A stretch of DNA of 61,222 nt. Source: Bacteroidaceae bacterium. Lineage in GTDB: Bacteria > Bacteroidota > Bacteroidia > Bacteroidales > Bacteroidaceae. The notes under the pieces were generated by a model. The model was not told the DNA's origin. It did not search any database and saw nothing but the letters and a program-made list of their open reading frames with translations. Position 1 is the first letter of the stretch; each line of letters opens with the position of its first letter. The translations under genes and the position numbers were made by a program. Of the stretch, positions 1-61,222 are shown piece after piece. The stretch spans positions 1 through 61,222 of the forward strand of contig JAFYMP010000018.1 in assembly GCA_017556585.1 (NCBI GenBank), given 5' to 3'.

Positions 1-567
1 ACTCAGTTGCTTAGTCCTATAGATGGTGTGGTTACTGCAAGAAACTACGATGATGGCGATTTATATAGCGGTCAGGCTGTGCTTGTAGTGCAGAAAATAG
101 CACCTGTAAAACTTACTATTAACGTGTCGGAGATATATTTTGCACGTATCAAGAAGGGTAATAAGGTTATGATTGAAGCCGATGCTTATCCGGGTGAACA
201 GTTTGAAGGTACAGTATCTTTGATTTATCCTACAATAGATCCAATGTCACATACATTTGCTGTAGAAGTATCTGTAGCAAACACCGAAAAGAAGATACGT
301 CCGGGTATGTTTGCTCGTGCAACTGTAAATTTGGGTACAGAACAGCACGTAGTTGTGCCGGATGTTGCCATAGTTAAACGTGCAGGTTCAGGAGAACGTT
401 TTGTATATGTTTACAGAGATGGTAAAGTGTGGTTCCAGCCGGTGCAGTTAGGTCAGCGTTTGGGCGATAAATACGAACTTCTATCGGGTGTTGAAGACAA
501 TGCTCAGATTGTAGTTGCAGGACAGGCACATCTGTCAGATGGTGTTGAAGTGATTGTTGAAAAATAA
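1..567 (+). CDS. RND efflux periplasmic adaptor (MFP/HlyD family), 3' part
   Basis: C-terminal part of a membrane-fusion protein that bridges an inner-membrane RND pump to an outer-membrane channel. The frame is open from base 1 (T-Q-L-L-S-P-I-D-G), so the true start lies before the window and the TTG at 7 is not a start. Visible are the end of the lipoyl/barrel-sandwich half (SPIDGVVTARNYDDGD), the beta-barrel domain (VKLTINVSEIYFARIKKG) and the membrane-proximal domain ending in DGVEVIVEK. It stops 13 nt before the permease gene, so the two are one operon. Family assignment is firm; the substrate cannot be told from this part. Confidence 0.9.
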   Translation, partial: TQLLSPIDGVVTARNYDDGDLYSGQAVLVVQKIAPVKLTINVSEIYFARIKKGNKVMIEADAYPGEQFEGTVSLIYPTIDPMSHTFAVEVSVANTEKKIRPGMFARATVNLGTEQHVVVPDVAIVKRAGSGERFVYVYRDGKVWFQPVQLGQRLGDKYELLSGVEDNAQIVVAGQAHLSDGVEVIVEK

Positions 568-580
568 ATAGCGAGAAACG

Positions 581-3500
581 ATGAGTCTATACGAAGGAGC
601 GGTCAAAAGACCTATAATGACAGCCTTGTGTTTCTTGGCTATCGTAGTCTTCGGTCTGTTTTCATTTACAAAACTGCCGATAGACCAACTGCCGGATATT
701 GAATCGAATACCATCATGGTATTTACATACTACTCCGGCGCAAGTGCTTCAGATATTGAAAACAACGTTACAAGGCCTTTGGAAAGTACCTTGAACAGTT
801 GTAGTTATATAAAGCATATAACATCTAAATCGTCTGAAAATGTTTCTGTAGTAACATTGGAATTTGAATTTGGTCACGATATAGATGATTTGACGAACGA
901 TGTCCGCGATAAATTGAATATGATATCTACTGCATTGCCTGATGGAGTAGGTACACCAACCATATTCAAGTTCGATACCAGTATGATGCCTATTATGCTG
1001 TTGTCGGTTCAGGCAGACGAAAGTCAGGCGGCGCTTTATAAGCTGTTGGATGAAAATGTTGTCAATCCGTTGGCAAGAATTCCGGGTGTGGGTACTGTGT
1101 CGGTGGCAGGTGCTCCAAAACGTGAGATCTATGTCTATTGCGATCCGGCAAAACTTGAAGCATATAATTTGACAGTAGAAAGTATCAGTTCGCTTATCAG
1201 TAATGAGAATAGAAATATACCGGGTGGTAATATTGATGTAGGTAGTGAAAGTTTTGCTTTGCGTGTAGAGGGTGAATTTTCCGATCCTATGGAAATGAAT
1301 AATCTGGTTTTAACAGCGGTAGATGGTAAAACTGTCTATCTGAGGGATGTTGCCCGTATTGTTGATACTACTCAGGAACGCGCTCAGGAGACATATACAA
1401 ATGGTCGTCAGGGTGCTATGATGACTATTCAGAAGCAGACCGGTGCTAACACTGTGGAAATCTGTAAAAAGGTAAAGGCTATGTTGCCTCAATTGCAGGA
1501 GACATTGCCAGCCGATGTTAACATAGGTGTGATTGTAGATGGTTCAAAGGATATCATCAATACCATTAAATCATTGGCAGAGACTATCCTGTATGCTTTG
1601 CTGTTTGTGGTTCTGGTAGTGTATATCTTTACAGGCCGCTGGCGTGCAACTGTGGTGGTAGGTATTACAATCCCATTGTCATTGATTGCATCATTTATAT
1701 ATTTGGCATTGACTGATGGCACATTGAATATTATATCACTGAGTACTTTGACTATAGCTATTGGTATGGTCGTGGACGATGCTATTGTGGTGCTGGAGAA
1801 TGTTACTACACATATTGAACGTGGTGCGGCTCCTAAGCAAGCTGCAATCCATGCAACAAACGAGGTTGCGATCTCTGTAATAGCATCAACACTGACAATG
1901 CTTGCTGTATTCTTCCCGCTTACTATGATTTCCGGTATGACTGGTGTGATGTTTAAAGAGTTGGGCTGGATGATGTGTATCATTATGGTGGTATCAACTG
2001 TCGCTGCATTGTCTCTTACACCTATGCTCTGTTCGCAGATGTTGAAGTTGGAAAAGAAACAGAGTAAACTGCATCATATTCTTTATGATCCTTTCCTGAA
2101 TATGTTGAATAAATTAGACGTTCAGTATGCTCGTCTGATTAACTGGTGTGTTCGTCACAGAAAGAGTGTGATGACTATAAGCATGCTGGTGTTTGTGGCA
2201 TCTATGGTGATGGTTCCTTCACTGAAAACAGAGTTCTTCCCATCTGACGATAATGGACGTATAACTGGTACTCTCTATATGCCTATGAATACCAATACAG
2301 AACGTTCCCGCGAAATGGCTTCGGAACTGTCGGAACTCTGGATGGAGAGATACAAGGATGAAATGTTGGTTTGCAACTATCGTGTTGGCGCTGCCGATGA
2401 AGACAATACCTTTGCAGCTATGCAGTCAAATGGTACTCACATTATATCGTTCAACATCACTTTGGTGGATTTTGACAAACGTGAAAAGACTATTAGTGAT
2501 ATTGTTACAGAGATGCGTGCCGATTTGACCGCACGTCCGGAAGTGGAACGATTTATGTTGAGCACCGGTGGCGGAGGTATGGGTGGTCAATCGTCTGCTC
2601 AGTTTGAGATCTATGGTTACAATCTTGATGAGACCGATAGAATTGCCAATGAATTTATGGCAAAGATGAAGAATGTGAAGGGTGTGGGCGAAGCGTACGT
2701 AAGTCGTGAAAAATATCAGCCTGAATATCAAGTGGAATTTGATCGCGATAAATTAGCTCAAAATGGTTTGAATCTTACAACTGCAGCTACATTTATGCGT
2801 AATAGAGTGTATGGTTCTACTGCATCTTATTATAGAGAAGATGGTGAAGAGTACAATATTCGTGTGCGTTATGCTCCTGAATTCAGAACAGATTTGGAAG
2901 ATATAGAAAATATCCTTTTGTATGGTTCATCCGGAAAATCTGTACGTGTAAAGGATGTTGGTAGAGTGGTGGAACGCTTTACTCCTCCTTCAATTGAACG
3001 TAAGGACAGACAGCGTGTTAATACTGTTACATGCGTGGTTTCCGGTGATGCAGTATTGAGTGAAGTTGTAGATGCAGGTAAAGCTGCTATTAAGGAACTG
3101 GATCTGCCTGATGGCGTAACAATTCAGATAGCCGGTGATTACGAAGAGCAACAGGAGTCATTTGCCGATTTAGGTATGTTGGCATTGCTCATTATTTTGC
3201 TGGTGTTCATTGTTATGGCTGCACAGTTTGAATCGTTGTCATTGCCATTCATTATAATGTTCTCTGTGCCATTTGCTATTTCCGGTGTTCTGCTTGCACT
3301 TGGTCTTACCGGAACATCGCTTAATGTGATGAGCTTTATGGGTGCTATTATGTTGATAGGTATTGTTGTAAAGAATGGTATAGTGCTTGTGGATTATACA
3401 GGTTTGTGTCGTGAGCGCGGACAGTCTGCCATTCAGGCTACTGTGTCTGCAGCCAAGAGCCGTCTGCGTCCTGTATTGATGACCACACTGACTACAATTC

Positions 3501-3736
3501 TGGGTATGATTCCAATGGCAGTAAGCCAGGGTCAGGGTGCAGCTATGTGGCGTCCTCTGGGAATCTCTGTAATAGGTGGTCTTGCCATTTCAACCTTTAT
3601 GACATTGTTGGTAGTGCCTGTTCTGTACTGTATGTTTAATGGTGCTGGTTTGAAACGTCAGCGTAGAAAACACAGAGCAAGATTGCAACTGCTGGAATAT
3701 TGGGCAGAGAATAAGGATCAGTATATCAGAAAATGA
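581..3736 (+). CDS. RND efflux permease, HAE1/AcrB-like (1051 aa)
   Basis: Inner-membrane proton-driven exporter of the resistance-nodulation-division superfamily, 1051 aa, the usual full length. The N-terminus (AVKRPIMTALCFLAIVVFG) is the first of 12 membrane segments. A large periplasmic loop follows (about residues 35-335), then the TM2-6 block with the motif GMVVDDAIVVLENV near residue 395, whose paired aspartates carry proton relay in this family. The second half repeats the plan, with the TM8-12 block from about residue 860 and MLIGIVVKNGIVLVDY in the TM10 region. It follows the adaptor by 13 nt and is followed by a PII-like gene. No outer-membrane factor is in the window. Drug/organic substrate is inferred from HAE1-like sequence; metal export is not excluded. 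Confidence 0.93.
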   Translation: MSLYEGAVKRPIMTALCFLAIVVFGLFSFTKLPIDQLPDIESNTIMVFTYYSGASASDIENNVTRPLESTLNSCSYIKHITSKSSENVSVVTLEFEFGHDIDDLTNDVRDKLNMISTALPDGVGTPTIFKFDTSMMPIMLLSVQADESQAALYKLLDENVVNPLARIPGVGTVSVAGAPKREIYVYCDPAKLEAYNLTVESISSLISNENRNIPGGNIDVGSESFALRVEGEFSDPMEMNNLVLTAVDGKTVYLRDVARIVDTTQERAQETYTNGRQGAMMTIQKQTGANTVEICKKVKAMLPQLQETLPADVNIGVIVDGSKDIINTIKSLAETILYALLFVVLVVYIFTGRWRATVVVGITIPLSLIASFIYLALTDGTLNIISLSTLTIAIGMVVDDAIVVLENVTTHIERGAAPKQAAIHATNEVAISVIASTLTMLAVFFPLTMISGMTGVMFKELGWMMCIIMVVSTVAALSLTPMLCSQMLKLEKKQSKLHHILYDPFLNMLNKLDVQYARLINWCVRHRKSVMTISMLVFVASMVMVPSLKTEFFPSDDNGRITGTLYMPMNTNTERSREMASELSELWMERYKDEMLVCNYRVGAADEDNTFAAMQSNGTHIISFNITLVDFDKREKTISDIVTEMRADLTARPEVERFMLSTGGGGMGGQSSAQFEIYGYNLDETDRIANEFMAKMKNVKGVGEAYVSREKYQPEYQVEFDRDKLAQNGLNLTTAATFMRNRVYGSTASYYREDGEEYNIRVRYAPEFRTDLEDIENILLYGSSGKSVRVKDVGRVVERFTPPSIERKDRQRVNTVTCVVSGDAVLSEVVDAGKAAIKELDLPDGVTIQIAGDYEEQQESFADLGMLALLIILLVFIVMAAQFESLSLPFIIMFSVPFAISGVLLALGLTGTSLNVMSFMGAIMLIGIVVKNGIVLVDYTGLCRERGQSAIQATVSAAKSRLRPVLMTTLTTILGMIPMAVSQGQGAAMWRPLGISVIGGLAISTFMTLLVVPVLYCMFNGAGLKRQRRKHRARLQLLEYWAENKDQYIRK

Positions 3737-3771
3737 TATTGAAATAGTAACGAATAGTAAAGAAATATAAT

Positions 3772-4065
3772 ATGAAGTCGGTATTTATAGCTTTTGATCA
3801 AGCATATAAAGAGCGTGTAGTAGATTTATTGACTCACCTTAACTGTCGTGGTTTCTCTATGATAGAGCAGTTGCAGGGCAGGGGATCAGTAAATGGAGAT
3901 CCTCACTATGGTAATCACGCCTGGCCATCAATGTGTTCCGGTATAATAACCATTGTTGAAGACAGTGTGGTGGATCTGTTACTTGAAAGGTTGCATCAGA
4001 TGGATATAGCAACTGAAAAGTTGGGATTGCGTGCTTTTGTATGGAATATTGAAAAAGCTATCTGA
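3772..4065 (+). CDS. PII-like small protein of the RND operon (97 aa)
   Basis: Small soluble protein 35 nt after the RND permease, same strand, before a strong terminator, so very likely the last gene of the efflux operon. The pattern is that of a PII/DUF3240-like ferredoxin fold: an N-terminal strand and helix (VFIAFDQAYKERVVDLLTHL), a T-loop-like segment with QGRGSVNGDPHYGNHAWP at about residues 34-51, and a second strand-helix half. PII-like DUF3240 proteins sit next to metal RND pumps in proteobacteria, which makes a sensor or modulator role plausible. The fold call rests on pattern only, and the ligand is unknown. Confidence 0.6.
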   Translation: MKSVFIAFDQAYKERVVDLLTHLNCRGFSMIEQLQGRGSVNGDPHYGNHAWPSMCSGIITIVEDSVVDLLLERLHQMDIATEKLGLRAFVWNIEKAI

Positions 4066-4083
4066 GCTTATCGGATAGATTAT

Positions 4084-4125
4084 AAAACAGGAGGTCCTGC
4101 GTTTTTTTGCGGGACCTCCTGTTTT
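4084..4125. terminator. Bidirectional intrinsic terminator
   Basis: A 17-bp stem (arms 4084-4100 and 4109-4125, one G-U pair) with an 8-nt T-rich loop. A-rich and T-rich outer ends make it work on both strands. It separates the RND operon (plus) from thiL (minus), which end head to head here. Confidence 0.85.
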
Positions 4126-4127
4126 AT

Positions 4128-5177
4128 TTATAGGTTTGAACTCCAGCCTTGTGCTTTTAATTCTATCTCCTGTCCCGATTTGGTTATAAGATGTAACCCT
4201 AATTCAGGGCGTGTCATGTGTCCTATCAGTTTTACATCTTTCATCTTGATTATTTTGTCGTGGTCTGTCAACGGAACAGTGAAAAGTAATTCGTAATCTT
4301 CGCCACCATTCAGAGCGCATGTATATACATCCATATTGAACTCTTCTGCAGCAAGTGCAGTCTGGTAATCTATAGGGATACGTTCCTGGAATATGCTGCA
4401 ACCTGTACCGCTCTGTTTGCACAGGTGTAGTAATTCAGATGAGAGTCCGTCTGATATGTCTATCATGGATGTAGGTGTTACTCCAGCTCTTTTAAGCTCT
4501 TCGATAATATCCTTGCGTGCTTCAGGCTTTAACTGACGCTCCAACAGATACTCCTTTCCTGAAAAGTCGGGAGCAAACGGGGTGTTGCTGTCTTGTTCTG
4601 TTGAATTGAATACGGCCTTCTCGCGTTCCAGCAACTGCAAACCCATGTATGCAGCACCTAAATTTCCTGTAACACAAATCAAATCGTTCTGACCGGCATT
4701 TTTTCTATATACTGCCTTACCTTTTTCACATTCGCCCAAACAGGTGATGCTTATTGCCAAACCGGTTAGAGAGGATGTAGTGTCGCCACCAATTAAATCT
4801 ACATTATGTTTTTTGCAGGCTAATTCTAAACCGGCATAAAATTCTTCTAAATCCTGAACAGAAAATCTTTTGCTTAATGCAATAGATACGGTCATCTGTT
4901 TTGGGGTGCCGTTCATTGCATATATATCGGAAATGTTTACAATGGCAGCTTTGTAACCCAAATGTTTCATAGGAACGTATGTCAAATCAAAGTGAACCCC
5001 TTCCATAAGCATATCGGTGGTTACCAAAATCTCTTTCTCTTTGTAGTCCAATACTGCTGCATCATCGCCAACACCATAAACTGTAGAATCGTTTTCCGAT
5101 TTTAAATTTGCAGTCAAATGATTTATTAAACCGAATTCACCCAATTCGGCTATTTCTGTTCTTTTGTTGTCGGTCAT
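4128..5177 (-). CDS. thiL: Thiamine-monophosphate kinase
   Basis: Phosphorylates thiamine monophosphate to thiamine pyrophosphate with ATP, the last step of cofactor synthesis in the cytoplasm. The 349-aa protein has the AIR-synthase/ThiL fold marks: an acidic Mg-binding YGVGDDAAVLD at residues 34-44, VTTDMLMEGVHFD at 52-64, the central VDLIGGDTTSS, and MIDISDGLSSEL in the C-terminal half. Its start overlaps the lpxK stop by 4 nt, so translation is probably coupled. Pairing with lpxK seems a matter of gene order rather than a shared pathway. Confidence 0.95.
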   Translation of the reverse strand: MTDNKRTEIAELGEFGLINHLTANLKSENDSTVYGVGDDAAVLDYKEKEILVTTDMLMEGVHFDLTYVPMKHLGYKAAIVNISDIYAMNGTPKQMTVSIALSKRFSVQDLEEFYAGLELACKKHNVDLIGGDTTSSLTGLAISITCLGECEKGKAVYRKNAGQNDLICVTGNLGAAYMGLQLLEREKAVFNSTEQDSNTPFAPDFSGKEYLLERQLKPEARKDIIEELKRAGVTPTSMIDISDGLSSELLHLCKQSGTGCSIFQERIPIDYQTALAAEEFNMDVYTCALNGGEDYELLFTVPLTDHDKIIKMKDVKLIGHMTRPELGLHLITKSGQEIELKAQGWSSNL

Positions 5178-6241
5178 ATTGTCTGTTGTTTGTTTTTTAT
5201 TTGCTCTATTATGTATCTGTCAAATAGCGTGCCATCTTTTACAAACTCTATCTCTATGGGTAGAATGTATAACGATGACTTTATCTCTTCTTTCAGATTG
5301 ATGGATTTTAATCGTGCAGCATCTTTTTCTGTTGTAATTATGTATCTTTTTTCTCCTTTTAAACTTAGAAAAGCCTGCTCTATATTGTGTATGTCCTTGT
5401 CTGAAAATGAGTGATGGTCGGCAAATTCCAGCAGAGAGATGTTCTTTGTGAACTTCTTAAGGTAACTATGCATCTGTTTGGGCGATGCTATTCCCGATAA
5501 GAGTAAAATACTGCTCTCTTTTTCCTGCTCTAAGTTCAGCAGGGTGTTTGGGCGCTCAATTAAATAGGTTTGTCCATATTTGATTTTGGTGAAAAATATC
5601 TTCTGGTCATTATTGATAAGTCTCTTTGTTAAGAGCATCATCTCTTGTTCTGTTATATTGTCGGGGCATTTTGATATGATTATAACATCTGCCCTTTTCC
5701 TATTGTAAGCCCATTCTCTTAATCTGCCTGCAGGTAGCATGCAATCTTCTAAAATATTGCGATTGTAATCTATCAAAAGTATGTTTGCAGATGGCTTTAC
5801 TCTTCTGTGTTGAAAGGCATCGTCCAATAGTATGGCATCGTAAGAATTGTATTGTAAAAGCTGTTCTATTCCTTCTGCTCTGTTGCTGTGAACAGCTATC
5901 TGGACAGTTGGAAATTTAGTAGCCATCTGATACGGCTCATCGCCTAAAGTAGCGGCTGTTTCCTGTTCTGTGTATTGTACAAACCCTTTGCTTTTTCTAC
6001 CATATCCTCTACTCAGTACGGCTATCTTATAATCTTTGTTTAGTAACTTAATAAGGTGTTCCGTGTGAGGTGTTTTGCCTGTTCCGCCAACTGTTATGTT
6101 TCCAATACTGATAACTGGTATGTCAAAACGGTGGCTTTTGAAAAGGCCACAATCATACATTCGGTTTCGTGTCTCGGTTATAATTCCGTAGATGAATCCG
6201 AATGGACGTAAAATAGTTGATATGTTTACCTTGTTTGACAT
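5174..6241 (-). CDS. lpxK: Tetraacyldisaccharide 4'-kinase
   Basis: Membrane-associated lipid A kinase that adds the 4'-phosphate to the tetraacyldisaccharide precursor. The 355-aa protein has a P-loop GNITVGGTGKTP at residues 47-58, a Walker-B-like DAILLDDAFQHR near 135-146, and the LPAGRLREW segment typical of LpxK. The N-terminal stretch RPFGFIYGIITETRN is the usual membrane-touching helix. First gene of a two-gene minus-strand operon with thiL, with a -7 box CAAAGTTA (minus: TAACTTTG) at 6255-6262 just upstream. Length and motifs are normal. Confidence 0.95.
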   Translation of the reverse strand: MSNKVNISTILRPFGFIYGIITETRNRMYDCGLFKSHRFDIPVISIGNITVGGTGKTPHTEHLIKLLNKDYKIAVLSRGYGRKSKGFVQYTEQETAATLGDEPYQMATKFPTVQIAVHSNRAEGIEQLLQYNSYDAILLDDAFQHRRVKPSANILLIDYNRNILEDCMLPAGRLREWAYNRKRADVIIISKCPDNITEQEMMLLTKRLINNDQKIFFTKIKYGQTYLIERPNTLLNLEQEKESSILLLSGIASPKQMHSYLKKFTKNISLLEFADHHSFSDKDIHNIEQAFLSLKGEKRYIITTEKDAARLKSINLKEEIKSSLYILPIEIEFVKDGTLFDRYIIEQIKNKQQTI

Positions 6242-6254
6242 AGTTTCACTACTG

Positions 6255-6262
6255 CAAAGTTA
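6255..6262 (-). promoter_or_regulatory. Bacteroidetes -7 box for lpxK-thiL
   Basis: Minus-strand TAACTTTG, a perfect match to TAnnTTTG, 13 nt before the lpxK start codon. No clear -33 TTTG is seen at the right distance, so only the -7 half is supported. Confidence 0.45.
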
Positions 6263-6424
6263 ACGTAATTGTGCTCTGTTTGTGGCTGTAAAAGGGGAAA
6301 ACTTTAGCCAAAATCTACAAAAGCGAGAAAAAAATGCTAATTAACTTGTAAAAAGTAGGGATATTCCACAAAAAAGTTGTAATTTGCACCCGTTTTTAGA
6401 CACTGTACATAAAAGTGCCTTAAG

Positions 6425-6512
6425 GGAAAGATGCTCGAGTGGTTGAAGAGGCACGCCTGGAAAGCGTGTAAACGTCAAAAGCGTTTCCGGGGTTCGAATC
6501 CCCGTCTTTCCG
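6425..6512 (+). tRNA. tRNA-Ser (anticodon GGA)
   Basis: Full cloverleaf read by eye. The acceptor arms GGAAAGA and TCTTTCC pair over 7 bp. The anticodon stem CACGC/GCGTG encloses CTGGAAA, giving anticodon GGA. The long variable arm pairs AAACG with CGTTT, which marks a class II serine tRNA. The T arm is CGGGG-TTCGAAT-CCCCG. Discriminator G is at 6512 and CCA is not encoded (CAA follows). The region 6242-6424 holds the lpxK promoter on one strand and a TAATTTG box at 6380-6386 that probably drives this tRNA; 6513-6583 is leader for the ExbB-like gene. Confidence 0.95.
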
Positions 6513-6583
6513 CAATAAGTATTTGAAAGAGAGAGAGAATTAAAAGATATAAACTAACAATTAATAATTAAAAATTACTAGAA

Positions 6584-7411
6584 ATGAAAAAGTTATTTGC
6601 ATCTATTGCAATGATGGGTATTCTGGCATTCGGACTTACTCAGACAGTGATTGCTCAAGACGAAGTAGCACCTGCAACAGAAGAAGTTGCTGCAGATTCA
6701 GCAGCAGTTGATTCAGCAGCAGTTGAAGAAGAGGTAGTTGAAGAAGCTCCTATCGTAGAAGAAGAAAAGGTAAGTCTTCACAAGAACTTGAAGATTAAGT
6801 TTATTGAAGGTAGTGCCGGCTTTATGGCTCTTGTAGCTGTAGCTATGATTTTTGGTGTTGCTCTTTGTATTGAGCGTATCATCTTCCTCAGCTTGTCAGA
6901 GGTTAACAGCAAGAAACTTCTTGAAGATGTTCAGGCTGCTCTTGAATCAGGCGATGTTGAAGCTGCAAAATCAATCTGCCGTAACACTCGTGGTCCTGTT
7001 GCATCTATCTGCTATCAGGGTTTGATGCGTATAGACGAAGGTCTTGACGTAGTAGAACGTTCAGTTGTTTCTTACGGTAGCGTACAGGCTTCTAACTTGG
7101 AAAGAAACCTTTCTTGGATTACATTGTTTATCGCTATTTCTCCATCACTCGGATTCTTGGGAACTGTGATCGGTATGGTACAGGCATTTGACGATATCCA
7201 GAAGGCTGGTGATATTTCTCCTACAGTTGTAGCAGGTGGTATGAAGGTGGCTCTTATCACAACTATCTTCGGTATCATTGTAGCTCTTGTTCTTCAGGTG
7301 TTCTATAACTACATTCTTAGCAAGGTTGAGGCTTTGAATACTGATATGGAAGATTCATCAGTATCTCTCCTTGATATCATCATGAAGTACAACTTGAAGT
7401 TTAAAAAGTAA
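6584..7411 (+). CDS. MotA/TolQ/ExbB proton-channel protein with acidic N-terminal extension
   Basis: Inner-membrane proton channel that energises TonB- or Tol-type outer-membrane work. It has a signal-like N-terminus (residues 1-24, cut near VIA-QDE) and then a Glu/Ala/Asp-rich low-complexity linker to about 62. TM1 lies near 78-98, TM2 near 175-197 (ISPSLGFLGTVIGMVQAF) and TM3 near 217-241 (ATTIFG-like LITTIFGIIVALVLQ). The core is the TolQ/ExbB family and the 275 aa include the extra N-terminal acidic part common in Bacteroidetes. First gene of a four-gene set with a membrane protein and two ExbD proteins, all within 15-25 nt of each other. Which TonB partner it serves is not visible here. 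Confidence 0.92.
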   Translation: MKKLFASIAMMGILAFGLTQTVIAQDEVAPATEEVAADSAAVDSAAVEEEVVEEAPIVEEEKVSLHKNLKIKFIEGSAGFMALVAVAMIFGVALCIERIIFLSLSEVNSKKLLEDVQAALESGDVEAAKSICRNTRGPVASICYQGLMRIDEGLDVVERSVVSYGSVQASNLERNLSWITLFIAISPSLGFLGTVIGMVQAFDDIQKAGDISPTVVAGGMKVALITTIFGIIVALVLQVFYNYILSKVEALNTDMEDSSVSLLDIIMKYNLKFKK

Positions 7412-7426
7412 TAATTACCAATAATA

Positions 7427-7918
7427 ATGGAAAAGAAAAATAATGCATCATCCATAGTATTGGCAATACTGTTCCTTGTTTCAGCAGCAGTTCTTGTAAT
7501 GTTCTTCTGCGTAGGATATGGTATGCAGGATACTTTTAATGGAAATACATATACAGCACCAGAATATACCGGTCTGCTTTTGATCTGGTTGTATGCTTTG
7601 GTGGCTATATGTACAGCTTCTGTATTTATCTTTGCCATCATCAATGGTATAAAGAACTTGAAATACAGAAAGAAGGGAGAAAGAAAAATTAGCTTCGTTG
7701 CACCTGTGTTCTTTTTTACAGCAGTAGCAATTGCAGCATCATATTTCTTGGCAGGAACAGACCCAATTCGTCTTGGTGACCAGAGCCTTTTTGAAAATGT
7801 TTCTCTTTTGAAACTTACAGACGTTTGTCTGTATTCAATCTATGCTCTTGTTATAGTTGCTATTCTTAGTGCACTCTTGTCAATGATTGGTGTTTTCAAA
7901 GCAAAAATTAAGAAGTAA
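7427..7918 (+). CDS. Four-TM membrane protein in the ExbB-ExbD cluster
   Basis: A 163-aa integral membrane protein, not recognised as a named family. Four hydrophobic segments are visible at about residues 10-30, 48-70, 84-103 and 136-158, with a basic loop (KNLKYRKKGERK) between TM2 and TM3. It lies 15 nt after the ExbB-like gene and 23 nt before the first ExbD gene, so it is co-transcribed with the proton channel. An accessory role in assembling or regulating that complex is an inference from position only. It has no signal-peptidase site and no enzyme motif. Confidence 0.8.
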   Translation: MEKKNNASSIVLAILFLVSAAVLVMFFCVGYGMQDTFNGNTYTAPEYTGLLLIWLYALVAICTASVFIFAIINGIKNLKYRKKGERKISFVAPVFFFTAVAIAASYFLAGTDPIRLGDQSLFENVSLLKLTDVCLYSIYALVIVAILSALLSMIGVFKAKIKK

Positions 7919-7941
7919 GAATCATATTTGAAGAGTATCTT

Positions 7942-8517
7942 ATGGCAAAAACAAATAGAAAAGTACCACAGATGAACTCTTCGTCAACAGCGGATATCTC
8001 TTTTATCCTGTTGATCTTCTTCCTTGTGACCACATCTATGGATACCGATACCGGTTTGTCACGTCGTCTGCCGGAATGGGACCCAAATGCGCAAGAAGAG
8101 GAAATCAAGGCTAAAGAGCGTAACGTAATGGTTGTTTTGGTTAACAAAAACAACGAAGTACTATGCCGCGGCGAGTTGATAGAGATTGATCAGCTCAAAG
8201 ATTTAGCCAAGGAATTTATTGCCAATCCAGAGGATAAAGATAACTTCCCGGTTAAAGAAGAGTATGATATTCCAGGGTTCGGAACTGTGATTACAACGGT
8301 CAAGCACATTATATCGTTGCAGACTGACCGTTCTACAGAATATGAGACTTATTTCCAGGTTCAGAATGAACTGACAAAAGCTTATAATGAATTGCGTGAT
8401 GAATGGTGTAAAGCTACATTCCGTAAGAGTTATAAGGATTGTACAGAGGATCAACAGTTATACGCAAGAGGTATGTACGCATCAAAGATTTCTGAGGCTG
8501 AACCAAAACAGTATTGA
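7942..8517 (+). CDS. ExbD/TolR family protein (191 aa)
   Basis: Stator partner of the ExbB/TolQ channel, with a short cytoplasmic N-terminus, one TM helix and a periplasmic domain. The TM helix is residues 18-32 and starts with the conserved proton-carrying aspartate (STADISFILLIFFL, Asp18). The periplasmic part is longer than in TolR of proteobacteria and carries an extra helical C-terminal third with QVQNELTKAYNELRDEW. It is followed 7 nt later by a second ExbD, so the complex probably uses two different stator subunits. Confidence 0.92.
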   Translation: MAKTNRKVPQMNSSSTADISFILLIFFLVTTSMDTDTGLSRRLPEWDPNAQEEEIKAKERNVMVVLVNKNNEVLCRGELIEIDQLKDLAKEFIANPEDKDNFPVKEEYDIPGFGTVITTVKHIISLQTDRSTEYETYFQVQNELTKAYNELRDEWCKATFRKSYKDCTEDQQLYARGMYASKISEAEPKQY

Positions 8518-8524
8518 TTAGATT

Positions 8525-8998
8525 ATGAGTAAATTTAGAAATAAAGGTAAAAGAGAAATGCCGGAGTTGAATACTTCGTCACTTCCTGACTTGATCTTCT
8601 CAGTATTGTTCTTCTTCATGATGGTTACATCAATGCGTGAAGTAGAATTGAAGGTACAATTCACTACTCCGCAGGGAACTGAAATTGAGAAGTTGGAGAA
8701 AAAGTCTTTGGTATCACACATCTATATAGGTTCTCCTAATAAGGAGTATCGCGCTTCACTTGGTACTGCACCACGTATTCAGTTGAACGACAAGTTTGCT
8801 GAAGTTGATGCTATCCGCGACTATGTTGCACAGGAGCGTGAAAGTATGCCTGAAAGAGATAAACCTTTTATGAAGATATCTCTGAAAGTAGATAAGAAGG
8901 TACAGATGGGTATTGTTACCGACGTTAAACTTGCACTACGTAAGGCTTCTGCATTGAATATGGTATATTCAGCATCAAAGAAGAAAGACGGTCAGTAA
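8525..8998 (+). CDS. ExbD/TolR family protein (157 aa)
   Basis: Second ExbD paralogue of the cluster. The N-terminus MSKFRNKGKREMPELNTSS is followed by a TM helix at about 21-36 with Asp22 as the likely proton carrier (SLPDLIFSVLFFFMM). The periplasmic domain runs to 157 with VDKKVQMGIVTDVKLALR, the usual ExbD C-terminal strand and helix. It is the last gene before a terminator. Sequence differs clearly from the first ExbD, so this is an old duplication. Confidence 0.92.
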   Translation: MSKFRNKGKREMPELNTSSLPDLIFSVLFFFMMVTSMREVELKVQFTTPQGTEIEKLEKKSLVSHIYIGSPNKEYRASLGTAPRIQLNDKFAEVDAIRDYVAQERESMPERDKPFMKISLKVDKKVQMGIVTDVKLALRKASALNMVYSASKKKDGQ

Positions 8999-9020
8999 TA
9001 TAAACCTTAAATATGATAGA

Positions 9021-9055
9021 GTGTAGCAGTTGAAAGTTCAACTGCTACACTTTTT
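9021..9055 (+). terminator. Intrinsic terminator of the ExbB/ExbD operon
   Basis: A perfect 13-bp stem (9021-9033 with 9038-9050), a 4-nt loop and a TTTTT run straight after. It lies 22 nt past the last ExbD stop codon. Confidence 0.88.
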
Positions 9056-9128
9056 ATATATAATAAGGTGTATGAGGGTGGGGTAAGTGAAAAAATATGA
9101 GTAATTTTACACCATAATTAAATAGTGT

Positions 9129-10919
9129 ATGATAGTTTGTATAGCAGAGAAACCAAGCGTTGCAAAGGATATTGCAGATGTTTTAGGCGCACGTAACAGA
9201 CATGATGGCTATTACGAAGGTAATGGTTATCAGGTTACATGGACCTTTGGTCATCTGTGTACACTTAAAGAACCTGCAGATTATACTCAGATGTGGAAAG
9301 GGTGGAACCTAAGCAGTCTGCCTATGATACCTCCCCGTTTTGGCATAAAACTTATAGACGATAAAGGTGTAGAAAAGCAGTTTAAGGTTATAGAAAACCT
9401 AATGCTTAAAGCAGATTCTATAGTAAATTGCGGTGATGCCGGTCAGGAAGGTGAACTTATACAACGTTGGGTAATGCAGAAGGTAGGTGTAAAATGTCCT
9501 GTGCAGAGGTTATGGATATCGTCACTTACAGAAGATGCTATACGTGAAGGTTTTGCAAAGCTGCAAAGTCAGGATTCATTTAAATCTCTATACGAAGCCG
9601 GTTTGTGTCGTGCTATAGGCGATTGGCTTTTAGGAATGAACGCCACCAGACTATATACACTTAAATATGCTACTCGCGAAAGCCGTCAGGTGTTATCTAT
9701 AGGAAGAGTTCAAACTCCAACTTTGGCACTTGTAGTAAACAGGTATCTTGAAATACAGAACTTTGTTCCTGAACAGTATTGGGAATTGAAGACTATATAC
9801 AGAGATACCCAGTTTAGTGCTACAAAAGGTAAGTTTACTACTCAAGAGGAGGGTTTAAAGTTTCTTGAAACTATTCAATCTGAACCGTTTACTGTTACAA
9901 AAGTAGATAAGAAGGCGGGTAAAGAGTATCCTCAGCGTCTATTCGATTTAACATCGTTACAGGTAGAGTGTAACAAAAAGTATGGAATGTCGGCAGACGA
10001 TACGTTAAAGACCATCCAGTCACTTTACGAAAAGAAGATAACTACCTATCCGCGTGTAGATACCACATTCCTTAGTGACGATATATATCCTAAATGTCCT
10101 CAGATTCTAAAAGGACTTCAGGATTATGCACAATACACTGAACCTCTGTTGGCAAAGAAACTGCCTAAAACAAAGCGCGTGTTCGATAATAGTAAGGTAA
10201 CAGATCACCATGCTATAATACCTACAGGTGTTCACCCTAAAGGACTCTCTGCAATTGAACAGAAGGTGTTTAATTTAGTGGCTTTGCGCTTTATTGCTGC
10301 TTTCTACCCGGAATGTAATTTCTCTACTACAACGGTACTGGGAGAAGCTGCAAAAGTGGAATTTAAGGCTACCGGTAAAGAGATTCTCAGCCCGGGTTGG
10401 CGCATACTATATGAAAAAGATAAATCTGCAGAAGATAAAGAAGATGTAGATGAAAAGGTTTTGCCTACATTTACAGTGGGTGAAAGCGGACAGCATATAC
10501 CACAACTGCAAGAGAAGTGGACACAGCCTCCTAAACTCTATACAGAAGCTACACTTTTGCGAGCTATGGAAACAGCAGGTAAACTGGTTACTGATGATGA
10601 ACTGCGTGATGCTCTTAAAGAGAATGGCATAGGCAGACCATCTACGCGTGCTGCAATTATAGAGACTCTGTTTAAACGTGGCTATATGCGTAAAGAAAAG
10701 AAGAATTTGGTTCCTACACAGACAGGCATATCACTTATATCCATTATTCACGAAGAGCTGCTAAAAAGCGCGGAACTTACAGGTATTTGGGAGAAGCGTC
10801 TGCGTGAAATAGAACGTCAGAAATATAGCCCGGTGCAGTTTATAGATGAACTGAAACAGATGGTGACACTGCTGGTAAAAGATGTTCTTTCCGATAATTC
10901 CAGGCGCATACTGCAATAA
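9129..10919 (+). CDS. topB: DNA topoisomerase III (type IA)
   Basis: Cuts and passes single DNA strands to decatenate or relax DNA. The 596-aa protein opens with a Toprim domain (MIVCIAEKPSVAKDIADVLG; acidic cluster GDAGQEGE at 102-109). The active-site tyrosine is Tyr307 in ITTYPRVDT. Nearby SIGRVQTPTLALV and the later LYTEATLLRAME and GIGRPSTRA segments are typical of TopB. It ends after the core domain with no zinc ribbon or C-terminal accessory domain, so it is short for the family. ATG at 9129 is used; the gene is followed 29 nt later by the OmpA-family lipoprotein. Confidence 0.94.
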   Translation: MIVCIAEKPSVAKDIADVLGARNRHDGYYEGNGYQVTWTFGHLCTLKEPADYTQMWKGWNLSSLPMIPPRFGIKLIDDKGVEKQFKVIENLMLKADSIVNCGDAGQEGELIQRWVMQKVGVKCPVQRLWISSLTEDAIREGFAKLQSQDSFKSLYEAGLCRAIGDWLLGMNATRLYTLKYATRESRQVLSIGRVQTPTLALVVNRYLEIQNFVPEQYWELKTIYRDTQFSATKGKFTTQEEGLKFLETIQSEPFTVTKVDKKAGKEYPQRLFDLTSLQVECNKKYGMSADDTLKTIQSLYEKKITTYPRVDTTFLSDDIYPKCPQILKGLQDYAQYTEPLLAKKLPKTKRVFDNSKVTDHHAIIPTGVHPKGLSAIEQKVFNLVALRFIAAFYPECNFSTTTVLGEAAKVEFKATGKEILSPGWRILYEKDKSAEDKEDVDEKVLPTFTVGESGQHIPQLQEKWTQPPKLYTEATLLRAMETAGKLVTDDELRDALKENGIGRPSTRAAIIETLFKRGYMRKEKKNLVPTQTGISLISIIHEELLKSAELTGIWEKRLREIERQKYSPVQFIDELKQMVTLLVKDVLSDNSRRILQ

Positions 10920-10948
10920 ATCGGCCTTTTTTCAGTTATTATATATGT

Positions 10949-12931
10949 ATGTATAGGAAATGTTTGTTATACATAGTGTTTGCTGTTGCCGTAACCGTAC
11001 TTAATGGTTGTGGTGCAGAGGTGCATTTGCGTAAAGCTGAACAGAGTTACGCACTGGGTGAATATTATCAGGCAGCAGCGCTTTACAAAAAGGCATATTC
11101 CGGTACACCTGCAAAAGAGAAACCTCTGCGTGCGGAACGTGCATATATGATGGCCGATTGCTATAGGCGCATAAACTATATACCCAGAGCAATGGCGGCG
11201 TACCAGAATGCAATACGTTATAAGTACCCGGATACTTTAGCCTATCGTTATTTGGCAGATATGCAGTTGAGAAATGGTGAATATAAGAATGCTGCAAAGA
11301 ACTACAATATCTATTTAGAGGCATTCCCTGATGATGAACTTGCCATAAATGGTTTGCAATCTGCTACTCAATCGCTGGAATGGAAACAGAATCCTACCAG
11401 ATATATTGTAAAGAAGGATGCTCTGTTTAATTCCAAATACAGTGATTTTTCTCCGGCATACGGTAACGATTCATATACATCGCTCTACTTTACATCTTCT
11501 CGTGATGAATCTACCGGTGACGAGATTAATGGTATAACCGGGATGAAGAGTTGCGATATCTATTTTTCCGAAAAGGATGAAAAGGGTAAATGGAAAAAGC
11601 CTGTAAAGATAGATGGTGGCCCTAATAGTGAATTTGAAGATGGAAGCATAGCTTTCAGTCCCGATTTTGCTACAATGTATTTTACCTATTGTCCTGTGGA
11701 TGCTCAGTTTGCTCGTCCTGCACAGATTATGAAATCGGGTCGTTCCGATGCGGCTTGGGGCGCAGCTACGCCATATATTGCAGAATCTAATGATACACTG
11801 AATTCGTATGCTCATCCTGCAATATCGCCTGATGGTAACTGGATATACTTTGTATCGGATATGCCCGGAGGATATGGCGGTCTTGATTTGTGGCGCGTAG
11901 AAATGGGAGGTAGATTTATAGGCGCAGAGAATTTAGGTCCTGACATAAACACATCTGGAAACGAAATGTTCCCAACATTCCGCAGAAACGGAGAACTCTA
12001 TTTCTCTTCTGATGGTCATCCCGGAATGGGTGGATTAGATATTTTCAAAGCAGTTCAACTGACTGATTCTACCTGGACTATAGAGAATATGAAAAGTCCT
12101 GTAAACTCTTTTGCCGATGATTTTGGAATGACATTCGAAGGCGATTATACACGTGGCTTTTTCTCTTCTAACAGAAATGACGGACGTGGCAGAGATAATA
12201 TCTATACGTTTGAACTGCCTGAAACTGTGCATAAGATAACAGGTTGGGTATATGAAAAGGATGGCTATGAACTGACCGATGCCATTGTCTATTTGGTGGG
12301 CGATGATGGTACAAATACAAAACTTGGTGTACGCGATGACGGATCTTTTACTCAGCGTGTAAATCCGGGTACAAATTATCTGTTATTAGGTACATCGAAA
12401 GGTTATTTGAACTACAAACAGGAAATATCTACGGACAGCACAAATCAAGACAAAGAATATGTGTTGCAGTTCCCATTGTCATCTATTTCAAAGCCAGTGC
12501 TTATAGATAATATCTTCTTTGACTTTGATAAGGCTACATTGCGCCCTGAATCGGCAGAATCACTTAACGAACTTGCTGCATTGCTTACTGATAATCCGCA
12601 CGTAACCATAGAGATTGGAGCTCATTGTGATTATAAGGGTGACGATGATTATAACCTGCGTCTTTCGGCGGCAAGAGCGCAGAGTGTGGTAGATTATCTT
12701 ATTGCAGCCGGAATAGCAGCCGATAGACTTACTGCAAAAGGTTATGGTGAAGAGAAACCTGTGGTGGTATCTAAAAAACAGGCAGAACAGTATCCGTTCC
12801 TTGTGGAAAATCAGCTGTTATTTGAATTTGGAATCTTGCTGATGCCACAGGAACAGCAGGAGATATGTAATCAGTTGAATCGTAGAATTGAGTTCCGTGT
12901 ATTGCGTACAACATACGGAATGTTCAGATAA
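10949..12931 (+). CDS. TPR / PD40 / OmpA-domain outer-membrane lipoprotein
   Basis: Envelope protein of 660 aa with a modular Bacteroidetes layout. A lipoprotein signal peptide ends in the lipobox LNGC (Cys21). TPR-like helical repeats follow at about 25-135 (YYQAAALYKKAY, RYLADMQLRNGEYKNAAKNY). A PD40/TolB-like propeller occupies about 160-420, with repeated SPDGNWIYFVSDMPGG- and LYFSSDGHPG-type strands. A small carboxypeptidase-regulatory-like beta domain lies near 430-505. The C-terminal OmpA domain starts at FDFDKATLRPES and ends in NRRIEFRVL, and should bind peptidoglycan. Related proteins take part in gliding/T9SS in some Bacteroidetes, but here the role is not shown. It ends 2 nt from the convergent methyltransferase gene with no terminator between. 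Confidence 0.9.
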   Translation: MYRKCLLYIVFAVAVTVLNGCGAEVHLRKAEQSYALGEYYQAAALYKKAYSGTPAKEKPLRAERAYMMADCYRRINYIPRAMAAYQNAIRYKYPDTLAYRYLADMQLRNGEYKNAAKNYNIYLEAFPDDELAINGLQSATQSLEWKQNPTRYIVKKDALFNSKYSDFSPAYGNDSYTSLYFTSSRDESTGDEINGITGMKSCDIYFSEKDEKGKWKKPVKIDGGPNSEFEDGSIAFSPDFATMYFTYCPVDAQFARPAQIMKSGRSDAAWGAATPYIAESNDTLNSYAHPAISPDGNWIYFVSDMPGGYGGLDLWRVEMGGRFIGAENLGPDINTSGNEMFPTFRRNGELYFSSDGHPGMGGLDIFKAVQLTDSTWTIENMKSPVNSFADDFGMTFEGDYTRGFFSSNRNDGRGRDNIYTFELPETVHKITGWVYEKDGYELTDAIVYLVGDDGTNTKLGVRDDGSFTQRVNPGTNYLLLGTSKGYLNYKQEISTDSTNQDKEYVLQFPLSSISKPVLIDNIFFDFDKATLRPESAESLNELAALLTDNPHVTIEIGAHCDYKGDDDYNLRLSAARAQSVVDYLIAAGIAADRLTAKGYGEEKPVVVSKKQAEQYPFLVENQLLFEFGILLMPQEQQEICNQLNRRIEFRVLRTTYGMFR

Positions 12932-12933
12932 AA

Positions 12934-14268
12934 TTACAGATTCTTTCTTATTCTCCACTCTTGCGGATAGAGGTTGTTGGCTCTGTTTCCTATGTTTTTG
13001 CCAAATCCTAATGTCACACCCTGGTATGTAAACAGAACAAAACCTTTTGGCTCGTTTGGAATATTCAGCGCTTCACATCTTAAATAACGCAAAGCATCTT
13101 CTTTGTTAAGTTCTACGCTATGGAATGCCTCTTTATTTAATATGCAGTTCATTGCAAGTGAGTGTGCCGGAATGGTGTTTTTCCCCTTTATAGTGGCTAT
13201 GCAGATACCTTTTATTAGAGTGTATAGCCTGTCAGCTACCATCTGCATCTGTAATGCTACCTGCTTGGGACGTGCATATATGGCATCGTTTACCATCTGG
13301 AAAGCAAAGTCTTCGCTGTTCTGAATCCACTCTTTACATTCGGCAGGGATATTGCTTGTTATCTGTTTGGGCAGTCTGGCTTCTGATATTGGTTCATCTT
13401 CGTCTTTCTTTAGTAATGCTAAAAAGAAACCTTCGCCCTTAGTCCTGTGAGGGTAGAAGTGGTAGCCGGGAGCAATACCCCAACTGCTTTCTGTTGGTAT
13501 GGAAATAACTGTGGCACTTAACTGCTCTTCTATGAATTTTACATTCTCTTCGTCCTCTTTTTTGTTGTAAGTACAAGTGCTGTAAATTATATATCCGCCG
13601 GGTTTCAGTGCCTGCCATATAGATTGCAGAATCTCTTTTTGTCTGTTGGCACACATCTCTACATTCTCTAAGCTCCATTCTGTTATGGCTGTATCGTCTT
13701 TGCGGAACATACCTTCGCCGGAACAGGGGGCATCTACCAATATAAGGTCAAATTGCAGTCCGCTGTCGCCTATCTGTTGTGGTGTATTGCTTGTTACCAT
13801 CACCTCCGGCTTGCCCCATTTGGTAAGGTTCTCTGCTAAAATCTGGGCACGTCCTCTATGGATTTCGTTTGCAACCAACAGACTGCCTTTTGGGAGTAAT
13901 GAACAGAGATGCGTGGATTTGCCACCGGGTGCTGCACACAGGTCCAGAGCTGTGACAGGTTCTGTAAAATTACACTGTTTGACTGCCTGTTCTACAAACA
14001 TAGATGAGGCTTCCTGTACGTAGTAACAGCCGGCGTGAAACAGTGGATCAAATGTGAATGATGGTCTTTCATTCAGATAGTAAGCATTGCTTGCCCATAG
14101 CACAGGGTTTTGCAGATTGAATTCATCAAGTGCCGTTTCTGGCATTTTATCGCCATTTATTCTGATACTTGTAATGGGGGTGCTGCCTATGGCATCTACA
14201 AACTGTTGCAATTCTTCTTCTGAAAAACTGCTTCTCATCTGCTCTATAAAACTATCCGGTAATTGCAT
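12934..14268 (-). CDS. RsmF-like 16S rRNA (cytosine-C5) methyltransferase
   Basis: SAM-dependent NOL1/NOP2/Sun-family enzyme that makes 5-methylcytosine in rRNA. The 444-aa protein has an N-terminal PUA-less region, then LDLCAAPGGKSTHL at 109-121 (SAM site), the motif IV cysteine Cys182 in DAPCSGEGMF and the catalytic motif VI Cys232 in STCTYNKKEDEEN. The C-terminal third matches the RsmF-type tail (FVLFTYQGVTLGFGKNIGNRANNLYP). These features fit RsmF/YebU rather than RsmB. A minus-strand TAAGTTTG box lies at 14287-14294. The exact target base is inferred. Confidence 0.9.
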   Translation of the reverse strand: MQLPDSFIEQMRSSFSEEELQQFVDAIGSTPITSIRINGDKMPETALDEFNLQNPVLWASNAYYLNERPSFTFDPLFHAGCYYVQEASSMFVEQAVKQCNFTEPVTALDLCAAPGGKSTHLCSLLPKGSLLVANEIHRGRAQILAENLTKWGKPEVMVTSNTPQQIGDSGLQFDLILVDAPCSGEGMFRKDDTAITEWSLENVEMCANRQKEILQSIWQALKPGGYIIYSTCTYNKKEDEENVKFIEEQLSATVISIPTESSWGIAPGYHFYPHRTKGEGFFLALLKKDEDEPISEARLPKQITSNIPAECKEWIQNSEDFAFQMVNDAIYARPKQVALQMQMVADRLYTLIKGICIATIKGKNTIPAHSLAMNCILNKEAFHSVELNKEDALRYLRCEALNIPNEPKGFVLFTYQGVTLGFGKNIGNRANNLYPQEWRIRKNL

Positions 14269-14408
14269 TGCTCTACTATTCTGCTACAAACTTACACAAT
14301 TTTTACCGTTATAGTAGAAGTTTTACATGCTTTTTAAACTATTACTTGTAGTATGATGTAGTTTGATGGATTATTTATACTTTTGTGTAATTAATAGAAA
14401 TTTTAAAC

Positions 14409-15509
14409 ATGGCGAATATGAATAATAATAGATTGATGCAATTAGTATTGTTGCTGGTTTGTTTACCTGCAATGTTGTTAGTCTCTTCTTGTGGTAGTAA
14501 TGATGCTTACTTTAACTATAAGGTTATAGAGAAGAATCTTAAAGTTACACCAACAGAAAAGCTTGAGGCAACAGTTTTACCATTAGAGGTTTTTGCTGCT
14601 GTGGGTTTGATGGTACACGAAGATTATCTTATAGTAGGTGCCAGAGATCCTGAAGCTATGATGCAAGTTTTTGATGTTAATACTTTAGAAAACAAGCTTA
14701 ATTGTTTAAGGGTAGGTAGAGGACCGGGCGAAACTGCTCTTCCCCCGGCGCTTCTTCCATATACGGAGTTTTATGAGAAGATGGCTTATACTAAAGATGG
14801 CGATATATTTGTGCCATTCACTCATTATGGCTCTAGACTTTATGAGATTAACCTTTCTGAATCTATAAGTCAACAGACTAAAGTTCAGACTTTCCTGAAA
14901 GATGATATACCGGTAGTGAATGGTACTTGTATAATTTTAGATAATGATCCAAATAAGCGATTAGAACAATCTATAATTCATTTTTCGCCAGAAATTCCAA
15001 ATATAAGAGTTGTGTATGGAGATAGTTTGGTTAAAGAGATAGAACTCTATTCAAAAGTTATGTATAATGGAGATGCTTCTAAAAATGACGATGGGTTGTA
15101 TCGTGGCAACTTTATAAAACACCCCAATAAAAATATAGTATTGCAGTCCCTTGACAATTTGGATTATATATTGAAACTTGACATTGATAATGATAAATAT
15201 TGTGCATATCATAATAAGGAGTCTATATCTTTTGCTGATGTATATACAAGTGATGCTCAAGGTGGATATGTTGATTTTGATTGTACTTCCGATTACATAT
15301 TTGCAATAGATGTTGTAAAAGACCAATTAGACGAGAATAAATATAAGACTAATTTATATATCTATGATTGGGATTTAAATTGTATAAAGAGTTTTGAAAT
15401 ACCCGTTGCGATTAGACGGATTGGTTACGACGAAAAGAATAATGTATTGTTTGGATTGGACCAAATATCAGAAGTATTCTATAAAATCAATTTGGAAGGT
15501 GTGTTGTAA
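14409..15509 (+). CDS. 6-bladed beta-propeller lipoprotein (366 aa)
   Basis: Secreted lipoprotein of the Bacteroidetes 6-bladed beta-propeller family (BF3164/TolB-like type). The signal peptide ends at LLVSSCGS, giving a lipobox cysteine near residue 28. Blade-like pieces are visible: MMQVFDVNTLENKL, the family hallmark GRGPGE near residue 102, and the late blade LYIYDWDLNCIKSFEIP followed by NNVLFGLD. The function of the family is unknown. It stands alone, with a TACTTTTG box at 14378-14385. It is one of three intact paralogues in the window (others at 21570 and 33582), plus one scar at 54023. Confidence 0.85.
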   Translation: MANMNNNRLMQLVLLLVCLPAMLLVSSCGSNDAYFNYKVIEKNLKVTPTEKLEATVLPLEVFAAVGLMVHEDYLIVGARDPEAMMQVFDVNTLENKLNCLRVGRGPGETALPPALLPYTEFYEKMAYTKDGDIFVPFTHYGSRLYEINLSESISQQTKVQTFLKDDIPVVNGTCIILDNDPNKRLEQSIIHFSPEIPNIRVVYGDSLVKEIELYSKVMYNGDASKNDDGLYRGNFIKHPNKNIVLQSLDNLDYILKLDIDNDKYCAYHNKESISFADVYTSDAQGGYVDFDCTSDYIFAIDVVKDQLDENKYKTNLYIYDWDLNCIKSFEIPVAIRRIGYDEKNNVLFGLDQISEVFYKINLEGVL

Positions 15510-15534
15510 CATTGAAATTATTGTTGTACTTTCG
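15504..15534 (+). promoter_or_regulatory. Promoter of thyA-folA
   Basis: TTG at 15504-15506, a 20-bp spacer, and TACTTTCG at 15527-15534, close to the Bacteroidetes TTG/TAnnTTTG pattern. It overlaps the stop codon of the propeller lipoprotein gene and lies 26 nt before thyA. Confidence 0.55.
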
Positions 15535-15559
15535 TAGTCGGCAATAAAAGAAAAAAGCG

Positions 15560-16354
15560 ATGAAACAATATCTTGACCTACTAAATAGAATACTGAATGA
15601 AGGTGTTCATAAAGAAGACCGTACAGGTACGGGTACAATAAGTGTATTTGGTCATCAGATGCGTTTTAATTTAGAGGATGGTTTCCCACTGCTCACTACT
15701 AAGAAACTGCATTTGAAATCTATAATATATGAACTGCTCTGGTTTCTAAAGGGCGATACCAATGCTAAATATCTGCAGGATAATGGTGTTCGTATCTGGA
15801 ATGAGTGGGCAGATCCCGATGGTAATCTGGGACATATCTACGGTTATCAGTGGCGTTCATGGCCAGATTATGAGGGAGGCTTTATAGACCAGATAAGTGA
15901 AGCTGTAGATGCTATTAAGAATAATCCCGATTCCCGTAGAATTATAGTTAGCGCATGGAACGTGGCCGATTTAAAGAATATGAATCTGCCTCCTTGTCAT
16001 GCTTTCTTCCAGTTCTATGTGGCAGATGGTAAATTAAGCCTGCAGCTCTATCAGCGTAGTGCAGATAGTTTCCTTGGAGTACCTTTTAATATAGCATCAT
16101 ACGCATTACTGTTGATGATGATGGCTCAGGTAACAGGCTTGAAACCGGGGGAGTTTATCCATACAACAGGCGATACTCATCTCTATACAAACCATTTGGA
16201 ACAGGCTAAACTGCAACTTACCAGAGATCCTCGTCCGTTGCCAAAGATGAAGATTAACCCTGATGTAAAGAGTATCTTCGATTTCAAATATGAAGATTTT
16301 GAACTTGTAGATTACGATCCGCATCCACATATTAAAGGTGTTGTAGCTGTATGA
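15560..16354 (+). CDS. thyA: Thymidylate synthase
   Basis: Methylates dUMP to dTMP using methylene-tetrahydrofolate and releases dihydrofolate. At 264 aa it equals the length of the classic ThyA. The folate/dUMP arginine region is [16 protein letters not shown] (21-36), the catalytic Cys146 sits in [12 protein letters not shown], and [13 protein letters not shown], the [16 protein letters not shown] stretch and the C-terminal HPHIKG are all present. Its last 4 nt overlap the folA start, which links production of dihydrofolate to its reduction. Confidence 0.98.
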
Positions 16355-16827
16355 TTACTATTATTGTAGCTATAGCAGAAAATGGTGCAATAGGTTATAA
16401 AAACGAACTATTGTATAGAATCTCTGCCGATTTAAAGCGTTTTAAGGCCCTGACAACAGGACATACTGTTCTGATGGGTAGAAAGACATTCCTTTCATTG
16501 CCAAAGGGTGCATTGCCCAACAGAAGAAATGTTGTTCTGACTAGAGATTCATCTATTCAGTTTGAAGGCGCTGAAACATTCACTTCAATAGACAGCGTGC
16601 TTGCTTCTGTGCGTGAAGATGAGCAACTGTTTATAATAGGTGGTGCTGAAATTTATAAGCAGACTATGGCAATAGCAGATAAACTGGAGGTAACTCTTGT
16701 ACATGATGTGCCATCTGAAGCAGATGCCTATTTCCCGGAAATTACTGATGAATGGAAAGAGGTAAACCGTGAGGATTTTAATTCTGAAGAATCACCTGCA
16801 TATTCATTCATAACATACAGCAGGTAA
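16351..16827 (+). CDS. folA: Dihydrofolate reductase
   Basis: Reduces dihydrofolate to tetrahydrofolate with NADPH. The 158-aa protein shows [21 protein letters not shown] (read as two halves, residues 3-23) with the substrate/Met20-loop region, [21 protein letters not shown] for the NADPH site, and [11 protein letters not shown] near residue 95. Start overlaps thyA by 4 nt (ATGA), so the pair is translationally coupled and needs no promoter of its own. One unusual point is the Leu-Tyr-Arg in place of the common Leu-Pro-Trp after NEL. Confidence 0.97.
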
Positions 16828-16877
16828 CTTTTACAGTTTGTTTAGTAACAAAGCTTTTTAGGAGCTGATTTGAAATA

Positions 16878-16910
16878 AAAAATGGTCGGATTTTATTTCC
16901 GACCATTTTT
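16878..16910. terminator. Bidirectional terminator between folA and mutB
   Basis: A 13-bp stem (16878-16890 with 16898-16910), 7-nt loop, with A-tract and T-tract ends so it can act on both strands. It separates two convergent operons. Confidence 0.85.
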
Positions 16911-16929
16911 GTTGGTTATTTAGAAACTA

Positions 16930-19074
16930 TTATTCTGCATTAAGCAAGTTCATAATTTCACAAGCCGATTTAGCAACACTGGTACCAGGACCAAATATTG
17001 CAGCAGCACCTGCCTGATACAGATAGTCGTAATCCTGTGCAGGAATAACACCACCCACGATTACAAGAATATCTTCGCGGCCAAGTTTCTTCAGTTCTTC
17101 AATTACCTGAGGAACCAAAGTCTTGTGACCTGCAGCAAGTGAAGAAACGCCAAGTACGTGAACATCGTTTTCTACTGCATCGCGAGCAGCTTCTGCAGGA
17201 GTCTGGAACAATGGACCCATATCAACGTCAAAACCACAGTCTGCAAAACCTGTTGCTACAACCTTAGCACCACGGTCGTGACCGTCCTGACCCATCTTTG
17301 CAATCATAATTCTTGGACGACGTCCTTCGTTCTTTGCAAAACGGTCTGTTTCAGCGCAAGCTTTCTCAAAGTCTGCGTCTTTCTTGCTTTCTGATGAATA
17401 CACGCCTGAAATAGTTCTGATTATTGCTTTGTATCTGCCTACTACCTTTTCGCAAGCATCTGAAATTTCACCAAGTGAAGCACGCAGTTTAGCTGCTTCT
17501 ACTGCAAGTTCAAGCAGGTTGCCTTCGCCTGATTCTACACAAGCGGTGATAGCATCCAATGCCTTCTGAACAGCAGCTTCGTCACGGTTAGCACGCAATT
17601 CGTTCAGTTTTGCAATCTGTTCTTCGCGTACAGCTGTGTTGTCGATTTCCAAAATGTCGATTGGATCTTCTTTTTCCAAACGATATTTGTTTGTACCAAC
17701 GATAGTCTGAGTACCTGAGTCGATACGAGCCTGTGTACGGGCTGCAGCCTCTTCGATACGCATCTTTGGAATACCTGATTCAATAGCCTTAGCCATACCA
17801 CCAAGTTTTTCAATTTCCATGATGTGTTCCCAAGCCTTGTGAGCAATTTCGTTAGTCAGAGATTCAATGTAGTAAGAACCTGCCCATGGGTCAACGTTCT
17901 TGCATACGCTTGTCTCTTCCTGAATATAGATCTGAGTGTTACGAGCAATACGAGCACTGAAGTCTGTAGGCAGAGCAATAGCTTCGTCAAGAGCATTGGT
18001 GTGCAGTGACTGTGTGTGACCAAGAGCAGCAGCCATAGCTTCAATACAGGTACGACCTACGTTGTTGAATGGATCCTGTTCAGTCAATGACCAACCTGAA
18101 GTCTGACAGTGTGTACGCAATGCCAATGATTTAGGATTCTTAGGATTGAATGTCTTAACAATCTTAGCCCAAAGCAGACGAGCAGCACGCATCTTTGCAA
18201 TTTCCATCAAGTGGTTTGTACCAATAGCCCAGAAGAATGACAGACGTGGTGCAAAAGCATCAATATCAATACCTGCATTAACACCTGCGCGCAGATATTC
18301 CCAACCGTCAGCAAGAGTGTATGCCAATTCAATGTCGGCTGTAGCACCTGCTTCCTGCATGTGATAACCGGAAATAGAGATGCTGTTGAACTTAGGCATA
18401 TTCTTTGAAGTGTATTCAAAGATGTCGCTGATAATCTTCATAGAGAACTTTGGAGGATAGATATAGGTGTTACGAACCATAAATTCCTTCAAAATATCGT
18501 TCTGAATAGTACCTGCTAATTCTTCAAGTTTTGCACCCTGTTCAAGAGCTGCGGTGATGTAGAATGCCATAACAGGAAGTACGGCACCGTTCATAGTCAT
18601 AGAAACAGACATCTTGTTCAATGGAATACCTGCAAACAGAGTCTTCATGTTTTCTACTGAACAGATAGATACACCGGCCTTACCTACGTCACCTACTACG
18701 CGAGCGTTATCAGGGTTGTAACCACGGTGTGTTGGAAGGTCGAATGCAACAGACAAACCTTTCTGACCGCTGGCAAGGTTACGACGATAGAATGCGTTTG
18801 ATTCTTCCGCAGTAGAGAAACCTGCATACTGACGGATAGTCCAAGGACGCATTACATACATTGTTGAATATGGACCACGCAAGAATGGAGCTACACCGGC
18901 AGCGTAGTTCAGGTGTTCCATATCTTCTAAATCTTCTTTGGTATATACAGGCTTAACGTCAATCAATTCAGGAGTTTTCCAGTTAGCCTCAATACCATTG
19001 TTTTTCTGCCACTCCATACCGTTTTGGTTCTGGAAACCGGCATAAATATCAACTTTGCTGAAATCTTTTCTCAT
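16930..19074 (-). CDS. mutB: Methylmalonyl-CoA mutase, large (alpha) subunit
   Basis: Adenosylcobalamin enzyme that interconverts succinyl-CoA and methylmalonyl-CoA, the key step of propionate production in Bacteroidales. The 714-aa protein has a TIM-barrel part ([34 protein letters not shown]) and a C-terminal B12 domain with the lower-ligand motif DGHDRG at 597-602 (His599). GVSSLAAGH and VIVGGVIP are the other B12-domain loops. It lies 8 nt after mutA in the same minus-strand operon. Standard length, no missing residues seen. Confidence 0.97.
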
Positions 19075-19082
19075 AGCTTCGC

Positions 19083-20945
19083 TTATTTTATGCCTAATTT
19101 GGCGTTATACTCTTTAAGTGTCTCAAGTACGTTGCAACGAACGTGGATGAAATTCTCTATACCTGCAGCCTTAAGTTCTTCTGTGCAAGCAGGATTACCT
19201 GCTACGATGAACATTGCTTTGCCGTCAATAGCCTTAAATGCAGGAACTGCATATTCAGCATATTCATCATCGCTTGAACAGAGAACAATAATGTCGGCTT
19301 TAGCCTCCATTGCAGCCTGAACACCCTCTTCTACAGTCTTGAAACCAAGGTTGTCTATAACTTCGTAACCTGCACAAGCCAAGAAGTTGCAGCTGAACTG
19401 AGCGCGAGCCTGACGCATAGCCAGGTTACCGATAGTAAGCATAAATGCCTTTGGACGGCGACCGCTGTTTTCGGTCTGTAAGCGTAATGCTTCAAATTCG
19501 CTTGCTTCACGATCAAAGTTCAAAGTCTTATATGGACGTTCGCACTCTTCTTTGTTTTCGCAGCAGCAGTTCTTTGCCAATGGCATTTTGCCGTCTGCAA
19601 GTTCTGTGAAGTTAGGGAACTGGTTTGTACCAAGCAGAATTTCACGACGCTTTGCAGCAGCTTCGTGACGAGCAGCGTTGCTTGCGTTGATGCTGTCCTG
19701 TACTGTACCTGCAATTGCAGCTTCTAACATACCACCTGCATTTTCAACCTCTGTGAAGAGTTTCCATGCCTGTTCTGCAATAGAAGCGGTAAGTGTTTCA
19801 ATGTAGTATGAACCTGCTGATGGATCTACAACCTTATCCAAATGGCACTCTTCTTTAAGCAGTAACTGCTGGTTGCGAGCCAAATGTTCTGAGAATTCTG
19901 CTGGTTCAGCGTATGTCTTGTCAAACGGAGTAACAGTCATAGAGTGGATACCTGCTATAGCAGCACTCATAGATTCTGTCTGTGTACGGAGCAAGTTTAC
20001 ATAGCTGTCAAACAGAGTAAGGTTGAATGAAGATGTCTCTGCGTGTGCAATCATCTTGCAGCTGCAGTTACATTTTGGTTCATATTGTTTAACAATTTCT
20101 GCCCACAACATACGTGCAGCACGGAATTTTGCAATTTCCATAAAGTAGTTGCTGCTGATACCAAAGTTGAATTTGATAGCTTTTGCTGCTGCATCGGCAG
20201 AAATACCCATTTCAGTGAGAGTATTCATATATTCATTACCCCAAGCAAGTGCATAACCCAATTCCTGGAAGATGTATGAACCTGCATTGTTCAATGATAA
20301 TGCATTAACTGTGATAGGGCGGAATTTTGGGAAAGCAGCGCAAGTTTCAACAAGAGCTTTTGCTGTCTCTTTCCAATTTTCTACCTCCTTACCCTTTGAA
20401 AGGATAGAGTTGATAGCATCAAAATTGATAGAGCCCTGTACCTTTTCTGCATCGTAATTTTTAGCAGCATATTCTGCCATTACTATCTCTGCCAATGCCA
20501 AAGATTTCTTCTGGCAAGTGCAGAAATTGATCTCAATAGCTTCTGGATTGATTCCGTTTATAAGAGTGAGGATGTTCTCTTTGTTAACATCTTTACCCTT
20601 AATTCTGAAACAGAAAGAATCTACGCCTTTTTCAGTAAGTTTTACTGCTTTTGCGTTAGCTTCTTTGAAATCTGTTACTACGATTGATTGACGTACCAAC
20701 CAAGCATTGTCACTCTTTTTGTTACCACGCAAGTATGGGAATTCACCCGGAAGTGCGTCAGTACTCTTCAAACCTTCTATATCGCTTGCACGATAGAAAG
20801 GCTGAACTTTGAAACCTTCGTTTGTCTTCCAAACTAACTTCTTTTCAAAATCGCCACCTTTAAGGTCTTCTGTTACCTTTTCCAACCACTGTTCTGTGGA
20901 TACCGGTGGAAATTCAGAAAATAGTTTTTCTTTGTTGTTTGCCAT
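19083..20945 (-). CDS. mutA: Methylmalonyl-CoA mutase, small (beta) subunit
   Basis: Non-catalytic partner of MutB in the heterodimer. The 620-aa protein follows the MutB plan but is degenerate at the active parts: the C-terminal B12-like domain has [11 protein letters not shown] where MutB has the cobalamin-binding DGHDRG, which is the normal state for this subunit. Conserved patches include [17 protein letters not shown] and [13 protein letters not shown]. First gene of mutA-mutB. A -7 box (minus TACCTTTG, 21013-21020) with a TTG 22 bp further up lies upstream. No cobalamin riboswitch is seen in the leader. Confidence 0.95.
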
Positions 20946-21012
20946 AAAAATAACTTATATAACTTGTATAATAATTACTTTCCTGTCTGTTGCCCGTCAA
21001 GGCATAGACGTA

Positions 21013-21045
21013 CAAAGGTAGTGTATTTTCTGCTATTATCTACAA
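21013..21045 (-). promoter_or_regulatory. Promoter of mutA-mutB
   Basis: On the minus strand TTG (21043-21045), 22-bp spacer, TACCTTTG (21013-21020), about 67 nt before the mutA start. The -7 box is a perfect TAnnTTTG; the spacer is 2-3 bp longer than in the better promoters here. Confidence 0.5.
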
Positions 21046-21099
21046 TAATAAGGTGGTATTTTTTGCGCTTGAAAATAATTCATACATTTGCATACTTGA

Positions 21100-21354
21100 T
21101 TAGATAAATGCAAGAATTTCAGACCGGCTCTTGCATGTCTTTTGGATATGCTTCAGAAACGCTACCCAAAAGCAAGTATCTACTCTATCCTGAATTCAGA
21201 ACTTAGAGAACCTATCAACGAGTCTTTCCGTGAAATATGTAAGCATTATAATGTGCAACTTATTGAACTTCACGATATTGAGAAACAGAATGGTCATCCT
21301 TCAGTAAGTGGTATGAAGAGTATTTGTGACCAACTGTTAGAGGCTATAAAATAA
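21100..21354 (+). pseudogene. SGNH/GDSL hydrolase, C-terminal remnant
   Basis: The frame opens after a TGA at 21097 and reads KNFRPALACLLDMLQKRYPK, then SIYSILNSELREPINES and HDIEKQNGHPSVSGMKSI. This is the C-terminal third of an SGNH hydrolase, with the GHPS block carrying the catalytic histidine, but with no signal peptide, GDS serine or Asn block upstream. Only a TTG could start it. It is most likely a dead 3' fragment, ending 43 nt before the 48-bp palindrome at 21398. A small expressed protein cannot be ruled out. Confidence 0.65.
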
Positions 21355-21397
21355 ATTACTCTCATATTTTGTATTTTACCCCGGTGTATCTTCGGAT

Positions 21398-21445
21398 TGA
21401 ACTGCACCCCAAAAGTTAGACACAAAACTTTTGGGGTGCAGTTCA
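21398..21445. repeat. 48-bp perfect palindrome of IS150-type ends, copy 1
   Basis: Arms 21398-21417 and 21426-21445 are perfect 20-bp inverted repeats around an 8-nt loop. The arm begins TGAACTGCACCCCAAAAGTT and the other end closes in CA, resembling the terminal inverted repeat of IS3/IS150-group elements. A second copy at 36773-36820 differs only by one loop base. No transposase lies between the arms. The rest of 21355-21569 shows no gene. Confidence 0.75.
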
Positions 21446-21569
21446 TATCCTGGGGAGTTTACATTTTTTGCCGTTTGAGGTAAAAGAGTGTGGCTTGTAC
21501 TTATGGGGTGATATAGTACTGACGGATATAGAGTTTCAAAAGGACTGATGGGATAGATATGGAATAAAG

Positions 21570-22826
21570 CTAACGGTTGAGAGCGATTTTTAGAATTATC
21601 ACATCACCAACAGTTATATCATTTGCTTTAATGTATTCCTCTAAATTGTTTTTAAGAGATAATAGACGTTTATCTAATTTATCTTCACAATCTTTTAACA
21701 TTTCGTAAGTTCTAATATAGATTCTTCCGTATATAAATTCACCATCGCAATAAATAGGAGAAATATCGTAAAGTAGATACTGCCAAACATCATCGGTGTT
21801 TAGATTTGGTGCGAACTCTTTATTATATATCTTACTAGGAAAATCCGTTCTATACAACTGTGCATTTGTTTTATCAAATATGCATGTTTTGAATACACTA
21901 TTTGATATGTATTTAAAATATAAATAACGATCTGTTTCAAGTAGATTTTGAAACTTAAAATCATAGCCTCCTGATAAAACCAAACTCTCCATCTCCATCA
22001 TAATATCAAATTGAAGATACTTATTTTTTGTTATATCATATCCTTCTAACAATTTTGCAGGGATAGGCGACTCCGGTATGAACCTATATGTAGTAGAAAA
22101 TGAATTTTCTGTAACAGAGTAAATATTATAGTCGTATGGTAATATAAATCTTAAGGTGTCATGTACCAGATATGAATTCGGTAGATTGCCAAATTTAGTT
22201 GGATTGTCAAATAAATAATGGGGTAGTTGAAGATATTTGTAAATTGTTTTACCATCTTTATCATAAACATATACGTATTCATCACTATCGTTATATCGAT
22301 TTTTGCTCAACCCTACATATTTGTTTCTATCTATACAATACAGATAGTCGTCAATGAGATTATCTTCGCTATTCCACTTTGAAATAAACTTTCCATTTTC
22401 ATCATATCTCATCAAAACTCCATTTCCCGCATCGTAAACATAGAATTCTTTATTAAGTGCAAAGAAAACACCTATATTATTTGATATTTCACCAGGACCA
22501 CGACCAAATAAAGACCTTGACATTTTCTTATGTCCATCCACGTCATATATCTGTAAGACACCATTCTGTTTGTCAAGAAAAGCATAGCTGTTTTCTGTTT
22601 TTGTCATTAAAGATGTATTCAAATATATCCAAGAGTCATCTATCTTAAAATCCACTGGCGACACAGATTCAATTGCACTTTCTAGGGATTGTGTGCTATA
22701 TGCTGATAGATCTATTGTTATAGATTCAGTAGGTTGTCCACTATTCTTTCTGCAAGAAATCAATAGTAAAACAAGCGATATAAACGCTACACTGAATACT
22801 TTACAACCTCTTGTACTCTTCTTCAT
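21570..22826 (-). CDS. 6-bladed beta-propeller lipoprotein (418 aa)
   Basis: Bacteroidetes secreted propeller lipoprotein. The signal peptide runs MKKSTRGCKVFSVAFISLV to LLISCRKNSG, with the lipobox cysteine near residue 25. Blade motifs include YAFLDKQNGVLQIYDVDGHK, the family signature LFGRGPGEISNN near residue 107, and FYVYDAGNGVLMRYDENGK. The C-terminal part contains the longer loops seen in the 400-aa members. Monocistronic, with a minus-strand -7 box TATATTTG at 22864-22871. Function unknown; distant from the paralogues at 14409 and 33582. Confidence 0.85.
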   Translation of the reverse strand: MKKSTRGCKVFSVAFISLVLLLISCRKNSGQPTESITIDLSAYSTQSLESAIESVSPVDFKIDDSWIYLNTSLMTKTENSYAFLDKQNGVLQIYDVDGHKKMSRSLFGRGPGEISNNIGVFFALNKEFYVYDAGNGVLMRYDENGKFISKWNSEDNLIDDYLYCIDRNKYVGLSKNRYNDSDEYVYVYDKDGKTIYKYLQLPHYLFDNPTKFGNLPNSYLVHDTLRFILPYDYNIYSVTENSFSTTYRFIPESPIPAKLLEGYDITKNKYLQFDIMMEMESLVLSGGYDFKFQNLLETDRYLYFKYISNSVFKTCIFDKTNAQLYRTDFPSKIYNKEFAPNLNTDDVWQYLLYDISPIYCDGEFIYGRIYIRTYEMLKDCEDKLDKRLLSLKNNLEEYIKANDITVGDVIILKIALNR

Positions 22827-23066
22827 AAATTTTACTATTTAATTTGTTATGTAATATCAAGAGCAAATATATAACTATTTTTTAAGGTTAACTATAAATG
22901 TAATAAAAAACATTTTAGTTCTAGCCAACCCTTTGTTCTGGCTAATCTGCTGATTCATCGGGATTGTTGTTTCTTAGGTTCATCAATGTTATGGTGTATT
23001 AGTACTAAGAAGGATAAAAAAATATAATTGTGTACCGTTTTGAATGCCATATCCAGTGAAAAGTAC

Positions 23067-23074
23067 TATATTTG
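23067..23074 (+). promoter_or_regulatory. -7 box of the Phd-type antitoxin gene
   Basis: TATATTTG is a perfect TAnnTTTG. A TTTG lies at 23039-23042 with a 24-bp spacer, longer than usual. Its place argues that the ATG at 23072 is outside the coding part and that 23102 is the start. Confidence 0.4.
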
Positions 23075-23101
23075 CGATATACTTTTAAAGATATTGGATT
23101 T

Positions 23102-23371
23102 ATGTTGGTAATTAGCAGTAGAGAATTTAGAGCAAAAACAGGCTATTATTTGCAAATGGTAGCCAATGGGATAGATGTGATACTTAAATCAAGAGATTCT
23201 GGTAGCTTTAGATTGACACCGGTAAAAGAGAGTGATATGGTGATGAGTGAAAAAGAGTTTTATGAAAAGCTTGATCGTTCTATCCAAGAGGCTAAGGATG
23301 GTAAAGTAATAAGTCAAAAAGATGGGGAAAAAATAGATGATTTTATAGATAGAATGTTATGTACAGAATAA
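23102..23371 (+). CDS. Phd/YefM-type antitoxin
   Basis: An 89-aa protein starting MLVISSREFRAKTGYYLQMV, the pattern of the Phd/YefM DNA-binding fold (strand, then a helix with a conserved R-x-x-x-G/N). The acidic C-terminal half (EFYEKLDRSIQEAKDG) is the usual toxin-wrapping tail. I chose the ATG at 23102 over the one at 23072 because a -7 promoter box covers 23067-23074 and because homologous proteins begin at this Met. The gene overlaps the start of a RelE/ParE-like toxin gene by 13 nt, but that toxin is cut to 20 codons. Confidence 0.75.
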   Translation: MLVISSREFRAKTGYYLQMVANGIDVILKSRDSGSFRLTPVKESDMVMSEKEFYEKLDRSIQEAKDGKVISQKDGEKIDDFIDRMLCTE

Positions 23372-23421
23372 TCTTTACCGAAGAAGCACAAAAAGATTTG
23401 CAGATGCTGCTTCGCATTTGA
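23359..23421 (+). pseudogene. RelE/ParE-family toxin, truncated after 20 codons
   Basis: An ATG at 23359, overlapping the antitoxin end, opens the frame MYRIIFTEEAQKDLQMLLRI and then hits TGA at 23419. The start is the standard RelE/ParE N-terminus (Y-x-I/V-x-F-T-x-x-A-x-x-D-L). No continuation of the toxin is found downstream, where hairpin repeats begin at once. The toxin is therefore lost and the antitoxin is an orphan. Confidence 0.7.
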
Positions 23422-23429
23422 GTGGCTTT

Positions 23430-23509
23430 CACTACCTTTAAGACGGTAAACGTCTTGAAATTTAGCTTGCACTAACTTTAAGCCATTATTATGGCTTGAA
23501 ATTAGGATG
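23430..23509. repeat. Two tandem 40-bp repeats, each with a hairpin
   Basis: Units start at 23430 and 23470. Both read CACTAMCTTTAAG...CTTGAAATT, but the inner stem differs: AAGACG/CGTCTT in unit 1 (23440-23456) and AAGCCAT/ATGGCTT in unit 2 (23480-23497). Paired changes in the stem suggest that the fold, not the letters, is kept. Confidence 0.55.
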
Positions 23510-23729
23510 CGCCTCAGAAAAACAAACAATCACTTCGTTCTTGTTTTAAATGCTTCGCTTACCAGATAGTTTGCAGCAAGCTGCACTATCTGATACGCGA
23601 ACCATAAAAAATAAGCAAGCTTATTTTGTTCTTCGTTCGGCTTTCACTAATTTTGTCCCCCCGAAATGAGGGTGTTGAAAGATATCCGAAATAGTTGCTA
23701 TTTATTTAATTGTAATTTATTGGTTAATA
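23510..23729. other. Non-coding region with a long hairpin
   Basis: No gene is seen between the toxin remnant and the transporter. A hairpin at 23563-23592 pairs CAGATAGT with ACTATCTG and GCAGC with GCTGC around an AA loop, with a 2-nt bulge. An AAGCAAGCTT palindrome lies near 23612-23625. The string GGCTTTCACTA near 23425 recurs near 23639. The last part is leader for the transporter gene. Confidence 0.5.
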
Positions 23730-25418
23730 ATGGATTGGATTAAATCGTTGCTTTTTGATCAGGAGTCTATTGCGCATATATTGGCGCTTTATTCATTTGT
23801 TATTGCAGCCGGAGTGGGCTTAGGTAAATTTAAAATTAAAGGTGTTTCTTTAGGAGTAGCCTGTGTTCTGTTTATGGGTATTCTTGTTGGACATTTTGGA
23901 TTTACCGGAAATTTAAAGATTATCAATTTTGTACAGGATTTTGGACTAATACTATTTGTGTATAGTTTGGGTTTGCAGGTTGGACCGTCATTCTTTACCT
24001 CATTTAAAAAGGGTGGAATGAGAATGAACAGACTTGCTGTGGAGATGGTTATGCTGAACATAATAGTGGCTATAGGTGCTTTCTTCCTACTGTTTGACCG
24101 TTCAAACCCCGATAGTTTCCCTATGCTGGTGGGTGTATTGAGTGGTGCAGTTACAAATACTCCGGGACTTGGTGCAGCGGAAGAGGCGTTAAAGCAGATA
24201 GGTAGTAGTGCTGATATTGCAACTGGTTATGCTTGTGCTTATCCGTTGGCAGTTTTGGGCGTTATTTTAGTGCCGATGATTGTAAAGGTGATATGCAAAA
24301 TCAAAGATGATAAAGAGAACGAACAGCTGACATTGATGGAACAGCAGAATACTGCAAGTAAACCTGTACGTCAATATATTGAGATTCAAAATGAACGATT
24401 GGCAGGTAAAACCATTATAGAATTGAGACGTATAATAAACAGAGAATTTATATGCTCACGTCTGCTGCATGACGGAAAGGTGGAGACTCCACATAGAGAT
24501 ACTACGGTAAGTCTGGGGGACCAACTATGTATCGTAAGTTCAGAAGATGATGCCGATTCTATTCTTACTATATTGGGATCTGCGGTTGAAATTCAGTGGG
24601 ATAATATATCCGGTTCAGAACCTTTGGTTTCAAGAAGAATAGTAGTTACCAAAGATAAAATAAATGGCAAAACTTTAGGTGAACTCCACTTGGGTAGCAT
24701 ATACGATGTAACTATTACACGCGTAGTTCGTTCAGGTACTGAACTATTTGCATCTGCCAGTTTGGTATTGCAAATGGGTGACCGTTTGATTGTTGTAGGC
24801 CATGAAGGTAATGTGGCTGCAGTTGCAACCAGACTGGGTAATGAAATGAAGAGACTTGATGTGCCTAATATGGCGACACTGTTTATAGGAATACTTTTAG
24901 GTATATTGCTGGGTAGTATTCCGGTAAATATCCCCGGAGTTCCAACGCCATTGCGTTTGGGATTGGCAGGTGGTCCTTTGGTGGTAGCTATTTTAATAAG
25001 TCGTTTTGGCTATCAGTTTGGTTTGGTTACATATACAAAGGCAAGTGCAAACTTAATGCTTCGAGAAGTAGGTATTGCGCTGTTCCTGGCAAGTGTGGGA
25101 TTGAAATCGGGTGCCAACTTTGTTGATACCATTACTTCCGGAGATGGTTTGATATATATGATAGCAGGTCTGCTAATCACTGTTATTCCGGTTTTCTTAA
25201 CTGCTTTGATAGCACGTGTAAAGTATAAACTGAATTATTATAGCATTATAGGTCTTGTGGCAGGTAGCAGTACTAACCCTCCTGCATTGGCATTTGCAAA
25301 TAGCCAGACAGAACATGATGCTCCTGCAGTAAGTTATTCAACCGTATATCCGCTTGTAATGTTTCTCAGGATTCTTACTGCCCAGCTTCTGGTAATTCTG
25401 GGAGGAATACTCATATAG
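23730..25418 (+). CDS. AspT/YidE-family transporter with two TrkA-C domains
   Basis: Inner-membrane protein of the aspartate:alanine exchanger (AAEx) family, 562 aa, the usual length. Two membrane blocks, about residues 15-190 and 385-562, each end with a repeated motif (GVLSGAVTNTPGLGAAEEAL and LVAGSSTNPPALAFANSQT). Between them are two RCK/TrkA-C regulatory domains (about 205-285 and 295-370; KTIIELRRIINREFICSRL, KINGKTLGELHLGSIYDV). The substrate may be an amino acid or dicarboxylate; the regulatory domains suggest ligand gating. Single gene, ending in a clear terminator. Confidence 0.9.
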   Translation: MDWIKSLLFDQESIAHILALYSFVIAAGVGLGKFKIKGVSLGVACVLFMGILVGHFGFTGNLKIINFVQDFGLILFVYSLGLQVGPSFFTSFKKGGMRMNRLAVEMVMLNIIVAIGAFFLLFDRSNPDSFPMLVGVLSGAVTNTPGLGAAEEALKQIGSSADIATGYACAYPLAVLGVILVPMIVKVICKIKDDKENEQLTLMEQQNTASKPVRQYIEIQNERLAGKTIIELRRIINREFICSRLLHDGKVETPHRDTTVSLGDQLCIVSSEDDADSILTILGSAVEIQWDNISGSEPLVSRRIVVTKDKINGKTLGELHLGSIYDVTITRVVRSGTELFASASLVLQMGDRLIVVGHEGNVAAVATRLGNEMKRLDVPNMATLFIGILLGILLGSIPVNIPGVPTPLRLGLAGGPLVVAILISRFGYQFGLVTYTKASANLMLREVGIALFLASVGLKSGANFVDTITSGDGLIYMIAGLLITVIPVFLTALIARVKYKLNYYSIIGLVAGSSTNPPALAFANSQTEHDAPAVSYSTVYPLVMFLRILTAQLLVILGGILI

Positions 25419-25444
25419 AATAGTTTGTAATTTTGTATCATATC

Positions 25445-25490
25445 AACCCGCCAAGCCTCTTGATAATGCTGAAACAGGCGGGTTTTTTAT
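25445..25490 (+). terminator. Terminator of the AAEx transporter gene
   Basis: The 8-bp GC-rich stem AACCCGCC (25445-25452) / GGCGGGTT (25477-25484) has a 24-nt loop and is followed by TTTTTAT, 26 nt after the stop codon. Confidence 0.75.
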
Positions 25491-25587
25491 TTCAGTTGAG
25501 CATCAAAAAAAACATTGTTTTATGCCTGAATGGCTTTGTCTTGGGATAAAATTATGGTGCAATCAGGTAAAAAAAAGTAAAGGAAAC

Positions 25588-25617
25588 TTGTCATTTTGGA
25601 AAATATACTTACCTTTG
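25588..25617 (+). promoter_or_regulatory. Promoter of the membrane-protein/XRE pair
   Basis: TTG at 25588-25590, 19-bp spacer, perfect TACCTTTG at 25610-25617, 50 nt before the start codon at 25668. Confidence 0.55.
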
Positions 25618-25667
25618 CGGCGTAAGCTTACTTGGAAATATTAATGTTTAACTAAAAATGAATTTTT

Positions 25668-26123
25668 ATGAAACAATCTTATTTACTGCCTAATCTATTT
25701 AAAAAGGTGGGGCTATGTATGGTTCTGCCATTCACTATACTATGTATATTGTGTCTGACAGGTGTTATGGATGATGTTTGTATCTGGATGAAAATGCCGG
25801 CATTGGTCTCAACAACTACAGAAAGCAGATGGTTTTTTATAACAGAAAGTTGCATTATTGATGAATTGTCAATGTTGGGACTACTTGTGTCACTAGTATT
25901 TATTGCACTGTCCCGTGAACACGATGAAGATGAAATGACTGTAGCAATACGAATGCAATCGTTTGTATGGAGTGTATGGGCGACATCCCTGATCATTATA
26001 TTGGGTATTCTGTTAATATATGATTTTGCTTTTATCTATTTTTTGTGTGTAGCCATGTATCTTTACTTGCTGCTTTACATCATTAAATTTAACTTTGCGA
26101 TGTATCGCGAAAGAAGAGGGTAA
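25668..26123 (+). CDS. Four-TM membrane protein paired with an XRE regulator
   Basis: A 151-aa integral membrane protein. Hydrophobic segments lie at about residues 15-32, 64-82, 98-119 and 122-142, with an acidic/basic loop (SREHDEDEMTVAIRMQS) between TM2 and TM3. The arrangement resembles DUF2975-type membrane proteins, which are regularly encoded just before a 65-70-aa XRE regulator, as here (2-nt gap). Role unknown; the pairing suggests a membrane sensor or a protein controlled by the regulator. Confidence 0.75.
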   Translation: MKQSYLLPNLFKKVGLCMVLPFTILCILCLTGVMDDVCIWMKMPALVSTTTESRWFFITESCIIDELSMLGLLVSLVFIALSREHDEDEMTVAIRMQSFVWSVWATSLIIILGILLIYDFAFIYFLCVAMYLYLLLYIIKFNFAMYRERRG

Positions 26124-26125
26124 TT

Positions 26126-26326
26126 ATGAAGAATAGTATTCGCGTGGAACGCGCAGTTAAAAATATAACGCAACAGGATTTGGCTGTTGCTGTAGGTGTG
26201 AGTCGTCAGACGATAAATTCTCTGGAAACAAATCGTTATATACCATCTACAATTTTAGCATTAAAGATTGCCAGGTATTTTGAGAAGAGAGTGGAGGATA
26301 TCTTCACACTTGAAGATGAAGATTAA
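26126..26326 (+). CDS. Small XRE-family transcriptional regulator (YozG-like)
   Basis: A 66-aa protein that is little more than one Cro/CI helix-turn-helix: NITQQDLAVAVGVSRQTINSLE (read in two halves, residues 14-35), then ALKIARYFEKRVEDIFTLED. This is the YozG/YgzD type of minimal regulator. It starts 2 nt after the four-TM gene in the same operon and probably autoregulates it. Confidence 0.9.
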   Translation: MKNSIRVERAVKNITQQDLAVAVGVSRQTINSLETNRYIPSTILALKIARYFEKRVEDIFTLEDED

Positions 26327-26330
26327 AATA

Positions 26331-26361
26331 AGCCCCAGAGTTTGTAAAAAACTTTGGGGCT
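26331..26361 (+). terminator. Hairpin after the XRE gene
   Basis: 13-bp stem (26331-26343 with 26349-26361, one G-U pair) and 5-nt loop. The T-tract after it is poor (AACTTTAT), so termination may be weak. Confidence 0.6.
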
Positions 26362-26393
26362 AACTTTATGTAGCGTGCTTTAAACGCAGAACT

Positions 26394-27563
26394 TTATTTA
26401 AACAGATATTGTGCAAATTCGTGGAGTGATTTTCTCCATACCTGCCATTCATGATCGCCAGGGTATGAATTGAATTTAACTTCAACACCACCATCCTGCA
26501 TCTTCTTTACTATGTTTTTGTTATATTCAATACGTGGATCCTGTTCACCGCAGGTTATAAAGAATACATCAAACTGTTTATTGAAGGTTTTGGTATCTGT
26601 AAGCATGCCCGGAACCTCTTTTTCAAGATCAAAGTTTGCAGCGCCTGATATTCCACCGAACATTCCTGTAGAGAATACTCCTACGTTTGAAAATACTTCA
26701 GGGTCGCGCAAGCCAATGTAGAATGACTGTCCGCCGCCCATGGAGAGCCCGCACATGGCGCGATGTTTGCGGTCTTTCTTTACGCGGTAGTTCTGCTCTA
26801 CAAATGGAATGATGTTGTCAATCATTTCACTGCGGAAAGTCTGCATTCCCTGCCAGCTGTAACCTCCGCCCATGCCGCCATTACGTGACTGCACGTTACT
26901 GTTGGAACTTACTATAATCATAGGAACCGCTTTTCCTGCAGCAATAAGGTTGTCCATAATCTGTGCTGTACGTCCCTGCTCCATCCAGCCGCGATGATCT
27001 TCGCCACCACCATGCTGTATGTAAACTACAGGGTATTCTGTTTTGCCATCTTCGTAACCTGCAGGAGTGTAGATCATAAGCGGACGCCAAGCCTCTTCTA
27101 CCTTTGAAAAGTAGTGAACTGTACGAACTTCGCCGTGTGGAACATCCTGAACCTCAATATATTCCATGTTATCTTCCTGTACCTCTATTGCACTTGACCA
27201 TCTGCTGCATCCGTAGAATGTCTGGCTGGCAGGGTCGGCAGTAGATACACCGTCAACTATCAGTGAATAGTAGTGGAAACCCGGAACCTGTGGCTGTGTA
27301 GTAACGCTCCATTGGCCGTTTTCACTCTTTTGCATGTCGTACTTTACTCCACACAGATCTATTTGAACATTGTTTGCCTGTGGCGCATTAACACGGAACA
27401 TCACACTGTTGTCTTCCAATATACGTGGGTATGAATTCCTGTTGATATTGGTTACAGGTGAATATGAACCTTCAGGGAAATTCATAGTAACTCTCTGACC
27501 GAATGTTTGCGCAGATAACATCAGGCAGATTAATGTAGATGAAATGATTCTTGATTTTTTCAT
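26394..27563 (-). CDS. Secreted esterase (feruloyl/enterochelin-esterase-like) with N-terminal CBM48-like domain
   Basis: Exported alpha/beta hydrolase of 389 aa. Signal peptide at residues 1-22 (cut after TFG-Q). An early-set/CBM48-like domain spans about 30-125 (VMFRVNAPQANNVQIDL, FHYYSLIVDG). The esterase D/Fes domain spans 150-389. The catalytic serine is Ser274 in CGLSMGGGQS, with the acid probably in CGEQDPRIEY and the histidine in GDHEWQVWR. HGGGEDHRGW near 185 forms the oxyanion part. Such enzymes often remove ferulate or acetate from xylan, but no polysaccharide-utilisation genes sit beside it, so the substrate is open. Confidence 0.88.
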   Translation of the reverse strand: MKKSRIISSTLICLMLSAQTFGQRVTMNFPEGSYSPVTNINRNSYPRILEDNSVMFRVNAPQANNVQIDLCGVKYDMQKSENGQWSVTTQPQVPGFHYYSLIVDGVSTADPASQTFYGCSRWSSAIEVQEDNMEYIEVQDVPHGEVRTVHYFSKVEEAWRPLMIYTPAGYEDGKTEYPVVYIQHGGGEDHRGWMEQGRTAQIMDNLIAAGKAVPMIIVSSNSNVQSRNGGMGGGYSWQGMQTFRSEMIDNIIPFVEQNYRVKKDRKHRAMCGLSMGGGQSFYIGLRDPEVFSNVGVFSTGMFGGISGAANFDLEKEVPGMLTDTKTFNKQFDVFFITCGEQDPRIEYNKNIVKKMQDGGVEVKFNSYPGDHEWQVWRKSLHEFAQYLFK

Positions 27564-27631
27564 TGTTTATTTTTGTTTAGTTAATGCCGTTGCTCAATGT
27601 TGCTTAACATATTATAGAACACGAAGATACT

Positions 27632-27680
27632 GCTTTTTTTTATAAAAGCAAATCAGACATCCGGATAACCAGATGTCTGA
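27632..27680 (-). terminator. Terminator of the DUF4890-type gene (minus strand)
   Basis: The hairpin TCAGACATC (27653-27661) / GATGTCTGA (27672-27680) is followed, on the minus strand, by TTTGCTTTTATAAAAAAAAG. It lies 29 nt past the stop codon at 27709. Confidence 0.65.
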
Positions 27681-27708
27681 CCTGTTCGTGTTATGTTGTT
27701 ATTGAGAC

Positions 27709-28203
27709 TTAACGTGCTCCGCCTGGACGTGGACCCTGTCCGCCGCCTGGGAATCCCTGGCCACCGCCAAAGCCCTGACCGCCACCAAATCCCTGGCCAC
27801 CGCCAAAGTTTGCACGCTGTTCAGCCTGCTGTTCCTGATACTTTTTGAACTGCGCTTCGGTAAGAATGCTCTTCATTTTAGCTTCCTGAGCTTCGCGCTG
27901 CTTCTGGAATCTTTCCATCATAGCTTCCATGTCCATCTGCTGTGGCTGGCCACCGCCCTGGTTCATCATCTGCTCACGCTGTTTCTGCTGTTCCTTGCCC
28001 TGAGCCAAGAAATAAACATACAGTGAATCATACTGAGCCTTGTTCAATTCAAGCTGCTCCTGCAAACGTTCTGCCTGACGCTTTGCTCTTTCTTCAGGAT
28101 TCATGTTCATCTGACCACCGAAACCACCCTGGCCACCTGGAGCCTGAGCAAAACTGATAGCTGCTACCATCAGAAAAGATAGAACTAAAGATAATTTCTT
28201 CAT
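27709..28203 (-). CDS. Secreted DUF4890-type / Spy-like protein with Gly-Gln repeats
   Basis: A 164-aa exported protein with a signal peptide at 1-19 (SFA-Q). The middle is a charged helical region with a Spy/LTXXQ-like pattern (LNKAQYDSLYVYF ... MKSILTEAQFKKYQEQQAEQ). Low-complexity glycine-rich ends follow; the C-terminus has three GFGGGQ units and a final PGGGQGPRPGG. Bacteroidetes proteins of this kind are annotated as DUF4890; a periplasmic chaperone or sensor role is possible by analogy with Spy. Monocistronic. Confidence 0.75.
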   Translation of the reverse strand: MKKLSLVLSFLMVAAISFAQAPGGQGGFGGQMNMNPEERAKRQAERLQEQLELNKAQYDSLYVYFLAQGKEQQKQREQMMNQGGGQPQQMDMEAMMERFQKQREAQEAKMKSILTEAQFKKYQEQQAEQRANFGGGQGFGGGQGFGGGQGFPGGGQGPRPGGAR

Positions 28204-28290
28204 TGCTTTAAAATTAGTTTATATTAAACATTTATGAAAACGATAATATGACTATGCCAAAGCAAAAAGGTTTAAAAATGTACGAAAAAA

Positions 28291-28797
28291 TCAGATAATA
28301 TTTTCTTTTCTTTCAAATTCAATGACCTCCAGATCCTTGAATTCTGTTTTGTCTATGGTAAAACGGATTATTGTTCTTACCTTCTGCCAGCCCTGCAAAC
28401 CGGCTGCTCCCGGATTCATGTACATCATATTAAGACCCTGATCATACTGCACCTTTAATATATGTGAATGTCCACATACAAATAGGTTAGGGGTGTTGTA
28501 GTAGAGCTGGTTTATTACAGAACGGTCATAGTGTCCGGGTGTTCCGCCTATATGTTTCAGAACAACATCTACATCTTCTATGCGAAAACGATTTACTTCA
28601 GGGAAGGCTCTGCGAATATCATAGCCGTCGCAATTGCCGTAAACTGCCCTCAGGTTGGCTATCTGATTCAATTTTTCTGCAATCTCGTATGTACCTATAT
28701 CACCGGTGTGCCATATTTCATCGCATCCTTCGAAATATTTCCTGTAGCGTTCGTCCCAATAACCATGGGTGTCGGAGATAAGTCCTATACGTTTCAT
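28291..28797 (-). CDS. YfcE/MJ0936-family metallophosphoesterase
   Basis: Cytoplasmic phosphodiesterase of 168 aa. All metal motifs are present: GLISDTHG (residues 4-11), HTGDIGTYE, AVYGNCDGYDIR, and FVCGHSHILK near the C-terminal half, with two metals bound by D, H, D, N, H and H. I take the ATG at 28797 (MKRIGLISDTHG) as start, since a longer version from 28839 would run into the upstream kinase-like gene. It lies 10 nt after that gene, probably in one operon with it and the MATE gene. Confidence 0.88.
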   Translation of the reverse strand: MKRIGLISDTHGYWDERYRKYFEGCDEIWHTGDIGTYEIAEKLNQIANLRAVYGNCDGYDIRRAFPEVNRFRIEDVDVVLKHIGGTPGHYDRSVINQLYYNTPNLFVCGHSHILKVQYDQGLNMMYMNPGAAGLQGWQKVRTIIRFTIDKTEFKDLEVIEFERKENII

Positions 28798-28807
28798 AAT
28801 AAGCAGA

Positions 28808-29425
28808 TTATAATCCGAATTTTTCTTTTGCCAGTTCAATAATCATTTCAGCACATTTTTCGTATCCGAATGTTGATGTGCTCAGGCAGATATCGTATGA
28901 ACTGCTGTCGCCCCATTTTTTGCCTGTGTAGTAGTTATAGTATGAAGCACGCTTCTTGTCGGCATCTGCCATAATGCTGCGGGCCTTATCTTCAGAACAG
29001 TTCTCTATGCTGCAGATTCTCTCTATTCTGTCTTCTGTTGTAGCAGCTAAAAATACATTGAGCGTAAGGTCGCTGTCACGTAGAGTATAATCGGCACATC
29101 TGCCTATGAATATACAACTCTCCTGTTCGTGAATCTTGCGTATTGCATCACTCTGCATTGTAAACAGGGAGTCGTTGCTCATATAGTTTTTGGCCATTCC
29201 ATTATCGCTGAAATTGGCAAAAAGCAGCGAACGGATTGGGTTGCGTGAAGATTCTTCATCGGCCTTTTCAAAACACTCCTGATTAAAGCCAGTGTGGTCA
29301 GAAGCACTCTTCAGCAATTTTTTATCGTAAACATTTATCTGCAACTTCTCTGAAATGATCTTTGCTACAGCGCGTCCGCCACTACCTATCTGACGTCCAA
29401 TATTAATTGCAAAATACTTCTTCAT
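28808..29425 (-). CDS. Cytidylate-kinase-like protein
   Basis: A 205-aa P-loop protein of the cytidylate-kinase-like family. The nucleotide-binding loop is degenerate (INIGRQIGSGGRAVAKII, residues 8-25), followed by LQINVYDKKLLKSA and a later GRCADYTL (Walker-B/lid region, about 104-111). It is not the essential Cmk, which is normally longer and better conserved at the loop. The substrate is unknown. It sits between a MATE exporter (4 nt away) and a phosphoesterase (10 nt). Confidence 0.82.
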   Translation of the reverse strand: MKKYFAINIGRQIGSGGRAVAKIISEKLQINVYDKKLLKSASDHTGFNQECFEKADEESSRNPIRSLLFANFSDNGMAKNYMSNDSLFTMQSDAIRKIHEQESCIFIGRCADYTLRDSDLTLNVFLAATTEDRIERICSIENCSEDKARSIMADADKKRASYYNYYTGKKWGDSSSYDICLSTSTFGYEKCAEMIIELAKEKFGL

Positions 29426-29429
29426 ACTC

Positions 29430-30797
29430 TTATATATTAGGGGTTGCTGATGTAAGTTTCTTTAAATTCTTCATTTCCATCAAAAGGAAAGTGAGCGCCA
29501 GGATAACAGATAGCCCGTCTGCTACAGGCATACTGTACCATACTCCGTTTATTCCAAAGTAGTTGGGTAGTATTATCAGGCAAGGGATAAGTATAATGAG
29601 CTGTCTAGATAATGACATGATGATGGAACGAACCGGTTTGCCTATGCTCTGGAAGAAGTTACCTGTAACCATCTGGAAGCCTATGAATGGATATAGCATA
29701 AAGACAATTCTCATACCGTTGCGTGCTATATCTATCAGTGCCTCATCTCTTGTGAATATTTTTATACAAAGACCAGGGAACAACTCTCCTATAAGAAAAC
29801 CGGCTGTAGTGGTGAGTGTAGCAAACAGAATGGTCAGTTTAAGTACTTTAATAACTCTGTTATACTGTCCGGCACCGTAATTGTAACCTGCAATTGGTTG
29901 CATGGCCTGGTTGAAACCCATTACAATCATTATGAATATGAAGGCGATGCTGTTCACTATACCGTACGCGCCAATGGCCAGGTCGCCACCATGTTCCAAC
30001 AGTCCTCTGTTTATAAGCAAAACTACAAAACATGAAGCTGCATTCATAAGGCAAGGCGATAATCCTATGGTGATAATATTTGATACCAGATCCTTACGCA
30101 GTCTGTATGTACCCTTTCTGAATCGGATTAGTTCGTTTTTATCGGATAACTGGAAACACTGCCAGATAAATGCAAGAACCTGCGAAATAACTGTGGCAAT
30201 GGCTGCTCCCGCTATACCCCAGTGGAATACCATAATAAAGAAGTAGTCAAGAATGGTGTTCAGAAGGACTGTGCCAATAGTAGCAGCCATGGCTTTTTTT
30301 GGATGACCGGCAGAGCGCAGTATGCAGTTAATTCCAAGATAGAGATGTGTGAAAACATTTCCTATCAGGATATATATCATATAGTCGCGGGCATACTCTA
30401 TGGTAGATTCAGTAGCACCGAACAGGGTCAGGATAGGGTTGATAAAGATCAGTCCCAATGCTCCGAATATAACTCCAACCAGTACGTTCAGGGTGATGGA
30501 ATTTCCCAGAATGGTCTGTGCGGTTTCGTGGTCGCGCTGGCCAAGTTTTAATGAAATCATAGTTCCGGAACCTACACCCACCATTGAACCCAGTGCTGCA
30601 GACAGGTTAATGAGCGGGAATGTAATGGCCAATCCAGAGAGTGCCAAAGCATCTACTCCATGTCCTATGAAGGCGCGGTCAACTATGTTGTAAAGTGATG
30701 AAGCTACCATTGCGATGATAGCAGGTACGGCGTATGTTAATATCAATTTGCCGATTCTTTCTGTTCCTAACTCCGTAGGTGTTCTCTGTTCTGACAT
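29430..30797 (-). CDS. MATE-family multidrug/metabolite exporter
   Basis: A 455-aa cation-driven exporter of the MATE family with 12 predicted TM helices in two six-helix halves. Typical pieces: LTYAVPAIIAMVASSLYNIVD (residues 18-38, split here by Met28), GVDALALSGLAITFPL, and in the second half MGFNQAMQPIAGYNYGAGQY. It is of the NorM/DinF-like subgroup. A minus-strand TAATTTTG box lies at 30816-30823. First gene of a probable three-gene operon. Substrate not predictable. Confidence 0.92.
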   Translation of the reverse strand: MSEQRTPTELGTERIGKLILTYAVPAIIAMVASSLYNIVDRAFIGHGVDALALSGLAITFPLINLSAALGSMVGVGSGTMISLKLGQRDHETAQTILGNSITLNVLVGVIFGALGLIFINPILTLFGATESTIEYARDYMIYILIGNVFTHLYLGINCILRSAGHPKKAMAATIGTVLLNTILDYFFIMVFHWGIAGAAIATVISQVLAFIWQCFQLSDKNELIRFRKGTYRLRKDLVSNIITIGLSPCLMNAASCFVVLLINRGLLEHGGDLAIGAYGIVNSIAFIFIMIVMGFNQAMQPIAGYNYGAGQYNRVIKVLKLTILFATLTTTAGFLIGELFPGLCIKIFTRDEALIDIARNGMRIVFMLYPFIGFQMVTGNFFQSIGKPVRSIIMSLSRQLIILIPCLIILPNYFGINGVWYSMPVADGLSVILALTFLLMEMKNLKKLTSATPNI

Positions 30798-30867
30798 CAG
30801 TTATAAATTTTGGTGCAAAATTACAGTTTTTTTGCTCCTAATTGTAATTTTAAAGCCATTAAATGGT

Positions 30868-30875
30868 TACTTTTG
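30868..30875 (+). promoter_or_regulatory. -7 box of mnmA; implies a leaderless transcript
   Basis: TACTTTTG matches TAnnTTTG exactly. Transcription should start 5-7 nt downstream, at about 30880-30882, and the chosen ATG is at 30881. A possible TTG -33 element is at 30842-30844 (23-bp spacer). Confidence 0.45.
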
Positions 30876-30880
30876 CGTTA

Positions 30881-31978
30881 ATGGAATGCAAAGACAAGAA
30901 ACGTGTCCTGTTGGGTATGAGTGGTGGTATAGACAGTACCGCTGCTGTGTTGCTGTTGCAAAAAGAGGGCTACACAGTAGTGGGGTTGACTATCCGTAAC
31001 CATGATCTTGGTATGGAAGATACCCATACGGAACCTCCTTATATATGTGAAGCCCGCAGGGTGGCGGCCGCTCTTGGTGTAGAACACTATGTGGAAGATG
31101 CCCGTGCCATGTTTAAAAGTGTAGTGGTAAAACCATTTGTAGATGAATGGCTTGCAGGTCGCACTCCCAATCCCTGTATAGAGTGTAATCCCCGTTTTAA
31201 ATTCCATCTGCTTGTTCAGTATGCCGATAAACTGAACTGCCATTACATAGCAACCGGCCACTATTCGAATGTGGTACAGGAGAATGGCATCTATTACATA
31301 GAACGCGGCAGGGATAGTAAGAAAGACCAAAGTTATTTTCTGTGGCGTCTCTCTCAGGATGTACTCTCAAGAATACTCTTTCCGTTAGGAGATCTAACAA
31401 AAGAGGATATCAGACAACTATTGAAGGAGAATGGTATGCAGGTGAAAGCTTCAGACGGTGAAAGCATGGAGGTCTGTTTTATAGAAGACGATTACAGGAC
31501 ATTCCTGAAAAGGGAACTCCCGAATATCGATACTGAACTTGTAGGGCCTGGTAAATTTGTAGATTCAGCAGGAAAACTGATAGGCGAGCACAAGGGCTAT
31601 CCGTACTATACAATTGGCCAGCGAAAAGGTCTGGCGGTAGCTTTTGGTACTCCCAAATATGTAATCAGAACAAATCCTGAAAAGAATACGGTTATGTTAG
31701 GCGATGCAGACCAACTTCTTACAAACCATATGCTGGTTGATGAACTCAATCTGGATAATCCGCAGCAGGATAATCTCACTGTGAGAATCCGGTACAGAAG
31801 CAATGCTATTGGTTGTAAAGTGGTTCAGCAGATACCTGACGGTCGCTGGCTGATACGTTTCAATGAACAGGCATCGGCAGTAACTCCGGGACAGTCGGCA
31901 GTGTTTTATGTAGCCGACAGGGTAGTAGGGGGTGCTGTAATATCATCGCAAAAAGGAATAAATCAATATATATCATGA
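30881..31978 (+). CDS. mnmA: tRNA-specific 2-thiouridylase
   Basis: Makes the 2-thio group of wobble uridine 34 in tRNA-Lys, -Glu and -Gln using ATP and a relayed persulfide. With the ATG at 30881 the protein is 365 aa. The PP-loop is GMSGGIDST at residues 12-20. The first catalytic cysteine is Cys99 in TPNPCIECNP and the persulfide Cys199 lies in GESMEVCFI. TIGQRKGLAVAFG is the central-domain signature. The longer start at 30863 is rejected because a -7 promoter box lies at 30868-30875, inside it. It is followed by xseA 4 nt later. Confidence 0.95.
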   Translation: MECKDKKRVLLGMSGGIDSTAAVLLLQKEGYTVVGLTIRNHDLGMEDTHTEPPYICEARRVAAALGVEHYVEDARAMFKSVVVKPFVDEWLAGRTPNPCIECNPRFKFHLLVQYADKLNCHYIATGHYSNVVQENGIYYIERGRDSKKDQSYFLWRLSQDVLSRILFPLGDLTKEDIRQLLKENGMQVKASDGESMEVCFIEDDYRTFLKRELPNIDTELVGPGKFVDSAGKLIGEHKGYPYYTIGQRKGLAVAFGTPKYVIRTNPEKNTVMLGDADQLLTNHMLVDELNLDNPQQDNLTVRIRYRSNAIGCKVVQQIPDGRWLIRFNEQASAVTPGQSAVFYVADRVVGGAVISSQKGINQYIS

Positions 31979-31982
31979 TGTT

Positions 31983-33287
31983 ATGAAAAACGCAGTATCG
32001 TTATTAGAACTGAATAACATTGTCAGGCGCTTACTAGAAATAGAGATGCCCGAAACCTATTGGGTTAAGGCAGAAATAAGTACAATGCAAGTGGCGTACA
32101 ATGGACATTGTTATATGGAACTTGTGCAGAAAGACTCCACCGGAGGAAATTTTGTAGCAAAAGCACGTGCCAACGTTTGGAAAAGTACATTTCAACCTTT
32201 GCGCACACGTTTTGAAATGGAAACGGGGCAGAAACTTTCAGCAGGTCTGAATGTACTGCTGGAAGTATCTGTATCATTTCATGAACAGTATGGATATGCT
32301 TTGGTGGTGCATAACATAGATCCTACATATACTATGGGTGATATGGCGCGTCGTCGCAGAGAAATTCTGGCCAGACTACAGGCCGATGGCGTACTGGAAC
32401 TGAACAAGGAACTGAAAATTCCGGCACTGCCACAACGTATAGCTGTAATATCGTCGGCTACCGCAGCCGGATATGGCGATTTCTGTAATCAGCTGAATGA
32501 AAATCAGTATGGCTTCAAATTCTCTGTAACTCTCTTTTCGGCAGTAATGCAGGGCGATAGGGCAGAATCCAGCATTATATCGGCACTGGACAGTATAGCT
32601 ATACGTGCCAAAGATTTTGATGTGGTGGTTATAATACGTGGAGGTGGCGCAACCAGTGATTTGAATTGTTTTGATTCTTATATGTTGGCTATGAATATTG
32701 CCAATTTCCCTCTGCCCATAATTACAGGTATTGGTCATGAACGCGATGATACAGTTATAGATATGGTATCGCATACGCGTGTAAAGACACCTACTGCCGC
32801 TGCTGAATTGCTTATAGGGGTGGTTTTGGATAGTGCTGCACATCTGCAACAGTTGAGTGTAAGATTTGCCGATAGAATAAGGGTACTAATGGAAGAAGAG
32901 AAACGTAGAATGACAGTGCTTTCGCAGAAAATTCCATCGCTATTTTCTATTCTCAAAATAAAGCAGGAGAACCTTATGGATCAGTTATTGATAAAAGCAT
33001 TGGTGGCTGCCCGTAAGAATATTGCCGATGAAAAGTATAACCAAAATCGTTTTGAAGAGCGATTGTCGGTATCTGCAAAGAACTATATGACTGCGCAGAA
33101 ACACCGTTTGGAACTTTTGGAACGAAGTGTGGATGTGGCTGATCCTGTTCATGTATTACAACGAGGCTATTCACTTACCATCTGTAACGGGCATGTAGTA
33201 AAGAGTGTGTGCGAACTTAATCCGGGCGATAAATTAACTACCAGATTTGCCGATGGTAAGATAGAAAGCACAGTAACAGAAGTATAA
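31983..33287 (+). CDS. xseA: Exodeoxyribonuclease VII large subunit
   Basis: Catalytic subunit of the single-strand-specific exonuclease VII. The 434-aa protein has the N-terminal OB-fold (LLELNNIVRRLLEIEM, YWVKAEIS), then the core with AVISSATAAGYGDF, VVIIRGGGATSDLNCFD and GIGHERDDTVIDMVSH. A long coiled-coil follows (about residues 280-385) and the final HVLQRGYSLTICNG segment closes the fold. Typical size. It sits 4 nt after mnmA and 18 nt before the small subunit gene. Confidence 0.96.
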   Translation: MKNAVSLLELNNIVRRLLEIEMPETYWVKAEISTMQVAYNGHCYMELVQKDSTGGNFVAKARANVWKSTFQPLRTRFEMETGQKLSAGLNVLLEVSVSFHEQYGYALVVHNIDPTYTMGDMARRRREILARLQADGVLELNKELKIPALPQRIAVISSATAAGYGDFCNQLNENQYGFKFSVTLFSAVMQGDRAESSIISALDSIAIRAKDFDVVVIIRGGGATSDLNCFDSYMLAMNIANFPLPIITGIGHERDDTVIDMVSHTRVKTPTAAAELLIGVVLDSAAHLQQLSVRFADRIRVLMEEEKRRMTVLSQKIPSLFSILKIKQENLMDQLLIKALVAARKNIADEKYNQNRFEERLSVSAKNYMTAQKHRLELLERSVDVADPVHVLQRGYSLTICNGHVVKSVCELNPGDKLTTRFADGKIESTVTEV

Positions 33288-33305
33288 ACAATAAAATTTT
33301 AAGAT

Positions 33306-33482
33306 ATGAAGTACGAAGAAGCAATGAAGAGACTTGAACAGATAGTAAGTGATATTGAAAACAATAAGTTGGATATAGATCTTATATCGGATAAAATAAA
33401 GGAGGCACAAGAACTTATAAAGTTTTGTAAAGATAAACTCTACAAAACCGATGAAGAGATTCAAAAACTGCTTGAAGAATAA
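33306..33482 (+). CDS. xseB: Exodeoxyribonuclease VII small subunit
   Basis: A 58-aa two-helix protein starting MKYEEAMKRLEQIVSDIEN and ending KTDEEIQKLLEE. This is the XseB pattern (Y-E-E-A-x-x-R-L-E-x-I-V), which binds along the coiled-coil of XseA. ATG at 33306, TAA at 33480-33482, 18 nt after xseA. It is short and easily missed, but context and sequence are clear. Confidence 0.93.
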   Translation: MKYEEAMKRLEQIVSDIENNKLDIDLISDKIKEAQELIKFCKDKLYKTDEEIQKLLEE

Positions 33483-33581
33483 AAAAAATAGTCCCCTGGG
33501 ATTATTTAGTCTTACTCTCTGGCGACTATGGCCTTAAAGCTTGGATCATATTTCTTTCTCTTATTAACTTAGATACCTGTA

Positions 33582-34769
33582 TTAAAAAGCGGAAGTGTTA
33601 TAATTACCGTGGTAAGTTAAGTAAAATATGTGGTTAGATTCTGCAGTAATGTCAGGATAGAATGTTTCTTTGAATTCTGGATTTTTTAAAATTATATCGC
33701 TACTATAGTACCCTATCAGATAGTTGTGATCGGAAAAATTAATAGGTGGTACAAATTGCATAGTATATGCATAATCAGTTCCATCATATATTCTATTGCT
33801 CTGTTTTGTTTCTTTATCCGTAATTATAGTGCAGAAACCAATATTATTATTTAATATGTCGCAAATCATAACTCTGTCGGTTTCGTAGTGTCCACCTTTA
33901 TCGTAAACTTTATTTGGATTTTTGTCAATATCATAATCATCTACTCCTAAAATGCGTTTTGGAATAACTATATCGCTTTTTAGTTTGTAAGATACCGTAA
34001 TGGTGTCCGGCGTAATGTGGTAGAACAAATTATTATTATCTATCTCTCCCATAAGAGATATTAACGTGTCATTAACGTGAACAAGGTAGTTATGTGTTAA
34101 AGAACAAAAACGATTATTATCATCTATATGCACTAACTGCTTTTTGAAAGTGTATGTAGAATCGGTTTGCCACAATCCCCTTTTTATACCTTTACCGTTG
34201 TAATCCGGTGTGTAAAACAGCATATCGCCGTTAGGAAATACAGCAAAATCTCTAACAAGATCTGTATTTGGTATCTCTACCTGTTTTATGTAGTTGCCTG
34301 CGTAATTGTAAAATAACAGTTTATGGTTAAATGCATCATAGATTATTATTTGTTTTGAATTGTTATTAACGTCGAATGTAGATAACGACAGATATTCACC
34401 ATGACCACGACCGCGCTTATTTATTGCACCAATATATTTTCCTCCAAGATTGAAGATTACAATTTTCTCTAAGTCTTGAATAAATAGCTTATTATCAACA
34501 ACCCTTACCTTTTTTATTTGTGTACCTTCTATTATGCTATTTAAATCGTCAGTTGTTTCTAAAGCTATGGTTTGTACTGATGGGTAAAGATTATCGTAAT
34601 TATATGTTTCTGTTCTAACAATATCTTTTAAATAAACCTCTATTTGAAGGGCGTCCGGATATTTGTTATAATTTGCATTTTTATTTGGTTTACCGCATGA
34701 AATAAAGCACATGAATATATGTAATAGTAATATACTATTCTTTGTTGTTTTTACAATTCTTTTGTTCAT
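33582..34769 (-). CDS. 6-bladed beta-propeller lipoprotein (395 aa)
   Basis: Third intact Bacteroidetes propeller lipoprotein in the window. The signal peptide ends in LHIFMCFISCGKPNK, with a lipobox cysteine near residue 25. Blades show the usual strands: KLFIQDLEKIVIFNLGGKYI, then the signature NKRGRGHGEYLSL near residue 116, a variant of GRGPGE, IIIYDAFNHKLLFYN and FAVFPNGDMLFYTPD. A minus-strand -7 box TATCTTTG lies at 34795-34802. Monocistronic. Function unknown; probably surface exposed. Confidence 0.85.
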   Translation of the reverse strand: MNKRIVKTTKNSILLLHIFMCFISCGKPNKNANYNKYPDALQIEVYLKDIVRTETYNYDNLYPSVQTIALETTDDLNSIIEGTQIKKVRVVDNKLFIQDLEKIVIFNLGGKYIGAINKRGRGHGEYLSLSTFDVNNNSKQIIIYDAFNHKLLFYNYAGNYIKQVEIPNTDLVRDFAVFPNGDMLFYTPDYNGKGIKRGLWQTDSTYTFKKQLVHIDDNNRFCSLTHNYLVHVNDTLISLMGEIDNNNLFYHITPDTITVSYKLKSDIVIPKRILGVDDYDIDKNPNKVYDKGGHYETDRVMICDILNNNIGFCTIITDKETKQSNRIYDGTDYAYTMQFVPPINFSDHNYLIGYYSSDIILKNPEFKETFYPDITAESNHIFYLTYHGNYNTSAF

Positions 34770-34913
34770 AATCCTCTATTAATTTCTTGTTCAGCAAAGA
34801 TAATCATTGTATCTTTATTTGTAGTTTTTGCACGTTTTTTACTTCTAAATTCACTAAAAATGTGAATTTGAGGATAAATTTCTATAAAAATTATCATTGT
34901 TTGAAGAAAATAA

Positions 34914-34944
34914 TTGACTCGGTAAAATAAAAAGAGTATTTTTG
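34914..34944 (+). promoter_or_regulatory. Promoter of the AbiE pair
   Basis: TTG at 34914-34916, 20-bp spacer, perfect TATTTTTG at 34937-34944, 38 nt before the abiEi-like start codon. Confidence 0.55.
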
Positions 34945-34981
34945 CAACAAATTTATGCTGGTATTCATAAAATAAACGAAG

Positions 34982-35743
34982 ATGGCTACAAAAATACAGC
35001 AAATATTAGAGACGGCGCCCAATGAATCGGTCTTGTTTGGTTCGTGGCTTTCAAGTCAGGGATTAGATGCCCGTGGTCAGTATGCTTATATGAAAAGTGG
35101 ATGGCTTGACCGTATATCGAAAGGAGTTTATAAGATACATGGGACAGAACCAAGCCTATTTGCTGCTGTATCGTCATATAACACGCAACTCAGTAAGAGT
35201 TGTGTGGTAGGTGCATATACAGCTTTGGAACTCCGAGGTTACTCCCATTACCTATCTATGGGGAAACCTACGGCTTATCTGTTTACAGACAAAAGCAATA
35301 AGTTGCCTTCGTGGGTGCTAAAAGAGGAGTGGGATATGACCATAAAATACATGACCACTTCTTTCCTGGGTGATGAACTGTTGTGTGTAGAAACTATGAC
35401 TATCAATCAGCATGAATTGCTTGTGTCATCTCCAGAGCGTGCCATATTGGAGTGTTTGAACTTGCCGGATGCATCGTCATCTTTGCTCGATATCTATTAT
35501 ATCATGGAGGGTTTGACTACATTACGTCCCAAGATGGTTCAGACATTATTGGAGGCATGCACCTCTCAGAAAGTGAAACGCCTGTTCCTCTATATGGCAG
35601 AAAAGGCTGGTCACTCTTGGTATAAGGCTTTGAAACTGGAAAATGTCAATCTTGGCACATCTAGGTTTATGATAACGTCAACAGGAAAGTACATTAATAA
35701 GTATAATATGACAATCTCAAAAGAACTTGCAGAATATGAATGA
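34982..35743 (+). CDS. AbiEi-family antitoxin / transcriptional regulator of a type IV toxin-antitoxin system
   Basis: A 253-aa protein whose N-terminus (about 5-60) reads as a winged helix-turn-helix (ETAPNESVLFGSWLSSQGL, AYMKSGWLDRISKGVYKI), the promoter-binding part of AbiEi antitoxins. The C-terminal domain carries SSPERAILECLNLP, common to this family. It overlaps the toxin gene by 8 nt. In known AbiE systems the antitoxin does not bind the toxin but opposes its action and represses the operon. Intact, with its own promoter. Confidence 0.88.
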   Translation: MATKIQQILETAPNESVLFGSWLSSQGLDARGQYAYMKSGWLDRISKGVYKIHGTEPSLFAAVSSYNTQLSKSCVVGAYTALELRGYSHYLSMGKPTAYLFTDKSNKLPSWVLKEEWDMTIKYMTTSFLGDELLCVETMTINQHELLVSSPERAILECLNLPDASSSLLDIYYIMEGLTTLRPKMVQTLLEACTSQKVKRLFLYMAEKAGHSWYKALKLENVNLGTSRFMITSTGKYINKYNMTISKELAEYE

Positions 35744-36662
35744 TATAAGATCAAAAGTTTATGCGCAGAAGGTTGAATTGCTACTCCGTCTCATTCCGAT
35801 TGTGATGGAAGAGGATGTGTTTGCCATACATGGTGGCACCGCCATCAATCTGTTCTTGAAGGATTTGCCTCGTTATTCTGTAGATATTGATTTGACCTAT
35901 ATTCCATTGGCTGACCGTCAGACAAGTTTGGACGACATCAATATGCATCTGAAAGCCATCGCTGAAAAGGCAAAGAAAGCATTCAAAGGAATGCATATTG
36001 TTCCCAATTTCAATACTTGCAAACTGTTGTGCGAGTATCGAGGCAAACAGGTGAAGATTGAGGTCAATCAAACCAAGAGAGGAATAGTAGGCGGTGCTGT
36101 CCAAACTATACCATTGAGTGAGAAGGCTCAGGAAGAGTTTTCTCTCTTTTGTGAGGCAAATGTTGTACCCCTAACTCTATTGTATGGTGGCAAGATCGCA
36201 GCAGCACTCTCTCGTCAGCATCCTCGTGATTTGTTTGATATAAGGTACATGGATATTCCATTGAGCGAATGTCGAGAGGGACTCATCTTCTGTTTGCTTG
36301 GCAGCGATAGACCCATCCATGAATCATTTGCTCCACGCCTGATTGACCAGCGAGAGGCAATGGAAAACCAGTTTGCAGGCATGACTGATATTCCTTTTAC
36401 ATACGAAGAGTTTGAAGTAACTCGTGCAAAACTCATTAATGATGTAAAGTTGTTGATGACAGAATCGGATAAGAAGTTCCTGATTACTTTCGAATCTGGA
36501 CAACCAGAATGGGAAGGATATGAGTTTGAATATTTCAAGGATTACCCATCTGTACAATGGAAACTTCTTAATCTGAAGAAACTCGGCAAGCAGAATCCGC
36601 AGAAGTTGCAGGAAGAAGCGGAGAAACTAAGAAATCTCTTTAATTTCAATCTCAATAATTAA
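35736..36662 (+). CDS. AbiEii-family nucleotidyltransferase toxin
   Basis: A 308-aa (from ATG 35736) nucleotidyltransferase-like toxin. The hallmark FAIHGGTAINLF (residues 29-40) and the metal-binding DID pair in RYSVDIDLTY (46-55; Asp50, Asp52) match AbiEii. LTLLYGGKIAAALSRQHPRDLFDI supplies the family's K...R..D.FD motif. I prefer ATG 35736 to the TTG at 35727. The paired antitoxin is directly upstream. Related toxins nucleotidylate tRNA or use GTP, and the systems act in phage defence. Confidence 0.9.
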   Translation: MNDIRSKVYAQKVELLLRLIPIVMEEDVFAIHGGTAINLFLKDLPRYSVDIDLTYIPLADRQTSLDDINMHLKAIAEKAKKAFKGMHIVPNFNTCKLLCEYRGKQVKIEVNQTKRGIVGGAVQTIPLSEKAQEEFSLFCEANVVPLTLLYGGKIAAALSRQHPRDLFDIRYMDIPLSECREGLIFCLLGSDRPIHESFAPRLIDQREAMENQFAGMTDIPFTYEEFEVTRAKLINDVKLLMTESDKKFLITFESGQPEWEGYEFEYFKDYPSVQWKLLNLKKLGKQNPQKLQEEAEKLRNLFNFNLNN

Positions 36663-36675
36663 CAGCTCACTACTT

Positions 36676-36772
36676 ATGTCATACAAAGATTTTCAGCAGA
36701 AGGTTTATTCATACCTGATTAAATTCAACATTGAAGAACCACCCATGAGATATTTTTGTCCCTCGGCAATTT
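36676..36772 (+). pseudogene. Truncated ORF, N-terminal fragment of unknown protein
   Basis: Starts MSYKDFQQKVYSYLIKFNIE and continues to PPMRYF, then runs into the palindrome at 36773, where the reading frame becomes the repeat's own sequence. It follows the AbiEii gene by 13 nt and may have been a third gene of that operon. Too little is left to name it. Confidence 0.4.
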
Positions 36773-36820
36773 TGAACTGCACCCCAAAAGTTATACACAA
36801 AACTTTTGGGGTGCAGTTCA
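36773..36820. repeat. 48-bp perfect palindrome of IS150-type ends, copy 2
   Basis: Arms 36773-36792 and 36801-36820 are identical to copy 1 at 21398; the 8-nt loop differs by one base (ATACACAA against AGACACAA). Two more flanking A/T pairs extend the stem to 22 bp. No transposase and no target duplication are visible. Confidence 0.75.
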
Positions 36821-36862
36821 AACAACCAAGGGGACTGTTTCGGATTAATTTTAAAAAGGCTT

Positions 36863-37342
36863 TTATTCTTCTTCCAGTTCAAAAGGCTTGAAATTGAAGT
36901 CGGTTAAAGATTTCTCTTTTGAAAAGCAGAAAAAAGTAACATCTGCTGTTGTGTGGATTTCGCCATTCATAGAGATGGTAGCCTCCATAAATACAAATGT
37001 GCGTTTTACCTCTTTAACCTTAGCTCTTATCTCAATTATGTCGTTATCGTTTATAGGTACAGGTTTTTTGTACTTAACACTAAGATTTGTTGTCATGCCC
37101 GATAACTGAAATTTTCTGGAGATTAACCAACCGCATGTTTCATCAATTAACGTAGCCTGAATTCCACCATGTAAGGTGTCTGTCCATCCCTGATAGTTTG
37201 TAGTAGGTTTCCAAAAACATACAATATCATCCCCATCCTCAAAAAATTCCATCTTCAACCCACTGGGATTATGTGGCGCACAGGCAAAACAGTTGTAGCC
37301 GTCTGCTTCGTCGCCAATGTATGGATTCCTAATTTTTTTCAT
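36863..37342 (-). CDS. Hotdog-fold thioesterase (PaaI/4HBT type)
   Basis: A 159-aa cytoplasmic acyl-CoA thioesterase-like protein. The hotdog helix reads DTLHGGIQATLIDETCGWL (residues 59-77), with the HGG turn and the catalytic acidic residue in the D-E-T-C position. The N-terminal CFACAPHNPSGLKM is typical of the Bacteroidetes and plant group of PaaI-like enzymes. Its start overlaps the alcohol dehydrogenase stop by 4 nt, so the two are co-translated. Substrate unknown. Confidence 0.87.
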   Translation of the reverse strand: MKKIRNPYIGDEADGYNCFACAPHNPSGLKMEFFEDGDDIVCFWKPTTNYQGWTDTLHGGIQATLIDETCGWLISRKFQLSGMTTNLSVKYKKPVPINDNDIIEIRAKVKEVKRTFVFMEATISMNGEIHTTADVTFFCFSKEKSLTDFNFKPFELEEE

Positions 37343-38523
37343 TCGTTTGCCAATTTATAAATGTTGATTATGTCTTCTTTTGTCAGTTTAATAAGACCGC
37401 CAACAGTCATAGTGTTGCCGTTTGTGCATTTGTCTGCCATCTCTTCAATTTCTGCATCGGTTACATTTCTGCCAACTAACTGCTTGATATTGATAGGCAT
37501 ACCTATAGAGGTGTAGAACTTCTCCATAGCGCGGATACCTGCTTCGGCTGTCTCTTCTGCGCTCTTAAAGTGGTTTGTTACACCCATTACGTTTACAGCA
37601 AAGCGTGCAAAACGGTTTATGTTCTGATGGCGTGTGTAACGAGCCCAGCTTGGCCATATAGCAGCCAAACCTGCTCCGTGCGATACGTCGAACATACCGC
37701 TTAGTTCGTGTTCAATGTTGTGTGTAGCCCAGTCGCCACCGTTACCACATCCTGTCAGGTCATTGTGTGCTAAACTACCTGCCCACATTATCTGTGCGCG
37801 GCTATGGTAGTTTTCCGGTTCTGCAAGAACTATTGGAGCGTGTTCCATTACTATCTTAAGTATAGCCTCTGCCACAACATTGGTTACTTCCATATCGTCG
37901 TCATTTGAAAAATAGCGTTCCATAGTGTGCATCATAATATCTGTAGCACCGCAAGCTGTCTGCCATTCAGGAAGTGTGAAGGTGCGTTCCGGATTCATAA
38001 TTGCAAACTTAGGACGCAACAGACTATCGCAGTAGTCTTTCTTTAATCCGCCATCTTCGTTTGTAATAACGCTGGCATCGCTCATTTCGCTACCGGCTGC
38101 AGGAATAGTAAGAACTACACCTACAGGAATAGCTCTCTTAATTCTGTCTTCATGACGATATAGAGTCCAAACATCGCCTTCATAATGGGTTCCGGCTGCT
38201 ATGGCTTTAGATGAATCGATGGTTGAGCCACCACCTACTGCAACAATAAAGTCTATGTTCTCTTTACGGCAAATCTCAATGCCTTCTCTTACCAACGATA
38301 CTCTTGGGTTGGGAACAACACCGCCTAAAAGTGTGTATTTAATGTTTTGTTCTTCTAAAGATTTGCATACAATGTCTAAAAGACCGGAGCGAACAACACT
38401 ACCGCCGCCATAATGTACCAAAACATTAGTTCCACCATAATATTTTACCAATTCACCTGTTTTGTTTTCTGCATTTTTTCCGAACTCCACCTGTGTGGGT
38501 GCATAGTAGGTAAAATCTCTCAT
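37339..38523 (-). CDS. Iron-containing alcohol dehydrogenase (BDH/YqhD type)
   Basis: NAD(P)H-dependent alcohol/aldehyde oxidoreductase with one metal ion, 394 aa. The nucleotide site is VAVGGGSTIDSSKAIAAG near residue 95. Metal ligands are found in CGATDIMMHTMERYF and in the histidine-rich NIEHELSGMFDVSHGAGLA. It is the butanol dehydrogenase/YqhD branch. It probably helps detoxify aldehydes. The downstream thioesterase overlaps by 4 nt. Confidence 0.94.
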   Translation of the reverse strand: MRDFTYYAPTQVEFGKNAENKTGELVKYYGGTNVLVHYGGGSVVRSGLLDIVCKSLEEQNIKYTLLGGVVPNPRVSLVREGIEICRKENIDFIVAVGGGSTIDSSKAIAAGTHYEGDVWTLYRHEDRIKRAIPVGVVLTIPAAGSEMSDASVITNEDGGLKKDYCDSLLRPKFAIMNPERTFTLPEWQTACGATDIMMHTMERYFSNDDDMEVTNVVAEAILKIVMEHAPIVLAEPENYHSRAQIMWAGSLAHNDLTGCGNGGDWATHNIEHELSGMFDVSHGAGLAAIWPSWARYTRHQNINRFARFAVNVMGVTNHFKSAEETAEAGIRAMEKFYTSIGMPINIKQLVGRNVTDAEIEEMADKCTNGNTMTVGGLIKLTKEDIINIYKLANE

Positions 38524-38556
38524 AATTTAAAACTTTTGGGTTATGTTATACTTTGT

Positions 38557-39687
38557 TTATCTAACTGTTATGTGAAGACAAGATTGTTGTTTCTCATATT
38601 TTACATAGCATCTTTCTGCTTTCCATAAATCATATACCACCTGCATAAGCACCTGTCTCATCTTTTCGGTTTCAGCTGCTTTTCCTATTTTTGGTGTTTG
38701 GAATGTAAAATAAGAGATATCTACAGTTGTTCCGTAGCAATGACACGAATTTTCTGATGCATTTACATTTACTTTCTGCAACTGTTTAACATTGTCTTCT
38801 GTTCGCAATACGCTGGTCACAGTAATTTTGTGGTTGCTGTGATAACCACGATTATACAGAGAATCCTGAAAAGCCTTGCCTATATCTTCCACTAATTTGG
38901 CTGCTTTTGGCACTAAATAGGGGATGGAATGGGTTAGCTCTTCTATTGTGTAATAATCGCAATCTTCAATTTTTACAAGCTGTTTGTTTGTCTCTGCTTC
39001 TGCTGCCGATATATTCTTTTTAAGGCCATTCTTTTTTGCTGCCGTAAGCTGAGTGTCGTTCAAATCGTTGAAAATCTTATCGTATTGGCGTACAGGTTCC
39101 CTGTGGTCGGTGTTGTGATTAATTTCTCCTTCCGTGATAAGCTGGTACAGACCTACTCCTGCACGATTCAGTTTACCGGATAATCTGTATCCACCCATAA
39201 AGATGAATACTACTACGCTGAATAGCAGTATCATTGCTGTAAGAAAACGAAAATCGCGTATGGACTTTAATTTGAATAACGATTTTACTTTTATGCCGTA
39301 CCATTTTATAAATCTACTTACATAGACATTTATCAGAAAGGCAAAAATAGGTAGAATTGATACGGAAATTCTGTAACCTATAAGTTCTGCATTATCAAAA
39401 TAGTAGAATTTGAAAACCCATAGCAAACCAATATATGCTGCGTAGAATAATAGCGCAGAAATGGTTTTCCATATTCGGCTGTCAATTCTTCTTAGTCCGT
39501 AATGAGTTGATGCGCCCAATAAGAGTGCAATAACCCATATTGTTACTCGCAGCAGAGCAGGAGCATTGGATTCTGTGGAAATAAACCATTGGCCAATTAT
39601 ATCGGCTAAAATGAATAGTACAAACGAGATAAGTAGGAAACGTATTGTTCCCATCTTCTTTTCAATCCTCTTGTTATTATCAGTCAT
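38557..39687 (-). CDS. Membrane protein with C-terminal DUF5715 / M15-peptidase-like domain
   Basis: A 376-aa protein of two parts. Residues 1-170 hold about five TM helices (near 12-28, 33-57, 72-92, 100-123, 148-168). Residues about 195-376 form an outer soluble domain with DLNDTQLTAAKKNGLKKN, as in DUF5715, and a D-Ala-D-Ala-peptidase-like zinc pattern: His316 and Asp323 in CHCYGTTVDISYF, Glu365 and His372 in YEKQQSCLHITV. A peptidoglycan-peptidase role is inferred. Monocistronic with a minus-strand TAACTTTG box at 39716-39723. Confidence 0.7.
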   Translation of the reverse strand: MTDNNKRIEKKMGTIRFLLISFVLFILADIIGQWFISTESNAPALLRVTIWVIALLLGASTHYGLRRIDSRIWKTISALLFYAAYIGLLWVFKFYYFDNAELIGYRISVSILPIFAFLINVYVSRFIKWYGIKVKSLFKLKSIRDFRFLTAMILLFSVVVFIFMGGYRLSGKLNRAGVGLYQLITEGEINHNTDHREPVRQYDKIFNDLNDTQLTAAKKNGLKKNISAAEAETNKQLVKIEDCDYYTIEELTHSIPYLVPKAAKLVEDIGKAFQDSLYNRGYHSNHKITVTSVLRTEDNVKQLQKVNVNASENSCHCYGTTVDISYFTFQTPKIGKAAETEKMRQVLMQVVYDLWKAERCYVKYEKQQSCLHITVR

Positions 39688-39816
39688 CTTATGTAAAAGG
39701 TGTTATTTTAGGATGCAAAGTTAATTTTTTAAAGTTTCTCTCTGTCATTATAGACTATCTTTTTGTAATTTCGCGGTCAATTACAAAAAAGACAATAGTT
39801 TTAAAATAGATAATTT

Positions 39817-40839
39817 ATGAAAGAGCTTGATTGGTCTAATCTTTCATTCGGTTATATTAAAACCGATTGGAATGTAAGAGTATGGTACAAGAATGGTGCT
39901 TGGGGTGAAATTGAAAAATCTGATTCCGAATATATCCCTATGCACATGGCCGCAACCTGTTTGCATTATGGTCAGGAGGGTTTTGAAGGATTGAAAGCTT
40001 TCCGTGGCAAAGATGGCAAGACACGTGTGTTCCGCATGGAAGCAAATGCAGAGCGTCTGCAGAGCACCTGTCGTGCAACTCTTATGCCGGAACTTCCTAC
40101 AGAGCTTTTCTGTAAAATGGTAAGTACAGTAGTAGAACTGAATAAAGATTATATACCACCATACGAAAGCGGTGCTTCATTATATATACGTCCGTTGTTG
40201 ATAGGTACAGGTGCGCAGGTAGGTGTTCGTCCTGCTGACGAATATCTCTGCATAATGTTTGTAACTCCGGTAGGTCCATACTTCAAAGGCGGATTCTCAA
40301 CAAACCCATACGCATTGGTACGTTCATACGACCGTTCAGCTCCACTTGGAATGGGACGTTATAAAGTAGGCGGTAACTATGCAGCAAGCCTCTGTGCAAA
40401 CAAATTGGCACACGACAAGGGCTATTGCAGCGAATTCTATTTAGATTCAAAAGAGAAGAAATATATTGATGAATGTGGTGCTGCAAACTTTATCGGCATT
40501 AAGGGCGATGTGTATGTAACACCAAAATCGGATTCAATACTTCCATCTATCACAAACCGTTCTTTGATGCAGTTGGCAATGGATAATGGAATGAAGGTGG
40601 AACAGCGTCAGATTCCATTGGAAGAACTTAGCGAGATGACAGAAGCAGGAGCTTGTGGTACAGCAGCTGTAATATCTCCAATAGAACGTATTGACGATAT
40701 AGAGACAGGCACATCGTACGTTATTTCAAAAGATGGAAAACCGGGTCCTGTTCTTACAAAACTTTACAATCAGTTGCGTGCTATTCAGTATGGCGATGCA
40801 GCCGATCCTCATGGTTGGGTAACAGTATTGGATATCTAA
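39817..40839 (+). CDS. ilvE: Branched-chain amino acid aminotransferase
   Basis: PLP enzyme that transfers amino groups to the keto acids of Leu, Ile and Val. The 340-aa protein is of the eukaryote-like BCAT branch. The PLP lysine is Lys183 in MGRYKVGGNYAASL. Other marks are LHYGQEGFEGLKAFRG (49-64), LYIRPLLIGTG and ECGAANFIGIKG. A TAATTTCG box lies at 39766-39773. It is followed 3 nt later by trmB; the two form an operon with mrp. Confidence 0.96.
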   Translation: MKELDWSNLSFGYIKTDWNVRVWYKNGAWGEIEKSDSEYIPMHMAATCLHYGQEGFEGLKAFRGKDGKTRVFRMEANAERLQSTCRATLMPELPTELFCKMVSTVVELNKDYIPPYESGASLYIRPLLIGTGAQVGVRPADEYLCIMFVTPVGPYFKGGFSTNPYALVRSYDRSAPLGMGRYKVGGNYAASLCANKLAHDKGYCSEFYLDSKEKKYIDECGAANFIGIKGDVYVTPKSDSILPSITNRSLMQLAMDNGMKVEQRQIPLEELSEMTEAGACGTAAVISPIERIDDIETGTSYVISKDGKPGPVLTKLYNQLRAIQYGDAADPHGWVTVLDI

Positions 40840-40842
40840 ACT

Positions 40843-41601
40843 ATGGGAAAAAATAAGCTGGCTAAATTTGCGGATATGCGCAGTTATCCGCACGTGTTTG
40901 AACCTGTATGTTCATACAACAGTGCAGAACCGTTTGAAATGAAGGGAAACTGGAACCGTGATTTCTTTCATAACGATAATCCTATAGTGTTGGAATTGGG
41001 TTGCGGTCGTGGCGAATATACTGTAGGTTTGGCACAGCTATATCCCGATAGGAACTTTATAGGTGTAGATGTAAAGGGAGCGCGAATGTGGACTGGTGCT
41101 ACACAGTCTCTAGAAAAAGAGATGAAGAATGTGGCTTTCCTTAGAGCATCTATAGAACTGATAGAACATTTCTTTGCACCGGGCGAGGTAAGCGAAATAT
41201 GGCTTACTTTCCCCGATCCGCAAATGAAGAAAGCTACAAAAAGACTTACATCCACTTGGTTTTTAGAGAGATATAGAAAAATTCTTAAACCAAACGGATT
41301 GATTCATCTTAAAACAGACAGTAATTTTATGTTTACATATACTTGTTATAATGTGGAACATAATTCACTGCCGGTAGAATTCAAAACAAGTGACCTTTAT
41401 GGAAGTGGCAATGCAGATTATATACTCTCTATAAAGACACATTATGAAGAACAGTGGCTTGCCAGAGGTATAGCCATTAAGTACATTCTGTTCAGACTGC
41501 CTCTTGAGGGGGAACTTACAGAGCCGGATGTAGAGATAGAGATGGATGAATACCGTAGCTATGGACGTAGCAAGCGTAGCAGTTTAACAACAAGCAAATA
41601 A
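40843..41601 (+). CDS. trmB: tRNA (guanine-N7-)-methyltransferase
   Basis: SAM-dependent enzyme for m7G46 in tRNA, 252 aa. The SAM site is [16 protein letters not shown] (about 49-64), followed by [13 protein letters not shown]. The catalytic-loop region [15 protein letters not shown] and the C-terminal ALR-type [13 protein letters not shown] are typical. The Bacteroidetes version starts with [12 protein letters not shown] and has a C-terminal basic tail ([13 protein letters not shown]). It sits between ilvE (3 nt) and mrp (7 nt). Confidence 0.95.
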
Positions 41602-41608
41602 CAGAATT

Positions 41609-42709
41609 ATGGCACTATATCCTAATCTTATAAAAGAGGCTTTAAGTACTGTCAGATATCCCGGTACAGGTAAAGATATTATCTCAATGGATATGTTGGA
41701 AGATGATATCAGAATAGCCGGTAATACAGTATCGTTTTCGCTTATCTTTGAAAAACCGTCAGATCCATTCATTAAGTCTATAGTAAAGACGGCCGAAGCA
41801 GCTATTAAAATGAAAGCAGAAGAGGATGTGCAGGTTACAATCAATGTGAAGGCGCGTCAGGCTGCGCGTCCCGACGATAGCAAACTGCTACCGGGTGTGA
41901 AGAATGTAATAGCTGTAGCATCGGGAAAAGGTGGCGTGGGTAAATCTACCGTGGCTGCCAATCTGGCTGTTGCACTTGCTAAAGCCGGTTATAAAGTGGG
42001 CTTGCTTGATGCCGATATATTTGGTCCTTCTATGCCTAAGATGTTCGATTTGGAAGAGGCGCGTCCATACGCAGAAAATATAGATGGCAGAGATTTAATC
42101 ATTCCTATAGAACAGTATGGAATTAAGTTGTTATCTATAGGTTTCTTTGTGGAATCGGATCAGGCTGTCTTATGGCGTGGTGCTATGGCCAGCAATGCTT
42201 TGAAACAACTTATAGCAGATGCTCATTGGGGAGATTTGGATTACTTTGTATTGGATATGCCTCCGGGCACAAGCGACATTCATCTTACACTTGTTCAGAC
42301 ATTGGGCATAACGGGTGCTGTGGTGGTAAGTACACCGCAACAGGTTGCTTTAGCCGATGCACGAAAGGGTATAGATATGTTCACCAACGAAAAGGTAAAT
42401 GTACCTGTATTGGGGCTTGTAGAGAATATGGCATGGTTTACTCCTGCAGAGTTGCCTGAGAATAAATATTATCTATTCGGTAAAGAGGGCTGTAAAAGGT
42501 TGGCAGAAGAGATGAATGTTCCGTTGTTGGGACAGATTCCTATTGTGCAGAGTATATGCGAGGGTGGCGATAATGGTAAACCTGTTGCATTAGATTCAAA
42601 CAGCATAGTAGGCAAAGCTTTCCAGGATTTGGCAAAAGCTGTGGTAGAGGCCACTGTGCGCCGTAATAGTGAAAAGCCTGCCACAGAAGCTGTAAAGATG
42701 CAACACTGA
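41609..42709 (+). CDS. Mrp/ApbC-type Fe-S cluster carrier ATPase
   Basis: P-loop ATPase of the MinD/Mrp group that carries iron-sulfur clusters, 366 aa. An N-terminal DUF59/MIP18 domain spans residues 1-85. The deviant Walker A SGKGGVGKS lies at 105-113. LLDADIFGPSMPK and LDMPPGTSDIHLTL follow. The C-terminal MAWFTPAELPENKYYLFGKE replaces the CxxC region of E. coli ApbC, so the usual cluster-binding pair is not evident. Last gene of the ilvE-trmB-mrp run; it meets the convergent ridA after 6 nt. Confidence 0.93.
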   Translation: MALYPNLIKEALSTVRYPGTGKDIISMDMLEDDIRIAGNTVSFSLIFEKPSDPFIKSIVKTAEAAIKMKAEEDVQVTINVKARQAARPDDSKLLPGVKNVIAVASGKGGVGKSTVAANLAVALAKAGYKVGLLDADIFGPSMPKMFDLEEARPYAENIDGRDLIIPIEQYGIKLLSIGFFVESDQAVLWRGAMASNALKQLIADAHWGDLDYFVLDMPPGTSDIHLTLVQTLGITGAVVVSTPQQVALADARKGIDMFTNEKVNVPVLGLVENMAWFTPAELPENKYYLFGKEGCKRLAEEMNVPLLGQIPIVQSICEGGDNGKPVALDSNSIVGKAFQDLAKAVVEATVRRNSEKPATEAVKMQH

Positions 42710-42715
42710 TAGCGT

Positions 42716-43090
42716 TTATTTTCCTGCTATAGCATCAATTTCAACTTTAACCCCCATAGGAAGTGCAGCTACTTGGTAGCACACTCTGGCCGGTTTAAGT
42801 TCTGTGAAAAATTCAGCATAAACAGCATTCATAGCTGCAAAGTTCTTTATATCATCTAAAAGAACGGTGGTTTTAACCACATCAGAATAGTCTAAACCCG
42901 CTTCTTTCAATATAGAACCAATGTTCTGTAGCGATTGGCGGGTTTGTTCTTCTATGCTATCTGCAACAGTGCCTGTTGCAGGGTTTACTGGTAACTGACC
43001 CGAAATAAACAGGGTACCATTCAATTCTATAGCCTGTGAATATGGACCAACTGCCTTTGGCGCATCTGCTGAAACTATTACTTTTTTCAT
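42716..43090 (-). CDS. ridA: RidA-family enamine/imine deaminase
   Basis: Trimeric protein that hydrolyses reactive enamines made by PLP enzymes, 124 aa. The N-terminus is KAVGPYSQAIELNGTLFISG (residues 11-30), with the substrate arginine in the C-terminal PARVCYQVAALPMG segment and the closing VEIDAIAG. It is next to ilvE and other genes, but the closest link, PLP enzyme stress, is only functional. It lies 24 nt after the DEAD-box helicase gene on the same strand. Confidence 0.95.
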   Translation of the reverse strand: MKKVIVSADAPKAVGPYSQAIELNGTLFISGQLPVNPATGTVADSIEEQTRQSLQNIGSILKEAGLDYSDVVKTTVLLDDIKNFAAMNAVYAEFFTELKPARVCYQVAALPMGVKVEIDAIAGK

Positions 43091-43114
43091 ATATATTGTC
43101 TGTTAAATCTGTAA

Positions 43115-45103
43115 TTATCTGCGTGATCTCTTTTTGCCACTGTTCTGGTTGCCGTTTCTACCGGCTCCGCGACGTGACTTCTTTTCCGGTTCTCCAAAGA
43201 ACTGTTTCCAGTCATTACGGTTGAACTCCTTCTGCCAATGGTCGCTCTGTTTTTTTGAACGAGAACCTTTTTTTGGCTTTGCGGTAGTTATGTCGAAATC
43301 TTCAAATTCATCTACAAAATCGCCGAACTGATTCTGTGGCGCTCTGGAGACTTTTTGAGATTTTGAAGAACTGTTTCTCTCTTTACGATTGTTCTCTTTT
43401 GATGCACCTTTTTTAGAATCTTTGCGTTGCTCTTTTCTGTCGGCTTTCTTTTGAGTTTTGCCGTTCTGATTCTGTGCAGAAGATTCAGCTACTTCAACAT
43501 GAATCTCTCTGTTACGCAGTCTGGTGTTGTTTAGAGAGGAGAGAATCAAATCTGTACAATCGTTTGGAGCTTCAAAGAAAGAGAAACTGTGTTTTATATC
43601 TATACGACCTATATCAATTCTCTCTTTGATATGTTTGTTTATATGGTCTATGATATGAACTGCTATAATGTTGTCCAGCTTTCCAAGATTTATAAAGAAA
43701 CGTGTATAACCTGCCTGTGGCTGACGCTCTTTTCTCTTCTTCTCCTCTTTTTCGGCTTTTTCTGCACTCTTTACATTGACAGCTTCCAGTTCCGGAGCAT
43801 CTTTATAGTAACGCATAAAACGACCGAACTCCATAGTAACTATTCTCTTAACAATATCCTCTTTGTCCATCCAGTCCAAACGGCGGAAGATATCTGGCAG
43901 GAACTTCTCTATCTGTTCTTCATCAACCTGTGTACGTTCTATATCGTCTATAACTTTGTAAAGCTGTTTTTCGCATATCTGACGGCCTGTAGGCATCTCT
44001 CCTATGTTGAATTTCTTACCTATGGCCTTTTCTATAAATCTAATTTTACCCTTCTCTCTTAAGTTGATAATGGCTATAGATGTACCTTTCTTTCCGGCAC
44101 GTCCTGTTCTACCGCTGCGATGTGTGTAGTTCTCTGTATCATCGGGCAGACCATAGTTGATTACGTGAGTAAGGTTGTCAACGTCAAGACCGCGTGCTGC
44201 CACATCGGTTGCAACCAGTAGCTGAAGCTGACGTTTGCGGAACTTGTTCATAGTAAGGTCGCGCTGTGCCTGTGATAGTTCACCGTGTAGAGAATCGGCA
44301 TTATATCCGTCTTGCATAAGTTTGTCTGCCACCTCTTGAGTCTCCAAACGGGTGCGACAGAATATAATTGCATAGATATGCGGATAGTAATCTACTATGC
44401 GTTTTAGAGCCAGGTATTTATCTTTTGCGTGAACCATATAATATACATGATTCACATTCTCTGAACCTTCGTTTCGGGATCCAATAACTATCTCCTGTGG
44501 ATTGTAGAGGTATTTTTTAGCTATGGCGCTAATCTCTTTGCTCATTGTGGCAGAGAACATCAGCATTTTGCGCTCTACAGGAACAGATGACAGTATCTTT
44601 TCAAGAGCTTCGGAAAAACCCATATCAAGCATTTCGTCGGCTTCGTCCAGAATGACTGCTCGTATAGTATCCAAGTGTACTACACCGCGTTCCATCAGGT
44701 CTATAAGACGTCCCGGAGTAGCAACTATGATGTGAGCTCCACGTTTAAAGTTACGTATTTGGTTTTCTATGGATGAACCACCATACATAGGTATAACATG
44801 AAGACCCTGTATGTAGTGCGAAAAATCTGCCAAATCGCTGGCTATCTGAACACAAAGTTCTCTGGTGGGGCTCAGCACTAAGAATTGGGCATCGGAACTC
44901 TCTATATCCGTCATCTGGATAATAGGAATGCCAAAAGCAGCTGTTTTACCTGTACCTGTTTGTGCCAATGCAACAACATCGCCATTGCCCTCCAAAAGAT
45001 AGGGGATAACCTTCTCCTGTACAGGCATAGGATTCTCAAAACCCAACTCTTCTATCGCTTTGAGTATAGGGGCAGATACTCCAAGCTCTTTAAATGATAC
45101 CAT
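43115..45103 (-). CDS. DEAD-box RNA helicase, DeaD/CsdA-like
   Basis: ATP-dependent RNA helicase of 662 aa. The helicase core has a Q motif near 21-30, motif I AQTGTGKT (47-54), PTRELC (79-84), motif II DEAD (153-156), motif III SAT (184-186) and motif VI HRSGRTGRAGK near 330. A DbpA/CsdA-type RNA-binding domain follows (about 470-550; YTRFFINLGKLDNI). The last 100 residues are a Lys/Arg/Ser-rich, disordered tail ending NSGKKRSRR. It is likely a ribosome-assembly and cold-adaptation factor. Confidence 0.95.
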   Translation of the reverse strand: MVSFKELGVSAPILKAIEELGFENPMPVQEKVIPYLLEGNGDVVALAQTGTGKTAAFGIPIIQMTDIESSDAQFLVLSPTRELCVQIASDLADFSHYIQGLHVIPMYGGSSIENQIRNFKRGAHIIVATPGRLIDLMERGVVHLDTIRAVILDEADEMLDMGFSEALEKILSSVPVERKMLMFSATMSKEISAIAKKYLYNPQEIVIGSRNEGSENVNHVYYMVHAKDKYLALKRIVDYYPHIYAIIFCRTRLETQEVADKLMQDGYNADSLHGELSQAQRDLTMNKFRKRQLQLLVATDVAARGLDVDNLTHVINYGLPDDTENYTHRSGRTGRAGKKGTSIAIINLREKGKIRFIEKAIGKKFNIGEMPTGRQICEKQLYKVIDDIERTQVDEEQIEKFLPDIFRRLDWMDKEDIVKRIVTMEFGRFMRYYKDAPELEAVNVKSAEKAEKEEKKRKERQPQAGYTRFFINLGKLDNIIAVHIIDHINKHIKERIDIGRIDIKHSFSFFEAPNDCTDLILSSLNNTRLRNREIHVEVAESSAQNQNGKTQKKADRKEQRKDSKKGASKENNRKERNSSSKSQKVSRAPQNQFGDFVDEFEDFDITTAKPKKGSRSKKQSDHWQKEFNRNDWKQFFGEPEKKSRRGAGRNGNQNSGKKRSRR

Positions 45104-45125
45104 AAATAGTTTAAATGCGTGAATA

Positions 45126-46025
45126 TCAGTTCAAGGTGATACTCTGTTCACCTATCATAACTCCATCTACAAAGATGTAAGCGTTGTATGTTCCGGCATA
45201 GAGGAACTCTTCTACGTCCCAATACATTGTCACTTCCTGCTGTTCACCGGTGTATTCAATGTACTTTTTTGCAGAAAATTCAAGAGAAGTGTTTTCGTAT
45301 GTAAATGTATCGTCTTCACTCTTTTGTAAAGGTTCTCCATCCGGATTTACCAAACGCAGATAGACAATTTTTTCTCCTGTTTTGGTGGTGATGTTCTTTA
45401 CTATTGTGAAGTTTATTACAAACTGTGTTACATTCTTGATTTTATTCTCCTCTTTGCCTCGTTTGTTTTTAGCTACAAGCGATATGGCAGCAGCGTCAAG
45501 TTGAGATGCTAAAGAGACCTTCTCTTCTGCAATCTGTTTCTCCACTTTCAGGTTGTCAATCTGTTTGGTGGCCTCTTTGTACTGTTTGCTTATTTTGGTA
45601 TTCTCTTTTTCCAACTGTTTGTTTATCTGGTCAAGAGAATCAATCTGCATAACGTATGTACGCATAACGGCACGAACAGTTGCCAGCTCTTTCTTTAGGC
45701 GTGTAATTTCTGCTGCGTTGGTCGCTTTAGTCTGTCTTAACTCTTCCAATAACTGCTGGGTACGCAGTTTCTCTTTTTCCAATTGATGTACAAGAGAGTC
45801 GTTAGACAGATGCATTTGCAGTTCGTCATATTGCACAGCGAAACTGGAGTATTCGTTCTCCATCTCTTCTTTCTCTATTTCAAACAATTGGAGCATTTCG
45901 TTGTTTTGAACACTCTTTGTATGCAAGAAATAAGCTAAAGTTCCAATAGCTGCAAGCAGTAATACTATTACTACAGAGATAGCTATCTTTAACGCGTTAC
46001 CCTTTTTGTTTTCAGAAGTTTCCAT
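45126..46025 (-). CDS. Membrane-anchored coiled-coil protein of unknown function
   Basis: A 299-aa protein with a short basic N-terminus, one TM helix (about 14-34, AISVVIVLLLAAIGTLAYFL), then a long heptad-rich coiled-coil (about 38-185, e.g. QLEKEKLRTQQLLEEL), and a beta-rich C-terminal domain (about 200-299, VTQFVINFTIVKNITT, SLEFSAKKYIEYTGEQ). No catalytic motif is seen. It sits 7 nt downstream of valS in the same operon. Bacteroidetes homologues are usually called hypothetical or chromosome-segregation-like. A link to the envelope is likely from the single TM anchor. Confidence 0.75.
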   Translation of the reverse strand: METSENKKGNALKIAISVVIVLLLAAIGTLAYFLHTKSVQNNEMLQLFEIEKEEMENEYSSFAVQYDELQMHLSNDSLVHQLEKEKLRTQQLLEELRQTKATNAAEITRLKKELATVRAVMRTYVMQIDSLDQINKQLEKENTKISKQYKEATKQIDNLKVEKQIAEEKVSLASQLDAAAISLVAKNKRGKEENKIKNVTQFVINFTIVKNITTKTGEKIVYLRLVNPDGEPLQKSEDDTFTYENTSLEFSAKKYIEYTGEQQEVTMYWDVEEFLYAGTYNAYIFVDGVMIGEQSITLN

Positions 46026-46032
46026 TTCTTAT

Positions 46033-48720
46033 TTATTTCATAAGAGACTGCAATGTCTCATTAAGTGTTGCTATTTTCTGTGTAGCATCGCTCTGCTTTT
46101 TACGCTCTGTTTCAACAACTGCAGCAGGTGCGTTGGCTACAAACTTTTCGTTTGAAAGTTTTGCATTGACACCCTTTAAGAAACCTTCAAGATGTGCAAG
46201 CTCTGCTTTGATTTTAGCAATTTCTGCTTCAACATCTATCAGATTACCTATGCGTAGAGCAAATTCTGTTGTACCTACCATAATAGATACTGTGCCTTCA
46301 CTCTTTGTCTCCTGAATAACGATATCATCCAAACAAGCTATCTTTTTGGTGATAGGATTCAGGTTCTCAATAGGGTTGGAACCAATTACTTCAATAGTTA
46401 GTGGCTCACGTGGGCCTATATTCTTTTGGTTGCGAACTGTACGAATAGAGCTAACCAAATCTTTACAAGCTTCAAAACTGTTTATGAATGTTTCGTCAAA
46501 TTTTGCAGCAGACAAATCCAGAATGCTTTCGTTCATAATGCTTTCGCCTGCCTTGCGCTCTTTTACATTCTGCCACAGCTCTTCTGTGATGAATGGCATG
46601 AATGGATGTATAAGTAGAAGCAGCTTTTCAAAGAATTCCAGAGTGCTGTTGTATGTCTTGCTGTCAATTGGCTGTCCGTATGCAGGCTTGATGATTTCAA
46701 GATACCAACTTGCAAATTCATCCCAGAATAGTTTATATACAGCCATAAGAGCTTCGCTGATACGATATTTGCTCATCAAATCGTTCATTTCAAAGGCAGT
46801 CTTGGCAAGTATATTGTTGAACCACTCTATAGCCAGTTTTGAACTTTCAGGCTGTTCAATATCGTCACTTACGCTCCAGCCTTTGGTCAGACGGAATGCG
46901 TTCCAGATCTTGTTGTTGAAGTTACGGCCCTGTTCGCAGATGGTTTCATCGAATGGAATGTCGTTACCGGCAGGAGCAGAGAGCATCAAACCCATACGAA
47001 CACCATCGGCACCAAAACGGTCAATCAAATCTATAGGATCAGGTGAATTACCTAATGATTTACTCATTTTGCGTCCCAATTTATCGCGTACTATACCTGT
47101 GAAATAGACATTCTTAAACGGCATATCGCCACGATATTCGTAGCCAGCCATAATCATACGTGCAACCCAGAAGAAGATAATATCCGGACCTGTTACCAAA
47201 TCGTTTGTAGAATAGTAGTAGTTAATCTCTTCGTTATCAGGGTTGTTAATACCATCAAACAGGCTGATAGGCCATAGCCAAGAACTGAACCATGTATCCA
47301 ATACATCTTCATCCTGACGCAAATCTGCTATGGTAAGATTGTTGTCGCCACTCTTTACCTTTGCCAATTCAAGAGCCTTTTCTGCTGTTTCGGCAACTAC
47401 AAAGCCACCTTGTGGCAAGTAGTAAGCAGGAATACGATGTCCCCACCACAACTGACGGCTTACACACCAGTCTTTGATGTTCTCTAACCAATTACGGTAG
47501 GTATTCTTATATTTTGGTGGGTAGAACTTCAGTTCGTCATTCATTACCGGTGGCAGAGCCATGTCGGCAAAATGCTGCATCTTTAAGAACCACTGCATAG
47601 AGAGCTTTGGTTCAATAACAGTATCAGGATTTCTTTCGCTGTAGCCAACTTTATTGGTGTAGTCTTCCATTTTTTCCAAAAGACCTGCTTCTTGCAAATC
47701 TATGGCAATCTGCTTTTTAACAGCAAAACGATCCATGCCAACATATAGTCCGGCAGCATCGCTCAGAGTACCATTGTCGTTGAAAATATCTATAGAAGGC
47801 AAGTTGTATTTTTCACCCAGCATATAGTCGTTAACATCGTGTGCCGGAGTAACTTTTAAGCAACCTGTACCAAATTCTACATCAACATAATCGTCTTCAA
47901 TTACCGGAATAGTGCGGTTTACCAGCGGAATAATAACCTTGTGACCACTCAACCAACGGTTCTTAGGGTCGTTGGGGTTAATACACATAGCTGTGTCGCC
48001 CATAATTGTTTCAGGGCGTGTGGTTGCAACAACTGCATAGTAACCTTTGTCGTCTTTGTGCAAAACTTCTCCTTCTGCTCCGGTTGGAACAACAGTTTCG
48101 CCATCGGCTACATAATATTTCAGGTAGTACAGTTTGCTGTGTTCTTCTTTGTAAACTACCTCTTCGTCACTGAGAGCTGTCTGAGCTTTGGGATCCCAGT
48201 TTACCATACGTACACCGCGGTAGATGAGTCCTTTGTTGTAAAGATCACAGAATACTTTGATAACGCTTTCGGAACGGATTTCGTCCATTGTAAATGCGGT
48301 TCTATCCCAATCGCAGCTACAACCTAAGCGGCGCAACTGTTTCAGAATTATACCACCGTGTTCCTCTTTCCATTCCCAAGCATGCTTAAGGAACTCTTCA
48401 CGTGTAAGGTCTGTTTTCTTAATACCCTGAGCTGCAAGTTTTCCTACAACCTTGGCTTCTGTTGCAATAGAAGCGTGGTCTGTACCCGGTACCCATAGCG
48501 CATTTTTACCCATCATTCTTGCACGACGTACAAGAATATCCTGAATGGTATTGTTCAGCATGTGTCCCATGTGCAGAACACCTGTAACATTTGGTGGTGG
48601 GATAACTATAGTGTAAGGTTCACGACTATCTGGTGTAGAGTGGAAAAGTCTGTTGTCAATCCAGTACTGGTACCATTTTCCTTCTACTTCTTCGGGGTTG
48701 TATTTACTTGCTAATTCCAT
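46033..48720 (-). CDS. valS: Valyl-tRNA synthetase
   Basis: Class I aminoacyl-tRNA synthetase, 895 aa. The HIGH-type motif is HMGH at residues 50-53 in [17 protein letters not shown]. The editing domain holds [13 protein letters not shown] and [10 protein letters not shown], and the KMSKS loop is [14 protein letters not shown]. Anticodon-binding and the C-terminal coiled-coil arm (last 70 residues) are present. A minus-strand TAACTTCG box lies at 48748-48755, making it divergent from mazG. Normal length. Confidence 0.97.
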
Positions 48721-48823
48721 AATTCTTTTCTTCTATGTAAATTTGCGCGAAGTTACTATTTTTTAGCCATATAGGACGTGGAGTTTGGAATAAATTGTAA
48801 ATTCGCGGCAAAATTTGAACACT

Positions 48824-49609
48824 ATGCATACAAGAGAAGAACAGATGAAGGCATTTGCCCGTGTACTTGACGTAATGGATGAACTCCGTGAGAAATGTCC
48901 TTGGGATAAGGTGCAGACAAATGAATCACTTAGAGAGAATACAATAGAAGAGACTTTTGAATTGTGTGATGCACTAATGAAAGACGATAAGGCAGAGATA
49001 CGTAAAGAGTTGGGCGATTTACTTCTGCATGTAGTGTTTTATGCCAAGATAGGTAGCGAAACAAAAGATTTCGATATAAAAGACGTTTGCGATGCTTTGT
49101 GTGATAAACTGATATACAGGCATCCGCACGTGTTTGGAGATACTCAGGTTGATGGTCAGGGACAGGTGTTGCAGAATTGGGAACAACTAAAACTGAAAGA
49201 AAAAGGAGGTAACAAACGTGTATTGGCAGGTGTTCCAAATGCTTTGCCATCGCTTATAAAAGCATTCAGAATGCAAGAGAAAGCATCGCACGTAGGCTTT
49301 GACTGGAATAACCCGCAAGGTGCATTAGATAAAGTGATGGAAGAATACAAAGAGCTACAAGTGGAACTTGAAGCCGGTAATAGTGAAAATGCAGAAGCCG
49401 AATTGGGCGACTTACTCTTCTCTATTATCAACGTGGCACGTATGTATAAAATACATCCCGATAATGCTCTTGAAAAGACCAACCGTAAATTTATGCGTAG
49501 ATTTAATTACGTAGAAGAAAAGGCTATAGAGCAGGGTAAGAACTTGAAAGATATGACTTTAGAAGGGATGGATGCTCTTTGGAACGAAGCCAAAAGAAAT
49601 AATCTTTAA
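48824..49609 (+). CDS. mazG: MazG-family nucleoside triphosphate pyrophosphohydrolase
   Basis: Hydrolyses (d)NTPs to monophosphates, 261 aa with two MazG domains. The first has KCPWDKVQTNESLRENTIEE and ELGDLLLHVVFYA, and the second EEYKELQVELEAG with AELGDLLFSIINVA. These are the E-x-x-E-x12-E-x-x-D metal motifs. I use the ATG at 48824 instead of the TTG at 48815. A TAAATTCG box at 48798-48805 gives a leader of only about 12 nt. Divergent from valS. Confidence 0.94.
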   Translation: MHTREEQMKAFARVLDVMDELREKCPWDKVQTNESLRENTIEETFELCDALMKDDKAEIRKELGDLLLHVVFYAKIGSETKDFDIKDVCDALCDKLIYRHPHVFGDTQVDGQGQVLQNWEQLKLKEKGGNKRVLAGVPNALPSLIKAFRMQEKASHVGFDWNNPQGALDKVMEEYKELQVELEAGNSENAEAELGDLLFSIINVARMYKIHPDNALEKTNRKFMRRFNYVEEKAIEQGKNLKDMTLEGMDALWNEAKRNNL

Positions 49610-49624
49610 GAGATTTTCATCGCA

Positions 49625-49667
49625 TAAAAAAAGTTCCGCTACAATTACGTGGCGGAACTTTTTTTTT
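49625..49667. terminator. Bidirectional terminator between mazG and the Spy-like gene
   Basis: 15-bp stem (49625-49639 with 49652-49666), 12-nt loop, long A- and T-tracts at the ends. It lies between two convergent genes. Confidence 0.87.
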
Positions 49668-49674
49668 GTCTCTT

Positions 49675-50274
49675 TTATTGTCTTGCTGCAGGCTGTCTGT
49701 TGCCTTGTGGCATATTTGTAGCAGGGATATTTGGTCTGCTTCGCTGCATCTCCTTGACCAATTCACTGTTAAATTGGTCTTCTGCTCTTTGAATGGCAAG
49801 AATTTTTGATGCAGGAAGTATTTTTTTGAACTTCTCTAAATATTCCTTTTCTAATTGGGCAATGCGTATCTGTGCATCTGCTAATGCATCTATCGCTTTT
49901 AAACATTCTTCCTCGCTTAGAGGTTGTTGTTGCCTAACTGCATCTTGTCTTGACTGATGGTTTATCTGCATCTTTTTCTGCTGCAGTTCGTTGTAAACAG
50001 GAAAGAATTTCTCTGCTTCTTGTTCTGTAAGGTTAGCTCTCTTTGTAAAGAATTCTTTCTGTCTTTTTCTATATTCGTCTATAGAAAATCTCTGGCCTCT
50101 ATTGTTGTTGGCATTACCTACATTAGGTCTGGGTTGTTGCTGGTTTGTACCCTGCTGAAACCAATGCTGTTGTGTACGCTGTACATCGGCCTGATTAAAA
50201 TTGGGTCTGTAGTTTTGTGCAAAGACAGATAATACAACAACAGAGATAATTGCTGAAAAAAAGAGTCGTTTCAT
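49675..50274 (-). CDS. Secreted Spy/CnrX-like protein of an ECF sigma module
   Basis: A 199-aa exported protein with a signal peptide at 1-19 (SVFA-Q). Gln/Asn-rich linker at about 20-60. A helical core (about 65-175) has the Bacteroidetes LTxxEAxxFxPxYNE signature (ANLTEQEAEKFFPVYNELQQ), which resembles the Spy/CpxP/CnrX helical hairpin. The tail is Asn/Pro/Gln-rich. It is the third gene of a sigma-anti-sigma-Spy set, 3 nt after the anti-sigma-like gene. A periplasmic sensor role is inferred from this order. Confidence 0.7.
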   Translation of the reverse strand: MKRLFFSAIISVVVLSVFAQNYRPNFNQADVQRTQQHWFQQGTNQQQPRPNVGNANNNRGQRFSIDEYRKRQKEFFTKRANLTEQEAEKFFPVYNELQQKKMQINHQSRQDAVRQQQPLSEEECLKAIDALADAQIRIAQLEKEYLEKFKKILPASKILAIQRAEDQFNSELVKEMQRSRPNIPATNMPQGNRQPAARQ

Positions 50275-50277
50275 AAA

Positions 50278-50655
50278 TTAGTTGAAATCAATGAATGAAT
50301 AGTATAAAGTATAATCATCAATCATAGCTGTTTCAAAGAATGAATCTATATATTCATCTGAATAGTAAACATCTTCTTCCTGTGCTAATGAATGATCCAT
50401 ATCAGTAGTTTCATAAGAAGCTACTCTCACAAAGAAGAGTACACCAATGAAAGCTGCTGCAGCATATATATATGGCATAACACGCTTCCAAGGAGTGATA
50501 ATACGAGGCTGTTTCTTTTGAACAGTCTGTTCCGGTAGTGCAGCCATAATGTTTTCCGTAAGATTATCAAAGTAACCTTCCGGAACTGTAAATGGCATTC
50601 TATTACCACATTTGCTTAATATGTTATCTTCCTTTTTCATTCGCTTGTTTGACAA
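50278..50655 (-). CDS. Putative anti-sigma factor, single TM
   Basis: A 125-aa protein: an N-terminal cytoplasmic part (1-58) with TVPEGYFDNLTENIMAAL, one TM helix at about 60-78 (MPYIYAAAAFIGVLFFVRV), and an acidic periplasmic tail. Bacteroidetes genes with the P-x-G-Y-F-D motif next to ECF sigma genes are treated as small anti-sigma factors. It lies 17 nt after the sigma gene and 3 nt before the Spy-like gene. The role is inferred from size, topology and position. Confidence 0.7.
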   Translation of the reverse strand: MSNKRMKKEDNILSKCGNRMPFTVPEGYFDNLTENIMAALPEQTVQKKQPRIITPWKRVMPYIYAAAAFIGVLFFVRVASYETTDMDHSLAQEEDVYYSDEYIDSFFETAMIDDYTLYYSFIDFN

Positions 50656-50672
50656 TAAAAGGTTTTAAAGGT

Positions 50673-51239
50673 TTAATCTATTTTGTTAAAAAATTCTTCA
50701 ATTTTTTTCACTGCCAAATGAAAAGATGCTTTCAGGGCTCCAACGCTTGTTCCAAGTATGTCGGAAATTTCTTCATATTTCATCTCTTCAAAATACTTCA
50801 TATTAAATACCATTCTCTGCTTTTCCGGAAGTGTGGCAATAGCCTCTTGCAGTTGTCTTTCGGTTTCGTTACCGTCAAAATAGGGGTCGCTCTCCAATCT
50901 GTCGCCAACACCTATATCCGGATCATCTATATCTATTGATGTGATATTTCTCTGTTTGTTTATAAATGTCAATGTCTCGTTTATGGCAATTCTGTATAAC
51001 CAGGTGGATATTTTTGAATTGGCCTGAAATGAATCTATGTTTGTCCAGGCCTTTATGAATGTGTTTTGAAGAATGTCATTGGCATCATCGTGATTTAGAA
51101 CCATCTGACGAATGTGCCAATATAGCTGTTCGCTATTTGCCTGTACAATACTTTCAAATGCTCTACGTCTGGACTGTTCGTCTTTATGCAGCATATCCAG
51201 TATTACGGATTCATTCTGTATGTTCGTCTTTGATGCCAT
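50673..51239 (-). CDS. ECF-type RNA polymerase sigma factor
   Basis: A 188-aa extracytoplasmic-function sigma factor. Region 2 is LYWHIRQMVLNHDDANDIL and NTFIKAWTNIDSFQANS; region 4 is LPEKQRMVFNMKYFEEMKY, then EISDILGTSVGALKASFH as the -35-binding helix-turn-helix. First gene of a three-gene minus-strand module. A TATCTTCG box lies at 51258-51265. Probably controls its own operon and envelope-stress genes. Confidence 0.94.
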   Translation of the reverse strand: MASKTNIQNESVILDMLHKDEQSRRRAFESIVQANSEQLYWHIRQMVLNHDDANDILQNTFIKAWTNIDSFQANSKISTWLYRIAINETLTFINKQRNITSIDIDDPDIGVGDRLESDPYFDGNETERQLQEAIATLPEKQRMVFNMKYFEEMKYEEISDILGTSVGALKASFHLAVKKIEEFFNKID

Positions 51240-51278
51240 TTATTTCTGTTTCGGTGCCGAAGATACACCATTTTTTTG

Positions 51279-52196
51279 TCATTCTATTGTAAAAGTTGCG
51301 TTCTCTTTTGCCAAATAAGAATTTTTAAAGATTTCCTTTGCCTCTTCCAGTAGTATGTTTTCGTTGTTGTAGCGTGCAGAAAAGTGTCCCAAAATTAGTG
51401 TGCCTGCTTCTGCCTGTTTTGCAGTGTTGGCAGCTTGGGCAGCTGTGCTGTGAAAGTGCTTTTTTGCACGTTCTTTATCGGTTTCGCTATATGTGCAGTC
51501 ATGATATATAGCAGAAACACCTGTTATCTGTTCAATCATGTCTGGGTTGTATTCTGTGTCGCAGCAATATGCGTAACTGCGTGGTGGTGTAGCGGGTTTT
51601 GTAAGTTGGCTATGCGGTATAATCTTTCCGTCTTCAGTTACAAAATCGCCTCCGTTTTTTATGCGGTTGTAGTCCCACTGCGGAACTCTGTAATAATCGG
51701 CTGCAGCACGATCCAAATGGTCGGGTAGGGGTTTCTCCTTAAACAGGAAACCGGCAGTTGGAATACGGTGTTTTAATGGAATGGTCTCTACGGATAGCGA
51801 TTTGTCGTCGTAGATAACAGCCTTTTCTTTAGGGTTGAAACCGCAAAATTCCACTTCGTATTCCATACCTTGGCAGTAGAAATCCAGTTCTGGTTTTAAT
51901 ATCTTCCACATATCGGCAGGGGCATGTACAAACAGGGGCGCAGTGCGTCCCAGTAATCCAAATGACGATATTATGCCAAGCAACCCAAAGCAGTGATCAC
52001 CATGCAGATGGGATATGAATATATGGTTTAGCTTACCAAATGCTATTTTGGTGCGTCGCATCTGTATTTGCGTTCCTTCACCGCAGTCTATCATAAACAG
52101 CTTTTCGCGAATATTCAGTACTTGCGATGATGTAAAATGCTTTAGTCCCGGAGTGGCAGAACCACATCCCAATATTGTAATCTCAAACTTTTCCAT
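51279..52196 (-). CDS. rnz: Ribonuclease Z
   Basis: Metallo-beta-lactamase endonuclease that trims tRNA 3' ends, 305 aa. The metal motif is HLHGDH at 64-69, preceded by the start strand ITILGCGSATPG and IDCGEGTQIQMRRTKI. Later motifs are DCTYSE and LGHFSARYNN. This gene is relevant because tRNA-Ser here lacks an encoded CCA. A perfect minus-strand TAACTTTG box is at 52207-52214. Confidence 0.96.
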   Translation of the reverse strand: MEKFEITILGCGSATPGLKHFTSSQVLNIREKLFMIDCGEGTQIQMRRTKIAFGKLNHIFISHLHGDHCFGLLGIISSFGLLGRTAPLFVHAPADMWKILKPELDFYCQGMEYEVEFCGFNPKEKAVIYDDKSLSVETIPLKHRIPTAGFLFKEKPLPDHLDRAAADYYRVPQWDYNRIKNGGDFVTEDGKIIPHSQLTKPATPPRSYAYCCDTEYNPDMIEQITGVSAIYHDCTYSETDKERAKKHFHSTAAQAANTAKQAEAGTLILGHFSARYNNENILLEEAKEIFKNSYLAKENATFTIE

Positions 52197-52206
52197 TTTC
52201 AGTTTG

Positions 52207-52214
52207 CAAAGTTA
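52207..52214 (-). promoter_or_regulatory. -7 box of rnz
   Basis: Minus-strand TAACTTTG, perfect TAnnTTTG, 10 nt before the rnz start codon. No good -33 element was seen. Confidence 0.4.
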
Positions 52215-52521
52215 CGAATAAGCGAGCGAGAAATCTCAAGCTTGCTTGAACATTTTTCACAGCGAGCTCAACTAACTTTTAGATTTGTGATAGCAATACA
52301 CCGGCGGTCCTCCCCACCTACGTGGGTCCCCTCCCTTTTGGGGAGCCAATGCCGTCTTGTGTCTTCTATCAAAAAAACCAATAGCTCTATTGTTAACAAG
52401 CTATGCTAGCAAACTTAACCTGTTACTGTTTTGTGGATGGCATTACAAATGTCTTTGTTACGATGGAGTAAGGTTTATTTGAATAAAAATAAACCTATGG
52501 GTTAATTATTTTCTCTAACTA
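52215..52521. other. Non-coding region with a GC-rich double hairpin
   Basis: No gene is seen. Inside the AT-rich stretch, 52301-52354 is GC-rich and folds: CCCA..TGGG (52313-52326), TCCCC..GGGGA (52327-52344) and an outer CGGC..GCCG. It has no T-run, so it is not an ordinary terminator. The remainder is plain AT-rich sequence before the toxin-antitoxin promoter. Confidence 0.5.
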
Positions 52522-52552
52522 TTGGTGAATATGAAAAATTATTCTATTTTTG
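52522..52552 (+). promoter_or_regulatory. Promoter of the candidate toxin-antitoxin-chaperone operon
   Basis: TTG at 52522-52524, 20-bp spacer, perfect TATTTTTG at 52545-52552. Predicted transcript start is about 40 nt before the first gene. Confidence 0.55.
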
Positions 52553-52597
52553 CATCAAAATTGATTTTATTATAAACTCTTAAGTTAATTTATTACC

Positions 52598-53143
52598 TTG
52601 AATATTGTAAAAATATATCCGCCATTCTTGTATAGCATACAGTACGATGATGCTGAAGAGAATGAGTTTGACAGATTGTTTCAGAAATGGAATGACGTAG
52701 AGTATGTTGTTAACTTCTTGAACGAAAACAAGGATATGCTATTGCATCCAATATGGCTGAACATTACTGAACCAGAGGAAGCCGCCAAACAAGTACTGAA
52801 AGAGGCGGAAGAATTGGAAAATTTTTTAATTGATTTATGTGAAAATGTTGCTGAAGGAGAAACGCCAGACTTAGATAGTCATTTTAAATTCTTAGATGGA
52901 ATATATAAGTATGAGATAGAATACATTCCAATGAAATCTTACGGAACGGTAAGGCCCTCTTTGTTGAGAATGTATGCAATCCGTTTGGGTACCAATACCT
53001 ATCTCATTACAGGTGGTGGTATCAAATTGGCTGATACAATTCAGAATTCTCCAGGCTTAAAAGAACATGTATTGCAAAATATTGATAAAGTAAGAACGTG
53101 GCTGAAGAGTATGGGTATATATGATGGAGATGATATTAACTAA
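52598..53143 (+). CDS. Candidate toxin of a toxin-antitoxin-chaperone operon (181 aa)
   Basis: Not matched to a named family. The frame can only start at TTG 52598, since a TAA lies 10 nt upstream and no ATG fits, giving MNIVKIYPPFLYSIQYDDAE. The N-terminal half is acidic and helical, containing EEAAKQVLKEAEELENFLIDL. The C-terminal half (about 105-175) has strand-rich pieces, KYEIEYIPMKSYG, LLRMYAIRLGTNTYLITGGG, then a terminal helix ending VRTWLKSMGI. That order is like the end of HigB/Gp49 (RelE-superfamily) toxins, a weak likeness. It is 5 nt before an HTH gene that is followed by a SecB-like gene, so a toxin role is inferred from context. Confidence 0.6.
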   Translation: MNIVKIYPPFLYSIQYDDAEENEFDRLFQKWNDVEYVVNFLNENKDMLLHPIWLNITEPEEAAKQVLKEAEELENFLIDLCENVAEGETPDLDSHFKFLDGIYKYEIEYIPMKSYGTVRPSLLRMYAIRLGTNTYLITGGGIKLADTIQNSPGLKEHVLQNIDKVRTWLKSMGIYDGDDIN

Positions 53144-53157
53144 AATATATGCAGATT

Positions 53158-53595
53158 ATGGGGTTCGATATTAATAAGTTGAATGAAATTGCAGTTCTAC
53201 GTAGCGAAGCTGCAAAGCAAAGCGCAATGAATAGACGCGAGAACCGTGAATACATTCGTATGTCACAAGACATTGCATTATGTATACATTATTATCTGCG
53301 CAAGTCTAATATGACTCAAAAAGAATTTGCAGATAAAATGGGAGTGTCTCCGGCTTATATTGGTCGTTTACTAAAAGGTGGTGAAAATCTCACACTTGAA
53401 ACTATTTGTAAGGTGCAAAATGTTTTGGGACAAGATTTAATTAGAGTTACTACACCTTACGTTATAACACAAATCATATCTTTTCATCCTATGCAAACTC
53501 CACAATTTACAGAGACGGTTCGTAGCGATAGATACGTTGGAGTGCAAACGTACAATAATAATACATCTTTTACTGACAATAATTCAGTAGCATAA
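53158..53595 (+). CDS. XRE helix-turn-helix antitoxin with C-terminal extension
   Basis: A 145-aa protein from ATG 53158 (ATG 53149 is also possible). N-terminal helices precede a Cro/CI HTH at about 48-95: MTQKEFADKMGVSPAYIGRL, then LTLETICKVQNVLGQDL. The order toxin-then-HTH is that of HigBA. After the HTH there is a tail of about 45 residues, without clear fold, containing TQIISFHPMQTPQFTET and RSDRYVGVQTYNNN. This could be a chaperone-addiction (ChAD) region, as in HigA1 of M. tuberculosis TAC. The next gene encodes the SecB-like partner 11 nt later. Confidence 0.8.
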   Translation: MGFDINKLNEIAVLRSEAAKQSAMNRRENREYIRMSQDIALCIHYYLRKSNMTQKEFADKMGVSPAYIGRLLKGGENLTLETICKVQNVLGQDLIRVTTPYVITQIISFHPMQTPQFTETVRSDRYVGVQTYNNNTSFTDNNSVA

Positions 53596-53606
53596 AAATT
53601 GAAAAT

Positions 53607-54035
53607 ATGAATGAGCAGATAATATACAAATATGTGAAGATGGAAGTGGAACAATTCGCTATGTTCGAGGAAAACATTCCATTAGAAACAAATGATGTAC
53701 AATTCCAAACAGGAGTACAATTCTCTTTTGATAAGGATAACAGTATTCTATGCAGTAAAGTCGTAGTAACTATATCGCAAGAAAACAATCCAATTATGAA
53801 AATAGATTTGAATAATTACTTTGAGATAGCTTCTGAATCTATAAGCAACCTTATGCAAGAAGAGAAATTGGTATTTTCTCCCCCTATACTAGTGCAGTTT
53901 GCATCATTAGGTTATGGTGCTATACGTGGCATTATGTACACCAAAACTATGGGAACTGCATTAAGTACATTTATATTACCACCCATTTATTTAGGTAATA
54001 TGATAGACAAGGCATTTGTTGTTAGATGTATATAA
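53607..54035 (+). CDS. SecB-like chaperone of the TAC operon
   Basis: A 142-aa protein with a SecB-like layout: beta strands (TNDVQFQTGVQFSFDKDN, SKVVVTISQENNP, MKIDLNNYFEI) and then a helical part with APILxxxxRG-type order, LVFSPPILVQFASLGYGAIR and TALSTFILPPIYLGNMI. In SecB and Rv1957 the same order is strand-rich core, L/Y-P-x-x-R, then L-PP-x-x-L. It is a distant match read by eye. Third gene of the operon. It ends inside the scar of a propeller gene on the opposite strand. Confidence 0.65.
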   Translation: MNEQIIYKYVKMEVEQFAMFEENIPLETNDVQFQTGVQFSFDKDNSILCSKVVVTISQENNPIMKIDLNNYFEIASESISNLMQEEKLVFSPPILVQFASLGYGAIRGIMYTKTMGTALSTFILPPIYLGNMIDKAFVVRCI

Positions 54036-54239
54036 GAAGTTGCCTTGCCAATCAAATAACAGGATTTCTTTAACTTGGTATGAATAATAACGATAATTAG
54101 AATCATTACTGCAAGAAGATAACAGTATTAGGAAAAATGCCATTAGGAAGTTGAATAAAACAACTATTAGCGATATGGAATTACTTCTGATATTTAATTT
54201 GTCAGATTGTCTTTTGATAGTCCTGACGCGATTCTTCAT
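54023..54239 (-). pseudogene. 6-bladed beta-propeller lipoprotein, internal deletion scar
   Basis: Reads as a lipoprotein start: basic N-terminus, TM (ISLIVVLFNFLMAFFLILL) and lipobox LLSSCSND. It then passes after only about 20 residues to KEILLFDWQGNFL, which matches the late blade of these propellers (compare LYIYDWDLNCIKSF at 14409). The 300 residues in between are missing and the frame then enters the SecB-like gene's antisense end. A gene decayed by deletion, probably before or during arrival of the neighbouring operon. Confidence 0.6.
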
Positions 54240-54248
54240 AATTGATAG

Positions 54249-55100
54249 TTAATTGTAGTACTGTAAAAATAGTTCTTTGTTTGGCGCTGTACATTTGCTT
54301 ATCTTCTGTTTTAGACGTGATTTTCTATTATAGACCACTTCAATCTTTTCGTCTATTAATATGCTAATAGCACGTGAAGAGAAGCCGGAAACTACATACA
54401 GATATAGTGTGCAATCAGATTCGCTCATCTCCGGAAAAGCCTGTCTGAATTCAGTCATCAGATTGTTTTTGTATAGATTTACATTGTATTCCAACTCTTT
54501 TAGCGTACGATTATCTGTTCCCAATTCTGAAATCAGTTTCATAACATCGTTGTAAATTTTAGTCTGTTCGTTTTTTGTTCCCTGATATTCATAATAAGTG
54601 TTGCACAGATTGTCTAATGTGGTGAATCGTTGCTCAAACAGTTTGTTTATGGCTTTCTGCTTTTCGCTGTTCATTTCGCCATATTCTCTCTCTTTGTCTT
54701 GCAGTTTGTGGCGTAATTCGTTAACTACCTCCATTTGGGCTTTAATTTGTACTTCGTTTTTACGAGAACGCTCTTTGTGTATAAGCCATAGTATTAGATA
54801 TATCAGCCAAATTATAAAACAGCAAATCAGTATGGCAAAAGCAATAATTATGGTAATTATTACTTTGTTCTGATTTTTCAATTTGGAGATTTCATCTAAG
54901 AGAACAGAATTCTCTTCTTTGCTTGTAGAAAGTGGTTTAAATAATAGAGTTGTTTTATCTTTGTTGTAACTATCTTCTAATGATAAATAGGTGAGATTTG
55001 CAGATGCACTCTCTTGTGAACTATGTTGTATTGTACTGTTTTTGCAGCTTGTGCAAAACAGTAAACACTGTATTACGCTGATTATAAATATCTTTTTCAT
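54249..55100 (-). CDS. Lipoprotein regulator-like protein: TM, coiled-coil, C-terminal HTH
   Basis: A 283-aa protein from ATG 55100. The signal sequence MKKIFIISVIQCLLFCTSCK ends in a lipobox. A TM helix lies near 78-105 (VIITIIIAFAILICCFIIWL), a coiled-coil near 105-165 (AQMEVVNELRHKLQDKEREY), and the C-terminal part has a LuxR-like HTH with FPEMSESDCTLYLYVVSGF and SRAISILIDEKIEVVYNRKS. This matches the C-terminus of DUF6377-like Bacteroidetes regulators without their TPR part. I chose ATG 55100 because a promoter sits at 55146-55176, inside any longer form. Confidence 0.75.
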   Translation of the reverse strand: MKKIFIISVIQCLLFCTSCKNSTIQHSSQESASANLTYLSLEDSYNKDKTTLLFKPLSTSKEENSVLLDEISKLKNQNKVIITIIIAFAILICCFIIWLIYLILWLIHKERSRKNEVQIKAQMEVVNELRHKLQDKEREYGEMNSEKQKAINKLFEQRFTTLDNLCNTYYEYQGTKNEQTKIYNDVMKLISELGTDNRTLKELEYNVNLYKNNLMTEFRQAFPEMSESDCTLYLYVVSGFSSRAISILIDEKIEVVYNRKSRLKQKISKCTAPNKELFLQYYN

Positions 55101-55145
55101 ACGTGTAAAATAATACCTTGTTGCTTTTAGTTTTTGTTTGCAATA

Positions 55146-55176
55146 CAAAGTTACGTACAACTCATAACAAGACAAA
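55146..55176 (-). promoter_or_regulatory. Promoter of the HTH lipoprotein gene
   Basis: On the minus strand TTTG (55173-55176), 19-bp spacer, TAACTTTG (55146-55153). Both boxes are perfect. It fixes the start codon downstream at 55100. Confidence 0.6.
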
Positions 55177-55241
55177 ATATAAGTAGCAAAACTATCTATC
55201 GTGGTTGGTTTGTAAAATATTGTATGCTAATTACTTAAAAC

Positions 55242-55275
55242 AAATGGCGCGGATTATTTTCTATCCGCACCATTT
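55242..55275 (-). terminator. Terminator of the SGNH esterase gene
   Basis: AAATGG/CCATTT and GCGGAT/ATCCGC form a 12-bp stem with one mismatch and an 8-nt loop; on the minus strand it is followed by TTTGTTTT. It lies 72 nt past the stop codon. Confidence 0.65.
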
Positions 55276-55346
55276 TTTAATCTATCAAATAATTTTAGTC
55301 GCGCCATATTTGGAATCTCGGCGTAGTACAACAGACGTAGCAAAAT

Positions 55347-56441
55347 TTACTTTTTTCTTTTCCAACCTGTGATTTCTTCTAATGCAGAAATGAATTCTTC
55401 TGAACTCTTTATGTTTTGTGCTATGGATGGGTGCCAATCAGCACCATATCCTAAAGAACCATCAGAAGGGGTTAAATCTATTCTGAAAACATTCTTGTCA
55501 CCATTGGCTTTAGCTTCTGCCACTACCAAATCCAGAATAGTGGTAACATCTTCCAGCGACTTTCCATTTAACATAGAACCTGTTACAAAAACTATCTTAG
55601 CTTTTGGATAGTGACTGCGCAGAGTCTTTAAAAATTCCTGATAGCCTTGAATAATCAACATAGCGTCATACGGTTCGGTACTGGTATCGTTTGTACCAAG
55701 ATTAACACAAACCACTTGAGGAGTGAAGTTTGAGAAATTCCATTTGTTGGAATAATCGGTGTATAAGATATTCTCATATACGTCGCGCATATTGTCCTTA
55801 CTGCCTTTTTTAGGACCGTTGTAATTTCTGTATATACCTATACCTGAACGGGCTACGACCATTGCTTCTGCATTAAAAGCGCGTGCTGCTATGGCCGGAT
55901 ATGAATAGTAGTGGTTTGAATTGCTGTCGCTAAAACGGCTTCGCGCAGATTCGGCTTCTACTCCATAGCCACAAGTAATGGAATTTCCTATAAATTCTAT
56001 TTTGCGTTTAGGCATCTTTGTCTTTTTCAGAGTTGCTCCATCGTCCAATAGAAAGGCATGAAATTCTGGGCGTTGATGATATGATTCGCTTACAAGCATC
56101 AACTTTAAAGAATGTTTTCCTTCTGCAAGATCTGTTGCAATAGTGAGTACGGAATCTTTTTTTGAACTTGCTACTTTATATGCCGGGATATTATCTATTT
56201 CTACCATATAATATGCTTCTACAGGTTTCATTACTGCTTTTATAGAAGTACCTGTAAATGTGGTGCTTATAGCTGTGCCCGGATATACATACTTTATTGT
56301 TGTTGGGGTTGAATTGTCTATTCTACCCGTATAAACTATGTCTTTACTATTCGCTGAAACTCTTTCGTAAGCCATTATAGGCTGAACTACAAAGGATAAA
56401 GCTATCCCAACAATCCAATTCTTATAGTTAACTTGTCTCAT
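55347..56441 (-). CDS. Secreted SGNH esterase, CE2-like (acetylxylan-esterase type)
   Basis: A 364-aa exported esterase with a signal peptide at 1-24 (IMA-Y). A CE2-type N-terminal jelly-roll is at about 35-135 (IVYTGRIDNS, YMVEIDNIPAYKV). The SGNH domain follows: FIGNSITCGYG with Ser154, VVCVNLGTNDTS (Gly/Asn block), and ADWHPSIAQN with the catalytic Asp-His pair. The CE2 family removes acetyl groups from plant polysaccharides. A minus-strand TATCTTTG box lies at 56650-56657, leaving a leader of about 200 nt. Confidence 0.9.
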   Translation of the reverse strand: MRQVNYKNWIVGIALSFVVQPIMAYERVSANSKDIVYTGRIDNSTPTTIKYVYPGTAISTTFTGTSIKAVMKPVEAYYMVEIDNIPAYKVASSKKDSVLTIATDLAEGKHSLKLMLVSESYHQRPEFHAFLLDDGATLKKTKMPKRKIEFIGNSITCGYGVEAESARSRFSDSNSNHYYSYPAIAARAFNAEAMVVARSGIGIYRNYNGPKKGSKDNMRDVYENILYTDYSNKWNFSNFTPQVVCVNLGTNDTSTEPYDAMLIIQGYQEFLKTLRSHYPKAKIVFVTGSMLNGKSLEDVTTILDLVVAEAKANGDKNVFRIDLTPSDGSLGYGADWHPSIAQNIKSSEEFISALEEITGWKRKK

Positions 56442-56793
56442 TATATTATATATTTGTTTCTTTGTTACTACTTTATAAACACCTTCTTACCATCCTTTAT
56501 GTAAAGACCGCTTTGCGGTACTATACATTGGTGTTCCCAACATTGATCTCCAATAGTTCGAACCCTGACGTTCTCCATCTATGTATTCGTAATAGAAAAA
56601 TGTATATCCCGACCAATTAGCATGGCATACATTATTTTAATTCGCATCACAAAGATATGTGTTTCGTGAGAAAACGAGCGGAATGATGAAAAAAATATTT
56701 AATTCCGCAGTTTTATTAACGAATATACTATACCAGGTACATTCAACTTAAAAATGCAACCAGAATTCTGATTGGTTGATGTTATATATATTA
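56442..56793. other. Intergenic region with a relic of the LRR C-terminal tail
   Basis: No intact gene. Bases 56465-56520 (minus strand) encode PQSGLYIKDGKKVFIK and a stop, the same tail as in both LRR genes; upstream of it the frame degrades. 56757-56793 is the start of the 126-bp duplicated unit. A TATCTTTG box at 56650-56657 (minus) may drive the SGNH esterase gene. Confidence 0.55.
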
Positions 56794-56883
56794 CTACTTT
56801 ATAAATATCTTCTTACCATCCTTTATGTAAAGACCGCTCTGCGGATTATCCACTCTGCGACCAAACAAATCGTAATAAACAGA
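56757..56883. repeat. Duplicated LRR tail and 3' flank, copy B
   Basis: About 127 bp nearly identical to 58715-58840. It covers the last about 30 codons of the first LRR gene and 37 nt after its stop. Over the coding part only one base differs across about 90 nt. Confidence 0.8.
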
Positions 56884-58674
56884 TTCTACGTTCTCATCTT
56901 CTTTGTTCGGCAAAACAGAAGTAGTACTTATCTCCTCATAGTAAGATGGATTGGAAAAATAATAATCCATATACAATGAATTCTTGTAAGCCGATAATGA
57001 ACCCACAGGAATTTTAATTATATGCGGAACATAGATTTCATTTAAAAACTCTCCATTTTCCGGCGGTGTACTACCTAAAAACACACATTTTTCCAGTCCA
57101 TTACATTCAAAAAACGAAGCCCATCCTAAATATTCAAGTTTTTCAGGAAATGTTACAGAAACCAACTCTTTGTTGTCCAAAAACGCGCAGTCATCAATAG
57201 TTTCTACAGTTGATGGAAATACTACATTACCAGATAATCCAGACTTACAAAAAGATAAATATTCTATTGTCTTTAAACCCTCTGTAAATTCTATTCCTTT
57301 AAGATTCTCTATTTCTAAAAAAGCATATTGTCCAACTGTTTCTACGTCTGCCGGTATATGAGTACTTGCACAGCCTGCTACAAGTTTATTTGATGAAGTA
57401 TGTATTATGGCATTGCACTTGTCTCTACTATCATAAATTGGATTATTGTCGGCTACCACAATAGATGATAGTTCTCTGCAACCGCTGAATGGAGTTGATT
57501 CTATAATGTAGTTATTAATTTCAATGTTTGTAACACTCGTAGGAATGGTTAGGTTCTCAATTCCACTACCTTTAAAAGCATAAGCACCTATGGAACTCAC
57601 ACTTTCTGGAATAATGGTTGATGAACAACCTATTATAACCTTATTCGAAGATGTTTCTATTATAGCATTGCAGTTATTTCTGCTGTCATAAAAAGGATTG
57701 TCAGCACTTACATCTATATTTTATAAAGAACTGCAATCTACGAATGCTGATACACCTAATTCCTGAACTGTTGATGGAATGGAAATAGATTGTAAACTTT
57801 CACAACCCGAAAAAGACAAATCTTTTATTACTGTCAACCCTTCAGAGAATTCTACTTTTTTTAATCTTATGCAATCCTTAAAGGCTGCCCAACCTATATT
57901 AGTTACACTTTTCGGAATGATTAGTTCGCTTATACCGCTACATCCTGAAAATGCGAAATCTTCTATTTTAGCCACACTTTCCGGTATAATTATTTCTGTT
58001 AGTCCTGTGCAACCATCGAAAGCACCGGTGCCTATTCTTACAGTATTATTCGGAATAATGGTGTTTTTACAACCGGCTAATAAAGTATTACCCTTACTTA
58101 TTATAGCATTACAATTATCTCTGCTGTCATAATATTGATTTGTAGCAGCAACAGTTATAGCGCTTACATTAGAACTGCCGGCTAAAATACTCCCCCCTAT
58201 ACTACTGACATTCTCAGGGATATGTAATGTTTCCAAAGACGTGCATCTACTGAACGCACCACTTGCAATAGACTCCAAACTAGTAGGAAGAAATATACTT
58301 TTCATATTCAGGCAGCCCGCAAATGCTTCCTCAGGAATAGCGGTAATACCTTCATCTATAGATACAGATGTAATGTTGATGCTATTGTAAAACGCAGATT
58401 CACCTATTTCAACTTTATATTCTTTACCATCTATTTCTACTGTGGCAGGAATATGTATATCTCCAGAATATCTATCATATACTTTTTCTGTAGAATAATT
58501 TACATAGTAATAACCGCCTGACGGCATAACCAAATGTTGTTTCTTAACCGTTGCAGTTTCAGATGCGTCATCAATAGAATATACTATACCATCTATAGTA
58601 ACATTACTATAACTATATTGTGCTTTAAATATAGAAAGCAATAATACCAATAATAAAAAATTCAAACGTCTCAT
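56794..58674 (-). pseudogene. BspA-like leucine-rich-repeat protein, one in-frame TAA
   Basis: One frame from ATG 58674 to TAG 56794 (626 codons), broken only by TAA at 57721-57723. Signal peptide 1-23 (YSYS). It carries many Treponema/BspA LRR units with the pattern A-F-x-G-C-x-x-L-x-x-I-x-I-P-x-S-V, such as SIFLPTSLESIASGAFSRC and TLHIPENVSSIGGSIL. Reading through the TAA gives SSL-stop-NIDVSADNPFYDSRNN in the same repeat phase, so one base change (for example AAA to TAA) explains it. The tail is YDLFGRRVDNPQSGLYIKDG then KKIFIK. The two halves are not separate genes. Confidence 0.75.
57721..57723 (-). other. In-frame TAA inside the LRR gene
   Basis: The codon sits between SSL and NIDVSADN, where the sister repeats have L-S/K-S-I-V-V. 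The downstream frame can restart at a GTG (57598-57600) but lacks any signal peptide. Confidence 0.75.
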
Positions 58675-58714
58675 AAGTAAAATCTATTTAATAGGTGAAT
58701 TCAATTTACTTGTA

Positions 58715-58840
58715 CAACCAAAATCCTGATTGGTTGATGATATATATATTCTACTTTATAAATATCTTCTTACCATCCTTTATGTAAAGACCGCTCTGTG
58801 GATTATCCACTCTGCGACCAAACAAATCGTAATAAACAGA
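58715..58840. repeat. Duplicated LRR tail and 3' flank, copy C
   Basis: Counterpart of 56757-56883, covering the last about 30 codons of the second LRR gene and the flank after its stop. A shorter third relic lies at 56465-56520. Confidence 0.8.
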
Positions 58841-61036
58841 CTGTTCTGATGGTACAGCTACAGGTTTTACGCCTGTAATCATTGAAGACATATCCATCTC
58901 AATTACATCTGTAAAATCCATTGTGATACACTCGGGATAGAGATGCTTGCATCCTGTCGGAACATAAAGAACACCACGTGGTGATGCTCCGTCAGCACTA
59001 CCGGTTGCGAATGGTCTGAAATTGAATGACAAATCAATCTCTGTTTGAGGTAAGTTTTCAGATAACACGTAAACTTCCTCAATATTAGGACATTCTGCAA
59101 ACGCATTTTTACCTATAATTAAAGCATCGGACTTTATAACAACTTTCTTCAGATTAGTACAACCAATAAATGCATAATCTTCTATTTGTTCCACACTTTC
59201 AGGAATTACCAATTCTGAGAGATTTCTTTGATTATAGAAAGCACGACGTCCTATAGACTTTACAGATTCCGGAATTACTATATTGTCAAGCAAACCAAAC
59301 TCTCTTAACAAGCTCCTATCTATACGTTGCAGTGTATGTGGGAGCACTATTGTTGTAAGTTTTTCACAACCGTAAGGAGTATTACTAAGCTCTGTTTCAG
59401 GAGAAAAATAAATCGCGGTAATGTTACTTTCAATTAAAGATCCTAAGTCAAATTGTGCCATTTCAACTATCAATGTACCATAACTGCCAGTAAACGAACC
59501 CGGTTCCAGAGTCTTTACACTGGAAGGGAGAACCAATTCCGTTATTTCAGTACAACCTTTAAATGCATGCTCATTAATATGAGATACATTATCAGGTACA
59601 ACAATTCTGCCACTTAATGGCTTGCCATTTAGTAACAACGATGCATTACTAACATACATAGGATTTGAATACGGCCAATTTTCAATTATTAAATTGGTTT
59701 TCTCCATTTTAAGATTCAACCATGAAGAAAGGTCTTCTATATCTATTGTTTCAATCTTGTTACAGTTTTCAAAAGCAGATAAACCAATAAGTTTTAAAGA
59801 TTTTGGAATATTGATACTGCGTAGCCTATCTTGAGGAAAGTCCAAACTTGGTTCATCCTGAAAGGCAACTTGACCTATCCTTTCTACAGTAGATGGAAGT
59901 ACTACACTATACTGTTTGTTATAGTATTGAAAACAAGCATCTTTTATACCTTCAACACCATAAGGAATGATAAATTCGGAAGTAATATTTTTATCTTCTA
60001 TGTAAATATTATCTACAACTTTCAAAAGATTGTTACAACCATTACGAGCCGGAATATCTGACACCCATTTACTGAAATCATCAATATATAGATTAGTTAC
60101 AGAAGTACATCCATAGAATGCACTCACCCCAGGATTATAGCCAAGGAAGTTTACGTATGCGCTACCAAAACGAACGCTTCTTAACGATTTACAATTAGAA
60201 AATGCATTTTTCCAAATATAGACCGCAAAATTGGTGGATGGTATATACAAACTATCCAACGATGAACAATTTTGGAATGCATAACTACCTATACTGAATA
60301 GATTTTCACCACTTTCTACATATTCCGGAAAATCAACTATGGCAAGGTTCTTACAATCTGAAAATACAGAATCGCCAAAGTGATACAATGTAGAAGGGAA
60401 TTTTACATAACGAAGATTTGGCATTTCTTTAAATGACTGGTCTGACAAACCTGTTACACCTTCAGAAAAGATTATCTCTTCAACATCGGAAGCATATTCT
60501 AAAATTGTTTCAGATGAAACGATTCCGGCCGATGAAATAGTAAGACGTTTGAAAGCTGGGTCATATTCAATATCAACATCCGATTCAACAACGTCATTTT
60601 TAGAAGGTTCTACCTCTCCTGTATCAGAAGATTTACGGAGTTCACCTGTTTTAAGTATCTTTACGGAGTTCACACCAGGTAAAAGTAGTAAGGAATCAAC
60701 TATTTCATCACATCTGTCAGATTCAACCAAATAAAGTAATGTCGTTACGCTACCAAGCTTATTTGTAATATAATAATTGGGATACGAGCCATAATACTGA
60801 AGATCATCATCAAATATAATAGCTGACCAATAACGCAAACCATATTTTTCATAAAAGATTCGCTCTGTTTCAAGAGTAAAAAGATAATTTACCAGAATAT
60901 GCTCCCTTTCAACAGGCTGGTAGGCTGATGACGCTTCATGCGTAGTATGAACAGAAAGTGTGCTGCTTTCTGCACCATTTGCCATCATGAATACACAAGA
61001 CAACAAATAAATTATTAAAAAATAGAATCGTTTCAT
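58751..61036 (-). CDS. BspA-like leucine-rich-repeat surface protein (761 aa)
   Basis: Intact exported LRR protein. Start is ATG 61036 (MKRFYFLIIYLLSCVFMMAN, signal peptide to about residue 21); the longer frame from 61084 is rejected. After a 130-residue lead domain (LVNYLFTLETERIFYEKYG) there are over 15 BspA-type repeats such as LRYVKFPSTLYHFGDSVF and LSELVIPESVEQIEDYAF. The end is YYDLFGRRVDNPQSGLYIKD and GKKIFIK, a short conserved C-terminal tail shared with the neighbouring gene. BspA proteins bind host proteins and cells. Likely a surface adhesin. Confidence 0.88.
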   Translation of the reverse strand: MKRFYFLIIYLLSCVFMMANGAESSTLSVHTTHEASSAYQPVEREHILVNYLFTLETERIFYEKYGLRYWSAIIFDDDLQYYGSYPNYYITNKLGSVTTLLYLVESDRCDEIVDSLLLLPGVNSVKILKTGELRKSSDTGEVEPSKNDVVESDVDIEYDPAFKRLTISSAGIVSSETILEYASDVEEIIFSEGVTGLSDQSFKEMPNLRYVKFPSTLYHFGDSVFSDCKNLAIVDFPEYVESGENLFSIGSYAFQNCSSLDSLYIPSTNFAVYIWKNAFSNCKSLRSVRFGSAYVNFLGYNPGVSAFYGCTSVTNLYIDDFSKWVSDIPARNGCNNLLKVVDNIYIEDKNITSEFIIPYGVEGIKDACFQYYNKQYSVVLPSTVERIGQVAFQDEPSLDFPQDRLRSINIPKSLKLIGLSAFENCNKIETIDIEDLSSWLNLKMEKTNLIIENWPYSNPMYVSNASLLLNGKPLSGRIVVPDNVSHINEHAFKGCTEITELVLPSSVKTLEPGSFTGSYGTLIVEMAQFDLGSLIESNITAIYFSPETELSNTPYGCEKLTTIVLPHTLQRIDRSLLREFGLLDNIVIPESVKSIGRRAFYNQRNLSELVIPESVEQIEDYAFIGCTNLKKVVIKSDALIIGKNAFAECPNIEEVYVLSENLPQTEIDLSFNFRPFATGSADGASPRGVLYVPTGCKHLYPECITMDFTDVIEMDMSSMITGVKPVAVPSEQSVYYDLFGRRVDNPQSGLYIKDGKKIFIK

Positions 61037-61212
61037 AACACTAATATTTAAAAGATTATAACAGTTTATTATGTATTGCAACACTAGTGTCCAAAAGATT
61101 TTTTAAAATTAATTTGTAACTTATTTATATATAATTAGATACATATAAAGAAAACGCGTGTCGATTTGAATTGATTTTGCAATTTTGCAGATTGTACTAA
61201 AACCAAATAAGT

Positions 61213-61222
61213 ATGAATGCAG
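61213..61222 (+). CDS. Start of a gene cut by the window end
   Basis: ATG at 61213 followed by AAT GCA G. There is an AT-rich leader (61037-61212) that contains no gene. A CAATTTTG string upstream is a weak promoter candidate. Nothing can be said about the product. Confidence 0.3.

Follow-up and report, generated by a model that had tools for sequence, protein, structure and literature searches.

Three short genes that follow one another on the forward strand of a Bacteroidaceae contig (61,222 nucleotides, the whole of which is termed the window below) raise the question of whether they constitute a toxin-antitoxin-chaperone (TAC) operon and, if so, what kind of toxin such an operon would hold in check. 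A preliminary description made from the letters of the window had proposed this reading, with a first protein of no recognised family, an XRE antitoxin carrying a tail of about 45 residues after its helix-turn-helix (HTH), and a SecB-like third protein, all served by one good promoter. The three genes and their tight spacing are borne out by the open reading frames, with gaps of 14 nt between the toxin-like and antitoxin genes (counted from 53158) and 11 nt between the antitoxin and chaperone genes. The features of the locus are as follows:

52490-52507, + strand: first copy of the candidate operator, palindrome TAAACCTATGGGTTAATT, an exact match just upstream of the promoter-like pair
52522-52552, + strand: promoter-like pair read from the sequence, TTG (52522-52524), 20 nt, TATTTTTG (52545-52552)
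52573-52590, + strand: second copy of the candidate operator, TAAACTCTTAAGTTAATT, an exact match between the promoter-like pair and the toxin start, beginning 25 nt before the latter
52598-53143, + strand: toxin-like gene, 181 aa, TTG start; PDC-M64 toxin family, possible remote relative of Gp49/HigB
53158-53595, + strand: XRE antitoxin gene; the frame opens at 53149 (148 aa), the likely start being the ATG at 53158 (145 aa)
53443-53592, + strand: C-terminal tail of the antitoxin, 50 residues ending in SVA; predicted chaperone-addiction region
53607-54035, + strand: SecB-type chaperone gene, 142 aa

As frames were opened at the first ATG, GTG or TTG, the lengths given here may be a few residues too long; for the antitoxin the start is probably 53158, since the corresponding methionine is where two relatives, L022 and L025, start. 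Its HTH is recognised by Pfam HTH_3 (3.9e-11, residues 48-96 of the 148-aa frame), and the tail that follows comes to about 50 residues, in agreement with the initial description. The promoter-like pair fits what we take to be the -7/-33 consensus of Bacteroidetes-type promoters, and two relatives, L022 and L023, share its TAT.TTTGCA; however, TTG-N18-22-TANNTTTG is found at 11 places on the + strand and 4 on the - strand of the window, so that the pair is present as proposed but by itself is weak evidence for a good shared promoter. The genes flanking the module look, mostly by eye, like ordinary chromosomal ones. Elsewhere in the window (34982-36662) an AbiEi antitoxin (PF11459, 5.3e-48) and an AbiEii toxin (PF08843, 9.5e-23) form a type IV pair, that is, a second conflict module.

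If the three genes form a functional unit their order would be expected to recur, and the comparison with other genomes that the preliminary description had suggested recovers it widely. All three window proteins match PADLOC models of the candidate system PDC-M64 (3.8e-10, 2.3e-16 and 4.8e-9 for toxin, antitoxin and chaperone respectively). The chaperone model, PDLC04763, finds matches in 21 of the 201 genomes examined from the family and in none of 14 control genomes; 11 of these 21 loci, including that of the window, show toxin, HTH and chaperone genes in order, another breaks off where its contig ends and nine contain the chaperone alone. At the level of the order, a search selecting by toxin alone obtained matches to a toxin profile in 42 of 295 genomes; of the 29 loci read from this search besides the window, 18 have all three genes and 11 toxin and HTH only, though one of the 11 (L039) ends 170 bases past the antitoxin and may thus be a two-gene locus in appearance only. 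The five loci with named records to which a closer toxin alignment led in a genome scan all carry the three genes, and at the level of the phylum the chaperone profile has matches in 59 of 296 genomes, lone chaperones included. Scans of viral sequences returned 1, 0, 1 and 2 loci; in phage records one unannotated toxin relative and no relative of the chaperone was found. Plasmid records gave three matches to the window toxin, the same three to another long toxin, none to a short toxin and one to the chaperone. Two of the plasmids, CP103229.1 and NZ_CP103198.1 from gut Bacteroides and Phocaeicola, encode the toxin with a 101-aa antitoxin and no chaperone, annotated as a hypothetical protein and an HTH regulator, and such two-gene plasmid forms are as expected of an addiction module.

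The resulting set comprises 49 three-gene loci, the window included, and 13 two-gene loci. Copies of the window (L016, L028 and L058) and duplicates (L025, equal to L005, and L089, equal to L027) were dropped before counting; L005 and L025, the latter from the rumen MAG RUG207, have the same three proteins. A further locus, L009, is cut before the toxin and enters no three-gene count, only the chaperone profile. As loci were partly chosen by their chaperone, the proportion of three-gene to two-gene forms is no estimate of their frequency. In 49 of the 49 three-gene loci the order is toxin, HTH, SecB-type protein on one strand, with gaps that range from -89 to 83 nt and for the most part differ from zero by no more than 25 nt; the 48 loci other than the window are 44 from Bacteroidota genomes, three from viral contigs and one from a plasmid. 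With whole-genome searches covering Bacteroidota and the 14 control genomes, the module is spread over the phylum Bacteroidota. Its neighbour in the window, rnz, has 33 matching relatives within the genus. When 29 genus loci were searched by tblastn with the proteins of the window, none showed the module beside rnz, the flanks being 731-1500 bases long, in which distant toxins could be missed. In most of these 29 loci a ribosomal-S1-like gene (named by eye) lies beside rnz, and no clean empty insertion site was seen among them.

The likeness of the third protein to SecB, which had been called by eye and on whose support by profile searches the preliminary description had staked its reading, is a matter of the family rather than of the single protein. 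The window chaperone shows no match to Pfam or NCBIfam models, those of SecB included (only chance matches at E 0.1 or worse), and sequence searches of the PDB with the single window proteins gave nothing significant. Across its family, PF02556 is matched by just 3 of 78 members, and any one NCBIfam SecB model by at most 3 of 78. PF02556 scores over its cut-off in 3 of 99 Bacteroidota genomes, and two of these three proteins (L094 and L096) are the third gene of the same module, their adjoining toxins matching the module toxin profile at 4.5e-23 and 2.1e-24. The remaining PF02556-positive SecB (L095, 885-2136) lies between two small unassigned proteins of 81 and 189 aa, the latter with no Pfam match, and perhaps represents another type of TAC. 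An hhalign comparison of 48 module chaperones with L094, L095, L096 and E. coli SecB gave 122 aligned columns at a probability of 94.5% (P 7.4e-8), and 93.2% (P 3e-7) when E. coli SecB was left out, against 0.2% for a control comparison of the module chaperones with Gp49. Conversely, a profile of the four SecB sequences run against 2161 ORFs retrieved, apart from its own input, only four sequences at E 1 or better, each of them a member of the module's chaperone family (5.3e-5 to 7.9e-3). With E. coli SecB alone the family gives no signal, either by hhalign (0.4%) or in a profile search; in PDB searches the chaperone profile A11, which includes the two Pfam-positive members, retrieved only SecB entries at E 0.78, and profile A2 retrieved nothing. 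The L-PP element noted earlier in the window protein is present as ILPPIY, and R107 and P125 are invariant in 78 aligned sequences. The SecB ancestry of the family is well supported by these comparisons, and we infer a SecB fold for the third protein.

Members of the same family also occur without a toxin-antitoxin pair. Four of 28 lone loci (L003, L011, L014 and L019) adjoin SecDF, two by Pfam and the others by tblastn, an adjacency that fits an export chaperone; these proteins are perhaps the export SecB of their bacteria, missed by Pfam SecB. A further 17 of the 28 (L068, L070, L071, L073 and L075-L087) adjoin MurB, in genomes which, read by eye, we take to be Chlorobium-like.

TAC antitoxins have been reported to bear a C-terminal extension (ChAD), absent from two-gene homologues, which hinders folding and recruits the chaperone (PMC5105189). 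A comparable contrast is seen within the present family. Antitoxins measure 117-179 aa in three-gene loci versus 87-111 aa in the 13 two-gene loci; the part up to the end of the HTH is alike in length (81-110 versus 84-99), and it is the tail that differs, with 22-93 aa in the 49 three-gene loci versus 2-8 aa in 12 of the 13 two-gene loci and 27 aa in the remaining one (L049, identified by length). The sharpest case is a pair of antitoxins, L031 and L032, with 62 of 91 residues identical (68%): L031 stops three residues past this match, at the end of the HTH, and has no chaperone gene, whereas L032 continues into a 58-residue tail and is followed by one, which would be the pattern expected of chaperone addiction. 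On the toxin tree, from which L035 with its 93-aa toxin ORF was excluded, five changes between the two-gene and three-gene states are required, four of them forced by well-supported branches. In all 4 independent pairs the antitoxin with the tail is the one accompanied by a chaperone, a number too small to reach significance (sign test p 0.125). The window's own genome encodes a two-gene relative on contig 71 (L129, 2566-3386, not counted among the 13), with a toxin ORF of 183 aa, a tail-less antitoxin of 90 aa and no adjoining chaperone ORF. The last residue is A, G or S in 38 of 49 three-gene antitoxins; among the toxins and chaperones of these loci, 49 of each, this holds for 1 and 3 respectively. 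Reading this end as a degron is soft, because 5 of the 13 two-gene antitoxins and 19 of the 28 lone chaperones share it; CmdA, the antitoxin of CmdTAC, is reported to end in LAA and to be degraded by ClpP (PMC11618068).

That the first protein belongs to no recognised family was right for Pfam and NCBIfam, where the window protein has no match (only chance matches at E 0.1 or worse), yet it matches PDC-M64 as stated above, and the corresponding model PDLC04756 recognises 56 of 62 toxins, as PDLC04763 does 76 of 78 chaperones. Short forms of about 150-170 aa and long forms of about 170-215 aa, to which the window toxin belongs, make up one family (hhalign 98.1%, P 6.6e-14). Its near-invariant residues are F96, L123, R124, Y126, G140 and K143, of which R124 is kept in 61, Y126 in 62, G140 in 60 and K143 in 58 of the 62 aligned toxins. 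A profile of 15 short-form toxins found Gp49 toxins as its first eight matches outside the family (2.2e-4 to 0.024); in the reverse direction a Gp49 profile listed ten module toxins first, only at E 0.06 to 0.76, and with a long-form profile Gp49 toxins did not come first. By hhalign the whole family aligns with Gp49 over 54 columns at 42% (P 2.6e-4), the short forms at 16-36% and the long forms at 2.6%. The Gp49 model PF05973 does not match the window toxin; up to E 0.1 it matches 2 of the 62 toxins, the best at 0.0027, which is no better than unrelated families, as these reach 4e-4. Searches of the PDB with toxin profiles gave nothing significant. The earlier view of a protein longer than HigB and weakly related to RelE thus holds, and the toxin appears to be at most a remote relative of the Gp49/HigB branch of the RelE superfamily.

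Basic residues reported for the catalytic pocket of HigB are R68, R77 and K95 in M. tuberculosis numbering (PMC9098466). In the alignment, R124 and K143 of the module toxin fall on the R of [YW]R[IV]F and the first K of FQKK in Gp49, and by our own mapping, which goes by spacing, they would match HigB R77 and K95; for R68 no conserved counterpart is present in the family. The toxin is most readily understood as a HigB/RelE-type core extended at its N-terminus, a reading we hold to be probable. We also infer an RNase activity for it.

Alignment of the leader with those of L022 and L023 uncovered a palindrome, TAAACYNNNNRGTTAATT, which at up to one mismatch has just two sites in the window, both exact (0.34 expected; 6 of 100 shuffles reach two) and both placed around the promoter-like pair. 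When two mismatches are allowed, 28 of the 62 toxin genes have a copy in the 250 nt preceding them, counting the window and the rest of the three-locus discovery set, as compared to 1.9 in mononucleotide shuffles and to 3 of 292 control upstream regions, one of the three being the same stretch viewed from its opposite side. For 20 of the 28 loci the distance from the beginning of the best copy to the start codon is 19-25 nt. By toxin class it is found at 27 of 38 long-form, 0 of 16 short-form and 1 of 8 other loci, and it marks the long-form subclass. We regard it as a candidate operator, which fits autoregulation by the antitoxin.

Taken as a whole, the locus is very probably a TAC operon encoding a toxin, its antitoxin and a SecB-type chaperone that sustains the antitoxin, a reading to which the gene order, the relationship to SecB, the tail that tracks the chaperone gene and the recurring promoter palindrome all point. 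That the third gene is instead a housekeeping SecB which follows a toxin-antitoxin pair by chance might be argued from the lone relatives beside SecDF and MurB, and is highly improbable in view of the same order in 49 loci, of the tie between antitoxin tail and chaperone, and of the correlation between toxin, antitoxin and chaperone distances (r 0.58-0.84, 0 of 2000 permutations in each case, shared descent not being removed). Within a TAC module, the toxin could have another fold or activity than the ribosome-dependent RNases of the HigB type, as CmdT does in CmdTAC. We consider this unlikely: the absence of a Pfam or NCBIfam match, the 2.6% alignment of the long forms with Gp49 and the missing counterpart of R68 among the HigB residues reported in PMC9098466 speak for it, whereas the short forms, clearly of the same family, find Gp49 toxins first and the nearly invariant R124 and K143 align with Gp49 residues that we equate with HigB R77 and K95.

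Somewhat more room is left for the view that the genes serve addiction of a stress or plasmid type and play no part against phages, the chaperone merely adding a folding checkpoint. The two-gene forms on plasmids, one of them near a gene of the zeta-toxin family, are in keeping with it; on the other hand the module figures in PADLOC as a candidate for defence, and the E. coli modules CmdTAC, MqsRAC (PMC11618068, PMC9519451) and HigBAC (PMC11980606) are reported to defend against phages. We consider an addiction-only role fairly unlikely. For HigBAC a tail protein of phage lambda is reported to break the contact between antitoxin and chaperone (PMC11980606), and for CmdTAC a surplus of chaperone is reported to lessen the defence (PMC9519451). 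A part in phage defence is suggested for the present TAC operon by this analogy and by the PADLOC listing. Under this proposal the XRE antitoxin would bind and silence the toxin and, acting at the two palindromes, repress the operon. The C-terminal tail of the antitoxin would not fold alone and would be held by the SecB-type chaperone, failing which the antitoxin would be degraded; its end in a small residue (here SVA) resembles ClpXP-type tags. A phage protein or a stress that occupies the chaperone would then lead to loss of the antitoxin and free the toxin, probably a translation inhibitor of the HigB/RelE type with an added N-terminal part, which would stop the cell and limit the spread of the phage.

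Among known systems, HigB1-HigA1-Rv1957 of M. tuberculosis (PMC5105189, PMC9098466) has the very order to which the preliminary description had likened the locus, with the toxin first, the HTH antitoxin second and the SecB-type chaperone third; an antitoxin with a C-terminal tail is likewise common to both and a HigB-type relationship of the toxins is likely. The present module differs in its 181-aa toxin with an N-terminal addition and remote Gp49/HigB similarity, in a chaperone too diverged for Pfam SecB and in its Bacteroidota hosts. With CmdTAC/PD-T4-9 and MqsRAC of E. coli (PMC11618068, PMC9519451) it shares the three-gene TAC organization and a SecB-type chaperone, and the PADLOC model PD-T4-9_C matches 2 of the 78 chaperones, probably L094 and L096. 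CmdT is an ADP-ribosyltransferase, unlike the module toxin as judged by PADLOC matches: PD-T4-9 models are absent among the five PADLOC matches of the window toxin, the matches of the window antitoxin and the nine families matched by the 62 toxins. HigBA pairs with a Gp49-like toxin (PF05973) have the toxin first with an HTH antitoxin in most of 30 Gp49 loci and share the core motif R-x-[YF] ... K; their toxins are mostly 103-126 aa long as against 181 aa here, and the module chaperone family is absent from these 30 loci.

By its anatomy the module is a TAC system already listed as PDC-M64, and its toxin family seems undescribed. The new Bacteroidetes class envisaged at the outset is indeed spread over the phylum but had not gone unseen, as PADLOC carries it as a phage-defence candidate, in an entry without description; a search of open-licence literature found no paper on the module or using the term PDC-M64. 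What is added here is the assignment to the TAC class, the addiction-like tail, the two-gene forms and their contrast with the three-gene ones, the possible place of the toxin near Gp49, and the candidate operator. More tentatively, and with considerable doubt, these modules might be a phylum-wide class of chaperone-addicted anti-phage systems with a new family of toxins, whose target is possibly not the ribosomal A site and whose N-terminal addition in the long form would serve the choice of target, the two-gene twins then reflecting repeated gain and loss of addiction.

The TAC modules tested so far come, according to the reports available, from E. coli, other Proteobacteria (in the old sense) and Mycobacterium, and their chaperone can be captured by phage structural proteins. 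The close natural pairs of two-gene and three-gene forms described here would make the onset and the end of chaperone dependence in an antitoxin directly testable, and the operator palindrome may serve as a DNA marker for finding further modules. Spread as it is over Bacteroidota, the class may represent a phage sensor in gut and rumen bacteria.
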